A DNA stretch of 39,386 bases from Alphaproteobacteria bacterium. GTDB lineage: Bacteria > Pseudomonadota > Alphaproteobacteria > SMXQ01. This document shows, in pieces, positions 1-39,386 of the stretch (the first letter of the stretch is position 1; each line of letters starts with the position of its first letter). Both the position numbers and the translations under genes were made by a program. The notes under the pieces are model-generated. The model had not been told where the DNA came from. It saw only the letters and a list, made by a program, of their open reading frames with translations, and did no database searches. The DNA lies in assembly GCA_009380075.1 (NCBI GenBank), contig WHSO01000028.1:1-39386 (forward strand), given 5' to 3'.

Positions 1-446
<446 letters not shown>

Positions 447-550
447 AGGTTTGAAACCCGTACACAAACGCATGCGTTCATTTCTGAACACGCTTGCGTA
501 CGGTACGTCTGTTGACGCGCCGCCGCCTGCGTATCCCTTCTTCTTCACGA

Positions 551-562
551 TGACAAAGAGCG
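551..562 (-). promoter_or_regulatory. boxA-like rRNA antitermination site in the 16S leader
   Basis: On the minus strand the leader reads CGCTCTTTGTCATCGTGAAG. This is close to the alphaproteobacterial rRNA boxA (TGCTCTTTGACA followed by ATNGTGAA). It lies about 105 bases upstream of the 16S 5' end and downstream of the promoter at 612-640, which is the expected position for NusB/S10-dependent antitermination. The assignment rests on motif and position. Confidence 0.6.
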
Positions 563-611
563 GCCGAAGAAAACCCCCATGCCAACTGGGCCGGGGGCCA
601 ACGGAGGCGCG

Positions 612-640
612 GTTTTACACGCCCCCACCCCCACTGTCAA
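612..640 (-). promoter_or_regulatory. rRNA operon promoter (-35 TTGACA, -10 TAAAAC)
   Basis: On the minus strand there is a perfect TTGACA at 640-635, a 17-base GC-rich spacer, and TAAAAC at 617-612 (four of six matches to TATAAT). Transcription would start near 605, giving a leader of about 160 bases before the 16S gene. The GC-rich spacer and discriminator (CGCGCC) fit growth-rate-controlled rRNA promoters. The rest of 641-834 separates the rRNA operon from the divergent lipoprotein gene, and I see nothing else in it. Confidence 0.7.
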
Positions 641-834
641 ACCCCTTTTACCTCACCCGGAAAGTTTTTCCGAAGCGGGGTCGGGCGACGCATTCCGGGG
701 CGCGCTAACGCCGCAACCACGGAAAATTATGGGCTGGTTTTCGTACGATGGCCGGATGTCACTGCAGACACCGACATCACGCATCATATAGGATTTCCCC
801 GCCGGGAGTAAAGACTGGGGAGCGCACCACAGCG

Positions 835-1320
835 ATGAAATTTCTATCCTTTGAATCAATGGCTTACTTTCTGCTTGCCGGGGCGCTTGCGGCCTGCGCG
901 CCGACCGCGGACCTGAAGGCGACGCAATCCGGCAGCGGCGGCGCGGGAGCCGGCCCCACGCTCGCACAGTTCAACGACATTCCGATCCCGCGTGGCGCGG
1001 CGATGGATCTGGAGCGCAGCCTGATCTTCGGTCCCGGCGACGGCTGGATCGGCCGGCTGGTGTTTACGACCTCTCTCAGCACCCAGGACGCCTTCGAATT
1101 CTACGGCCGCGAGATGCCCGCCTTCGGCTGGCAAGAAGTCACGCGCGTTCGTGCGCGGATCAATATCATGACCTACCTGCGCAGCGCCCGCGCCGCCACG
1201 ATCCAGATCGAGCACAGGACCCTAGGCGGTGCCGAGGTCAACGTCACCGTCTCGCCGCAGGCCCAGCCGGCTCCCGCCGCCAGGGGCGCTCCCGGCGGCG
1301 CCATCGTCCCCGTCCGCTAG
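835..1320 (+). CDS. putative lipoprotein of unknown function
   Basis: The 161-residue product begins with a short hydrophobic segment ending in the lipobox LAAC, with the acylated cysteine at about residue 21, so it should be an envelope lipoprotein. The mature part starts with a Gly/Ala/Ser-rich linker. A compact domain follows (about 45-140) containing a conserved-looking stretch around FEFYGREMPAFGW, then a Pro/Ala-rich tail. I do not recognise a characterised family. ATG at 835 is chosen because the lipoprotein signal starts there; the frame is open further upstream but that part looks non-coding. It is divergent from the rRNA operon and about 105 bases upstream of the MFS genes. Confidence 0.75.
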   Translation: MKFLSFESMAYFLLAGALAACAPTADLKATQSGSGGAGAGPTLAQFNDIPIPRGAAMDLERSLIFGPGDGWIGRLVFTTSLSTQDAFEFYGREMPAFGWQEVTRVRARINIMTYLRSARAATIQIEHRTLGGAEVNVTVSPQAQPAPAARGAPGGAIVPVR

Positions 1321-1426
1321 CCGCGCCGCCCGATGACGGGGCCGGCTTCCGGTGCTACAAGACACCGAAGACCGCACCGCGCGGCAACGGTGGGCGCAAC
1401 AAGCCCAGGGGAACGAACGCCGGGAC

Positions 1427-2647
1427 ATGCCCCAGGAAGACACCTCGAGCGACGCCGCGCGCTACGGCCAGAGCATGCGTATCCTTGCGCTGATCAGCGT
1501 CGGCCACGCCCTGTCCAACTTCTACGTGCTCAGCCTGCCGCCGCTTCTTCCGTTCTTCAAGAACGACTTCGTCGTCTCCTACACCCTTCTCGGTACGATG
1601 CTGAGCCTGCGCACGATCGTATCCGGCACGTTGCAGATGCCGATCGGGTTCCTGGCCGACCGCATCGGCGGCAAGCGCGTGCTGATCGGCGGCCTGATGC
1701 TGATGTCGCTCGGATTCGGTGGCCTCGCCTTCGCGCCTAGTATCTGGTGGTGCATGCCCCTGATGGCGTTGTTCGGCCTCGGCCTCGCCACAGTGCGGCC
1801 GTCCAACTACACGGTGATCAATGCCTCGATCCCGCCGACGTGGATCGGGCGCGCCTTCGGCATCAACATGTTCGCAGGCCACGCCGGGCGGGCGATTGCA
1901 CCGCCGATCATCATCGCCCTGTCAGCCTTGTGGGGCTGGCGGGTCGCGGTCCTCGTCGCCGCCGGCATCGGTATCGCCATTTCGGTCGGCATCATCAGCC
2001 AGTGGCGCATCGTCAGGGACGACGCCACCGGCAAGCGCAAGGACCCGGGACCCGGCATCGTGGCGGAAGTCCGCATGCTGGCATCCAAAACGGCGTTCCT
2101 GTTCTTTCTCTTCTACACACTGAATTCCCTGTCCAACAATGGCATCAACTCGTTTTCCGTCGCGGCGATGACGGAACTGCACGGCACGCCGCTGGGCGTC
2201 GCGTCGAGCGCGCTGACCGGTTACCTGGTCGCCAGCGCCGTGGGCGTGCTGGCCGGAGGCTTCATCGTCGACAAGACCTCCCGCCATCAGCTCGTCGCCT
2301 CCATCGCGCTGATCGCTGCCGCCGCCCTGATTGCGCTGATCGGCGCGGTGTCGCTGCCGCTGGTGCTCCTCGCAATGGTGATGACCGTGACGGGGATCTT
2401 CCAGGGCATGCTGCGCCCGGCCCGCGACATGATGCTGCGCGCCGTGATGCCGCGGGAAAGCTTCGGCAAGGCGGTTGGCATGGTGACCACCGGCGCCGCC
2501 ATCGGCGGCACGGCGTCGCCCATCGTCTTCGGCTGGATCCTCGACCACGGCGAACCGCAATGGGTCTTCTACATTGTCGGGCTCGGCCTGCTGGCCGTGG
2601 CCGCAACGGTCCTGGCACCGAAGGAAAAGGTCGGCGCTGCCGATTGA
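1427..2647 (+). CDS. MFS transporter (first of a tandem pair)
   Basis: This 406-residue protein has about 12 hydrophobic segments and the MFS loop 2-3 motif GFLADRIGGKR, so it is a major facilitator permease of the inner membrane, probably a proton-coupled organic-anion carrier. The substrate is unknown. A GTG at 1352 also opens the frame. ATG 1427 is preferred because the paralog just downstream begins at the equivalent place (both read about ten polar residues, then YxQSMRIL) and because a purine-rich AGGGGAA lies upstream of it. The next gene starts 55 bases after its stop and is an obvious duplicate. A nearby periplasmic binding protein and catabolic genes suggest carboxylate uptake (inference). 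Confidence 0.9.
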   Translation: MPQEDTSSDAARYGQSMRILALISVGHALSNFYVLSLPPLLPFFKNDFVVSYTLLGTMLSLRTIVSGTLQMPIGFLADRIGGKRVLIGGLMLMSLGFGGLAFAPSIWWCMPLMALFGLGLATVRPSNYTVINASIPPTWIGRAFGINMFAGHAGRAIAPPIIIALSALWGWRVAVLVAAGIGIAISVGIISQWRIVRDDATGKRKDPGPGIVAEVRMLASKTAFLFFLFYTLNSLSNNGINSFSVAAMTELHGTPLGVASSALTGYLVASAVGVLAGGFIVDKTSRHQLVASIALIAAAALIALIGAVSLPLVLLAMVMTVTGIFQGMLRPARDMMLRAVMPRESFGKAVGMVTTGAAIGGTASPIVFGWILDHGEPQWVFYIVGLGLLAVAATVLAPKEKVGAAD

Positions 2648-2702
2648 CCGACCGGCGCCGGGGGAATCCCACCGCCGCGAACCCCTTTTCACCGCACGAG
2701 CG

Positions 2703-3943
2703 ATGACCGACCCCACCGCACAACCGAGCGACAGCGAAACCTACAACCAGAGCATGCGAATCCTCACCCTGGTCTCGGGTGGACACGCGCTCTCCAATTT
2801 TTACATCCTCTGCCTGCCGCCGCTCATTCCGTTGCTAAGGGAGGAATTCGATGCTTCCTATGCCGCCCTCGGCCTGATGTTGTCCGTGCGCTCGGCGGCG
2901 ACGGGATTTTTGCAGTTGCCGATGGGATTCCTGGTCGACCGTTTCGGCGGCAAGGGTGTATTGACCTTCGGACTCATCGCGATGTCGCTGTCCGTCGGAA
3001 TGATTGCCGTGGTCCCCGATTACTGGTGGACGCTCGTGGCCATGGCACTCCTCGGCATCGGTGTCGCCACCATCCGGCCATCGAACTACACCATTCTCAA
3101 CGCATCGATGCCGCCCAATTTCATCGGCCGGTCCTTCGGCATCAACATGTTCGCCGGCCACTCGGGTCGGGTCGCCGCGCCGCCGCTGATCATTTTCGCC
3201 GCGGCGCTGTGGGGATGGCGCGCCGCCGTGATGATCGCCGCCGGCATCGGCCTCCTGACGACCATCGCGATCGTCAGCCAGTGGCGTCACGTGCGCGACG
3301 ATGCGGCGGCACGACGGGAATCGAAGGGCCGGGCTTCATCGCCGAGGTGCGGGTCCTTGCCTCCTACTCGGTATTGATGTTCTTCGTTTTCTACCTGCTC
3401 CAGGCGCTGACGACCAACGGACTGCATTCGTTCGTCGTGGCCGCCCTTGCGGACCTGCACGGGACGCCGCTCGCCGCCGCCTCGACCGCGCTCACCGCTT
3501 ACCTGATCGCCAGCGCCGTGGGCGTGCTCGCGGGTGGATTCCTCGTCGACAAGACGCCCCGCCACGAACTGGTCGCCGTCACGGCCCTCGGCGCGTCCGC
3601 GGCATTGCTGGTGGCGCTGGGTTCGGTATCGCTGCCGATCCTCGCGATCATCGCCTTAATGACGGCCATTGGCATCTTCCAGGGCACCGTGCGTCCGGCG
3701 CGCCACATGCTGCTCCGCAGCATCCTGCCCAGGGATGCCTTCGGCAAGGCCATTTCCATGGTGGCAACGGGGGCCGCCATCGGCGGATTCATCGCGCCGG
3801 TCATGTTCGGCTGGATCATGGACATCGGCGAAGCGCGCTGGCTGTTCTACCTTCTCGCCGCCTGCCTCGTGCTGATCGCGCTGACGGTGCTGGCACCCAA
3901 GCAAAGGATCGTCCTGCCACCGGACGGTGCCAAGCGTTCCTGA
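2703..3943 (+). pseudogene. MFS transporter (second of tandem pair), frameshifted
   Basis: The gene is homologous to its upstream neighbour along its whole length (shared QSMRIL start, GFLVDRFGGK motif, WRHVRDDA loop, TNGLHSF segment). The first part is read in one frame up to about residue 208 and the rest in the -1 frame. The break lies in a run of three G at 3326-3328. Adding one G restores S-K-G-P-G-F-I-A-E-V, which aligns with GPGIVAEV in the paralog. The restored protein would be 413 residues, the normal size. Both halves keep good coding character, so the loss is recent or is a base-calling error in a G run. If real, the product stops in the cytoplasmic loop between the two six-helix halves and should be inactive. 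Confidence 0.85.
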
Positions 3944-4059
3944 CCATCGTTGACTATGCCTCGGCAACGCTTTCGCCGCCCCGCACGGGGGTCTAGAATA
4001 GCAAAATAACCCGCGCGTCGGCCCGGCGCCGGGAGCAAATTTAAGGCAGGGAGTCCGAC

Positions 4060-5346
4060 ATGAAGATTCATCACATCGCCCTTGCGGCCGTCGCCTGTGC
4101 CGCCGCTGCCGTCCCGGGCAGCGCATCGGCCCAATCGGCTGCGGATTTCTACAAGAGCAATCGCCTCACGCTGCTCGTCGGCTATGCGGCGGGCGGCGGC
4201 TACGATACCTATGCCCGCCTCGCGTCGCCCCATTTCGCCCGCAACCTTCCGGGCAGCCCCAGCATTATCGTCCAGAACATGCCCGGTGCCGACAGCCTCA
4301 CGGCGCTCAACCATCTCGCCAACCGCGCCAAGCGCGATGGCAGCGTGATTGCCACCTTCAGCCGCACGCTGGCGATTTCACCGCTGCTCGGCCAGCTCGA
4401 CAAGAGCAAGGCCCAGTACGACCCGCGCACGCTCTACTGGATCGGCAGCTTCAACAACGAAGTGAGCGTCGTTGCCATCTGGGCCGCGAGCGGCATCAAG
4501 ACCATCGACGACCTGAAGTCGCGGGAAGTCCTGGTCGGCGCCACCGGCCTGACCTCCAGCAACGCGGTTTATCCCTATGTGTCGAACAATGTTCTCGGCA
4601 CGAAGTTCAAGGTCATCACCGGCTATCCTGGCACCTCGCACATGACGCTCGCGATGGAACGCGGTGAAATCCACGGCAACGGCGGCTGGTCCCTGTCCAG
4701 CATCTATGCCCAGCACCCGGCCTGGCTGACGGAGAAGAAGCTCAACATCCTGATGCAGCTGTCCACCGCCAAGCATCCGGCCCTGCCGGACGTGCCGCTG
4801 ATCCTGGAGTTCGCGAAGAACGACACCGAGCGCAAGGCGCTCGAACTCGTCTTCGCGCCGCTGGCCATGGGCCGGCCGCTGGCGGCGCCTCCCGGCATCC
4901 CGGAGGATCGCGGCGCGGCCCTGCGTGGGGCCTTCGACAAGACAGTCAAGGACAAGGCGTTCCTCGCCGCCGCCGGGAAGGCCAAACTCGACATCACGCC
5001 GGTCAGCGGCACCGATATCCAGAAACTGGTCGCCAACATGTACGGCGCCTCTTCCGAAGTGATCGAGTTGGCCAAGAAGGTCGTCGAGCGCGGCAGCACG
5101 GCCGTCGGCAAGGCGGTCATCCCGTATGAAAAGGTCTCCGCCAAGATTTCGAAGGTGGAGAAGGGAGGCCGCAAGCTCCGCTTCACCGCCGGCGGCAAGA
5201 AAGGCAATGCCGGCATCAGCGGCAGCAAGACAAAGATCACCATCGGCGGCAAGGCGGCCAAGCGCAGCGCCATCAAGCCGGGCATGACCTGCGAGGTGGA
5301 CTACCAGGGCAGCGGATCGACCGCGCGCACGGTCGCCTGTAACTAA
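4060..5346 (+). CDS. Bug/TctC-type periplasmic binding protein with extra C-terminal domain (copy 1)
   Basis: The 428-residue product has a signal peptide (cleavage likely after ASA, about residue 24). The TctC/Bug fold follows: VGYAAGGGYDTYAR near the start and the anion-binding loop region VQNMPGADS, characteristic of periplasmic receptors of tripartite tricarboxylate transporters. Usual TctC proteins are about 320 residues. This one continues with a ~75-residue C-terminal domain (about 5119-5343) that is Lys/Gly-rich, beta-type and ends with two cysteines (GMTC ... VAC). The Shine-Dalgarno GGGAG precedes ATG 4060, and a -10-like TAGAAT lies at 3994-3999. No TctA or TctB partners are nearby. 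Among the seven copies in this window it is the most diverged of the GYDTYAR subgroup. Confidence 0.88.
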   Translation: MKIHHIALAAVACAAAAVPGSASAQSAADFYKSNRLTLLVGYAAGGGYDTYARLASPHFARNLPGSPSIIVQNMPGADSLTALNHLANRAKRDGSVIATFSRTLAISPLLGQLDKSKAQYDPRTLYWIGSFNNEVSVVAIWAASGIKTIDDLKSREVLVGATGLTSSNAVYPYVSNNVLGTKFKVITGYPGTSHMTLAMERGEIHGNGGWSLSSIYAQHPAWLTEKKLNILMQLSTAKHPALPDVPLILEFAKNDTERKALELVFAPLAMGRPLAAPPGIPEDRGAALRGAFDKTVKDKAFLAAAGKAKLDITPVSGTDIQKLVANMYGASSEVIELAKKVVERGSTAVGKAVIPYEKVSAKISKVEKGGRKLRFTAGGKKGNAGISGSKTKITIGGKAAKRSAIKPGMTCEVDYQGSGSTARTVACN

Positions 5347-5365
5347 ATTCTGTTCCGCAAGCCAG

Positions 5366-5393
5366 GACGCCCGCCAGGAGACCGGCGGGCGTC
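5366..5393. terminator. hairpin between convergent genes
   Basis: A perfect 10-bp inverted repeat (GACGCCCGCC / GGCGGGCGTC) with an 8-base loop sits between the plus-strand binding-protein gene and the minus-strand cyclodeaminase-like gene. It lacks a strong T tract on either side, so it is a probable but not textbook bidirectional terminator. Confidence 0.55.
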
Positions 5394-5419
5394 ATTCATT
5401 TGCGACCAGGGAAACCGTG

Positions 5420-6532
5420 TCAGTCGCGGATGTCCTGCAGCAGCCAGTCGGTGGGGATTTCGTGGCCAAGGCCGCGTTCCTTGGCCTTTTCATAGGCCAC
5501 GGCGCCCACCGCCCAGAACTGGGCACCCTGCAGGTTGCCACGCTCGGAATAGGTGATCTGGGTCGCGGCGGTGCGCCCGCGGTTGGTGCCCTCGAAGATG
5601 TCCTTGAGGGTGACCATGCGATCAGGCAATGCGGCGCCATGGCCCCTCTTGCCGGACCGCTTCATCCTGAAGTTGGCGTTGAACTTTGGCTGCGCGGCAT
5701 AGGTGATGTACTCGTCCTCGATCGCCATCTCCGGCAGGCCCCAGGGACCCGGCGCGTTGCCGAAGCGGAGGTAGACGTCGACCTTGTCCAGCGTCTTCGC
5801 GTCCGGCCGCCCGCCGCCCCCACCGACGTTGACCACGTGGCAGCCCTTCTCCACCCATTCGCCGTTGAGCACCGGCACGGCGGAATCCGTCAGCCCGGCG
5901 ATGATGTCGGCGCCGCGATAGACGTCGCGCGGGTTGTCGCAGACGACCGCCTCCACGCCGTACTTGGCCTGCATTTCCGCCGCGAAAGCTTCGCGGTTGG
6001 CGGGCGTCGGCGAATAGACCTGGAGCCGCTTCAGCTTGCGCACGCACATGAAAGCGTCCATGTGGCTGCGCGCCATGCCGCCGGAGCCCAGCATGCCGAC
6101 GACTTCCGAATCCTCCCGGCTCATGTACTTGACGCCGATGCCGCCGTCGGCGCCGACGCGCATGTGCTGCAGCACGCCGTCGTTGATGAAGGCGAGAGGC
6201 TCACCGGTGCGTGTCGAGGTCAGCAGGATCAGGCCGCAGAACATGCCCGGGCGGGTGCAGTACTTCTCCTGGGTGACGGCGCCGTTGTATTCCTGTTCGT
6301 AGATCACGTCCGACTTCATGCGGATGGCGAAGTAGCCCGACTGCGAGCCGCCCTCCATCGTTCCCCACTGGTAGATTTTCTTGTCGTCCGAGGTGGGAAT
6401 CTGAATATCCACCCGCGGGCGGCACACCGCTTCCTTGAGGGCGAGCTCGCGGTAGGATTTCTCGAGCGCGTCGATGGTGTCCTTCATGGTCAGGACATCA
6501 CGGACGACATCGTTGTTGATGAACAGGGTCAC
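5420..6532 (-). CDS. ornithine cyclodeaminase / mu-crystallin family protein (copy 1)
   Basis: The product has 370 residues. The family hallmarks are an N-terminal dimerisation region with CRPRVDIQIP and WGTMEGG, the substrate-side motif FINDGVLQHMRVGADGGI (about 115-132) and a Rossmann NAD(P)-binding motif GMLGSGGMA (about 146-154). Members are NAD(P)-dependent deaminases, imine reductases or dehydrogenases of small amino or keto acids. The exact substrate cannot be assigned and it need not be ornithine. The start is GTG 6532 with GGGAGAG just upstream. It is the last gene of a minus-strand group (this gene, an MBL-fold protein, and a second paralog of exactly the same length), 57 bases downstream of the MBL gene. 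Confidence 0.9.
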   Translation of the reverse strand: MTLFINNDVVRDVLTMKDTIDALEKSYRELALKEAVCRPRVDIQIPTSDDKKIYQWGTMEGGSQSGYFAIRMKSDVIYEQEYNGAVTQEKYCTRPGMFCGLILLTSTRTGEPLAFINDGVLQHMRVGADGGIGVKYMSREDSEVVGMLGSGGMARSHMDAFMCVRKLKRLQVYSPTPANREAFAAEMQAKYGVEAVVCDNPRDVYRGADIIAGLTDSAVPVLNGEWVEKGCHVVNVGGGGGRPDAKTLDKVDVYLRFGNAPGPWGLPEMAIEDEYITYAAQPKFNANFRMKRSGKRGHGAALPDRMVTLKDIFEGTNRGRTAATQITYSERGNLQGAQFWAVGAVAYEKAKERGLGHEIPTDWLLQDIRD

Positions 6533-6589
6533 GCTTCTCTCCCCGATACGGTGCGCCCGACGTCGATACGCCGGGCGCGGTTTTCGGCC

Positions 6590-7522
6590 TTACCAGCCCT
6601 TTTCCTGGACCTGATAGTAGGTCCGTTCGATGAAATTGCGCAGGCGCGACGCCCGCTTGTACTTGGCGAATTCGCCCGGCAGCTTCAACTCCTTCTTGAT
6701 CTGTTCGAGGGTCTTGCCCTGCTGGACCATCTTCGCCACCTCGTCGCGGATGGTGACGAAGTAGCGCTTCTGCTCCTCGAGGTCCGCCACCCCGCGGCCC
6801 ACGTGCACCGGGCCGTGGCCGGGCACGTAGGTATCGACCGCCAGCTTGCGGGCCATGATGTTGTCGAGAATGCGGATCCAGCCGTCGACGACCGAATAGT
6901 ACACGCCTGACGACTCGCCCTGGCCCGGATGGATTTCGGTGTCGAGCAGGTCGCCGGTCAGGAACACGCGCTTCTGCGGGATATAGACCGTGGTGTCGCC
7001 GGTGGAATGGCCGTGACCCTCCAGCGTCATCTGGAACGTCAGCCCGCCGAAATAGAGCGTCATCTCGCCATCGAAGGCGATGTCGGGACGGACCAGCTCG
7101 GCGTCCTTGTAGCCTTCTCGGCCCGCTTCCTTGCGCTGCTGGAATTCGCGGCCTTCCTGCATGAACAGGTCGCGCGCCTGCGGACGGCTGGCGATGTAGA
7201 CCGGGTTGTCCTCACGGAAGTGCCAGGCGCCGGTGGCGTGATCGCCGGCGGAGTGGGAGGACACCAGATAGCGCACCTTCTTGTCGGTAGTCTTGCGGAT
7301 GGCGGCCAGCACCTGCGGCGCGGTGCGCACGTCGAAGTCGAACACGAGGACGCCGTCCCCGGTGACGACAAAGGTCGAATTGCTCGACCCCCGCCCGTTC
7401 TCCATCATGTAGACGTCGTCGGTGACCTTGCGCAGGGTCATCTTGTCGGCGGCGGAAGCGGCATGTGCAACGGTGATGGCCGCAAAGACTGCTACGGCCA
7501 TGGCAAATTTCCGGAAATACAT
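6590..7522 (-). CDS. secreted MBL-fold metallo-hydrolase
   Basis: The 310-residue protein has a signal peptide (hydrophobic core, cleavage near ASA-AD, about residue 24), then a metallo-beta-lactamase fold. Metal motifs visible are SHSAGDH (about 89-95), EGHGHSTGD (about 169-176), LTGDLL (D191) and VPGHGPV (H236). The first motif is HxAxDH instead of HxHxDH, so one usual metal ligand is replaced by Ala92. The protein resembles periplasmic MBL proteins found beside oxidoreductases and PQQ-type systems. Its position between two cyclodeaminase-like paralogs suggests hydrolysis of an intermediate in the same pathway (inference). ATG 7522 starts at the signal peptide. Confidence 0.88.
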   Translation of the reverse strand: MYFRKFAMAVAVFAAITVAHAASAADKMTLRKVTDDVYMMENGRGSSNSTFVVTGDGVLVFDFDVRTAPQVLAAIRKTTDKKVRYLVSSHSAGDHATGAWHFREDNPVYIASRPQARDLFMQEGREFQQRKEAGREGYKDAELVRPDIAFDGEMTLYFGGLTFQMTLEGHGHSTGDTTVYIPQKRVFLTGDLLDTEIHPGQGESSGVYYSVVDGWIRILDNIMARKLAVDTYVPGHGPVHVGRGVADLEEQKRYFVTIRDEVAKMVQQGKTLEQIKKELKLPGEFAKYKRASRLRNFIERTYYQVQEKGW

Positions 7523-7635
7523 CGTCGAGGCCCCCCTGGCTCTGGTCGGTGCGGGCCGTTCTTCGCGGCGGCTCCCGCATTCAGGAACAATTTTGGCAGG
7601 AATCCGGCTCCGCGCATAGCACGGGTGCCCGAATT

Positions 7636-8748
7636 TCAGTCGCGGATGTCCTGCAGAAACCAGTCGGTCGGGATTTCGTGACCCCTTCCGGCAGCGCAGG
7701 CCAATTCATAAGCGCGCCCGGCAACCGCATAGAACTGGGCGCCCTGGAGGTTGCCGCGCTCGGAATATGTGATCTGCTCATCCGACGTGCGGCCCTTCGC
7801 CGTGCCGGCGATGATGTCGGCGAGCCAGACCACCCGCTCCGGCGCCAGGGCCAAGCGGCCGCCGCGCTTGGCGTCAGGCGACATGTGTTTTTCCGCGACC
7901 TTTTCCGTCATCGCCGCATAGGTGAGGCGTGAGCGCGCCTTGCCGAATTCGGGCAATCCCCATGGCTGTGGCGCGTCGCCGAAACGGACGCTGACGTCGA
8001 TGCGGTCGATGGACGCCGGGTCCGGACGCCCCGACCCGCCGATGACGACGATGTGCGTGCCGGGCTCGAGCAGGGTACCATCCGTTACCGGCTCTGTAGC
8101 GTCGGTCACCGCCGCAAGAATATCGGCGCCGCGATAGACCTGCTCCGGCGCATCGCAGGCGACGGTCTCGATGCCGAATTTCTTTCGCATCTCCGCCGCG
8201 AAGGCTTCGCGGTTGGCGCGGGTCGGTGAGAACACCTGGAGCTTCTTTATCCTGCGCACGCCCATGAACGCGTCCATGTGGCTGCGCGCCATGCCCCCCG
8301 ATCCGAGCATGCCGACGACTTCCGCGTCCGCCCGCGCCGCGTATTTGACGCCGATCCCGCCATCGGCGCCAACGCGCATGTGCTGGAGGACGCCGTCATT
8401 GAAGATGGCCAGCGGCTCCGCATTCTCGATCGAGGTCAGGAGGATCAGTCCGCACCAGCGCCCAGGCTGCATGCAGTATTTTTCCTCAGTCGGAATACCG
8501 CCGCGGTTCTCCTGCACCAGCACGTCCGACTTCATGCGGATGGCGAAATAGCCGCGGGTGGAGCCGCCCTCCATGGTGCCCCATTGGTAAGTCTTGCCGT
8601 TTGTATCGGCCGGGATCTGGATATCGATGCGGGGCCGGCATACCGCCTCGGAATCTCGGAGATCGATATAGGAACGCTCCAGCGCCGCCATGGTCTCGGC
8701 CATGTCGAGGACGGCATGGACATCGTCGTTGTTGATGATGAGCGTCAA
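7636..8748 (-). CDS. ornithine cyclodeaminase / mu-crystallin family protein (copy 2)
   Basis: This is a paralog of the gene at 5420-6532, also 370 residues, ending in the same FLQDIRD-like tail and carrying the same WGTMEGGS, FNDGVLQHMRVGADGG and GMLGSGGMARSHMDAF motifs. It should be an NAD(P)-dependent enzyme of the same family. The reading frame is open upstream to 8841, but I place the start at TTG 8748. There the sequence aligns with the GTG start of the paralog (TLIINNDDV against TLFINNDVV), and a strong GGAGGGGAGG Shine-Dalgarno lies just before it. It is the first gene of the minus-strand group. The 225-base gap to the divergent acyl-CoA synthetase should hold both promoters. Confidence 0.88.
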   Translation of the reverse strand: MTLIINNDDVHAVLDMAETMAALERSYIDLRDSEAVCRPRIDIQIPADTNGKTYQWGTMEGGSTRGYFAIRMKSDVLVQENRGGIPTEEKYCMQPGRWCGLILLTSIENAEPLAIFNDGVLQHMRVGADGGIGVKYAARADAEVVGMLGSGGMARSHMDAFMGVRRIKKLQVFSPTRANREAFAAEMRKKFGIETVACDAPEQVYRGADILAAVTDATEPVTDGTLLEPGTHIVVIGGSGRPDPASIDRIDVSVRFGDAPQPWGLPEFGKARSRLTYAAMTEKVAEKHMSPDAKRGGRLALAPERVVWLADIIAGTAKGRTSDEQITYSERGNLQGAQFYAVAGRAYELACAAGRGHEIPTDWFLQDIRD

Positions 8749-8973
8749 GCCGGCCTCCCCTCCGGGTCGCGTCCGCCTTATGACTTCGCGGTAGCAACGT
8801 GAATTTCCCCTGAAAATAGGCGTCGGCGTACCCGGGAGCAACGCCGAACTGGACCGGCGTCACCGCGAAGGCATGAACCCATGCGGGGGGCCGTCGGACG
8901 CCGGGTTGAGTTGCATTTTTCCACGGCGCTGATAGGGATGGTCCGGTCCTTTCCCGTCCACCGGTCCGAGCCC

Positions 8974-11162
8974 ATGCCCCAGCACGATGCCAGCACCCTC
9001 CTGCGTCCCCGCAATATCGTCCTCGTCGGGGCGTCGGACCGGCCGCGCCACTGGTCGGGCCGGGTGTTCGAGAACCTGCGCCGCTTCGGCTTCAAGGGTG
9101 GCGTCTACCCCGTCAATCCGAAGCGCAACGACATCTGGGGTGTGCCCTGCTATCCGTCGGTCCGCGAGCTGCCCGAGGCGCCGGACCATGTCGTCTCCTT
9201 CCTGCCGGCGGACCTCGTGTTCGGGCTTATGGAGGAGTCGGCCCGTGCCGGGGCGCGTTCGGCGCTGGTCTTCGCCGGCGGCTTCGGCGAAGGCGGCGAT
9301 CCCGCGGGCCGCGCCCGCGCGGCGCGGCTCGCCGCCATCGTGCGCGACACCGGCCTCGCGCTCTGCGGCCCAAACTGCCTCGGCAACGTCGCCGCGCCGT
9401 CCTGCGCTGTGACCCTGCCCGACGACGGCCTCGAAACCATCGAAGCGGGCCCCGTCGCAGTGATCGCCCAATCCGGCGGGCTGTGCGTGGCCTCAACCGC
9501 ATCCTTGCCGAGCGCGGGCTGATGCCCTCCTACCTCGTTTCCTGCGGCAACCAGGTGGGGCTTACTGCCGGCGATTACCTCCATTACATGGCCGGCGAGT
9601 CCCAGGTGCGCGCCGTGCTGCTCTACCTGGAACAGGTCGTCGGCCTCGACGGGTTCCTGGACGCTGCGCGCGCCGTCACGGCCGCCGGCAAGGCGGTGAT
9701 CGCGGTGAAGATCGGCGGTTCCGACGCGGGCCGCGCGGCGGCGCTCGCCCATACCGGTGCCCTCGCCGGCACCATCGAGGCCTTCGACGCCGTTGCCGGT
9801 GCTGCGGGCGTCGCCCGCATGGACTGCATCGAGGACGCTATCGAGGGCCTGGAATACACTGTCCGCGCCGGGCGCCCGGCAGGCGACGGCATCGCCGTCA
9901 TGACCAATTCCGGGGCGATGAAGAGCCTGGTATCGGAATCGGCGGCACGCGCGGGCGTGACCCTTGCGCAATTTGCCGACGCGACGCAAGCGCGTCTCAC
10001 GGCCGCCCTCGGCCCGGACGCGCCCCCCGGGAACCCCGTCGATACCAAGCTCACCATCCGCACCGAGACCTACACGGCCTGCCTCGACGCGCTCGCCGAT
10101 GACCCGGCGGTTGGCCTGATCCTGCTGGCGGAGGAACTGCCCCAGGTGCCCGGGATCGAGCGCAAGGAAGCCAACCTGAGGGGCATCGGAGGATGGACGC
10201 AGGCACGCACGAACCGGCCGCCCGTTGCCCTGTTCACGCCCGTCAACGTCAGCCCCAGCGCCCATGCGCAGTCGCTCCGCGCGGGCCTCCTGCATCTGCC
10301 CTATTTCGCCGAGCCCGACCGCGCCTTCCGCGTCATTAGGCGGTTGCAGGAGCAGGCGGCGCGCACGGCCCGCGCCGGAGACGCCATCGGCGCCGCCGAA
10401 CGGTCCACGCCGATGGACGGCGACATGGGCGCGGCGGAAACACTTTCGGAAGCCGAGTCCAAGAAATTCCTCGCACGCATCGGCATCGCTACGCCGCGCG
10501 AGGCCGTCGCCGCCGACGCCGAAGCCGCGGCACGGGCGGCGCGGGACATCGGCTTTCCGGTTGTCGTCAAGGGACTGTCGACGGCGTTGCCGCACAAGAC
10601 CGAAGCCGGGGCCATCGCCCTCGACCTCGGCGACGAGAACGCGGTTCGCGCCGCCTGTGCCCGCATCACAGCCAACGTCGCCACCTATCGACCGGGCCTC
10701 GCCCTCGACGGGTTTCTGGTCGCGGAACAGGTCGTGGGCGGCGCCGAGATGGCGCTGGGTTTGAGCGTCGATCCGGAAATGGGACCTGTCGTGATGTTCG
10801 GTTCCGGCGGGATACTGCTGGAGCTCTACAAGGACGTGGCTTTCGGCCGCGGCGGGCTCAACCGGGACGAGGCCGCGGCGATGATCGACGCGACCCGCGC
10901 CGGGCGGCTCATCGACGGCTGGCGCGGTGGGCCGGTTCTCGATCGCGAGGCAGTGATCGACGCCATCGTGTCCCTGGGTCGTCTCGCCGCCGAGGACCCG
11001 TCGGTGGAGGCGGTAGACGTCAACCCGCTGCTGGTATGGCCGAGAGGAAAGGGGGTCCTCGCCCTCGACGCCCTGGTCGTGCGTCGGGCCCGGAATCCCG
11101 CGGTTTCCGCCGCAGCGAGCCGCGAAACCCGCTCGGTTGCAGGGGTGAAACCGGAAGGGTAA
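8974..11162 (+). pseudogene. NDP-forming acyl-CoA synthetase (acetate-CoA ligase type), frameshifted
   Basis: The domain order is CoA-binding (LLRPRNIVLVGAS), succinyl-CoA-synthetase-like flavodoxin domain (GPVAVIAQSGG; AHTGALAG with the phospho-accepting His near residue 260), and a C-terminal ATP-grasp domain (FPVVVKGLS, HKTEAG, AVDVNPLLV). Such enzymes couple an acyl-CoA thioester to ADP/GDP phosphorylation. The gene is read in two frames: the first runs to about 9480 and the second resumes there as RGLNRILAERGL. One base appears to be missing near 9481-9486. Restoring it gives QSGGL-x-RGLNRIL and a protein of about 729 residues, which is normal for the family. Both halves look fully coding, so the defect is very recent or a sequencing error. 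Confidence 0.87.
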
Positions 11163-11258
11163 TATCGCCCCCGTCGGGGTATGGCGCACCCCACCCCGGT
11201 CCGGCTTACGCGGCCAACCCCATGAAAATCCGCGCAGAAAAGAATTCAGGAGAACGCC

Positions 11259-12491
11259 ATGCCCCACGATCTGCCCGATGACGACCGTCATATCCATTGG
11301 ACGGAACCCAAGGACAACAAGAAGAAGTCCGGCTTCGGCACCTTCGAGCGGCCCAAGCTGCCCTACGACCTGTGGATGGAATCCCAGGAAATCCCCATCT
11401 TCCGCAACTTGGGCGTGACGCGCTGCCAGGACCTGCCCCTGAAACCATGGGCTCTCTATGGAGGCAAGGGCACTTTCATCCAGCTCTGGGGTACGGAAGG
11501 GCTGTGGGGGTCCTTCGTGCTCGAGGTGCCGGGCGCCAGCGCAACCAACGCCGTGAAGCATGTCTATGAGCAGCAGTTCCTGGTGATCGAAGGTCGTGGC
11601 ACCACGGAAGTGTGGGAAGACGGCCTCGAATCCAAGAAGCACGTTTTCGAATGGCAGGCGGGCTCGATGTTCGCCATTCCCCTCAACGCCAAATACCGGC
11701 TGATCAATGCCTCGTCGCAGCCGGCCAAGCTGCTGGGCGGCAACCTTGCGCCCCAGGCGTTCAACACCTACCGCAACGCCGAGTTCATCTTCGGCTGCCC
11801 GTTCGCCTTCCGCGACCGCTTCAACCCCGACAACGCGGATTACTTCAAGCCGGTCGACGATATCTACGCCGATCCGGTCCGCGGTCTCGCCATGAAGCAG
11901 ACCAACATCCTGCCCGACGTCATCAATTGCGAGCTGCCGCTCGACAACCGGCGTTCGCCCGGCTACCGCCGGATCGAGCCGCACATGGCACGCCAGAACT
12001 TCTACCTCTGGATCGCCCAACACGAGACCGGGAGGTATTCCAAGGCCCACGCCCATGGCTCCGGCGCAATCCTGATCTGCCTCAAGGGCAAGGGCTATAC
12101 CTACACGTGGCCGTCGAGCGAAGGGCCGACGCCGTGGAAGGACGGCAAGGGCGACAAGGTCATGCGCCAGGACTACGAGCCCGTGGGCATGGTCACCGCC
12201 GCGCCGATGGGCGGTGACTGGTTCCATCAGCATTTCGGCGTATCGGCCGGTCCGTTGCGGCTGACCGCCTGGTTCGGCCCGGTCCATCCAGGCAAGAACG
12301 CCCGTTCCGGCGCGCCCGGCAGCAAGGAGATCGACTACGGCGCCATCGACCTGCGCGACGGCGGCACGGCGGTTCCCTACGACATCGAGGATCCGTACCT
12401 ACGCAAGGAGTTTGAGGAAACACTTGCGCAGGAAGGCGGCAAGTCCCGCATGGAGGATTCGCTCTATATGCCCCCTCGGGCCGCCGAGTAG
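11259..12491 (+). CDS. bicupin protein, putative dioxygenase-like
   Basis: This 410-residue protein has two cupin barrels. The N-terminal one (about 95-165) has KHVYEQQFLVIEGRG and GSMFAIPLNAKYRLIN. It lacks the usual His near the end of the second cupin motif, so metal binding there is doubtful. The C-terminal one (about 255-345) has KAHAHGSGAILICLKGKGY and GGDWFHQHFG with His residues in place. Gentisate-dioxygenase-like and isomerase-like bicupins have this layout, but no activity can be fixed. The Shine-Dalgarno AGGAGA is 7 bases before ATG 11259. It lies 96 bases after the acyl-CoA synthetase and 9 bases before the EutA-like gene, so co-transcription with the latter is very likely. Confidence 0.85.
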   Translation: MPHDLPDDDRHIHWTEPKDNKKKSGFGTFERPKLPYDLWMESQEIPIFRNLGVTRCQDLPLKPWALYGGKGTFIQLWGTEGLWGSFVLEVPGASATNAVKHVYEQQFLVIEGRGTTEVWEDGLESKKHVFEWQAGSMFAIPLNAKYRLINASSQPAKLLGGNLAPQAFNTYRNAEFIFGCPFAFRDRFNPDNADYFKPVDDIYADPVRGLAMKQTNILPDVINCELPLDNRRSPGYRRIEPHMARQNFYLWIAQHETGRYSKAHAHGSGAILICLKGKGYTYTWPSSEGPTPWKDGKGDKVMRQDYEPVGMVTAAPMGGDWFHQHFGVSAGPLRLTAWFGPVHPGKNARSGAPGSKEIDYGAIDLRDGGTAVPYDIEDPYLRKEFEETLAQEGGKSRMEDSLYMPPRAAE

Positions 12492-12500
12492 CCGGCGCCC

Positions 12501-13982
12501 ATGGCGGTACAGGAAATCCGCGCCTCGTTCACCAACGCGGCACGGCACATCGTCGACGAGGGCGAGTTCGATTTGACCAGCGTCGGCGTGGACATCGGTT
12601 CGTCCACGTCGCATCTGGTGTTTTCGCGCCTGCACATGGAGTGCATCGGCTCGCGCTACAAGATCGTCGAGCGCGAGATCCTGCACGAATCGGACATTCT
12701 TCTGACCCCTTACGTGGACGGCGAGGTGATCGATTCCGACGCGCTCGGCACGTTCATCGAGGCGAGCTACAAGAAGGCCAACCTCAAGCGCGACGCCATC
12801 GATACCGGAGCCCTGATTCTGACCGGGGTTGCCGTCCGCCGCAGCAACGCGCGCGCCATCGCCGACCTGTTCGCCGCCGAGGCGGGCAAGTTCGTCGCCG
12901 TCAGCGCAGGCGACGGGCTGGAGACCACCATGGCGGCCCACGGCTCCGGCGCCGTCGCCCTGAGCGCCGAAATCGGCGGCGTGGTGATGAACGTCGACAT
13001 CGGCGGCGGCACCTCCAAGATCGGTATCTGCGAGGATGGGAAGGTGCGTGACGTCACCGCGATGGACGTGGGCGCCCGGCTTCTCGCCATGGACGACGCC
13101 GGCCGGATCGTCCGCATCGAGGATGCGGGCCGCACCTTTGCTGAAGAAGCGGGCGTCGCCATCGACTTCGGCTTGACCCCGTCGGCCCGCGATCTCGACG
13201 CGATCGTCGCCCGCATGACCGCACGGCTGATGGAGGTGATCACGCTCAGGGACATGTCGTCCGACGCCATCGACCTCCTGCGCCTGCCGCCGCTGGCCTA
13301 TCGCGGCAAGGTGGACGCCATCACCTTTTCCGGCGGCGTATCGGAATTCATCTACGGCCGGGCGCAGGCGACGTTCGGCGACCTCGGCGCGCTGCTGGCG
13401 AAATCGATGCGCAGCGCCGTGGACGCCCTCGGCATCCCGGTGCGCGAGCCGGCGGCCACCATCCGCGCCACCGTGATAGGTGCCTCCCAGTACACGGTGC
13501 AGGTTTCCGGCAACACGATCTTCATCGAGCCGACCGCGGCGGTGCCCATCCGCAACGTGCCCGTGATCGCGCCCGAAATCGACTTTTCCGCCGATTCGAT
13601 CGACCCCGCGGCAGTCTCCGCCGCCATCGGCGCGTCGCTCAACCGCCTCGACCTGACCCACGCCGACCAGGCGGTGGCCGTGTCGTTCAAGTGGGGCGGC
13701 TCGGCGACGTTCCAGCGCCTCGACGGGTTCTGCACCGGGCTGCGCGAGGCCATGCGCGAGCACATCGCCAAGGGTCATCCGGTGATCATGGTCAACGACA
13801 GCGATATCGGTGGACTGCTGGGCCTGCACCTCACCGAGGAAATCAAGATCGAGGACGCCGTCATTTCCATCGACGGGATCGAGTTGAAGGAGTTCGACTA
13901 CATCGACATCGGCGAGCTGATCCCCTCCTCCGGGGCGGTGCCCGTCGTCATCAAATCGCTGGTGTTCCCGGCTTCGGCCTGA
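12501..13982 (+). CDS. eutA-like: EutA-like ASKHA protein (ethanolamine ammonia-lyase reactivating factor family)
   Basis: The 493-residue product carries two phosphate-binding signatures of the actin/Hsp70/sugar-kinase fold: VGVDIGSSTSH (about 28-37) and NVDIGGGTSKIG (about 164-175), and further on TFSGGVSEF and a long C-terminal EutA-type region. EutA uses ATP to expel damaged cobalamin from ethanolamine ammonia-lyase (EutBC). No EutB or EutC occurs in the window, and the flanking genes are a bicupin protein (9-base gap) and a UbiD-family decarboxylase (41-base gap). A role in reactivating or loading a cofactor enzyme of this local pathway is an inference. Confidence 0.85.
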   Translation: MAVQEIRASFTNAARHIVDEGEFDLTSVGVDIGSSTSHLVFSRLHMECIGSRYKIVEREILHESDILLTPYVDGEVIDSDALGTFIEASYKKANLKRDAIDTGALILTGVAVRRSNARAIADLFAAEAGKFVAVSAGDGLETTMAAHGSGAVALSAEIGGVVMNVDIGGGTSKIGICEDGKVRDVTAMDVGARLLAMDDAGRIVRIEDAGRTFAEEAGVAIDFGLTPSARDLDAIVARMTARLMEVITLRDMSSDAIDLLRLPPLAYRGKVDAITFSGGVSEFIYGRAQATFGDLGALLAKSMRSAVDALGIPVREPAATIRATVIGASQYTVQVSGNTIFIEPTAAVPIRNVPVIAPEIDFSADSIDPAAVSAAIGASLNRLDLTHADQAVAVSFKWGGSATFQRLDGFCTGLREAMREHIAKGHPVIMVNDSDIGGLLGLHLTEEIKIEDAVISIDGIELKEFDYIDIGELIPSSGAVPVVIKSLVFPASA

Positions 13983-14023
13983 CCGGACCCACGACGCACC
14001 GGCGGTCACCATCGGAGCACGCG

Positions 14024-15478
14024 ATGACCGTGACCGGAAAGAGCAATCGGCAGAGCGATCTGCGCGCCTTCATTGCCGAATTACGGGAACTGGGCGACCT
14101 GCGGGAAATATCCGGCGCCGACTGGAACCTCGAGATCGGCGCCATTACCGAGCTCCTCGGCGAGGAAGAAGGCCCGGCATTGCTGTTCGACGGCATCCGC
14201 GGCTATCCCAAGGGCTTCCGCGTCGTCTCCAACGTCTTCCGCACCCATGCCCGCGCCGCCGCGTCCCTCGGCCTGCCGCCGGACCTTTCCGGTGTCGCCC
14301 TGCTCAATGCCTGGCGCCAGCGGCTGCGCGACCTCGCACCGATGGCGCCCGTTGTGGTCAAGGATGGCCCGGTATTCGAGAACCGCGCCGCGGGCGACAC
14401 CGTGGACCTTGGCCTGTTTCCCGCCCCGGTCTGGCACGAGCATGACGGTGGACGCTACCTCGGTACCGGCTCGGCGGTTATCACCCGCGACCCCGACAGC
14501 GGCCGGATCAACATCGGCACCTACCGCTGCATGGTGCAAGGGCAGGACCGCATCAGCGTCAAGATGAACAAGGGCAAGCACGGCCGCCTCGCCATGGACC
14601 GCTACCACGCGCGCGGCGAGCCCTGCCCCGTCGCCATCAGTTTCGGCCACGCGACCTCCGTCTTCCTCGCCGCGCAACTGCCGCTCGCCCCCGGTGTCGA
14701 GGAGTACGGCATTGCCGGCTGGCTGCAGGGCTCGGCCGTCCAAGTTGTGGAGAGCCCGCTCCACGGCCTGCCGATCCCGGCCAGCGCGGAGATCGTGATC
14801 GAGGGCGAGGTGCCGCCGCCGCTGGACCGCGCGGCCCTGCCCAAGGAGGGCCCGTTCGGCGAGTGGCCGGGCTATTTCGCCGACACCACCACCGGCGAAG
14901 TGCCGCTGATGCACGTCAAGGCGGTCTACTGGCGCAACGACCCCATCATCCTCGGCGTGCCGCCCCTGAAGCCGCCCAACAACTACATTTCCGTGCCCCT
15001 CGGCGCGGCGCAGTTGTGGGACCAGCTCGAGGCCGCCGGCATCCCGGGCATCATGGGCGTCTGGGGGCACGTCTATGGCGGCCAGTCGGGCCCGTTCACG
15101 GTGGTTTCCATCCGCCAGTCCTACATGGGCCACGCCAAGCAGACGGCGCTTGCCGCGGCATCGGCGCGGGCCGGGGCCTACGGCGGCAAGTTCGTCGTCG
15201 TCGTCGATGACGACGTCGAGGCCTCCGACATCGACGACGTGATCTGGGCCCTCGCCACCCGCTGCAACCCGCGCGAGGGCGTCGACATCGTCAAGGGCGT
15301 GTGGACGTCTCCGGCCGACCCGGCAATCGCGCCCGAGGACCGGTCGCCCGAGGGCTACACCATGGACCGCGTCCTGATCGATGCCTGCCGCCCCTACCGC
15401 TGGCGCGACCAGTTCCCCGCGGTCAACGTGTTCTCCGACGCCTTCCGCGACAAGGTGCGCGACAAGTTCGGGCTCTGA
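14024..15478 (+). CDS. UbiD-family (prenylated-FMN) decarboxylase
   Basis: The product has 484 residues, normal for UbiD enzymes. Key motifs are NIGTYR (about 163-168, prFMN/metal contact), EYGIAGWLQGS, and PASAEIVIEGE with the acidic residues of the active site. UbiD enzymes reversibly decarboxylate alpha,beta-unsaturated or aromatic carboxylic acids with prenylated FMN. The cofactor maker UbiX is not in this window. ATG 14024 is chosen since the family-like N-terminus (SDLRAFIAELRELGDL) follows directly; the frame is open upstream across the end of the EutA-like gene, but that is a shadow. It is the last gene of the plus-strand set starting at 8974. The substrate is unknown, and ubiquinone synthesis is unlikely given the catabolic context. 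Confidence 0.92.
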   Translation: MTVTGKSNRQSDLRAFIAELRELGDLREISGADWNLEIGAITELLGEEEGPALLFDGIRGYPKGFRVVSNVFRTHARAAASLGLPPDLSGVALLNAWRQRLRDLAPMAPVVVKDGPVFENRAAGDTVDLGLFPAPVWHEHDGGRYLGTGSAVITRDPDSGRINIGTYRCMVQGQDRISVKMNKGKHGRLAMDRYHARGEPCPVAISFGHATSVFLAAQLPLAPGVEEYGIAGWLQGSAVQVVESPLHGLPIPASAEIVIEGEVPPPLDRAALPKEGPFGEWPGYFADTTTGEVPLMHVKAVYWRNDPIILGVPPLKPPNNYISVPLGAAQLWDQLEAAGIPGIMGVWGHVYGGQSGPFTVVSIRQSYMGHAKQTALAAASARAGAYGGKFVVVVDDDVEASDIDDVIWALATRCNPREGVDIVKGVWTSPADPAIAPEDRSPEGYTMDRVLIDACRPYRWRDQFPAVNVFSDAFRDKVRDKFGL

Positions 15479-15510
15479 CCGCGAGGGCCCAGGAAACGCG
15501 GTGCGACATG

Positions 15511-15539
15511 AAAAAGGCGCGGCCCCGGAGGACCGCGCC
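15511..15539 (-). terminator. rho-independent terminator of binding-protein gene copy 2
   Basis: On the minus strand, GGCGCGG / CCGCGCC pairs across a GC-rich loop (15516-15539) and is followed by TTTTT (15515-15511). It lies 30 bases past the stop of the minus-strand gene and may also stop the convergent ubiD transcript. Confidence 0.75.
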
Positions 15540-15568
15540 CGAACGCCGCTGTTGAAACGAGGCCCAGA

Positions 15569-16855
15569 TTATTTGTTGCACTCCATCTGGCCGGCGTGGC
15601 TTCCCTCGCCTTCCCACCAGATCTTGCAGGTCATGCCCGCCATGACGGCCTTCGCCTTGGCCGCCTTACCGTCGACCTTGAGCTTGGTGTAACCGCCGGT
15701 GATGCGCGCGGTCATCTTTTTGCCGCCCGATTCGAACTCGAAGCGCCCTTTCTTGAGCATCTTCGTAATCTTGCCCGAAACAGTCTGCCAGTTGACGGTG
15801 CGCAGCGGAGAGTTCGGATTTTCGAGAAGCTTCGAGTAGCGCTCATACAGGGGCGACGGCATTTTGGCGATCCGCTCCACCACCTTCTGGACCCAGGCGC
15901 CGTCCTGCGGGCTGAGCGATAGATGCAGTTTCTCCGCATCCCGGAGGTATTCGGGGCTTTTGTGGGCGTCAATGAAGCCCTTGCGCAGTGCCGCGACGCG
16001 ATCCGCGGGGATGCCCGGCGGTCCGGCGAACGGGCGCGCCAGGAAGAACGGCGTCTCAAGCAAGCCTATGAGATCCCGGTCCTCCTCCGACGTGGCCAGT
16101 TCGCGCGCGGTCGGAACGTCGGCCAGCTCCGGATGCCTCGTCTCGCGGGCGAATTGCATCAGGATGTTCACGGGACTTTCCTTGCCGAGCCATTCGCGGT
16201 GCGCCGTCTTGATCGACGCAAGGCCGGTCATGCGCCCATGCATCTCGCCGCGATCGACCGCCAGGTAAAGGGTGTTTCCGCCCGGGTAGCCGCGCACCAC
16301 CTGCAGCGGAATCTTCAGCGTTTCACGGAGGATGATGGGGACGTCGTGTCCGTCGGACCCGAAGGAGGTCGAAGCTATTTTTATATCGCCCTGGTGTCGG
16401 CGCAGCTCGTCGATCGACTTGATCCCGGTATCCTTGCGCACCACCAACAGGTAGGCCTCGTCGCTGTAGCTCGACGGCGTGCCGATCCAGGTCATCTTGA
16501 GCGGATCGTACTTTACCTGCTTGGTCTTGCCGGCAAAGGCGAGGATGGGGAGGCTGCGGGCGAAGGTGCCGAACACGGTGCCGTCCTTGGGCGCCTGGTT
16601 GTAGATGAAGTTTGCGGCAGTAACGCTGCCCGCACCTGCCATGTTCTGAACGATGGCCGACGGCTTGCCGGGCAGGTGCGGGCCGATGTGACGGGCGACC
16701 TGGCGCGCGTAGGTATCGTAACCACCGCCCGCCGCGAAACCGACAATGACCCTGATGGTCTTGCCTTCGAACAATTCCTTTGCGCCGGCGGACAACGGAG
16801 AAAGCACAATGGCAGCCGTGATCGCCGCCATACCGAAATGACGAAGCCTGTTCAT
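15569..16855 (-). CDS. Bug/TctC-type periplasmic binding protein with extra C-terminal domain (copy 2)
   Basis: The product has 428 residues and a signal peptide ending near AGA-KE (about residue 25). The receptor domain shows VGFAAGGGYDTYAR, IVQNMAGAGSV and KYDPLKMTWIGT. The last ~70 residues form the extra domain (GKITKMLKKGRFEFESGGKK ... GMTCKIWWEG ... MEC) with two conserved Cys. ATG 16855 follows GGAGG with 7-base spacing; the longer open frame to 17308 overlaps the terminator of the next gene and is rejected. A possible promoter (TGGTCA, 17 bases, TAGCAT) lies at 16924-16952 on this strand. Copies 2, 3 and 4 are close paralogs in tandem, each with its own terminator-like hairpin, so they are probably separate transcription units. 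Confidence 0.88.
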   Translation of the reverse strand: MNRLRHFGMAAITAAIVLSPLSAGAKELFEGKTIRVIVGFAAGGGYDTYARQVARHIGPHLPGKPSAIVQNMAGAGSVTAANFIYNQAPKDGTVFGTFARSLPILAFAGKTKQVKYDPLKMTWIGTPSSYSDEAYLLVVRKDTGIKSIDELRRHQGDIKIASTSFGSDGHDVPIILRETLKIPLQVVRGYPGGNTLYLAVDRGEMHGRMTGLASIKTAHREWLGKESPVNILMQFARETRHPELADVPTARELATSEEDRDLIGLLETPFFLARPFAGPPGIPADRVAALRKGFIDAHKSPEYLRDAEKLHLSLSPQDGAWVQKVVERIAKMPSPLYERYSKLLENPNSPLRTVNWQTVSGKITKMLKKGRFEFESGGKKMTARITGGYTKLKVDGKAAKAKAVMAGMTCKIWWEGEGSHAGQMECNK

Positions 16856-17030
16856 CTTTGCCTCCTTGGATAGCAGGACCGCCCGCCCGTCTTCGCGTCC
16901 GTGGGGTCCCAACCGATGCGCGGATGCTACCGCCGCCGCCGCGCCTTGACCATCATTTTGACGGGCCGTCGCGCCCGCTTCCCGCCGCCGGCCGACCCGG
17001 ACGGCCATGCCCGGCGTTGTCCCCAACGAG

Positions 17031-17060
17031 AAAAAGGCGCGGTCCCCGGGGGACCGCGCC
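17031..17060 (-). terminator. rho-independent terminator of binding-protein gene copy 3
   Basis: An 11-bp GC-rich stem (GGCGCGGTCCC / GGGACCGCGCC, 17036-17060) is followed on the minus strand by TTTTT (17035-17031), 25 bases beyond the stop of the gene. It is very similar to the terminator at 15511-15539, as expected if gene and terminator were duplicated together. Confidence 0.82.
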
Positions 17061-17085
17061 TCATACACTGATATGGCAGACCCGC

Positions 17086-18390
17086 CTACTTGGCACACTC
17101 CATCTGGCCGGCATAAGTGTTGTTGCCTTCCCACCAGATCTTGCAGTTCATGCCGGCCTTGACCGACTTGGTCTTGGCCTTCTTGCCGTCGACCTGGATC
17201 TTGGTGTAGCCATTGTTCATGCGGGACTTCATCGTCTTGCCGCCGGATTCGAACTCGAACCGGCCTTTCTTGGCGACCTTGGTGATCTTGCCCTCGACGA
17301 TCTTCCATTCCACCTGGCGCGGCGCCGACTTCGGGTTGGCCAGGATCTTGGCGTAGCGGTCGTAGAGCTCACGCGGCATCTTCGACATGCGCTCGACGAT
17401 CTTGGCGACACGCTCGCCGTCGAGCGGGCTCACGTCGATCTTCAGCTTGGTCGCTTCCTTGACGTAGCCGGGGTCCTTGTGGGCCGCCATGAAGGCCGCG
17501 CGTACGACCTTGGCATTGGCGGCCGGCACGTCCGGCGGCGCGGCAAAGGGACGCGCCAGGAAATAAGGCGCTTCCATCAGCTCGATCAGGTCGCGGTCGG
17601 CTTGCCGGCTCGCCAGCTCGCGGGCCGTCGGCACGTTGGGCAGGTCGGGATGCCGGGTGTCACGGGCGAACTGCATCAGGAAGTTCACCGGGCTGTCCTT
17701 GCCCAGCCACTCGGGATGGGCCGACTTGACCGAGGAATAGCCGACCATGCGGCCGTCCATCTCGCCGCGGTCGACCGCGAGGTAGAGGGTGGAACCGCCC
17801 GGATAGCCGTGGACGACCTGGATGTTCAGGCCGAGCGTGTCGCGCAGCACCAGGGGGACGTCATGGCCCGTCGACCCGAAGGACGTGGACGCGAACTTGA
17901 GCTCCTTTGGCAGCTTGCGCAGTTCGCCGACCGAAGACACGCCGCGGTCCTTGCGCACCGCCATCAGGTAGGCGTCGTCCTGGTAGCTCGACGACGTGCC
18001 GATCCAGGTCAGCTTCAGGGGATCGAAGCGGATGCCCTTGCCGCCGCCGGAAAAGGCGAGAACCGGCACGGTGCGCGAAAACGTGGCGAACTGGGTACCG
18101 TCCTTCGGCGCCTGATTGTAGATGTAGTTGACGGCCTGGACGGAACCCGCTCCCACCATGTTCTGGACGATGACGGTCGGCTTTCCGGGAAGATGGTTGT
18201 TGATGTAGCGCGCGAGCGAGCGCGCATAGATGTCGTACCCGCCGCCGGGTGCGTAACCGACGATAACGCGGAAGGTCTTGCCCTTGAAATTCACGTCCTG
18301 GGCCTGAACAGGGACCGTCAACCCAGCGTAGGCGCCGGCAGCGACGAGAGCCGCGGCAAGCGGACGCAGAATGTTTCCGTGCTTGGTCAT
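17086..18390 (-). CDS. Bug/TctC-type periplasmic binding protein with extra C-terminal domain (copy 3)
   Basis: This 434-residue protein has a signal peptide (cleavage near VQA-QD, about residue 31) and the TctC receptor motifs VGYAPGGGYDIYAR, VQNMVGAGSVQAVNYIYNQ and FDPLKLTWIGTSSSY. It ends with the extra domain GKITKVAKKGRFEFESGGK ... GMNCKIWWEG ... MEC. Start ATG 18390 has AAGGAGA upstream; the frame is open to 18861 but that stretch overlaps copy 4 and is a shadow. It should bind an organic anion in the periplasm, but no TctAB permease is present to receive it. Confidence 0.88.
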   Translation of the reverse strand: MTKHGNILRPLAAALVAAGAYAGLTVPVQAQDVNFKGKTFRVIVGYAPGGGYDIYARSLARYINNHLPGKPTVIVQNMVGAGSVQAVNYIYNQAPKDGTQFATFSRTVPVLAFSGGGKGIRFDPLKLTWIGTSSSYQDDAYLMAVRKDRGVSSVGELRKLPKELKFASTSFGSTGHDVPLVLRDTLGLNIQVVHGYPGGSTLYLAVDRGEMDGRMVGYSSVKSAHPEWLGKDSPVNFLMQFARDTRHPDLPNVPTARELASRQADRDLIELMEAPYFLARPFAAPPDVPAANAKVVRAAFMAAHKDPGYVKEATKLKIDVSPLDGERVAKIVERMSKMPRELYDRYAKILANPKSAPRQVEWKIVEGKITKVAKKGRFEFESGGKTMKSRMNNGYTKIQVDGKKAKTKSVKAGMNCKIWWEGNNTYAGQMECAK

Positions 18391-18524
18391 GAATCGTGTC
18401 TCCTTGACGTCTCCTCGGCCTCTCCTCGGAGCAGGCGGCCTCCTATTGATTTTGCTTTGGGCCGAATGATGAATTTTAACCCACGGTCGGGCCGAGGTGC
18501 AATCTGCCCTGGCCAGCAGACGCA

Positions 18525-18552
18525 GAACGCGGGCCCCTAAGGACCCGCGTTC
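18525..18552 (-). terminator. hairpin after binding-protein gene copy 4
   Basis: A perfect 9-bp stem (GAACGCGGG / CCCGCGTTC) with a 10-base loop lies 23 bases past the stop. There is no clear T tract on the minus strand, so termination may be weak or rho-assisted. Confidence 0.5.
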
Positions 18553-18574
18553 CGGCGCATCCCGTAACCGAAAT

Positions 18575-19894
18575 TTACTTTTTGCACTCCATCTTGCCGG
18601 CGTAGGAGTTGTTTCCCTCGAACCAGACCTTGCAGGCCATGCCGGCCTTAACAGCCTTGGACTTGGCCGCCTTTCCACCGATATTGATCTTGGTGTAGCC
18701 GCCCGACATGCGCGACTTGTACTTCTTCCCGTCGGCTTCGAACTCGAAACGGCCTTTCTTGGCGATCTTGGTGATCTTGCCCTCGACGATCTGCCACTTG
18801 ACCTGGCGCACCGGCGATTTCGGATCCTTGAGGATGGCGGCGTAACGTTCGTAGAGCGCACGCGGCATCTTGCCGAGACCTTCGACCAGCTTCTGGACCT
18901 CGGCCCCGTCGAGCGGGCTGGTCAAAAGACGAAGTTTCTTCGCTTCCTTCTTGTACTCGGGATCTTCATGAGCCGCCATGAAGGCCGTGCGCAGCGCCTT
19001 GACGCGATCCGCCGGGATGCCCGGCGGTCCGGCGAAGGGACGGGCCAGGAAGAACGGCGCTTCCAGCAGGGCGATCAGGTCCTTGTCTTCCTGCTTGCTA
19101 GCGATTTCCTGGGCCGTGGGTGCGTCGGGAAACTCCTTGAGCCGGGTCTTGGTCGCGAACTGCATGATGACCCGTACGGGGCTGTCCTTGCCGAGCCATT
19201 GCGGTTGGGCTGTCTTCGCCGACGCGTAGCCCGCCATACGACCCTGCGCCTCGTTGCGTTCGACGGCGAGGTAGAGCGTATTGCCGCCCGGATAGCCGCG
19301 CAAGGCAAGGATGTTGAGGCCGAGCACCTCGCGCAACACGATGGGCACGTCGGTCCCGTCGGACCCGAAGGCGGTGGAGGCGAACATGAGCGGCGTCTTG
19401 GTCTGCCGCAGGTCGCTGATCGACTTGATCCCCGTGTCCTTGCGCACGAACATCAGGTAGGCTTCGCCCTTGTAGCTCGACGAGGTGCCGATCCACGTCA
19501 GTTTCAGGGGATCGTACTTGACCTGCTTGGAGTCCCCCGCGAAGGCCAGGACCGGCACGCCCCGCGCGAAGATACCGAACTCGGTCCCGTCCTTGGGCGC
19601 CTGGTTATAGAGATAGTTGACGGAATTGATGCTGCCGGCCCCCGTCATGTTCACCGCCACGACGTTGGGCTTGCCCGGCAGATGCTTGCCGATATGGCGC
19701 GCGAGTTGGCGGCCATAGCGGTCGTAGCCGCCGCCGGCGGCATAGCCGATGACGACCCGGATGGTCTTGCCCTCGAACATCTCCTTCGCGGAGACGTCCG
19801 ACGGCGTCATGGCGGCGAGTGTTGAAACGCCCGCGACGGCTGCCGCGGTCGAAAAGGCGAGGAACCCTCGCCCGAAGGGTTTACGATGGATCAT
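18575..19894 (-). CDS. Bug/TctC-type periplasmic binding protein with extra C-terminal domain (copy 4)
   Basis: The 439-residue product has a long N-terminal signal sequence (about 36 residues, ending near VSA-KE), receptor motifs IGYAAGGGYDRYGR, NMTGAGSINSVNYLYNQ and YDPLKLTWIGTSSSY, and the extra C-terminal domain (GKITKIAKKGRFEFEADGKK ... GMACKVWFEG ... MEC). It groups with copies 2 and 3. A candidate promoter at 19982-20010 would give an untranslated leader of about 80 bases. Copy 5 upstream has the same promoter wording at the same distance, which suggests common regulation (inference). Confidence 0.88.
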   Translation of the reverse strand: MIHRKPFGRGFLAFSTAAAVAGVSTLAAMTPSDVSAKEMFEGKTIRVVIGYAAGGGYDRYGRQLARHIGKHLPGKPNVVAVNMTGAGSINSVNYLYNQAPKDGTEFGIFARGVPVLAFAGDSKQVKYDPLKLTWIGTSSSYKGEAYLMFVRKDTGIKSISDLRQTKTPLMFASTAFGSDGTDVPIVLREVLGLNILALRGYPGGNTLYLAVERNEAQGRMAGYASAKTAQPQWLGKDSPVRVIMQFATKTRLKEFPDAPTAQEIASKQEDKDLIALLEAPFFLARPFAGPPGIPADRVKALRTAFMAAHEDPEYKKEAKKLRLLTSPLDGAEVQKLVEGLGKMPRALYERYAAILKDPKSPVRQVKWQIVEGKITKIAKKGRFEFEADGKKYKSRMSGGYTKINIGGKAAKSKAVKAGMACKVWFEGNNSYAGKMECKK

Positions 19895-19981
19895 TGTTGT
19901 CTCCCAGTGTTGTAGGGGGAAAGCGTCACCCGGATTGTTGTTTTCGGGCTTGGGCGATTCCTAAATCCTATTGTTTTACAC

Positions 19982-20010
19982 AGCGTAGCCTTTGCGGCAC
20001 CGGGGTTCAA
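19982..20010 (-). promoter_or_regulatory. candidate promoter of binding-protein gene copy 4
   Basis: On the minus strand, TTGAAC (20010-20005), a 17-base spacer and TACGCT (19987-19982). The -35 and its flanks (GGTTGAACCCC) are identical to the candidate promoter of copy 5 at 21496-21524, at the same distance from the start codon. It was found by eye. Confidence 0.4.
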
Positions 20011-20116
20011 CCGTCGCGCCGGGAACCATCCGGAATCCGCAAAAATCCTTGGAAAAAGTCGTATAAACCGGCCGAAAGAACACCGATTTTCGATGGATGC
20101 CGTGCGGCATGCGGCG

Positions 20117-20152
20117 AAAAAAAAACGGCGGACCCGACATGCGGGCCCGCCG
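20117..20152 (-). terminator. rho-independent terminator of binding-protein gene copy 5
   Basis: On the minus strand an 11-bp stem with one mismatch (CGGGCCCGCCG region, 20126-20152) is followed by a run of nine T (20125-20117). This is a textbook terminator just past the stop at 20174. Confidence 0.85.
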
Positions 20153-20173
20153 ACTTGGCAGCGCGCAAGCCAC

Positions 20174-21409
20174 CTAGTTCTTGCAATCCACCCGTTTGGC
20201 CTCCGCCCCCGGCCGCGGGTAGGTAAAGGTGCAGGTCATCCCCACTTTTATTTCTTTGCGTTTGACCGAATTGCCATTGACGGTCAACGTCGTGCGCGAG
20301 CCGGAAACCTTGGCGCTGACCTCCTTGTCCTCGTGCTTGATGAAGATGGTGCGGCCTTCTTTCTTGATCTGGCTGACCGGACCGACGTGCTGCATCATGT
20401 CCACCTTGACGGTCGACAGGCGCTTGAGCAGCGCGACGACCTCGGACGGCTGGTCCATAAGCTCGACGATCCGCTTCTGCACATCCTCACCGTAGGCGGG
20501 CTCGAGCGACCGGCCGGCCCGTTTCGCCGCGGCGACGAAATCCTTGTCCTCGACCGATTCCTTGAACGCCGTGCGCAACGCCGAAAGGCGATCGGCTGGA
20601 ATGTCCGGCGGTCCCGCGGCGATTCGCGAAAGCTGGCCCATATTGGCGAGCAGCTTCATCACGGCTTTTGCCTGGGGGTTCTTGGCGTAGGCGCGCGCGT
20701 CCTGGATGCCCTTGACACTGCCGCCGACCTGCATGATGACGCGGAGCCGGCCGGCGCGCTGATAGGTAAGCGCCGAATCCTCGCTGCCCATCAGGATGTC
20801 GAGCTCGCCCCTGAGGATGGCCAGCGCGGCTTGGGACCCGGAGTAACCGGTGATGATCTTGTAGGGGAGGCCGAAGGCGGTCCCTACCATGAACGAATCG
20901 GTGTACGACCCCGAACCCACGCCGGAGGCGGAAAATTTCAGTGTCTCCTTGGCATTGAGGATGTCTTCGAAGGTCTTGTACTTCGAGTCCTTGCCCACCG
21001 ACATGGTGCGCGGTTCCGACGCCAGCTTGCCGAGCCACGACATCTTGGCGAGGTCGAAACGGATGCCCTTCTGCTTGAGCACCTGGGAATAGACGAGGCC
21101 GGTGGTAAAATTGCCCATGGTCAGGCCGTTGGGTTGCGCCGTGTAGATCAGGTTGACCCCGATGATATGCCCGGCGCCGGGGCGGTTCTTGACCACGAAC
21201 TTCGAGCCCGGAAGCTTCTTTTCCATGGTATTGGCGAGCAATCGGCCCCAATAATCGTGGCCACCGCCAGGCGCCGTGGTCACGATCCATTCGGCCGTCT
21301 TGCCGTCGAAATAGGCCTTGCCCTTGTCCGCCGCCAAGGCACCGCCTGCGGCTATGGCGAGGCACAAGGCAAACACAACACCAAGCAGGCTACGCGCAAA
21401 TATTCTCAT
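20174..21409 (-). CDS. Bug/TctC-type periplasmic binding protein with extra C-terminal domain (copy 5)
   Basis: The 411-residue product has a signal peptide (cleavage near ALA-AD, about 27). The receptor part differs from copies 1-4: TTAPGGGHDYWGRL replaces GYDxYAR, and NRPGAGHIIGVNLIY replaces the QNMxGAGS region. Copies 5, 6 and 7 thus form a second subgroup with probably different ligands. The C-terminal extra domain is present (VSQIKKEGRTIFIKHEDKEV ... VSGSRTTLTVNG ... GMTCTFTYPRPGAEA ... DC) and keeps the two cysteines. A candidate promoter lies at 21496-21524. There are no membrane transport partners nearby. Confidence 0.88.
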   Translation of the reverse strand: MRIFARSLLGVVFALCLAIAAGGALAADKGKAYFDGKTAEWIVTTAPGGGHDYWGRLLANTMEKKLPGSKFVVKNRPGAGHIIGVNLIYTAQPNGLTMGNFTTGLVYSQVLKQKGIRFDLAKMSWLGKLASEPRTMSVGKDSKYKTFEDILNAKETLKFSASGVGSGSYTDSFMVGTAFGLPYKIITGYSGSQAALAILRGELDILMGSEDSALTYQRAGRLRVIMQVGGSVKGIQDARAYAKNPQAKAVMKLLANMGQLSRIAAGPPDIPADRLSALRTAFKESVEDKDFVAAAKRAGRSLEPAYGEDVQKRIVELMDQPSEVVALLKRLSTVKVDMMQHVGPVSQIKKEGRTIFIKHEDKEVSAKVSGSRTTLTVNGNSVKRKEIKVGMTCTFTYPRPGAEAKRVDCKN

Positions 21410-21495
21410 CCTTGCCCCCCGGTTCTTGTTGCGGGAGCGCCCCGTACAGACTGCATATTATCGTATTCGCGGGATGCTCCCCTGCCGTGACCGGA

Positions 21496-21524
21496 AGGCT
21501 AGCAAGGCGGGGATAGGGGTTCAA
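21496..21524 (-). promoter_or_regulatory. candidate promoter of binding-protein gene copy 5
   Basis: TTGAAC (21524-21519), a 17-base spacer and TAGCCT (21501-21496) on the minus strand, about 80 bases upstream of the start codon. The GGTTGAACCCC wording is shared with the candidate at 19982-20010. Confidence 0.4.
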
Positions 21525-21587
21525 CCAAAGAAGGCAGGCGGGTCCCTTGGACCAGCCCAACTACTTGATATCACAGGAATCTTTTTG

Positions 21588-22820
21588 TTATTGGCAGTCG
21601 ATCTGCTGGGCCTCCGCCCCGGGCCGCGGATAGGTGATGGTGCAGGTCAGGCCCGGCTTGAAGATATCCCTTTTGGCGGTCTTTCCGGCCTGGGTGATCT
21701 TGGTCCGGGACCCGGAAACCTTGGCCGAAACCTCCTGTCCAGCGCGCTGGATGAAGACCTCCCGGCCCTCGTTCTTCACCTGGGTGATGGGGCCGGTGTG
21801 CTTGACCATTTCCTCCTTCATCGACGACAGCTTCTTCAGCATGGCGACGATTTCCGGCGGCTGCGCCATCAGCTCCGTGATCATCTTGTGGACGCCGGCG
21901 CCGTAGGCCGGCTCGGTTTCCCGCTGGGCGCGCTTGGCGGCTTCCTGCAGCTCCTTGCTCTCGATGGCGCCCTTGAACGCGGTACGCAGGGCCTCGAGGC
22001 GGTCCGCCGGAACCTTCGGCGGCCCGGCGGTGATGCGCGACAGGTTGCCCATCAGGGACATCAGACGGATCACCTGCTTGCCCAGCGGCGTCTTGACGTA
22101 ATCGTTGGCATCCGCCATTCCCCGGACGCCGCTGCCGCCGACCATCATGATATTGCGCAAGTGTCCCGCACGGACGTAGGAGTCGGCCGAATCCTCCCCG
22201 CCCATCAGCACGTCCAGTTCGCCGCGTACCATGGCGAGCGCCGCCTGCGAACCGGAATAGCCGTTGATGATCTTGAACGGAATGTTGAAGGCCGTCCCCA
22301 CCATGAAGGAGTCGGTAAAGGAGCCCGACCCGACGCCGGACGACGAAAACTTGACCTCGCGCTTCGAGTTGAGCACGTCGGCGAAGGTCTTGTATTCCGA
22401 CTTGACCGCGACCGACATGACCCGGCGCTCCGACGACACCTTGCCGAGCCACGACATCTTCGCAAGGTCGAAGCGGATGCCCTTGGTCCCGATCAGCTGC
22501 GAGTACACGAGACCGGTCGAAAAGTTGCCCACCGTGAGCCCGTTCGGCGGCGCCGTGTAGACGAGGTTCGCGCCGATGATGTGGCCGGCGCCGGGACGGT
22601 TCTTGACGACGAATTTCGACCCCGGCAACTGGCGTTGCATGTTGATCGCCACCAGCCGTCCCCAGAAGTCGTGGCCGCCGCCGGGCGCGGTGGAGACGAT
22701 CCACTCCACGGTCTTGCCCTTGAAGTAGTCCTTGCCCTTGGCCTGGGCGAAGGCGGGCGACGAGTCATACGCGCATACAAAAACGGCGCCAGCGAGCATG
22801 ACGCGACACAGGTACCGCAT
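21588..22820 (-). CDS. Bug/TctC-type periplasmic binding protein with extra C-terminal domain (copy 6)
   Basis: The 410-residue product is a close paralog of copy 5: STAPGGGHDFWGRL, NRPGAGHIIGANLVY, FDLAKMSWLGK and GSGSFTDSFMVGTAF. The signal peptide ends near AFA-QA (about 30). The extra C-terminal domain reads VKNEGREVFIQRAGQEV ... VSGSRTKITQAG ... GLTCTITYPRPGAEA ... DC. ATG 22820 is chosen because GGGAGG lies 10 bases upstream and the signal peptide begins there; an in-frame start at 22916 would add an unlikely 32-residue lead. It is transcribed on the minus strand like copies 2-5 and lies downstream of the alpha/beta hydrolase. Confidence 0.88.
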   Translation of the reverse strand: MRYLCRVMLAGAVFVCAYDSSPAFAQAKGKDYFKGKTVEWIVSTAPGGGHDFWGRLVAINMQRQLPGSKFVVKNRPGAGHIIGANLVYTAPPNGLTVGNFSTGLVYSQLIGTKGIRFDLAKMSWLGKVSSERRVMSVAVKSEYKTFADVLNSKREVKFSSSGVGSGSFTDSFMVGTAFNIPFKIINGYSGSQAALAMVRGELDVLMGGEDSADSYVRAGHLRNIMMVGGSGVRGMADANDYVKTPLGKQVIRLMSLMGNLSRITAGPPKVPADRLEALRTAFKGAIESKELQEAAKRAQRETEPAYGAGVHKMITELMAQPPEIVAMLKKLSSMKEEMVKHTGPITQVKNEGREVFIQRAGQEVSAKVSGSRTKITQAGKTAKRDIFKPGLTCTITYPRPGAEAQQIDCQ

Positions 22821-22965
22821 CGGATAAACCTCCCAACGAAGGGGCTTGGGGTTTCTTGGTGTTGTTGCGCGGATTTGACCACAAGCCGATGCCCCGCACA
22901 ATGGGACAACGACCACCGGTGCGATGCCGTATCCCCCGTAATCGCAGCCTTTCAGGACTTTACCC

Positions 22966-24216
22966 CTATTTTTTATAGGGAGTTATGTTCGCTTTCCCGG
23001 AGGCGTCGATGTACCACAGTTCCGATTTCATCGGCTTGCCGTTCACGCGGTCGAGCATCCAGTCGAACATCATCGTTTCGCGGTTCTCGCCATTCGCTGC
23101 CGCCGGCCCGCCGTGGATCGAATGGTTGGCGCTTTCGTAGACCACCAGGCGCTTGGGCGCCCGGATCTGCTCGAACAGGCGGTAGGTATGCTCGACCGGC
23201 GACAACTGGTCGTCCTCGCCGGCGACAATCATGTACGGGCATTTCACCCTGGGCGCGACCTTGCGCAGATCGAAGCCCTTGACGAAGGTATCGAATTTTC
23301 GTTCGTCTTCGTAGCCGCACATGAACATGAAGCGCACCTTGAAGGTGGGCGAGGCCATGTTGAAGATCGTGTGCGCGCCCGGCTCCTGGCAGATGCCGGT
23401 GGCGCTCACGCCCTTGATCCGGTTGGCGAGCGCCGCCGCCGCCTGGGTCCCGAAATAGGTGCCGAAGGAGGAGCCGCGGATGACGATGCGCTCGGGATCG
23501 ATCTCCGGCTGGTCGCAGAGCCAGTCGACGCAGGCCACCGCCGCCGCCTGGAACGCCGTCGGGGTGAGGTAGATACCGCGGCCGGGGCACTCGCCCTGCC
23601 CCGGCCCGTCGAGCGCCAGCACGGCAAAACCGCGCTCGATGGCGGGATCGCCGTACATGGCGACCATGTTCTCCTTCGACCCGTCCATGCCGCCCGTCAC
23701 CACCGTCACCGGGAACCGTTCGCTCTTGGCCGGCGGATGCGGCAGATGCAGGTACGCCGGCAGCGACTTGCCCCGACCGAAGGGAATCTCGACCCGCCTG
23801 ACCGGCCGCGGCGCGTATTTCATGTATTTGGCGAAGGTGGCGTTCATGCGTTCCTCGAGCTCGGCCACCGTGTCGTCGAAGTCGAAATAGGGCCACTGGG
23901 CGGAGGCATAGAGCAACGAGGCGGTGATGAACTGCTCGCGCGCCGAAACGAAGCGCTTCTGCTTCTCGAAGGCACGGCCACGCACCTCGGCCCTGCGTCC
24001 GGCGCGGGCGAACTCGGGCCCGATATCGTTGAACTTCTTCATCCGCGCGGCGGCCGCGCGGAACGCGGCGATGCCTTCGGACCCGCCGCGGCTGCCCTTC
24101 GACTGGATGCGCCCCTGGTCCCATTCGGGCCCGACGGTGGCGATGACGGCGTCGAGAATCCACCGCTGCTCCTGCCAGCGCCGGGTGCGGCGCTCGACAT
24201 GCAGGCGTTTCTTCAT
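22966..24216 (-). CDS. alpha/beta hydrolase (FrsA / dihydroxy-pseudo-oxynicotine hydrolase type)
   Basis: This is a 416-residue cytoplasmic enzyme without a signal peptide. An N-terminal helical cap (about 1-140) precedes the hydrolase core. GGMDGSKE (about 175-182) matches the oxyanion-loop motif GGxDxxKE of this subfamily. The nucleophile elbow is RGSSFGTYFG with Ser at about 250. The acid is probably Asp335/336 in AGEDDQ, and the base His365 in SANHSIHG. Related enzymes include 2,6-dihydroxy-pseudo-oxynicotine C-C hydrolase and various esterases or acyl hydrolases. The substrate is unknown. The start ATG has GGGAGGGAA upstream. The stop codon lies inside a short palindrome (CCCTAT / ATAGGG). 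It is divergent from the VOC gene. Confidence 0.88.
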   Translation of the reverse strand: MKKRLHVERRTRRWQEQRWILDAVIATVGPEWDQGRIQSKGSRGGSEGIAAFRAAAARMKKFNDIGPEFARAGRRAEVRGRAFEKQKRFVSAREQFITASLLYASAQWPYFDFDDTVAELEERMNATFAKYMKYAPRPVRRVEIPFGRGKSLPAYLHLPHPPAKSERFPVTVVTGGMDGSKENMVAMYGDPAIERGFAVLALDGPGQGECPGRGIYLTPTAFQAAAVACVDWLCDQPEIDPERIVIRGSSFGTYFGTQAAAALANRIKGVSATGICQEPGAHTIFNMASPTFKVRFMFMCGYEDERKFDTFVKGFDLRKVAPRVKCPYMIVAGEDDQLSPVEHTYRLFEQIRAPKRLVVYESANHSIHGGPAAANGENRETMMFDWMLDRVNGKPMKSELWYIDASGKANITPYKK

Positions 24217-24446
24217 GCGTTCCCTCCCATCGCGGTCCGCCCCGTTCCGCTGTCGTCCGAAGCCCGGCTTGCAGCGGTTTACCCGCTGTTTGGTGACATG
24301 CTAGCCTGACGGCACTCTGGCGAGCGGGCCCGTGCGTGTCAATCGCCCCAGCCCACGGGTAGTGTCTCAGTTTCAACGGGCGGGCCGCCGTTGATCCTTT
24401 GGAGGTCAAACACTACCGTGACCACAGCGTTCTGAGGAGCGGCCTC

Positions 24447-24782
24447 ATGGATAAGATCGCCTACATCGAATTTCCCACGAGCGATGGCGCCGGGACCGGC
24501 AAGTTCTTTTCCGACGCCTTCGGCTGGAAGCTGATCGATTATGGCCCGACCTATACCGGGCTCGATGGAGCGGGGATCGACGGGGGGATCGATGCCGGGG
24601 CTGGTCGGGTCGCGGCACCGCTCGCGGTCATCCGGGCTGAGGACATCGACGATGCCGAAAGGCGGGTGGTGGTGGCGGGTGGAATCGTTACACGCGCCCA
24701 GTTCGACTTTCCGGGCGGACGGCGCTTCCACTTCCGCGAGCCTGGCGGATCGGAATTGGCGGTTTATGCGGAAAAGGACTGA
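24447..24782 (+). CDS. VOC (glyoxalase/bleomycin resistance-like) family protein
   Basis: The 111-residue protein is a single VOC unit. It opens with IAYIEFPTSDGAGTGKFFSDAFGWKL, typical of the first beta-alpha-beta-beta-beta module of glyoxalase-like proteins, and ends with FREPGGSELAVYAE, the usual second-module ending. VOC proteins are small metal-dependent lyases, isomerases, dioxygenases or binding proteins; the specific function is not assignable. ATG 24447 has GAGGAG 8 bases upstream and aligns with the domain start; the longer frame from 24399 is not favoured. A binding-protein gene (copy 7) starts 120 bases downstream on the same strand. Confidence 0.82.
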   Translation: MDKIAYIEFPTSDGAGTGKFFSDAFGWKLIDYGPTYTGLDGAGIDGGIDAGAGRVAAPLAVIRAEDIDDAERRVVVAGGIVTRAQFDFPGGRRFHFREPGGSELAVYAEKD

Positions 24783-24901
24783 GCGTGTCGGGCACGTCGA
24801 ATTTCAAACTGAGGCACTACCAGCCCCCGTACTGTGTGGCCAGCCAGGTCAAACAATTCGCGTCCCCAATGGGTGCACAACCACAGCAGGAAGGCCGAAC
24901 C

Positions 24902-26146
24902 ATGAACTCACACAAGATATCCTTCGTTATTGCCGCGGCCTCGGCCGTGGTCCTCTCGGCGTCGACGGCCCGCGCCGCCGATGACGTGAAATTCTTCGAC
25001 GGCAAGTCCGTCACCTACATCGTCGCCACCGGGGCCGGCGGCGGCTTCGATTTCTACGGGCGGCTGATCTCCCAGTACATGAAGAAGAACCTCCCGGGCT
25101 CGACCTTCGTCGTCCGCAACATGCCGGGCGCCGGCCATATCATCGGCACCAACTACATCTACAATTCGAAGCCCGACGGGCTGACCATCGGCACCTTCAA
25201 CACCGCCATGTTCTTCAACCAGATTCTCAATAAAAAGGGCGTAAAGTACGACCTTGCAAAGATGAACTTCCTCGGCAAGGCATCGTCTTCGCCGCAGATC
25301 GTGATGGTGAACGGCAAGCTTCCGTATAAGTCCATCGCCGAACTCCGCGCGTCGGGCAAGGTGCTGAAGATGGCGACCGGCGGGCCGGGGTCCGGTCGCT
25401 GGGTCTTCGCCAAGATGACCGAAGCGGCCCTCGGCCTGAAGTTCAAGATGATCCCGGGCTACGACGGCCCCGACGCCCATCTCGCCATGCTGCGGGGCGA
25501 GGTCGACGTGATGATGGGCTCCATCGAGAGCAACATCGACTTCCATCGCCAGGGCAAGGGCCGGCTGCTGACGGTCTATTCGACCGAGCGCGATCCCGAC
25601 GCCAAGGATGTTCCCACCGCCTATGAGCTGATCAAGGACGAGGACGGCAAGCAGCTCGCGCGCCTGACCACCCTGTCGGGCGAGATGTGGCGCGTTACCG
25701 GCGCGCCGCCGGGCATTCCGGCGGGCCGCCTCGCCGCCCTGCGCGCCGCCTACAAGAAGGCCCTGCTCGATCCCCAATTGCAGGCCGCGGCCAAGAAGGC
25801 GGGGCGCGAGGTCATGCCGGCTTTCGGCGAGGACGTGGACAAGGCCTTCCGGGAGGCCCTCGGCGTATCGCCCAAGGTGAAGAAGCTGATCATCGAGGCC
25901 AACGCGCCGACCGCCAAGGTGGAGTTCCTCAATCACACCGGCAAGGTGACCAAGAGCGAAGGGGACGGCCGCAAGCTCTTCCTGATGCATGAGGGCAAGG
26001 AAGTCTCGGCCAAGGTTTCGGGCTCCCGCACCAAGGTCAGCATCGCGGGCAAGCCCGGCAATCGCAAGGCGATCACGCCCGGCATGACCTGCACGTTCGT
26101 CTATCTGCGCGCTGGCGCGGAGGCCAAGGAAGTGAACTGCAAGTAG
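24902..26146 (+). CDS. Bug/TctC-type periplasmic binding protein with extra C-terminal domain (copy 7)
   Basis: The 414-residue product has a signal peptide (cleavage near ARA-AD, about 23). The receptor domain shows VATGAGGGFDFYGRL, VRNMPGAGHIIGTNYIY and PGYDGPDAHLAMLRGEVD. The extra domain (GKVTKSEGDGRKLFLMHEGK ... VSGSRTKVSIAG ... GMTCTFVYLRAGAEA ... NC) matches copies 5 and 6 best. ATG 24902 follows AGGAAGG; the upstream in-frame region from 24785 is probably untranslated. It is the only copy of the second subgroup on the plus strand and lies just behind the VOC gene. Confidence 0.88.
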   Translation: MNSHKISFVIAAASAVVLSASTARAADDVKFFDGKSVTYIVATGAGGGFDFYGRLISQYMKKNLPGSTFVVRNMPGAGHIIGTNYIYNSKPDGLTIGTFNTAMFFNQILNKKGVKYDLAKMNFLGKASSSPQIVMVNGKLPYKSIAELRASGKVLKMATGGPGSGRWVFAKMTEAALGLKFKMIPGYDGPDAHLAMLRGEVDVMMGSIESNIDFHRQGKGRLLTVYSTERDPDAKDVPTAYELIKDEDGKQLARLTTLSGEMWRVTGAPPGIPAGRLAALRAAYKKALLDPQLQAAAKKAGREVMPAFGEDVDKAFREALGVSPKVKKLIIEANAPTAKVEFLNHTGKVTKSEGDGRKLFLMHEGKEVSAKVSGSRTKVSIAGKPGNRKAITPGMTCTFVYLRAGAEAKEVNCK

Positions 26147-26156
26147 GACATTGTCA

Positions 26157-26181
26157 CCGGGCGGCCCGAACGGCCGCCCGG
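26157..26181 (+). terminator. hairpin after binding-protein gene copy 7
   Basis: A perfect 10-bp stem (CCGGGCGGCC / GGCCGCCCGG) with a 5-base loop lies 10 bases after the stop, between convergent genes. The T tract is weak (CTTTAA further on). Confidence 0.6.
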
Positions 26182-26196
26182 CGTCGGCTGCTTTAA

Positions 26197-26550
26197 TCAG
26201 GATTTCTCTGCCGGTAATACCTTGAACGAGAAGTGCACACCAGCATCCGCGGCAACTCGCGCAACGTGTTCTAAAAACCTATTGCCCTCACCGCCGGGTT
26301 CGTACTTCGCCAGGATACTGATCTTGACCGGAGTTGTGGGCGCCACTTCCTGACCGGTGGTTTCGCGGAGTTGCTCGTACACTTCACCACTATCAATGAA
26401 GTTGAAATAGCGATTTACCTTCGCTTGTAAAAGCGACAAGTGTTGGATTTCATCCTCCCAGGCGCAATCGTCGACAAGAGTGAGTACTACATATCCAGTA
26501 TCCTTTTCCAGACCAAGATAATCGACAGTATTTGCATCTGTTAGTCGCAT
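26197..26550 (-). CDS. putative RHS immunity protein (DUF6572-like)
   Basis: The product has 117 residues and no signal peptide. It starts MRLTDANTVDYLGLEKDTGY and contains a WEDEIQHLSLLQAKVNRYFNFIDSGEVYE segment. From memory this resembles the DUF6572 family, small acidic proteins often found behind RHS toxins. It is the gene immediately behind the RHS toxin tip. A TTG at 26565 overlaps the RHS stop, but ATG 26550 is preferred: GAGGGAC lies before it and the family-like sequence starts there. The role is inferred to be neutralising the adjacent nuclease-like toxin. GC content is lower than in the housekeeping parts of the window, consistent with an exchangeable toxin-immunity cassette. Confidence 0.7.
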   Translation of the reverse strand: MRLTDANTVDYLGLEKDTGYVVLTLVDDCAWEDEIQHLSLLQAKVNRYFNFIDSGEVYEQLRETTGQEVAPTTPVKISILAKYEPGGEGNRFLEHVARVAADAGVHFSFKVLPAEKS

Positions 26551-26561
26551 AACACTGTCCC

Positions 26562-29500
26562 TCAAGGCCGTCGGATTGTGACTTGGGTTCCCGGCGGGAT
26601 AACCGTTCCACCAGGAATACCAGGTTTTCCTTTGCCCACCACGACACCTCCACTCTGCTGGATCTCGGAAAACGCCGTTGCCTGATTCCGCGTAAGTGGC
26701 GCTGTCGCCGAAGCCTTACACTCCACGCAACCAATCTGCGTTCCATCACGTGTTGCGAAGTCGACGCGAGTGCGTGTGCCACTTGATGTCCTTATTGTTA
26801 CCTGCGGAGCAACAACCTCATGTGTTGCCCGTAGCTCGGCTCCTACAGCCGCCTCAAACGCATCGCCAGAGGCCCTATTTGCCTGCACACCACTCCTTGT
26901 AGCGGAGCCGGCAAAAGCTCTAGTCCCGATTGCGGCACCGGCGCCGACCTGTAACCCCGGGATGGCGGTCATTATACCCGTCAACCCGGCCTGTCCAAAA
27001 TCGATGCAGGAGAAGCTCCCGGACTGCTGATATTGGCTCAGGACGTCGATGGCGGCCCCGAGTCCGAAGAGCGCCAATTGGACGGCGAACTCCCCACTGG
27101 GGTCCACGGCGTTGACCACGTTGCCGCCGACGTAGGGGTATAGATTGGCGACCGGATCGCTCCCCTCCCCGAGCCGATCGCGCGACAGCCAGCGGCCGGC
27201 GACCGGGTCGTAGGCACGGTACTGGGTGAGATAGAGCCCGCTGTCGGCGTCGTGGAACATGCCCGCATAGGTGAAGTCCGTCACCGGCGCGGTGGCCTGC
27301 AGCGGCCGGCCGTAGGGGTCGTAGCCGTAGGCCGGGGCACTCGTCGGGCCGGCGAACGCGCGCCGCACCGTGCCGAGCTGGTCAGGGGCGTAGTAATAGG
27401 GCTGCCCCGGCGAGCCAGGCACGTATTCGCCCTCGGAGTAGTAGGCTCGCGTCACCGCATTCGTGGCGTCCCGCGCCTGGCAGATGCGCGAGCCGCACCA
27501 CAGGTAGGAGATCGTCGTGGCGCCGCCGCCCCCGCCGGGCGTGCTGGTGATCGCTGTGCGCCGGTCGCGCCCGTCATAGACGAAGTCCGTCTGCTTGCCC
27601 GGCGTGGCGGGATAGGTGATCCTGACGAGACGATTCTCGGCGTCCCAGGCGTAGGTGCGGGCGCCGTCGGAGAGCAGGTTGCCGTTGGCGTCCCAGGTCA
27701 GCGCCTGGCCGGAGAGGTTGGTCAACTGGTTGAGGTTGTTGTAGGTGGCGGTCTGCGTCGCCGAAACCGGATAGACCGCCGCGCTGTCGCTGGTTTCGGA
27801 GATCGTGCTGAAGAAATTCTCCGGCGTCGAGGTGAAGGTGAAGTTGGAGAAGTGCCCCGCAACGAGGCCGGTGTTGGCGATGCTGGTTAGACGGCGATCA
27901 TCGGTGTTCGAGAGATAGCCCCAGGTCGTCGCGAGGGTCGAGCTCGTGAGCTGGCGCTGGGTGATCTGCGGCGTCTCCCCGAGATAGGACAGCGTGAAGG
28001 CGCCGAGGTCGCTGCCGTGGCTGGTCAGCCGGCCGATGGCGTCGTAGCCGAAGGTCTCCCCCCCCGAGCCCTGAACCGTGCGCGAGGCCAGGCGGCCGAG
28101 CGCATCGTAGACATGGGTGATCGCGCTGTTGGCAAGCGGGCCGGTTTCCTGCTGAAGCTGCAGCGCCCCGAGGGATCCGATGTGCACGTAGCTGTACTGC
28201 GTGGTGCCGGTCCCGTCCGTCATGGAGACAAGGCGCGGGAAGTACGGATCGAAGGTGAAGGTGACGTTCGGCGTCGTGTTGACCGCATTGAGATAAGTCT
28301 TGCCGGTGAGGCGGTCGTCTTTCGCGTAGCCGTACTCGATCGTCTGGTTCAGCGCGTCGAGCATCGAGTGGAGCCGGCTCGTCGTGCTCTCGTAGGTGTA
28401 GGTGACCGTGCTGCTGTCGGCGTAGGTCTTCTGAATGAGCCGGCCCTGGACGTCGTAGGCCCAGGTCGTGGTGTTCCCGGCCGGATCGGTCAGGCTGGTG
28501 AGCCTGCCGATGCGGTTGTAGCCGAACTGCGTCAGGTTGCCGCGCGGGCCGGTCACCTCCGTCAGGCGCCGATTGGCGTCGTGGACATACCTCCAGGTCC
28601 GGCCGAGGCGGTCGGTGTAGCTGGCGAGGTCGAGCTTGTCGTAGGTGTAAAGTTCCGTCGTCCCGTCGGGATAGGTGGCCTTGGTGATTCGGTCCGCCGC
28701 GTCATAGTCGTAGGTGACCGTCCAGCCTTCCGAGTCGGTATATGTCCTGACCCGCGCGAAAGAATCGTAGGTGAAGTTGGCAGCGGTGTTGCTGTTCGCG
28801 TTGACGATCTCGATGAGATCGCTGTTTGCGTTGTACTGATAGGTGGTCGTCTCCCCAAGCGGATTGGTCACCGACGTAATTTGACCTGCGGCGTTGTAGG
28901 TATAGGTCGTCGTCTTGCCCGCCGCGTCCGTGTATACGATCGGCCGGTGCTGCGTGTTGTAGGTGTATTGCGCGATCGTCTCCTGAAAGCCGTAGGCCGT
29001 CGTCTGGCTGATCGCGGAAAGATCGATCTGGTTGGCGTATGCGAATGACGTCGTTCGCCCCAGCGGATCGACGGTCCTGGTGACCTTGAAGAAGCCTTCC
29101 GTATCGTAGGACGTTTGCCTGAGCTGGGTCGTGCCATCATCCAGCACGCGGCCGGCCGCAATGGGCTTGCCGTAGGTCCCCGTGCGGATTCCGCTGGTCT
29201 GTCCCGGATAATTGAACCAGATGCGGTTCTCCAATGGATACTTGATACTCTCGAGAACAGCCGATTTCTGGTTCGTGTTGCCGGCGTGCAGGAAATGGCT
29301 GATCCGGGCCAGGGAATAATCGCAGCCTCCCGTCGGCGTACATCCGGCCGCGACGTAGGCATCCTTGTCCCAATGAAAGCTGTCGCGGTAGCTCAGGAAC
29401 TGGTTGACCGGCGCAAGCGGCATGCCCGACGGAACGGTGGCGGGCGGATCGCTGGCGGGAATTGGCGCGGGCTCCAGCCATTCTTCTCGTTCGTTGTATC

Positions 29501-31022
29501 CGAGTGGATCGGTGACCTGCACGAAACGGGGCGGCGCGCTCGTCCCCGGCGCCGTGTATGAAAAGGTCGTCGTTCCGTAAGGGGTCGTCAGCGAGTTGAC
29601 AAGCGAGTTGCTGTCATAGGTGAAAATCGAGGTCAGCCCGATCACGTCGGTGATCGCGCTGAGACGGTTAAACGAATCGTAGGTAAACGTCGCGCTGCGT
29701 CCGAACGGATCGGTAATCTTCGTTACGAGCAACGGGCTTGCCGGCAGCCCGTAGGTGAATGTGGTCTGGCGACCGACCGCGTCCGTCAGGGTCGTCAGGC
29801 GTAACTGCCCGTCGTAGTTGAGGGTGAGGACGTTGCCTTGAGGATCGATGACCTGGCTCAGGAAAACTCGTCGCGGGTAGCTCAGGCTGCCGTCGGACTC
29901 CGCATAAATCTCGACACTCCCGTCTCCCATCTGGCGGCGATAGGTGATGGGAGACTGCGACGCGAGAACGAGGATCGAGCCGTCGCTCGCCTGCGTCGCA
30001 AACCGCCCCGTGCTGCTTTGATAGTCCGTGTAATGGTAGGCGCCTCCACCGGCGATGTACCGGGACACGTCCGCGCCTGGATTCGTCGGATCGTCCGTCA
30101 CGTAGGACAGCCAGTTCAGGGTCCATTTGGGGCTGATGTTGAAGAAGCTGAAATTGGCTGGCTGGCTGTCTTCGCGCTGATTATAGGCAATCCTCACCTT
30201 GGCCGACGGCCCGATGGCGGGAGCGTATCCCACCGGCTCGTCGGAAAGGCTCACACTGACCGTCGCTTCGCCGATGTTGTACGTGCACAGCGGACAGTCG
30301 GGATTTTCATCCGCCTGCTGGTCCTGGGGCCCGGCGAGGCCCGGCTCCGTTCCATCCGTCGGTCCCTTGCCCCAGATCGTCCCGGCTTCCTTGGCGTCCA
30401 CCACGCGCCAGCCATCGCCGGCCGGGATGCTGTCGGGCACCAGGAAATAGCCGCTTGCCTCGGCATCGAGCGCCGCCGGCGTCACCCACAGGTCGCCGCC
30501 CACAATCGTGGAGTCCTTGACCTGATAACGTCCGTTGGCCTGACCGACGATGGCGGCAAAATGGCCGACCTTCCAGTGCACGACGGCCGCGGCCGGGACC
30601 GGTTGTCCCGGCTCCCGGAAGATCAGGCGGTACGCGTACTTTGCTTGTTCTGCAAGCTTCCCGAGTTCAGCGAGGTTCGTGCCGTCTTCCCCGGCTCGAT
30701 ACCATTGCAGGAATTCGACCCGTTCCGCGCCAACATTCCGGGAAAGCATCAACGACCGCAGCGCCCGGGGACCGCAGTTGAACAGGTGCCTTGGGTCTTT
30801 CGTTACAAGCGTCAGTATTTCACGCGCCGTCTGCACGGACTCCGTGGCCGACCCGGTAATGGGGCGCTCCCCGATCTCATCGAACAGCGCCGCCAGCTTC
30901 TTGTGCTGGCCGAGGGAGGCCTGAAGCCGGGCAAGTTCACCTACAGCTCTATCGACGAGCGCTCTCGCGGCCGGGTCCGTGGCGCTCTTTCCTTCGCGCC
31001 ATGCCGCCTCCCATGCCTCCAA
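26562..31022 (-). CDS. RHS/YD-repeat polymorphic toxin (main part; start lost to a frameshift)
   Basis: A 1486-residue frame. In order: a TPR-like helical stretch (EAWEAAWREGK...), a C39-peptidase-like region (FNCGPRAL with Cys at about 83; VGHFAAI with His at about 154; VKDS), a region before the RHS shell, then many YD repeats (for example YTYNAAGQITSV). It closes with the RHS core ending (GLYLTQYRAYDPVAGRWLSRD ... NVVNAVDPSG). The last ~180 residues are the variable tip, with a PD-(D/E)XK-like motif VDF...VECK (codons of ECK at 26715-26723). RHS proteins form a cocoon that delivers a C-terminal toxin to other cells. TTG 31022 is not a true start: the preceding fragment at 31051-31380 supplies the N-terminus. 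Confidence 0.9.
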   Translation of the reverse strand: MEAWEAAWREGKSATDPAARALVDRAVGELARLQASLGQHKKLAALFDEIGERPITGSATESVQTAREILTLVTKDPRHLFNCGPRALRSLMLSRNVGAERVEFLQWYRAGEDGTNLAELGKLAEQAKYAYRLIFREPGQPVPAAAVVHWKVGHFAAIVGQANGRYQVKDSTIVGGDLWVTPAALDAEASGYFLVPDSIPAGDGWRVVDAKEAGTIWGKGPTDGTEPGLAGPQDQQADENPDCPLCTYNIGEATVSVSLSDEPVGYAPAIGPSAKVRIAYNQREDSQPANFSFFNISPKWTLNWLSYVTDDPTNPGADVSRYIAGGGAYHYTDYQSSTGRFATQASDGSILVLASQSPITYRRQMGDGSVEIYAESDGSLSYPRRVFLSQVIDPQGNVLTLNYDGQLRLTTLTDAVGRQTTFTYGLPASPLLVTKITDPFGRSATFTYDSFNRLSAITDVIGLTSIFTYDSNSLVNSLTTPYGTTTFSYTAPGTSAPPRFVQVTDPLGYNEREEWLEPAPIPASDPPATVPSGMPLAPVNQFLSYRDSFHWDKDAYVAAGCTPTGGCDYSLARISHFLHAGNTNQKSAVLESIKYPLENRIWFNYPGQTSGIRTGTYGKPIAAGRVLDDGTTQLRQTSYDTEGFFKVTRTVDPLGRTTSFAYANQIDLSAISQTTAYGFQETIAQYTYNTQHRPIVYTDAAGKTTTYTYNAAGQITSVTNPLGETTTYQYNANSDLIEIVNANSNTAANFTYDSFARVRTYTDSEGWTVTYDYDAADRITKATYPDGTTELYTYDKLDLASYTDRLGRTWRYVHDANRRLTEVTGPRGNLTQFGYNRIGRLTSLTDPAGNTTTWAYDVQGRLIQKTYADSSTVTYTYESTTSRLHSMLDALNQTIEYGYAKDDRLTGKTYLNAVNTTPNVTFTFDPYFPRLVSMTDGTGTTQYSYVHIGSLGALQLQQETGPLANSAITHVYDALGRLASRTVQGSGGETFGYDAIGRLTSHGSDLGAFTLSYLGETPQITQRQLTSSTLATTWGYLSNTDDRRLTSIANTGLVAGHFSNFTFTSTPENFFSTISETSDSAAVYPVSATQTATYNNLNQLTNLSGQALTWDANGNLLSDGARTYAWDAENRLVRITYPATPGKQTDFVYDGRDRRTAITSTPGGGGGATTISYLWCGSRICQARDATNAVTRAYYSEGEYVPGSPGQPYYYAPDQLGTVRRAFAGPTSAPAYGYDPYGRPLQATAPVTDFTYAGMFHDADSGLYLTQYRAYDPVAGRWLSRDRLGEGSDPVANLYPYVGGNVVNAVDPSGEFAVQLALFGLGAAIDVLSQYQQSGSFSCIDFGQAGLTGIMTAIPGLQVGAGAAIGTRAFAGSATRSGVQANRASGDAFEAAVGAELRATHEVVAPQVTIRTSSGTRTRVDFATRDGTQIGCVECKASATAPLTRNQATAFSEIQQSGGVVVGKGKPGIPGGTVIPPGTQVTIRRP
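26565..26876 (-). other. variable C-terminal toxin tip of the RHS protein, nuclease-like
   Basis: About 104 residues from RASGDAFEAAVG to the end. The pattern VDF, about 12 residues, ECKAS followed by a helix (LTRNQATAFSEIQ) fits the PD-(D/E)XK nuclease core, with Asp, Glu and Lys in place. I infer a DNase (or RNase) toxin; the exact family is not identified. The 77 residues between the RHS core end and this tip are Gly/Ala-rich and hydrophobic. Confidence 0.65.
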
Positions 31023-31050
31023 TGCGCGGGAAAAATGTCGCTCATGAAGA

Positions 31051-31380
31051 TTAGGTCAAACCGAGATTGGTCAGCAGCGCCGGCGCCCAGCCCGAGCGGG
31101 GATGCGCCGAAAGGAATCGGGTGAGGCTGCCGATGTCGTCCGGCGTCGCACGCTGGCGGAAGGCCTGCAGTGCTTGCAACAGCGCCCGATCTTCGTCGGA
31201 GGTCGTGGGCCGTGTCGCGACGAGAGGCTCGGCAAGTCGCGTTGCGCGCAGGCTTTGGCGCAGCGCGGGGTCGACTTCGCTAGTGTTGTTTGCTGCGCGT
31301 ACGGGCGCTACGGCGCTCAGAACGAGCAAAAACATCGCTGCGACCGATGCTAGCAATCCGAAACTTTGTTTTGCTTTCAT
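31051..31380 (-). pseudogene. N-terminal fragment of the RHS protein (signal peptide and TPR-like start), separated by +1 frameshift
   Basis: This 109-residue frame starts at ATG 31380 (GGGAGGG Shine-Dalgarno) with a clear signal peptide (core LLASVAAMFLLVLSAVAPV, cleavage near VRA-AN). It then runs DDIGSLTRFLSAHPRSGWAPALLTNLGLT and stops. The next residues in the RHS frame are LHERHFSRALEAWEAAWREG. Together NLGLT-Y-LHERHFSRALEAWEAAW is the standard TPR-like N-terminus of secreted RHS proteins. The minus strand has TAAT where one base fewer (TAT, Tyr) would join the frames (31050-31053). The restored RHS protein spans 26562-31380 and has about 1605 residues, exported by Sec. Confidence 0.8.
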
Positions 31381-31423
31381 TTTGTTGCGCCCTCCCGTCA
31401 AAGCCAGCTTTCCGCCGGGTGTC

Positions 31424-31699
31424 TTAAGGGGCCGTCCAGGGGAAGCATCCCCAAACGCCCGCGCCCCAATAAGGGGTTTCCGCGGCGGTGCTGATCGTAT
31501 TGGATTGCGACGTCCTGTTGCCGTTCGCGTCGTATGCGTAGGCGACGCACAGGCCATTGTCGTAAAGCGCTGTCCTGACGCGGCCGAGTTCGTCATACGT
31601 GTAGGACACGGATGCCGACATGCTTTCGGAAATCAAAAGAAACAGCGCCAAGGTTGACGCGGCGAGGAACTTCGCTCTCTTTGCGGTTGTAATAGGCAT
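31424..31699 (-). CDS. small secreted YD-repeat protein
   Basis: This 91-residue protein has a signal peptide (core FLAASTLALFLLI, cleavage near SMSA-SV). The mature part is a pair of YD/RHS-type repeats (YTYDELGRVRTALYDNG and YAYDANGNRTSQS), followed by a short aromatic tail ending WGAGVWGCFPWTAP. It has no toxin domain. It lies 43 bases upstream of the RHS gene in the same direction, so the two are likely co-transcribed. ATG 31699 is taken as the start because the signal peptide begins there. It may assist folding or closure of the RHS shell, or be a remnant of an ancestral larger gene; neither is demonstrated. Confidence 0.75.
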   Translation of the reverse strand: MPITTAKRAKFLAASTLALFLLISESMSASVSYTYDELGRVRTALYDNGLCVAYAYDANGNRTSQSNTISTAAETPYWGAGVWGCFPWTAP

Positions 31700-31884
31700 T
31701 ACCACCCCCACGCGTGTGTTTTCGCATTCGGCTGCTCGCAACGCTACAAAGAATGCTTAAAATTTTAGGCGTTATCTTGGGTTAGCGCGGCGATCAACTG
31801 GACAAAAAACGACTTCGGCGTGTACAAGCTTTCGTTGTAACGCACACCGAGTCAAGGCTTCACGTTTCAAGGGAGGGTACCGCC

Positions 31885-32748
31885 GTGCGATCACATACTA
31901 CTTTAGTTTCAACGTTGGCACTCGCTGCCTTGCTCCTGACCACCCCGAAGGCGAGCGCGCAATGCTCTGTGCCGAATACGCTGACGAATGGTCAGCTCGC
32001 GGATGCGACGCAGGTCATGGCGAATTTCAATGCGCTTTCCGACTGTAAAGTGGATAAGACAACCAACATCAGTCCCGGCGTCGGGCTCCAAGGTGGCGGA
32101 GCACTCTCGAGTGACGTGACACTTGGCCTCGCAAATACGGCAGTTACAGCGGGAAGTTACATAAACGCAAACGTAACGATTGACGCGCAAGGACGCATCA
32201 CGGCGGCGTCCAACGGCCCCGGCGGCGGACCCGGGGCCTGGAATGAATTGACCGTGGTAAACCCAGGTGGAGAGACCGGAGACACTTCGGGATGGACACA
32301 AGTGGACGGAGGCTTCACGTCCAATATGACAGACCCCAACGGCAATGCCGGGGTCTCGCCGATCGTGGGCTCTTATTCATTTTTTGCCTCTTCAAACCCC
32401 AATCCCAAAATGTATCAGACCATCGATCTTTCTGCCTACGCGGCGCAGATCGATGCTGGCGCGGTGTCGACTATGCTGGTTGCCTATTCGTGCGACACAT
32501 TTGCGACCGGGGAAAACCCACTGATTTACATGCAGTGGTTGGATGGGTCCAGCAATCAGCGCGCGATCGGAATAAGTTCGCTGCCGGTGCAGTCGCTCGG
32601 CCAGGGCGCTTGGCGATCTCTAATGGTGACCGGACGAGTGCCACCACTGACGAGATCAATGCGGATTTACATGTGGGCAAATAGAGTCGCTGGCACCCAG
32701 AACAATGTTGGTTACGATGTGATCCGAGCCTTCATAAGTGGGGTCTGA
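31885..32748 (+). CDS. secreted tail-fibre-like protein A
   Basis: The 287-residue product has a signal peptide (cleavage near ASA-QC, about 25). LTNGQLADATQVMANFNAL follows, an N-terminal motif common in phage tail and structural proteins and their secreted relatives. Next is a tail-fibre-like repeat region (GVGLQGGGALSSDVTLGLAN; YINANVTIDAQGRITAASNG), then a carbohydrate-binding-like beta domain (GDTSGWTQVDGGFTSN ... YQTIDLSAYAAQID), which resembles jelly-roll domains. The start is GTG 31885 with GGGAGGG 7 bases before it. It shares a nearly identical 5' end with the next gene but not its C-terminal half. It is divergent from the RHS locus. Confidence 0.78.
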   Translation: MRSHTTLVSTLALAALLLTTPKASAQCSVPNTLTNGQLADATQVMANFNALSDCKVDKTTNISPGVGLQGGGALSSDVTLGLANTAVTAGSYINANVTIDAQGRITAASNGPGGGPGAWNELTVVNPGGETGDTSGWTQVDGGFTSNMTDPNGNAGVSPIVGSYSFFASSNPNPKMYQTIDLSAYAAQIDAGAVSTMLVAYSCDTFATGENPLIYMQWLDGSSNQRAIGISSLPVQSLGQGAWRSLMVTGRVPPLTRSMRIYMWANRVAGTQNNVGYDVIRAFISGV

Positions 32749-32828
32749 ACCTCAGACAAAGTTAGTATCCCGCGCCATCGGTCCTGGATAGCTGACGTGA
32801 GCCCCGCAAACCAAGGGAGGGTACCTCC

Positions 32829-33887
32829 GTGCGATTACATACGACTTTAGTTTCAGCCTTGGCGCTCGCTGTCCTGGTCTTGGTTACGCCGAAGGCAAAC
32901 GCGCAATGCACGCTGCCGAATCAGCTCACCAATGGCCAGATCGCGGATGCGACGCAGGTCATGGCGAATTTCAACAGTTTGGTGAGTTGCATTAACAGCG
33001 CTGTAACGCCGACGGGAACACCGCCGCAGGGTCGGCTGACGCTGGTTTCGAACACGCCGGTGATTACGGCGGACGCAGTTGGTCAGCCGACAGTTTACTA
33101 CACGCCTTATCAGGGAAACCGCGTGCCCATCGCAGGCGCGATGTATCAATTCAGCGAATTGCCCTATTCGTTGAGTTCGACCGCGCATCTCAGCGGCAAT
33201 CTCTATGATTTCTTCGCCTATCTCGATTCAGGTTCGGTCGCAATATGCACCGGCCCCGCGTGGACGAGCGGCACGGCGCGTTCGGCCGCGATCACCATGA
33301 CCAACGGCATTTGGACGAATTCGGCCAGTTTGACGTGTACGGTCTCCGGCGGTGGATCAACCACCTCCATCTCATCCGGCGAGGCAACCTACCTTGGCAC
33401 CTTCTACGCGACGGCCAACGGTCAGACGGCGATGCAATTCAATCCAACGACCGTCAGTGGTGGAACGAACAATATGCTTGCTCTCTGGAACGCCTATAAT
33501 CGCGTCCAGATTACAGCCACCGTGACCGACAGCGGGCCCGCCTATAGCCCGACCAATTCTCCGGCCAGGTTCAACAACAGTTCATCTGATCGGATCACGT
33601 ACGTGGACGGACTGGCACAGTCGTTTATCTACTCAGGCATTAATTTTAATTGTAGGGCGAGTGGGAGTCCTGCCGTGCTTCTATACATAAATAGAGACAG
33701 TACGTCAGCTACGCAGCCTTATAATAATGCGGCTACCGTAGTCACGTCATACATTAACTTTGGTATAAATATGACGTTCCGACCCCTCCTCGGACTTCAT
33801 TACCTGCAGGCCATGACCAACTCCGGGAATACGTCAGGTAGCTGCAGGCCGGATGAGGGGGGCATGATAGCGATCCTTCAAATGTAG
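32829..33887 (+). CDS. secreted tail-fibre-like protein B
   Basis: The 352-residue product has the same signal peptide type and LTNGQIADATQVMANFN motif as gene A. The remainder resembles phage tail-associated domains (YYTPYQGNRVPI; YDFFAYLDSGSVAICTGPAW; ATYLGTFYATANGQT). It is Thr/Ser/Asn-rich and probably a beta-rich surface protein. The GTG start and Shine-Dalgarno are the same as in gene A. The gene follows gene A by 80 bases; a repeated leader before each copy suggests separate translation signals. Codon usage and GC are lower toward the 3' end (about 33600-33800), a sign of separate origin of that part. Function is unknown; cell-surface adhesion or glycan binding is plausible. Confidence 0.78.
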   Translation: MRLHTTLVSALALAVLVLVTPKANAQCTLPNQLTNGQIADATQVMANFNSLVSCINSAVTPTGTPPQGRLTLVSNTPVITADAVGQPTVYYTPYQGNRVPIAGAMYQFSELPYSLSSTAHLSGNLYDFFAYLDSGSVAICTGPAWTSGTARSAAITMTNGIWTNSASLTCTVSGGGSTTSISSGEATYLGTFYATANGQTAMQFNPTTVSGGTNNMLALWNAYNRVQITATVTDSGPAYSPTNSPARFNNSSSDRITYVDGLAQSFIYSGINFNCRASGSPAVLLYINRDSTSATQPYNNAATVVTSYINFGINMTFRPLLGLHYLQAMTNSGNTSGSCRPDEGGMIAILQM

Positions 33888-34009
33888 CTTGGGTGTGTGA
33901 ATTTCCAGGATACCCCCGGCGGCACCAACGGGCTCGCGGCGGACCGGGATTTGCGCTAAACTGCCCGCAATCCGCGATAAACGGACGCGACCCGAAGGAG
34001 GAAAATGAG

Positions 34010-34435
34010 ATGGCACACGTCAGCAAGATTTACGACGCGATCGATCTGAAGGAAGGCCCGGAGCGCCCGCGCCAGCGCAAGCTCCTGTCCAAGGAAGAGG
34101 ATCTTCTGATCGCGCTCAACCACTACGCGCCGGGCGCGCGCAACGAGTTCCACTACCACAAGGGCACGTCGCAGTCGTTCCTGTGCGTGAAGGGCAAGCT
34201 CACCGTCCGCACCAAGGATACCGAGGACGCGGAACCCGAGACCCACCACCTGACGGAAGGCATGTGCGTGCTGGTGCCCGGCGGGCAGTATTACCAGCTC
34301 CACAACGAGGGCGACGAGCCGGCGCTTCTCTATCAGGTGAAGAAGCCGGGCGACCAGATCGTCGTCGCCGGCCGCGGCCAGCTTTCCAACCGCGACTATT
34401 TCACCAAGGACCGCCAGGCAGAGACCGCGCTCTGA
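34010..34435 (+). CDS. small single-domain cupin protein
   Basis: This 141-residue protein is one cupin barrel: NEFHYHKGTSQSFLCVKGKLTV (motif 1, His-x-His) and GMCVLVPGGQYYQLHNEG (motif 2, His). It is probably metal-binding in the cytoplasm; the reaction is unknown. AAGGAGG lies 8 bases before ATG 34010. The frame is open from 33893, but that part covers the spacer after the tail-fibre-like gene. The convergent anti-sigma-like gene ends 34 bases away. A weak hairpin (ACGCCG / CGGCGT, 34443-34457) separates them. Confidence 0.82.
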   Translation: MAHVSKIYDAIDLKEGPERPRQRKLLSKEEDLLIALNHYAPGARNEFHYHKGTSQSFLCVKGKLTVRTKDTEDAEPETHHLTEGMCVLVPGGQYYQLHNEGDEPALLYQVKKPGDQIVVAGRGQLSNRDYFTKDRQAETAL

Positions 34436-34468
34436 CCCGGGGACGCCGTCGCGGCGTTACGGGCGGCG

Positions 34469-35017
34469 TTACTCCAGCGGGATTCCTTCGAACGACTCGG
34501 CGCCGTCGGGCGTCGGGTCGTTTGCGCGCAGGGCGAGGTCCAGCGCCGCCAGCATGAAGGCAGCGCTGTCGGGCGCTCCTTCGGCAAAGTCGCGCTCGAC
34601 CTGGCCGTCGTCGCTTTCCCCGTCGAGGTTGTCCTCATAGGCCGCGAGCAGGTCGTCCATCGTGTCATCCGGGGCCGCCGTAGCGACCAGCGACGTGGAC
34701 ACGGACGGGGCGGTCGTAGCGACCGGCTCCGGCGCACCGCCCGGGCGCACCGTGATGCCGAGCGCTACCGCCAGCACGAGCGCCGCCGCTACGGCCAGGG
34801 CACCCATGCGCCAGCGCGGGCGTTCAGCCTTGTCAGGGGCACCTTTCCGCGGGTCGGCACCGCCCGGCCTGAAGTCGCGCAGGAGCCGCGCGCGCAGGGT
34901 TTCCGACGGCCCCGGGGCCGCCAGCAGATCGAGCATCCGGTCGAGGTCGCGCTCGGTGGCCTCAGGCACCCGTGGCATCGCGCTCGACGTGGTCGATTTG
35001 TCGTCGTTCATGTTCAT
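34469..35017 (-). CDS. putative membrane anti-sigma factor
   Basis: The 182-residue protein has a cytoplasmic N-terminal part (about 1-70) with ERDLDRMLDLLAAPGPSETLRARLL, one transmembrane helix (ALAVAAALVLAVALGITV, about 73-90) and an acidic periplasmic tail. No zinc-type HxxxCxxC motif is visible. It overlaps the ECF sigma gene by one base (TGATG), so the two are translationally coupled. This pairing and topology are typical of anti-sigma factors, and the function is inferred mainly from context. ATG 35017 is taken as start; a second ATG at 35011 is also possible. Confidence 0.7.
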   Translation of the reverse strand: MNMNDDKSTTSSAMPRVPEATERDLDRMLDLLAAPGPSETLRARLLRDFRPGGADPRKGAPDKAERPRWRMGALAVAAALVLAVALGITVRPGGAPEPVATTAPSVSTSLVATAAPDDTMDDLLAAYEDNLDGESDDGQVERDFAEGAPDSAAFMLAALDLALRANDPTPDGAESFEGIPLE

Positions 35018-35622
35018 CAGGTCCTTCCCAAAAGATCGTCGCGCACGGGCATCAGCATCGCCTTGAGCGCGCGCCGTGCCCGCGCCAGCAGGGATTCCAC
35101 CGCTTCCACACTGATCCGCAACGCCACCGCCGCCTCGCCGTTGCTGAAGCCCTGGTAATAAACCATCGTCAGCACCGCGCGCTGGCGCTCCGGCAACCGG
35201 TCCAGCGCCTCGCGGAGGGCGCGCTCACGGTCGAATCGCTCCTCGGCACCCGCGGCGTGGGCGTCCGGCACCTCGGGTAGGTCCGCCATGGGCAAGGGCA
35301 CCACCTTGCGGCGGCGGTCGATGCACAGGTTGATGGCGACGCGGTAGAGCCAGGTCTTGAGGCTGGCTTCGCCATTGGCGTCCCAGGCCGCCACCTTGCC
35401 CATCAGGCGCACGAACGTCTCCTGGGCCACATCCTCGGCCTCGCCCCTATCGCCCAGCATGTACCAGGCGTAGCCCGAAATCGGGCCGAGGTAGCGATCG
35501 ACGAGCGTACCCCAGGCCGCGCGGTCACCCGTCGCGGCCTGGGACACGAGCTCGTTGTCGTGCACGGCAGCGGCGGCGCTTGCATCGCCCACGTGGGATG
35601 CGGCGTGCCGGGCCGTAGACAT
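35017..35622 (-). CDS. ECF-type RNA polymerase sigma factor
   Basis: This 201-residue sigma-70 family protein has region 2 (about 20-95) with GEAEDVAQETFVRLM and LKTWLYRVAINLCIDRRRK, and region 4 (about 125-190) with LDRLPERQRAVLTMVYYQGFSNGEAAVALRISVEAVESLLARARRAL. It is an ECF (group 4) sigma. The open frame to 35913 overlaps the EF-hand gene and is a shadow; ATG 35622 is preferred. The gene follows the EF-hand gene by 7 bases and overlaps the anti-sigma-like gene. A Ca2+-linked or envelope stress signal is plausible (inference). Confidence 0.9.
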   Translation of the reverse strand: MSTARHAASHVGDASAAAAVHDNELVSQAATGDRAAWGTLVDRYLGPISGYAWYMLGDRGEAEDVAQETFVRLMGKVAAWDANGEASLKTWLYRVAINLCIDRRRKVVPLPMADLPEVPDAHAAGAEERFDRERALREALDRLPERQRAVLTMVYYQGFSNGEAAVALRISVEAVESLLARARRALKAMLMPVRDDLLGRT

Positions 35623-35629
35623 TGGTCCG

Positions 35630-36223
35630 CTAGCGCCGGCCGCTCCGGGATCCGTGGGAGCCGCGGGCCTTGACGTATTCTTCGGTGTCGATGGTCCCGT
35701 TCTTGTCGGCGTCATGGCGCTTGAACCAGCGTTCGGAAGGTCCGGTGAGCTCCGCCGCGCTGACATTGCCGTCGCCGTCGGCGTCGAGCATGTCGAAGAA
35801 CGACGTGGTGCCGAGGCCGATGAACCAGCGGCCGCGCCGGCGGAACTCCTCGGCCGACAGCTTACCATCGCCATTGACGTCGGCGGCAGCGAAAAGCCGT
35901 TTCTCCTCGGCAACGATTTCCTCGGCGGAAATCTTGCCGTCGCCGTTGGTATCGAGCAGCCCGATGCGCCGCTCCGCCATCCGCTTCATGCGGGATTCGC
36001 GGCGGGATTCGCGGGTCGCGGCGTCGTCGTGGCGGGGACCCTTTTGCATCATCGGAGCGGAACCGCCGCCCGGGCCGCCCTGGGCCAGCATCACCGGACC
36101 CATGGACCCGGCACCGTGGCTGCCCGCGTCGTCGGCGCGCGCGGCACCGGTGACGAGGGCCGTCGACGCGAGCAACAGGGCCGCGGCAAGAACGGGCATG
36201 CGAATGGATTTGTTGACGGACAT
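35630..36223 (-). CDS. secreted EF-hand calcium-binding protein
   Basis: The 197-residue protein has a signal peptide (cleavage near ARA-DD, about 30) and four EF-hand loops: DTNGDGKISAEE, DVNGDGKLSAEE, DADGDGNVSAAE and DADKNGTIDTEE. Each has acidic residues at positions 1, 3, 5 and 12. Between the signal and the first loop is a Gly/Met-rich segment (about 35-65). It should bind Ca2+ in the periplasm. It heads the operon with the ECF sigma (7-base gap) and anti-sigma genes. The start ATG 36223 has AGAGGTG upstream. The 247 bases between here and the next gene (36471) hold no other recognisable gene. Confidence 0.88.
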   Translation of the reverse strand: MSVNKSIRMPVLAAALLLASTALVTGAARADDAGSHGAGSMGPVMLAQGGPGGGSAPMMQKGPRHDDAATRESRRESRMKRMAERRIGLLDTNGDGKISAEEIVAEEKRLFAAADVNGDGKLSAEEFRRRGRWFIGLGTTSFFDMLDADGDGNVSAAELTGPSERWFKRHDADKNGTIDTEEYVKARGSHGSRSGRR

Positions 36224-36470
36224 GATGCACCTCTTTGATGGGCCGCGGAGGATTCCGGGTGCGGCGTATAACCCCTCGGACCCTTACACGCAGGTACCTG
36301 GAAAACCCGTCGCCGGGGCACGAAGAACGAAGAAAAACCCCCAAAATCAATGGATCTCGGGGGCTATCCTTGGCTCTGGGCGGCGGCGCCACTGCTTTAC
36401 GCCACGACGACACCGTTCGCGGAACCCGCCCCGGGCTCCCGCGACGACACGGCCACGTGCCCGACGGGGC

Positions 36471-36812
36471 TTACGCCATCTGCTGGCGCTCCCGGATCAG
36501 CCGCCTCCAGCATTCGTTGAGGTAGTCGAAGCCCGAACGCGTGCCGAACAGGCGCCAGCTCGGCCAGCGTGCCAGCGGCGAAAGGTCGAAGCCGCAGCGC
36601 CACGCCTCGCGCGGGGTCAGCCCAAGCACGGCGACGCCTTTCCGGTACCCGCCGACGTGGAGCTGGCCCAGGACGCAGCGGTCGTAGGTGCCGATGCTGA
36701 AGACATTGAGGTCGATCCTCCTGTCCCAGCCCGGATTGATCCGGTCGAGATAGCGCGCGCCGCGCTCGACACTTTTCTCGATAACCCAATTTGAGATGCT
36801 TTTGACGATCAT
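36471..36812 (-). CDS. conserved hypothetical protein
   Basis: The 113-residue soluble protein starts MIVKSISNWVIEKSVERGARYLD, then INPGWDRRIDLNVFSIGTYDRCVLGQL and GVAVLGLTPREAWRCGFDLS. It resembles small conserved hypothetical proteins that carry a WxxRIDLxxxxxxxxxRCVLGQL signature, several of them phage-associated, but I cannot assign a function. The longer frame to 36968 would overlap the end of the Sel1-SPOR gene and has a proline-rich unlikely start. ATG 36812 has TTGGAG 9 bases upstream. Confidence 0.65.
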   Translation of the reverse strand: MIVKSISNWVIEKSVERGARYLDRINPGWDRRIDLNVFSIGTYDRCVLGQLHVGGYRKGVAVLGLTPREAWRCGFDLSPLARWPSWRLFGTRSGFDYLNECWRRLIRERQQMA

Positions 36813-36939
36813 GGATATCGCTCCAACTTGGACCGGGGTACCCGTGACGGGCGCGCACCCGGCTGGAACAAATGTTAGCACCGTCCCGGAAACGGACAAT
36901 ACCCATTCGCGTGAGGCGACGTCCCCGGGCGCCCGCGCC

Positions 36940-37797
36940 CTACGGTGCCTTTGCCGGGCCGACCACAATGCAGCCCTGGTTGCGGGCTGCCAGCTCCTGG
37001 CACAGCGCGACCGCGGCGTCGTGGTCCTTGAGCGGGCCGGCCCGCAAGCGGTAGTAGGTCCCGCGCTCGCCGAGGTCGGCGCGAACCTGCGCGATCGTCA
37101 GGTCACCGAGCACCTCCTTGTGGAGCCGGCTGAGGCGCGCGGCCTCCTTGTCGGCGTCGGCCTCCGACCTCACCGAGCTCAACTGGACGCGGTAGTCGCC
37201 GGTTGGAGGCATCGCCGGCGCCTTCGCGGCGCTGTTCAGCGAAGCTTTCACGGGCGCTTTCGCCGCCGACAACCCGCCCTTTTCCTTCATTTCCTCGAGG
37301 TTCTTCCTGGCCTTGGCGTGCCCCTGAGCGGCCGCCTTTCGGAACCATTCCATGGCCATGGCGTCGCTCTGCGGGGTGCCACGACCGGTCCAGTACATGA
37401 CTCCGACGGTGTTTTGCGCATCGGCATAGCCCTGGTCGGCCGCCTGGCGGTACCACTTCAGCGCCTCTTCGCCGTTTCGGGGCACGCCCTTGCCCTGCCA
37501 GTACAGCCCGCCGAGCTTGTATTGGGCGCTCGCATCGCCCTGGTTGGCCGCCTTGCGGTACCATTTCGCCGCCTCGATGTCGTCCCGGGGCACGCCCTGG
37601 CCGTTCTCGTAGAGGACGCCCAGGTTGGCCTGGGCGCGCGCGTCGCCCTGTTCGGCGAGGGGGCGGATGAGCTTCACGGCCGCGGCGAAATCGCCGCGAT
37701 GGTAGGCCGCGGATGCGTCGTCCAGCGGTCCCGCCTGCACCGGCGGGACCAGCAGCGCCACAACGAGGCAGGCGACGATGACGTTGGTTGTTTTCAT
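36940..37797 (-). CDS. Sel1-repeat (TPR-like) and SPOR-domain periplasmic protein
   Basis: The 285-residue protein has a signal peptide (cleavage near VQA-GP, about 23) and four Sel1 repeats (for example QGDARAQANLGVLYENGQGV and QGDASAQYKLGGLYWQGKGV, about 40-165). A linker rich in Lys and Ala follows, and then a SPOR domain (GDYRVQLSSVRSEADADKEA ... YYRLRAGPLKDHDAA, about 200-280). SPOR domains bind denuded peptidoglycan, often at the division septum; Sel1 repeats mediate protein contacts. A cell-envelope or division role is likely. It is transcribed alone on the minus strand. Confidence 0.88.
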   Translation of the reverse strand: MKTTNVIVACLVVALLVPPVQAGPLDDASAAYHRGDFAAAVKLIRPLAEQGDARAQANLGVLYENGQGVPRDDIEAAKWYRKAANQGDASAQYKLGGLYWQGKGVPRNGEEALKWYRQAADQGYADAQNTVGVMYWTGRGTPQSDAMAMEWFRKAAAQGHAKARKNLEEMKEKGGLSAAKAPVKASLNSAAKAPAMPPTGDYRVQLSSVRSEADADKEAARLSRLHKEVLGDLTIAQVRADLGERGTYYRLRAGPLKDHDAAVALCQELAARNQGCIVVGPAKAP

Positions 37798-38001
37798 AGT
37801 GCTCCGTCACGCTGGCGCCACAGGGTAACAAGATTTAGCGCCCGCGGCCACAGGTCATGCCGATGAAGGCAGCGGAGCGGGAAAAACGTCGCCGACATTC
37901 GCGTGCGGAGGCGTTTCGGCGCCGGCGATCGATATCGAGATGATGGTAGCGGAGGAGCGAATCGTTCACTCCCCTAACTACGGCGGAATTCGGGTTTGGG
38001 T

Positions 38002-38121
38002 TTAGCCATTTTGACCCTCGACAATGCGTCCCACCTCAGCGGCACGCTCCGGTACGAGCTGCTGAACACAGAGATCTTCCACACCCTGAAGGAGGCCAGG
38101 GTGCTCAGCTTTGGCGAATAA
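38002..38121 (+). pseudogene. decayed IS3-type transposase fragment
   Basis: In the plus frame ending at 38121 the translation reads GTLRYELLNTEIFHTLKEARVL, then SFGE and stop. This matches the conserved DELLNGEIFxTLKEAQV block near the C-terminus of IS3-family OrfB (DDE) transposases. No flanking OrfB sequence or terminal inverted repeats are visible, and the frame does not reach further in either direction, so it is a remnant. The rest of 37798-38562 has no intact gene that I can support, and its lower GC points to old mobile DNA. Confidence 0.5.
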
Positions 38122-38562
38122 CGCGTACGGAGCCGCTGCTCAAAATAGGCCCTGTTCCTGGTCCTCAAACGTCCAATAAATAGCGGAGACATTAGTCTTC
38201 AAAGAGAACTGGCGGGCTGAGAACGACGAAACGGAGAACTACGTCTACTCCATAGCCCTCCATGACCCTCCTAAATAGGGTTGAGGCAAAATCGCAAGAT
38301 TCTCGATAGCGGTCATTTCCCGGATAGCCGCCCAATTTCGGCTATGCACCCCAGGTTCGCCGGTCGAGCTGGTTTTGTGAACGCAAAAGCTGCCATTCGC
38401 TCAAATCGGTTCAGTAACCCGATCTCCAAGATTGCAGATTTTCGGTGCGGTAAGCCCTAATCGCGCCGGCAACTGCGAAAATCAGCTCCGACAAGGAGAA
38501 GTTCGTGCTGTAACCGGCAGAATTGGGGTGTAAGTAGGTGCACGAGATGGGACGGGGAAGCC

Positions 38563-39386
38563 ATGTATTTATCACGGATCAGAATCGAAAACTTTCGGAA
38601 CTTTCGTGATCTGGACGTGGCGCTTGGCGGCAATGTCGTCATCGTCGGCGAGAATCGTGTCGGCAAGAGCAATCTGCTTTTCGGCCTGCGGCTGATTTTC
38701 GATCCTGCGTTACCCGATAGCAGCCGACAGCTAGGCCTTGCCGACTTCTGGGATGGGCTAGACGCGATCGACGCGAACACCACGATCACTGTCTCGGTCG
38801 AGATAAAGGATTTCGAGGATGACCTCGATGTCTTAGCCGTGCTGACGGACTACCGCCTCGATGACGATCCTGACACTGTCCGGCTAACCTACCAGCTTCG
38901 TGCCCAGCCCGGACTAGAACACGCTCCGGCCAGCGATGACGACTTCTCCTTCGTCTGTTTTGGCGGCGAGGACGAGGCCAAGCGCTTCGGTCATGACCTG
39001 CGCCGCCGCATCACGATGGACCTCCTGCCGGCATTGCGCGATGCCGAGGGTGACCTCGCAGCTTGGCGTCGGTCGCCGCTCCGGCCGCTGGTCGAGGATG
39101 CCTTCGTCGCGATCGATGCCGCGAAGCTCAAAGAGATCGGGGACAAGATCGCCGAAGCCAGCAAGGCTGCGATCGAGTTCGCGGAGGTGAAATCGCTCGA
39201 GACGAGCATCTCTGAGTCATTTCTGGCGATGGCCGGACCCAAGCAGGATGTGCGGCCATCGCTCGGCTTCTCGGCCACCGATGCTACCCGGATCAATCGA
39301 CAGATCCGGCTGCTGATCGACGAGGGACGGCGCGGTGTTGCCGACGCGAGCCTTGGGTCTGCCAACCTCATCTTCCTCACCCTGAA
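38563..39386 (+). CDS. OLD-family ATP-dependent nuclease / AAA ATPase, N-terminal part (cut by window end)
   Basis: Only the first 274 codons are inside the window. The protein starts MYLSRIRIENFRNFRDLDVAL, the usual first strand of SMC/RecF/OLD ATPases, and has a Walker A motif GENRVGKSN (about 29-37). Near the end of the window is ASLGSANLIFLTL, the signature region of this ATPase class. OLD proteins join this ATPase to a TOPRIM nuclease, as in GajA of the Gabija defence system and in phage P2 Old. The TOPRIM half would lie beyond the window, so the subtype cannot be set. ATG 38563 has GGGGAAG 3 bases before it. The preceding IS fragment suggests an accessory locus. Confidence 0.85.
   Translation, partial: MYLSRIRIENFRNFRDLDVALGGNVVIVGENRVGKSNLLFGLRLIFDPALPDSSRQLGLADFWDGLDAIDANTTITVSVEIKDFEDDLDVLAVLTDYRLDDDPDTVRLTYQLRAQPGLEHAPASDDDFSFVCFGGEDEAKRFGHDLRRRITMDLLPALRDAEGDLAAWRRSPLRPLVEDAFVAIDAAKLKEIGDKIAEASKAAIEFAEVKSLETSISESFLAMAGPKQDVRPSLGFSATDATRINRQIRLLIDEGRRGVADASLGSANLIFLTL

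Follow-up and report, generated by a model that had tools for sequence, protein, structure and literature searches.

A predicted PD-(D/E)XK nuclease tip and a DUF6572 gene form a putative toxin-immunity cassette on an RHS protein from an alphaproteobacterial genome

Organization of the RHS locus

The window, i.e., the whole 39,386-nucleotide stretch of DNA analyzed here (contig WHSO01000028.1 of assembly GCA_009380075.1, Alphaproteobacteria bacterium), carries on its reverse strand an open reading frame (ORF) for an RHS polymorphic toxin and, directly downstream, a small gene of the DUF6572 family. The features of the locus are as follows.

31424..31699 (-), gene for a small secreted RHS-repeat peptide, 91 aa, upstream of the RHS gene
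31380-31051 (-), N-terminal part of the RHS gene including the signal peptide, 109 aa, in a different frame from the RHS ORF
26562..31022 (-), RHS polymorphic toxin ORF, 1486 aa, recognized by Pfam, NCBIfam and relatives
27104-27087 (-), end of the RHS core, DPSGEF, a variant of the autocleavage motif PxxxxDPxGL
26877..27086 (-), pre-toxin linker, 70 residues (RHS residues 1313-1382), hydrophobic and Gly/Ala-rich
26876-26565 (-), C-terminal toxin tip, 104 aa (RHS residues 1383-1486), predicted PD-(D/E)XK nuclease
26548..26564 (-), translational junction: RHS stop TGA, overlapping GAGGGA ribosome-binding site and DUF6572 ATG
26550-26197 (-), DUF6572 gene, 117 aa, ATG start, predicted immunity protein of the tip

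The RHS ORF runs from an N-terminal peptidase C39-like segment (Pfam Peptidase_C39, a weak match at 0.045) through RHS/YD repeats (RHS_repeat, 3e-66) and an RHS-associated core (NCBIfam TIGR03696, 2.6e-18) to the variable tip, which is the layout of RHS polymorphic toxins as seen with Pfam, NCBIfam and carrier relatives. All RHS repeats over threshold in the genome fall within this one gene (26562-31022). The core ends in NVVNAVDPSGEF, which keeps DPxG and differs at the P and L positions of PxxxxDPxGL, the motif defined at the core end of RHS proteins (PMC8765631). Conservation between carriers is absent from the linker that follows.

The 109-aa upstream piece aligns with residues 1 to ~100-113 of intact RHS relatives (41-54% identity), in which the gene is continuous and a signal-peptide-like segment starts ~110-123 residues before the position of the window ORF start. 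An apparent frameshift, either a true break or a draft assembly error, thus separates the two ORFs, and because of it the RHS protein may lack export here; neither tip nor immunity gene is affected. The toxin gene might then be decayed at this locus, with the RHS protein silenced by the frameshift and the immunity gene alone being of consequence, against kin. The different frames of the signal-peptide and RHS ORFs, set against their continuous relatives, and a comparable remnant in Pantoea (L013, see below) would fit such decay, but the remainder of the 1486-codon frame is intact, as are tip and immunity gene, and a single assembly error is possible in a draft genome of 162 contigs. We regard decay as a serious possibility, albeit a minority one.

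Small RHS-repeat genes are annotated at the same upstream place in Methylosinus and Rhizobium plasmids. Three genes for TctC-type substrate-binding receptors lie near the RHS locus, on both strands (window 20177-26143). As for delivery, the type VI secretion system (T6SS) sheath protein VipA had no match in this 97% complete genome, with a positive E. coli control, and the T6SS route was therefore set aside; a Pfam scan of the RHS ORF returned no PAAR domain, only the weak C39 match, and thus not the features of a T6SS RHS effector. The N-terminal domain of the RHS protein was found in 0 of 60 relatives of the source genome, which suggests that the RHS gene was probably acquired.

The tip is predicted to adopt a PD-(D/E)XK nuclease fold

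The first-pass annotation of this sequence had placed a PD-(D/E)XK-like nuclease in the last ~104 residues of the RHS protein, with VDF, 12 residues, ECKAS and then a helix. The tip delimited here has exactly that length, and both motifs are in place (VDF at residues 1420-1422 and ECKAS at 1434-1438), although the gap between them is 11 residues, with 13 from D1421 to E1434. The helix also reappears, at tip residues 63-75 of an AlphaFold2 model, and the proposed fold is supported by the invariant residues, the modeled core and the structural matches described below.

Candidate active-site residues of the tip are E1390 (GxxxE), D1421, E1434-C-K1436 and Q1447. Counted from the start of the tip, D39, E52, K54 and Q65 are invariant in 14 sequences, and E8 is conserved except for one D. 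The model built from 14 sequences (mean pLDDT 95.8, pTM 0.86) comprises H2-18, E21-29, E35-44, E47-53, H63-75, E77-79 and E99-102, i.e., the alpha-beta-beta-beta-alpha-beta core of the PD-(D/E)XK fold. D39 sits on the second strand, E52 closes the third, K54 comes right behind it and Q65 is on the second helix; D and ExK are hence carried by adjacent central strands, E by helix 1 and Q by helix 2, as in PD-(D/E)XK enzymes. In the 31,055 aa of window ORFs of at least 100 aa, a loose D-x(n)-ExK pattern appears only twice, and we judge the tip motif to be well beyond chance by its conservation across relatives and the predicted fold.

Structural comparison with VIA-align gave VRR_NUC as the best match (Z 8.9 over 80 residues, 2.4 A), together with TnsA (7.0), FAN1 (6.8), Hjc (6.2), AF1548 and DrdV. 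Nearly all matches are PD-(D/E)XK nucleases, and tRNA splicing endonuclease chains are included. Since Foldseek alone returned no structure under 0.001, we base the fold claim on three lines taken together, namely the model, the residues of the active site and the agreement among the matches. At the sequence level, neither Pfam nor NCBIfam holds a family that names the tip; at E 10, the curated Pfam toxin models matched 0 of 5 tip members and the Pfam VRR_NUC model did not match the tip. At a relaxed threshold, the weak Pfam matches of the five members were mostly to PD-(D/E)XK families (HSDR_N, NERD, NucS_C, DUF4143, MmcB and Card1), PADLOC CARF-PDDEXK models matched at 0.002, and the tip matched phrog_34091 at 3e-15, a PHROGs family listed as of unknown function. 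The sole match in a PDB sequence search, an endoglucanase, was dismissed as chance. Collectively, these data support the assignment of the tip to the PD-(D/E)XK domains, as a predicted nuclease of likewise predicted toxicity.

The most likely substrate of such an enzyme would be DNA, because the nearest folds act on DNA. The tip could also be an RNA-cutting PD-(D/E)XK enzyme, directed for example against tRNA, with DUF6572 still acting as its immunity protein. Several CDI toxins of related fold are tRNases, the fold includes RNases, and the structural matches contain chains of tRNA splicing endonucleases, but the best of these matches are the DNA-processing VRR_NUC, TnsA, FAN1, Hjc and DrdV. 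The fold does not fix the substrate; RNA cleavage appears to be the less likely alternative.

The downstream gene encodes an acidic DUF6572 protein

The product of the downstream gene is acidic (pI 4.7) and matches PF20212, a family of unknown function in Pfam, over positions 1-104 of 106, with 89.6 bits (E 2e-25; curated cut-off, 27 bits). Eleven bases separate the RHS stop from the DUF6572 ATG, and the ribosome-binding site overlaps the stop (TGAGGGACAGTGTTATG). The initial description of a 117-residue, DUF6572-like next gene, with its Shine-Dalgarno inside the RHS stop region, thus holds in both respects. The protein matches phrog_36231 at 8e-13, also listed in PHROGs as of unknown function. 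Its model is a mixed alpha-beta fold (pLDDT 89.3), for which the best structural matches (Z 7.3) mix STAS-like, CdiA-CT and restriction-enzyme chains and lie within the stated background of the tool; we therefore make no claim on its fold class.

DUF6572 accompanies the tip on four kinds of carriers

Relatives of the tip were taken from plasmids, genomes and IMG/VR contigs, and pairing was assessed by a stop-to-stop search of all loci. The scan of genome contigs used narrow patterns and gave four loci, so that the census relies heavily on IMG/VR and is incomplete. Part of it was retrieved using DUF6572 as query, and the loci found by the tip alone show the same pairing. In the close family, all tips complete to the C-terminus (13 representatives below 90% identity) have DUF6572 behind them, at most 33 nt away as measured between domain ends. 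The close family thereby displays, across independent loci, the adjacency expected of cognate immunity.

The carriers that present the tip with DUF6572 are of four types, as listed below.

RHS carriers: window, L018, L090
CdiA-type carriers (hemagglutinin-repeat; Cronobacter, Cedecea, Burkholderiales): L008, L019, L020, L025
Pyocin_S carriers (S-pyocin-like): L074, L081 and others
Phage head-linked carriers, encoded in phage head modules: L073, L077, L089

The departures from complete pairing are instructive. A tip cut short (L021) has no DUF6572 partner, a Pantoea locus (L013) retains DUF6572 intact but only 27 residues from the end of the tip, and the distant tips of L003 and L016 precede genes other than DUF6572. 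Prophage contigs also contain relatives of both tip and DUF6572. When a pyocin-type tip was used to query the INPHARED phage collection, no match was obtained, although such a tip does occur in IMG/VR contigs.

The identity matrices of tip and DUF6572 correlate over 13 non-redundant pairs (Mantel r 0.70, p 5e-5; shared ancestry not removed), which we therefore take as supporting evidence only. In 75 of 78 comparisons, DUF6572 diverges faster than the tip. The DUF6572 partners are without exception acidic (pI 4.3-5.4) and most tips are basic, although those of L025, L073 and L089 are acidic.

Some prophage contigs (L089 at 1092-5045, L073, L075, L077, L101 and L102) hold a protein family encoded between head-maturation-protease-like and capsid-like genes. 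In L089, two neighboring members are 80% identical over 178 N-terminal residues, but their C-termini, nuclease-like by motif in both cases, are unrelated. These proteins appear to constitute a head-linked polymorphic toxin family that lacks a Pfam match and is apparently distinct from MuF toxins.

Tip and DUF6572 move as one cassette

DNA similarity between the window and L018, a locus in the metagenome-assembled genome of a distant gammaproteobacterium, is confined to one block (window 26887-26207, 73% identity) that begins at the tip and stops within the last DUF6572 codons; the two RHS carriers share ~30% protein identity. Tip and DUF6572 have thus been transferred as one cassette between very different delivery proteins. 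G+C content is 0.58 in the tip and 0.49 in DUF6572, compared with 0.64 in the RHS core.

Conversely, the window carrier shares 58-63% identity with RHS proteins from plasmids of Hartmannibacter, Methylosinus and Rhizobium up to residue ~1310-1329, and beyond this point their tips and next genes are unrelated to those of the window. Judged by sequence comparison, one carrier with swapped tips and swapped next genes is the defining pattern of polymorphic toxins. The toxin-immunity order initially read from this locus is therefore in agreement with adjacency over four carrier types, cassette transfer, swapped tips and correlated divergence, and the interpretation of tip and DUF6572 as a toxin-immunity pair, with neutralization as its predicted outcome, is well supported by these genomic comparisons.

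DUF6572 outside the cassette

The association runs in one direction: the tip implies DUF6572 and not the reverse, because DUF6572 is found in the absence of the tip as well. Of five DUF6572-positive genomes in an even sample of the phylum, four lack the tip. One genus (L004 and L051-L072) has DUF6572 in 23 of 24 genomes as a stand-alone gene beside a rhodanese-like gene and without a toxin. This near-universal copy is an apparent core gene with a possible housekeeping or domesticated role. DUF6572 is also found within immunity arrays behind other toxins. In L006, L017 and L029-L050, from many genomes of one genus in the family of genome G249, a conserved membrane-protein gene is followed by a longer DUF6572 of ~170-225 residues, again without a toxin.

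The published functional work on DUF6572 that we found concerns Streptococcus suis, in which it forms the C-terminal part of immunity proteins to a toxin group dominated by NADases, and where the domain is reported to be dispensable for neutralization and to recruit effectors to the type VII secretion system (T7SS) ATPase (PMC12558993). By analogy, the protein of the window could be a companion of the tip, such as a secretion adaptor or chaperone, and not its neutralizer; the streptococcal region was unneeded against an NADase toxin and bound EssC (PMC12558993), and DUF6572 does exist without the tip, but its position directly after one toxin fold on four unrelated carriers, none of a T7SS substrate type, its strong acidity, covariation with the tip and faster divergence, and the separate N-terminal immunity domain of the streptococcal protein make a mere companion improbable. 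The genomic pattern instead points to a stand-alone immunity role for DUF6572 in Gram-negative bacteria.

Relationship to known toxin systems

Systems of this kind are known, and the toxin family is unnamed. The VRR-Nuc T6SS toxins of Salmonella bongori (TseV/TsiV, PMC9635880) similarly place a C-terminal PD-(D/E)XK nuclease with an alpha1-beta1-3-alpha2-beta4 core before a small immunity gene. However, the TseV carrier is PAAR-like and T6SS-linked, whereas here an RHS carrier is associated with a signal-peptide ORF and the sheath gene is absent; TsiV-type immunity belongs to DUF3396 and not to DUF6572, and the tip is unmatched by Pfam VRR_NUC, which leaves the pair outside the TseV/TsiV group.

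Tox-REase families 1-10 (Zhang et al. 2012, PMC3482391) are likewise restriction-endonuclease-fold tips with E/D/ExK/Q motifs, carried by RHS, CdiA and other proteins. Unlike them, the five tip members matched none of the toxin models held in Pfam at E 10, a comparison that covers the families with a Pfam model, and the immunity families shown in that work do not include DUF6572 by name (PMC3482391). PF20212 also includes the EIC-CR domain of S. suis T7SS immunity proteins, which likewise occurs at toxin loci. In S. suis, however, it is appended to the C-terminus of other immunity domains and has a reported secretion role (PMC12558993), whereas DUF6572 of the window is encoded by a gene of its own, downstream of one nuclease family on Gram-negative carriers. 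The literature searched contained no mention of a pairing between this tip family and DUF6572.

Discussion

Our analysis depicts the end of this RHS gene as a cassette of a PD-(D/E)XK nuclease toxin and DUF6572 immunity borne by an RHS protein, a reading to which we assign a probability of about 0.85. The carrier would be exported by the Sec route, as suggested by the signal peptide on the upstream ORF. By analogy with RHS proteins of known structure, the RHS shell would enclose the C-terminal domain, and self-cleavage at the core end would free the tip. In a neighboring cell, the tip is expected from its fold and conservation to act as a metal-dependent nuclease, with D1421, E1434 and K1436 as putative catalytic residues and E1390 and Q1447 as presumed helpers. 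DUF6572, translated right behind, may bind the basic tip and cover its active site or nucleic-acid surface, which would protect the producer and its kin.

On a broader scale, DUF6572 might ancestrally be the dedicated immunity of one unnamed PD-(D/E)XK toxin family whose two-gene cassette passes among RHS and CdiA-type proteins, S-pyocin-like bacteriocins and phage head modules, and both the streptococcal adaptor and the toxin-free core copies would then represent later reuse of an old immunity fold; we propose this history tentatively, at somewhat less than even odds.

The immunity reading conflicts with the sole published functional claim that we found, namely, that the DUF6572 domain is unnecessary for neutralization. 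The occurrence of the pair on four kinds of carriers, phage head modules included, indicates that such cassettes are freely shared. Finally, our findings provide a testable function for DUF6572/phrog_36231 and for phrog_34091, linked as one toxin-immunity cassette.
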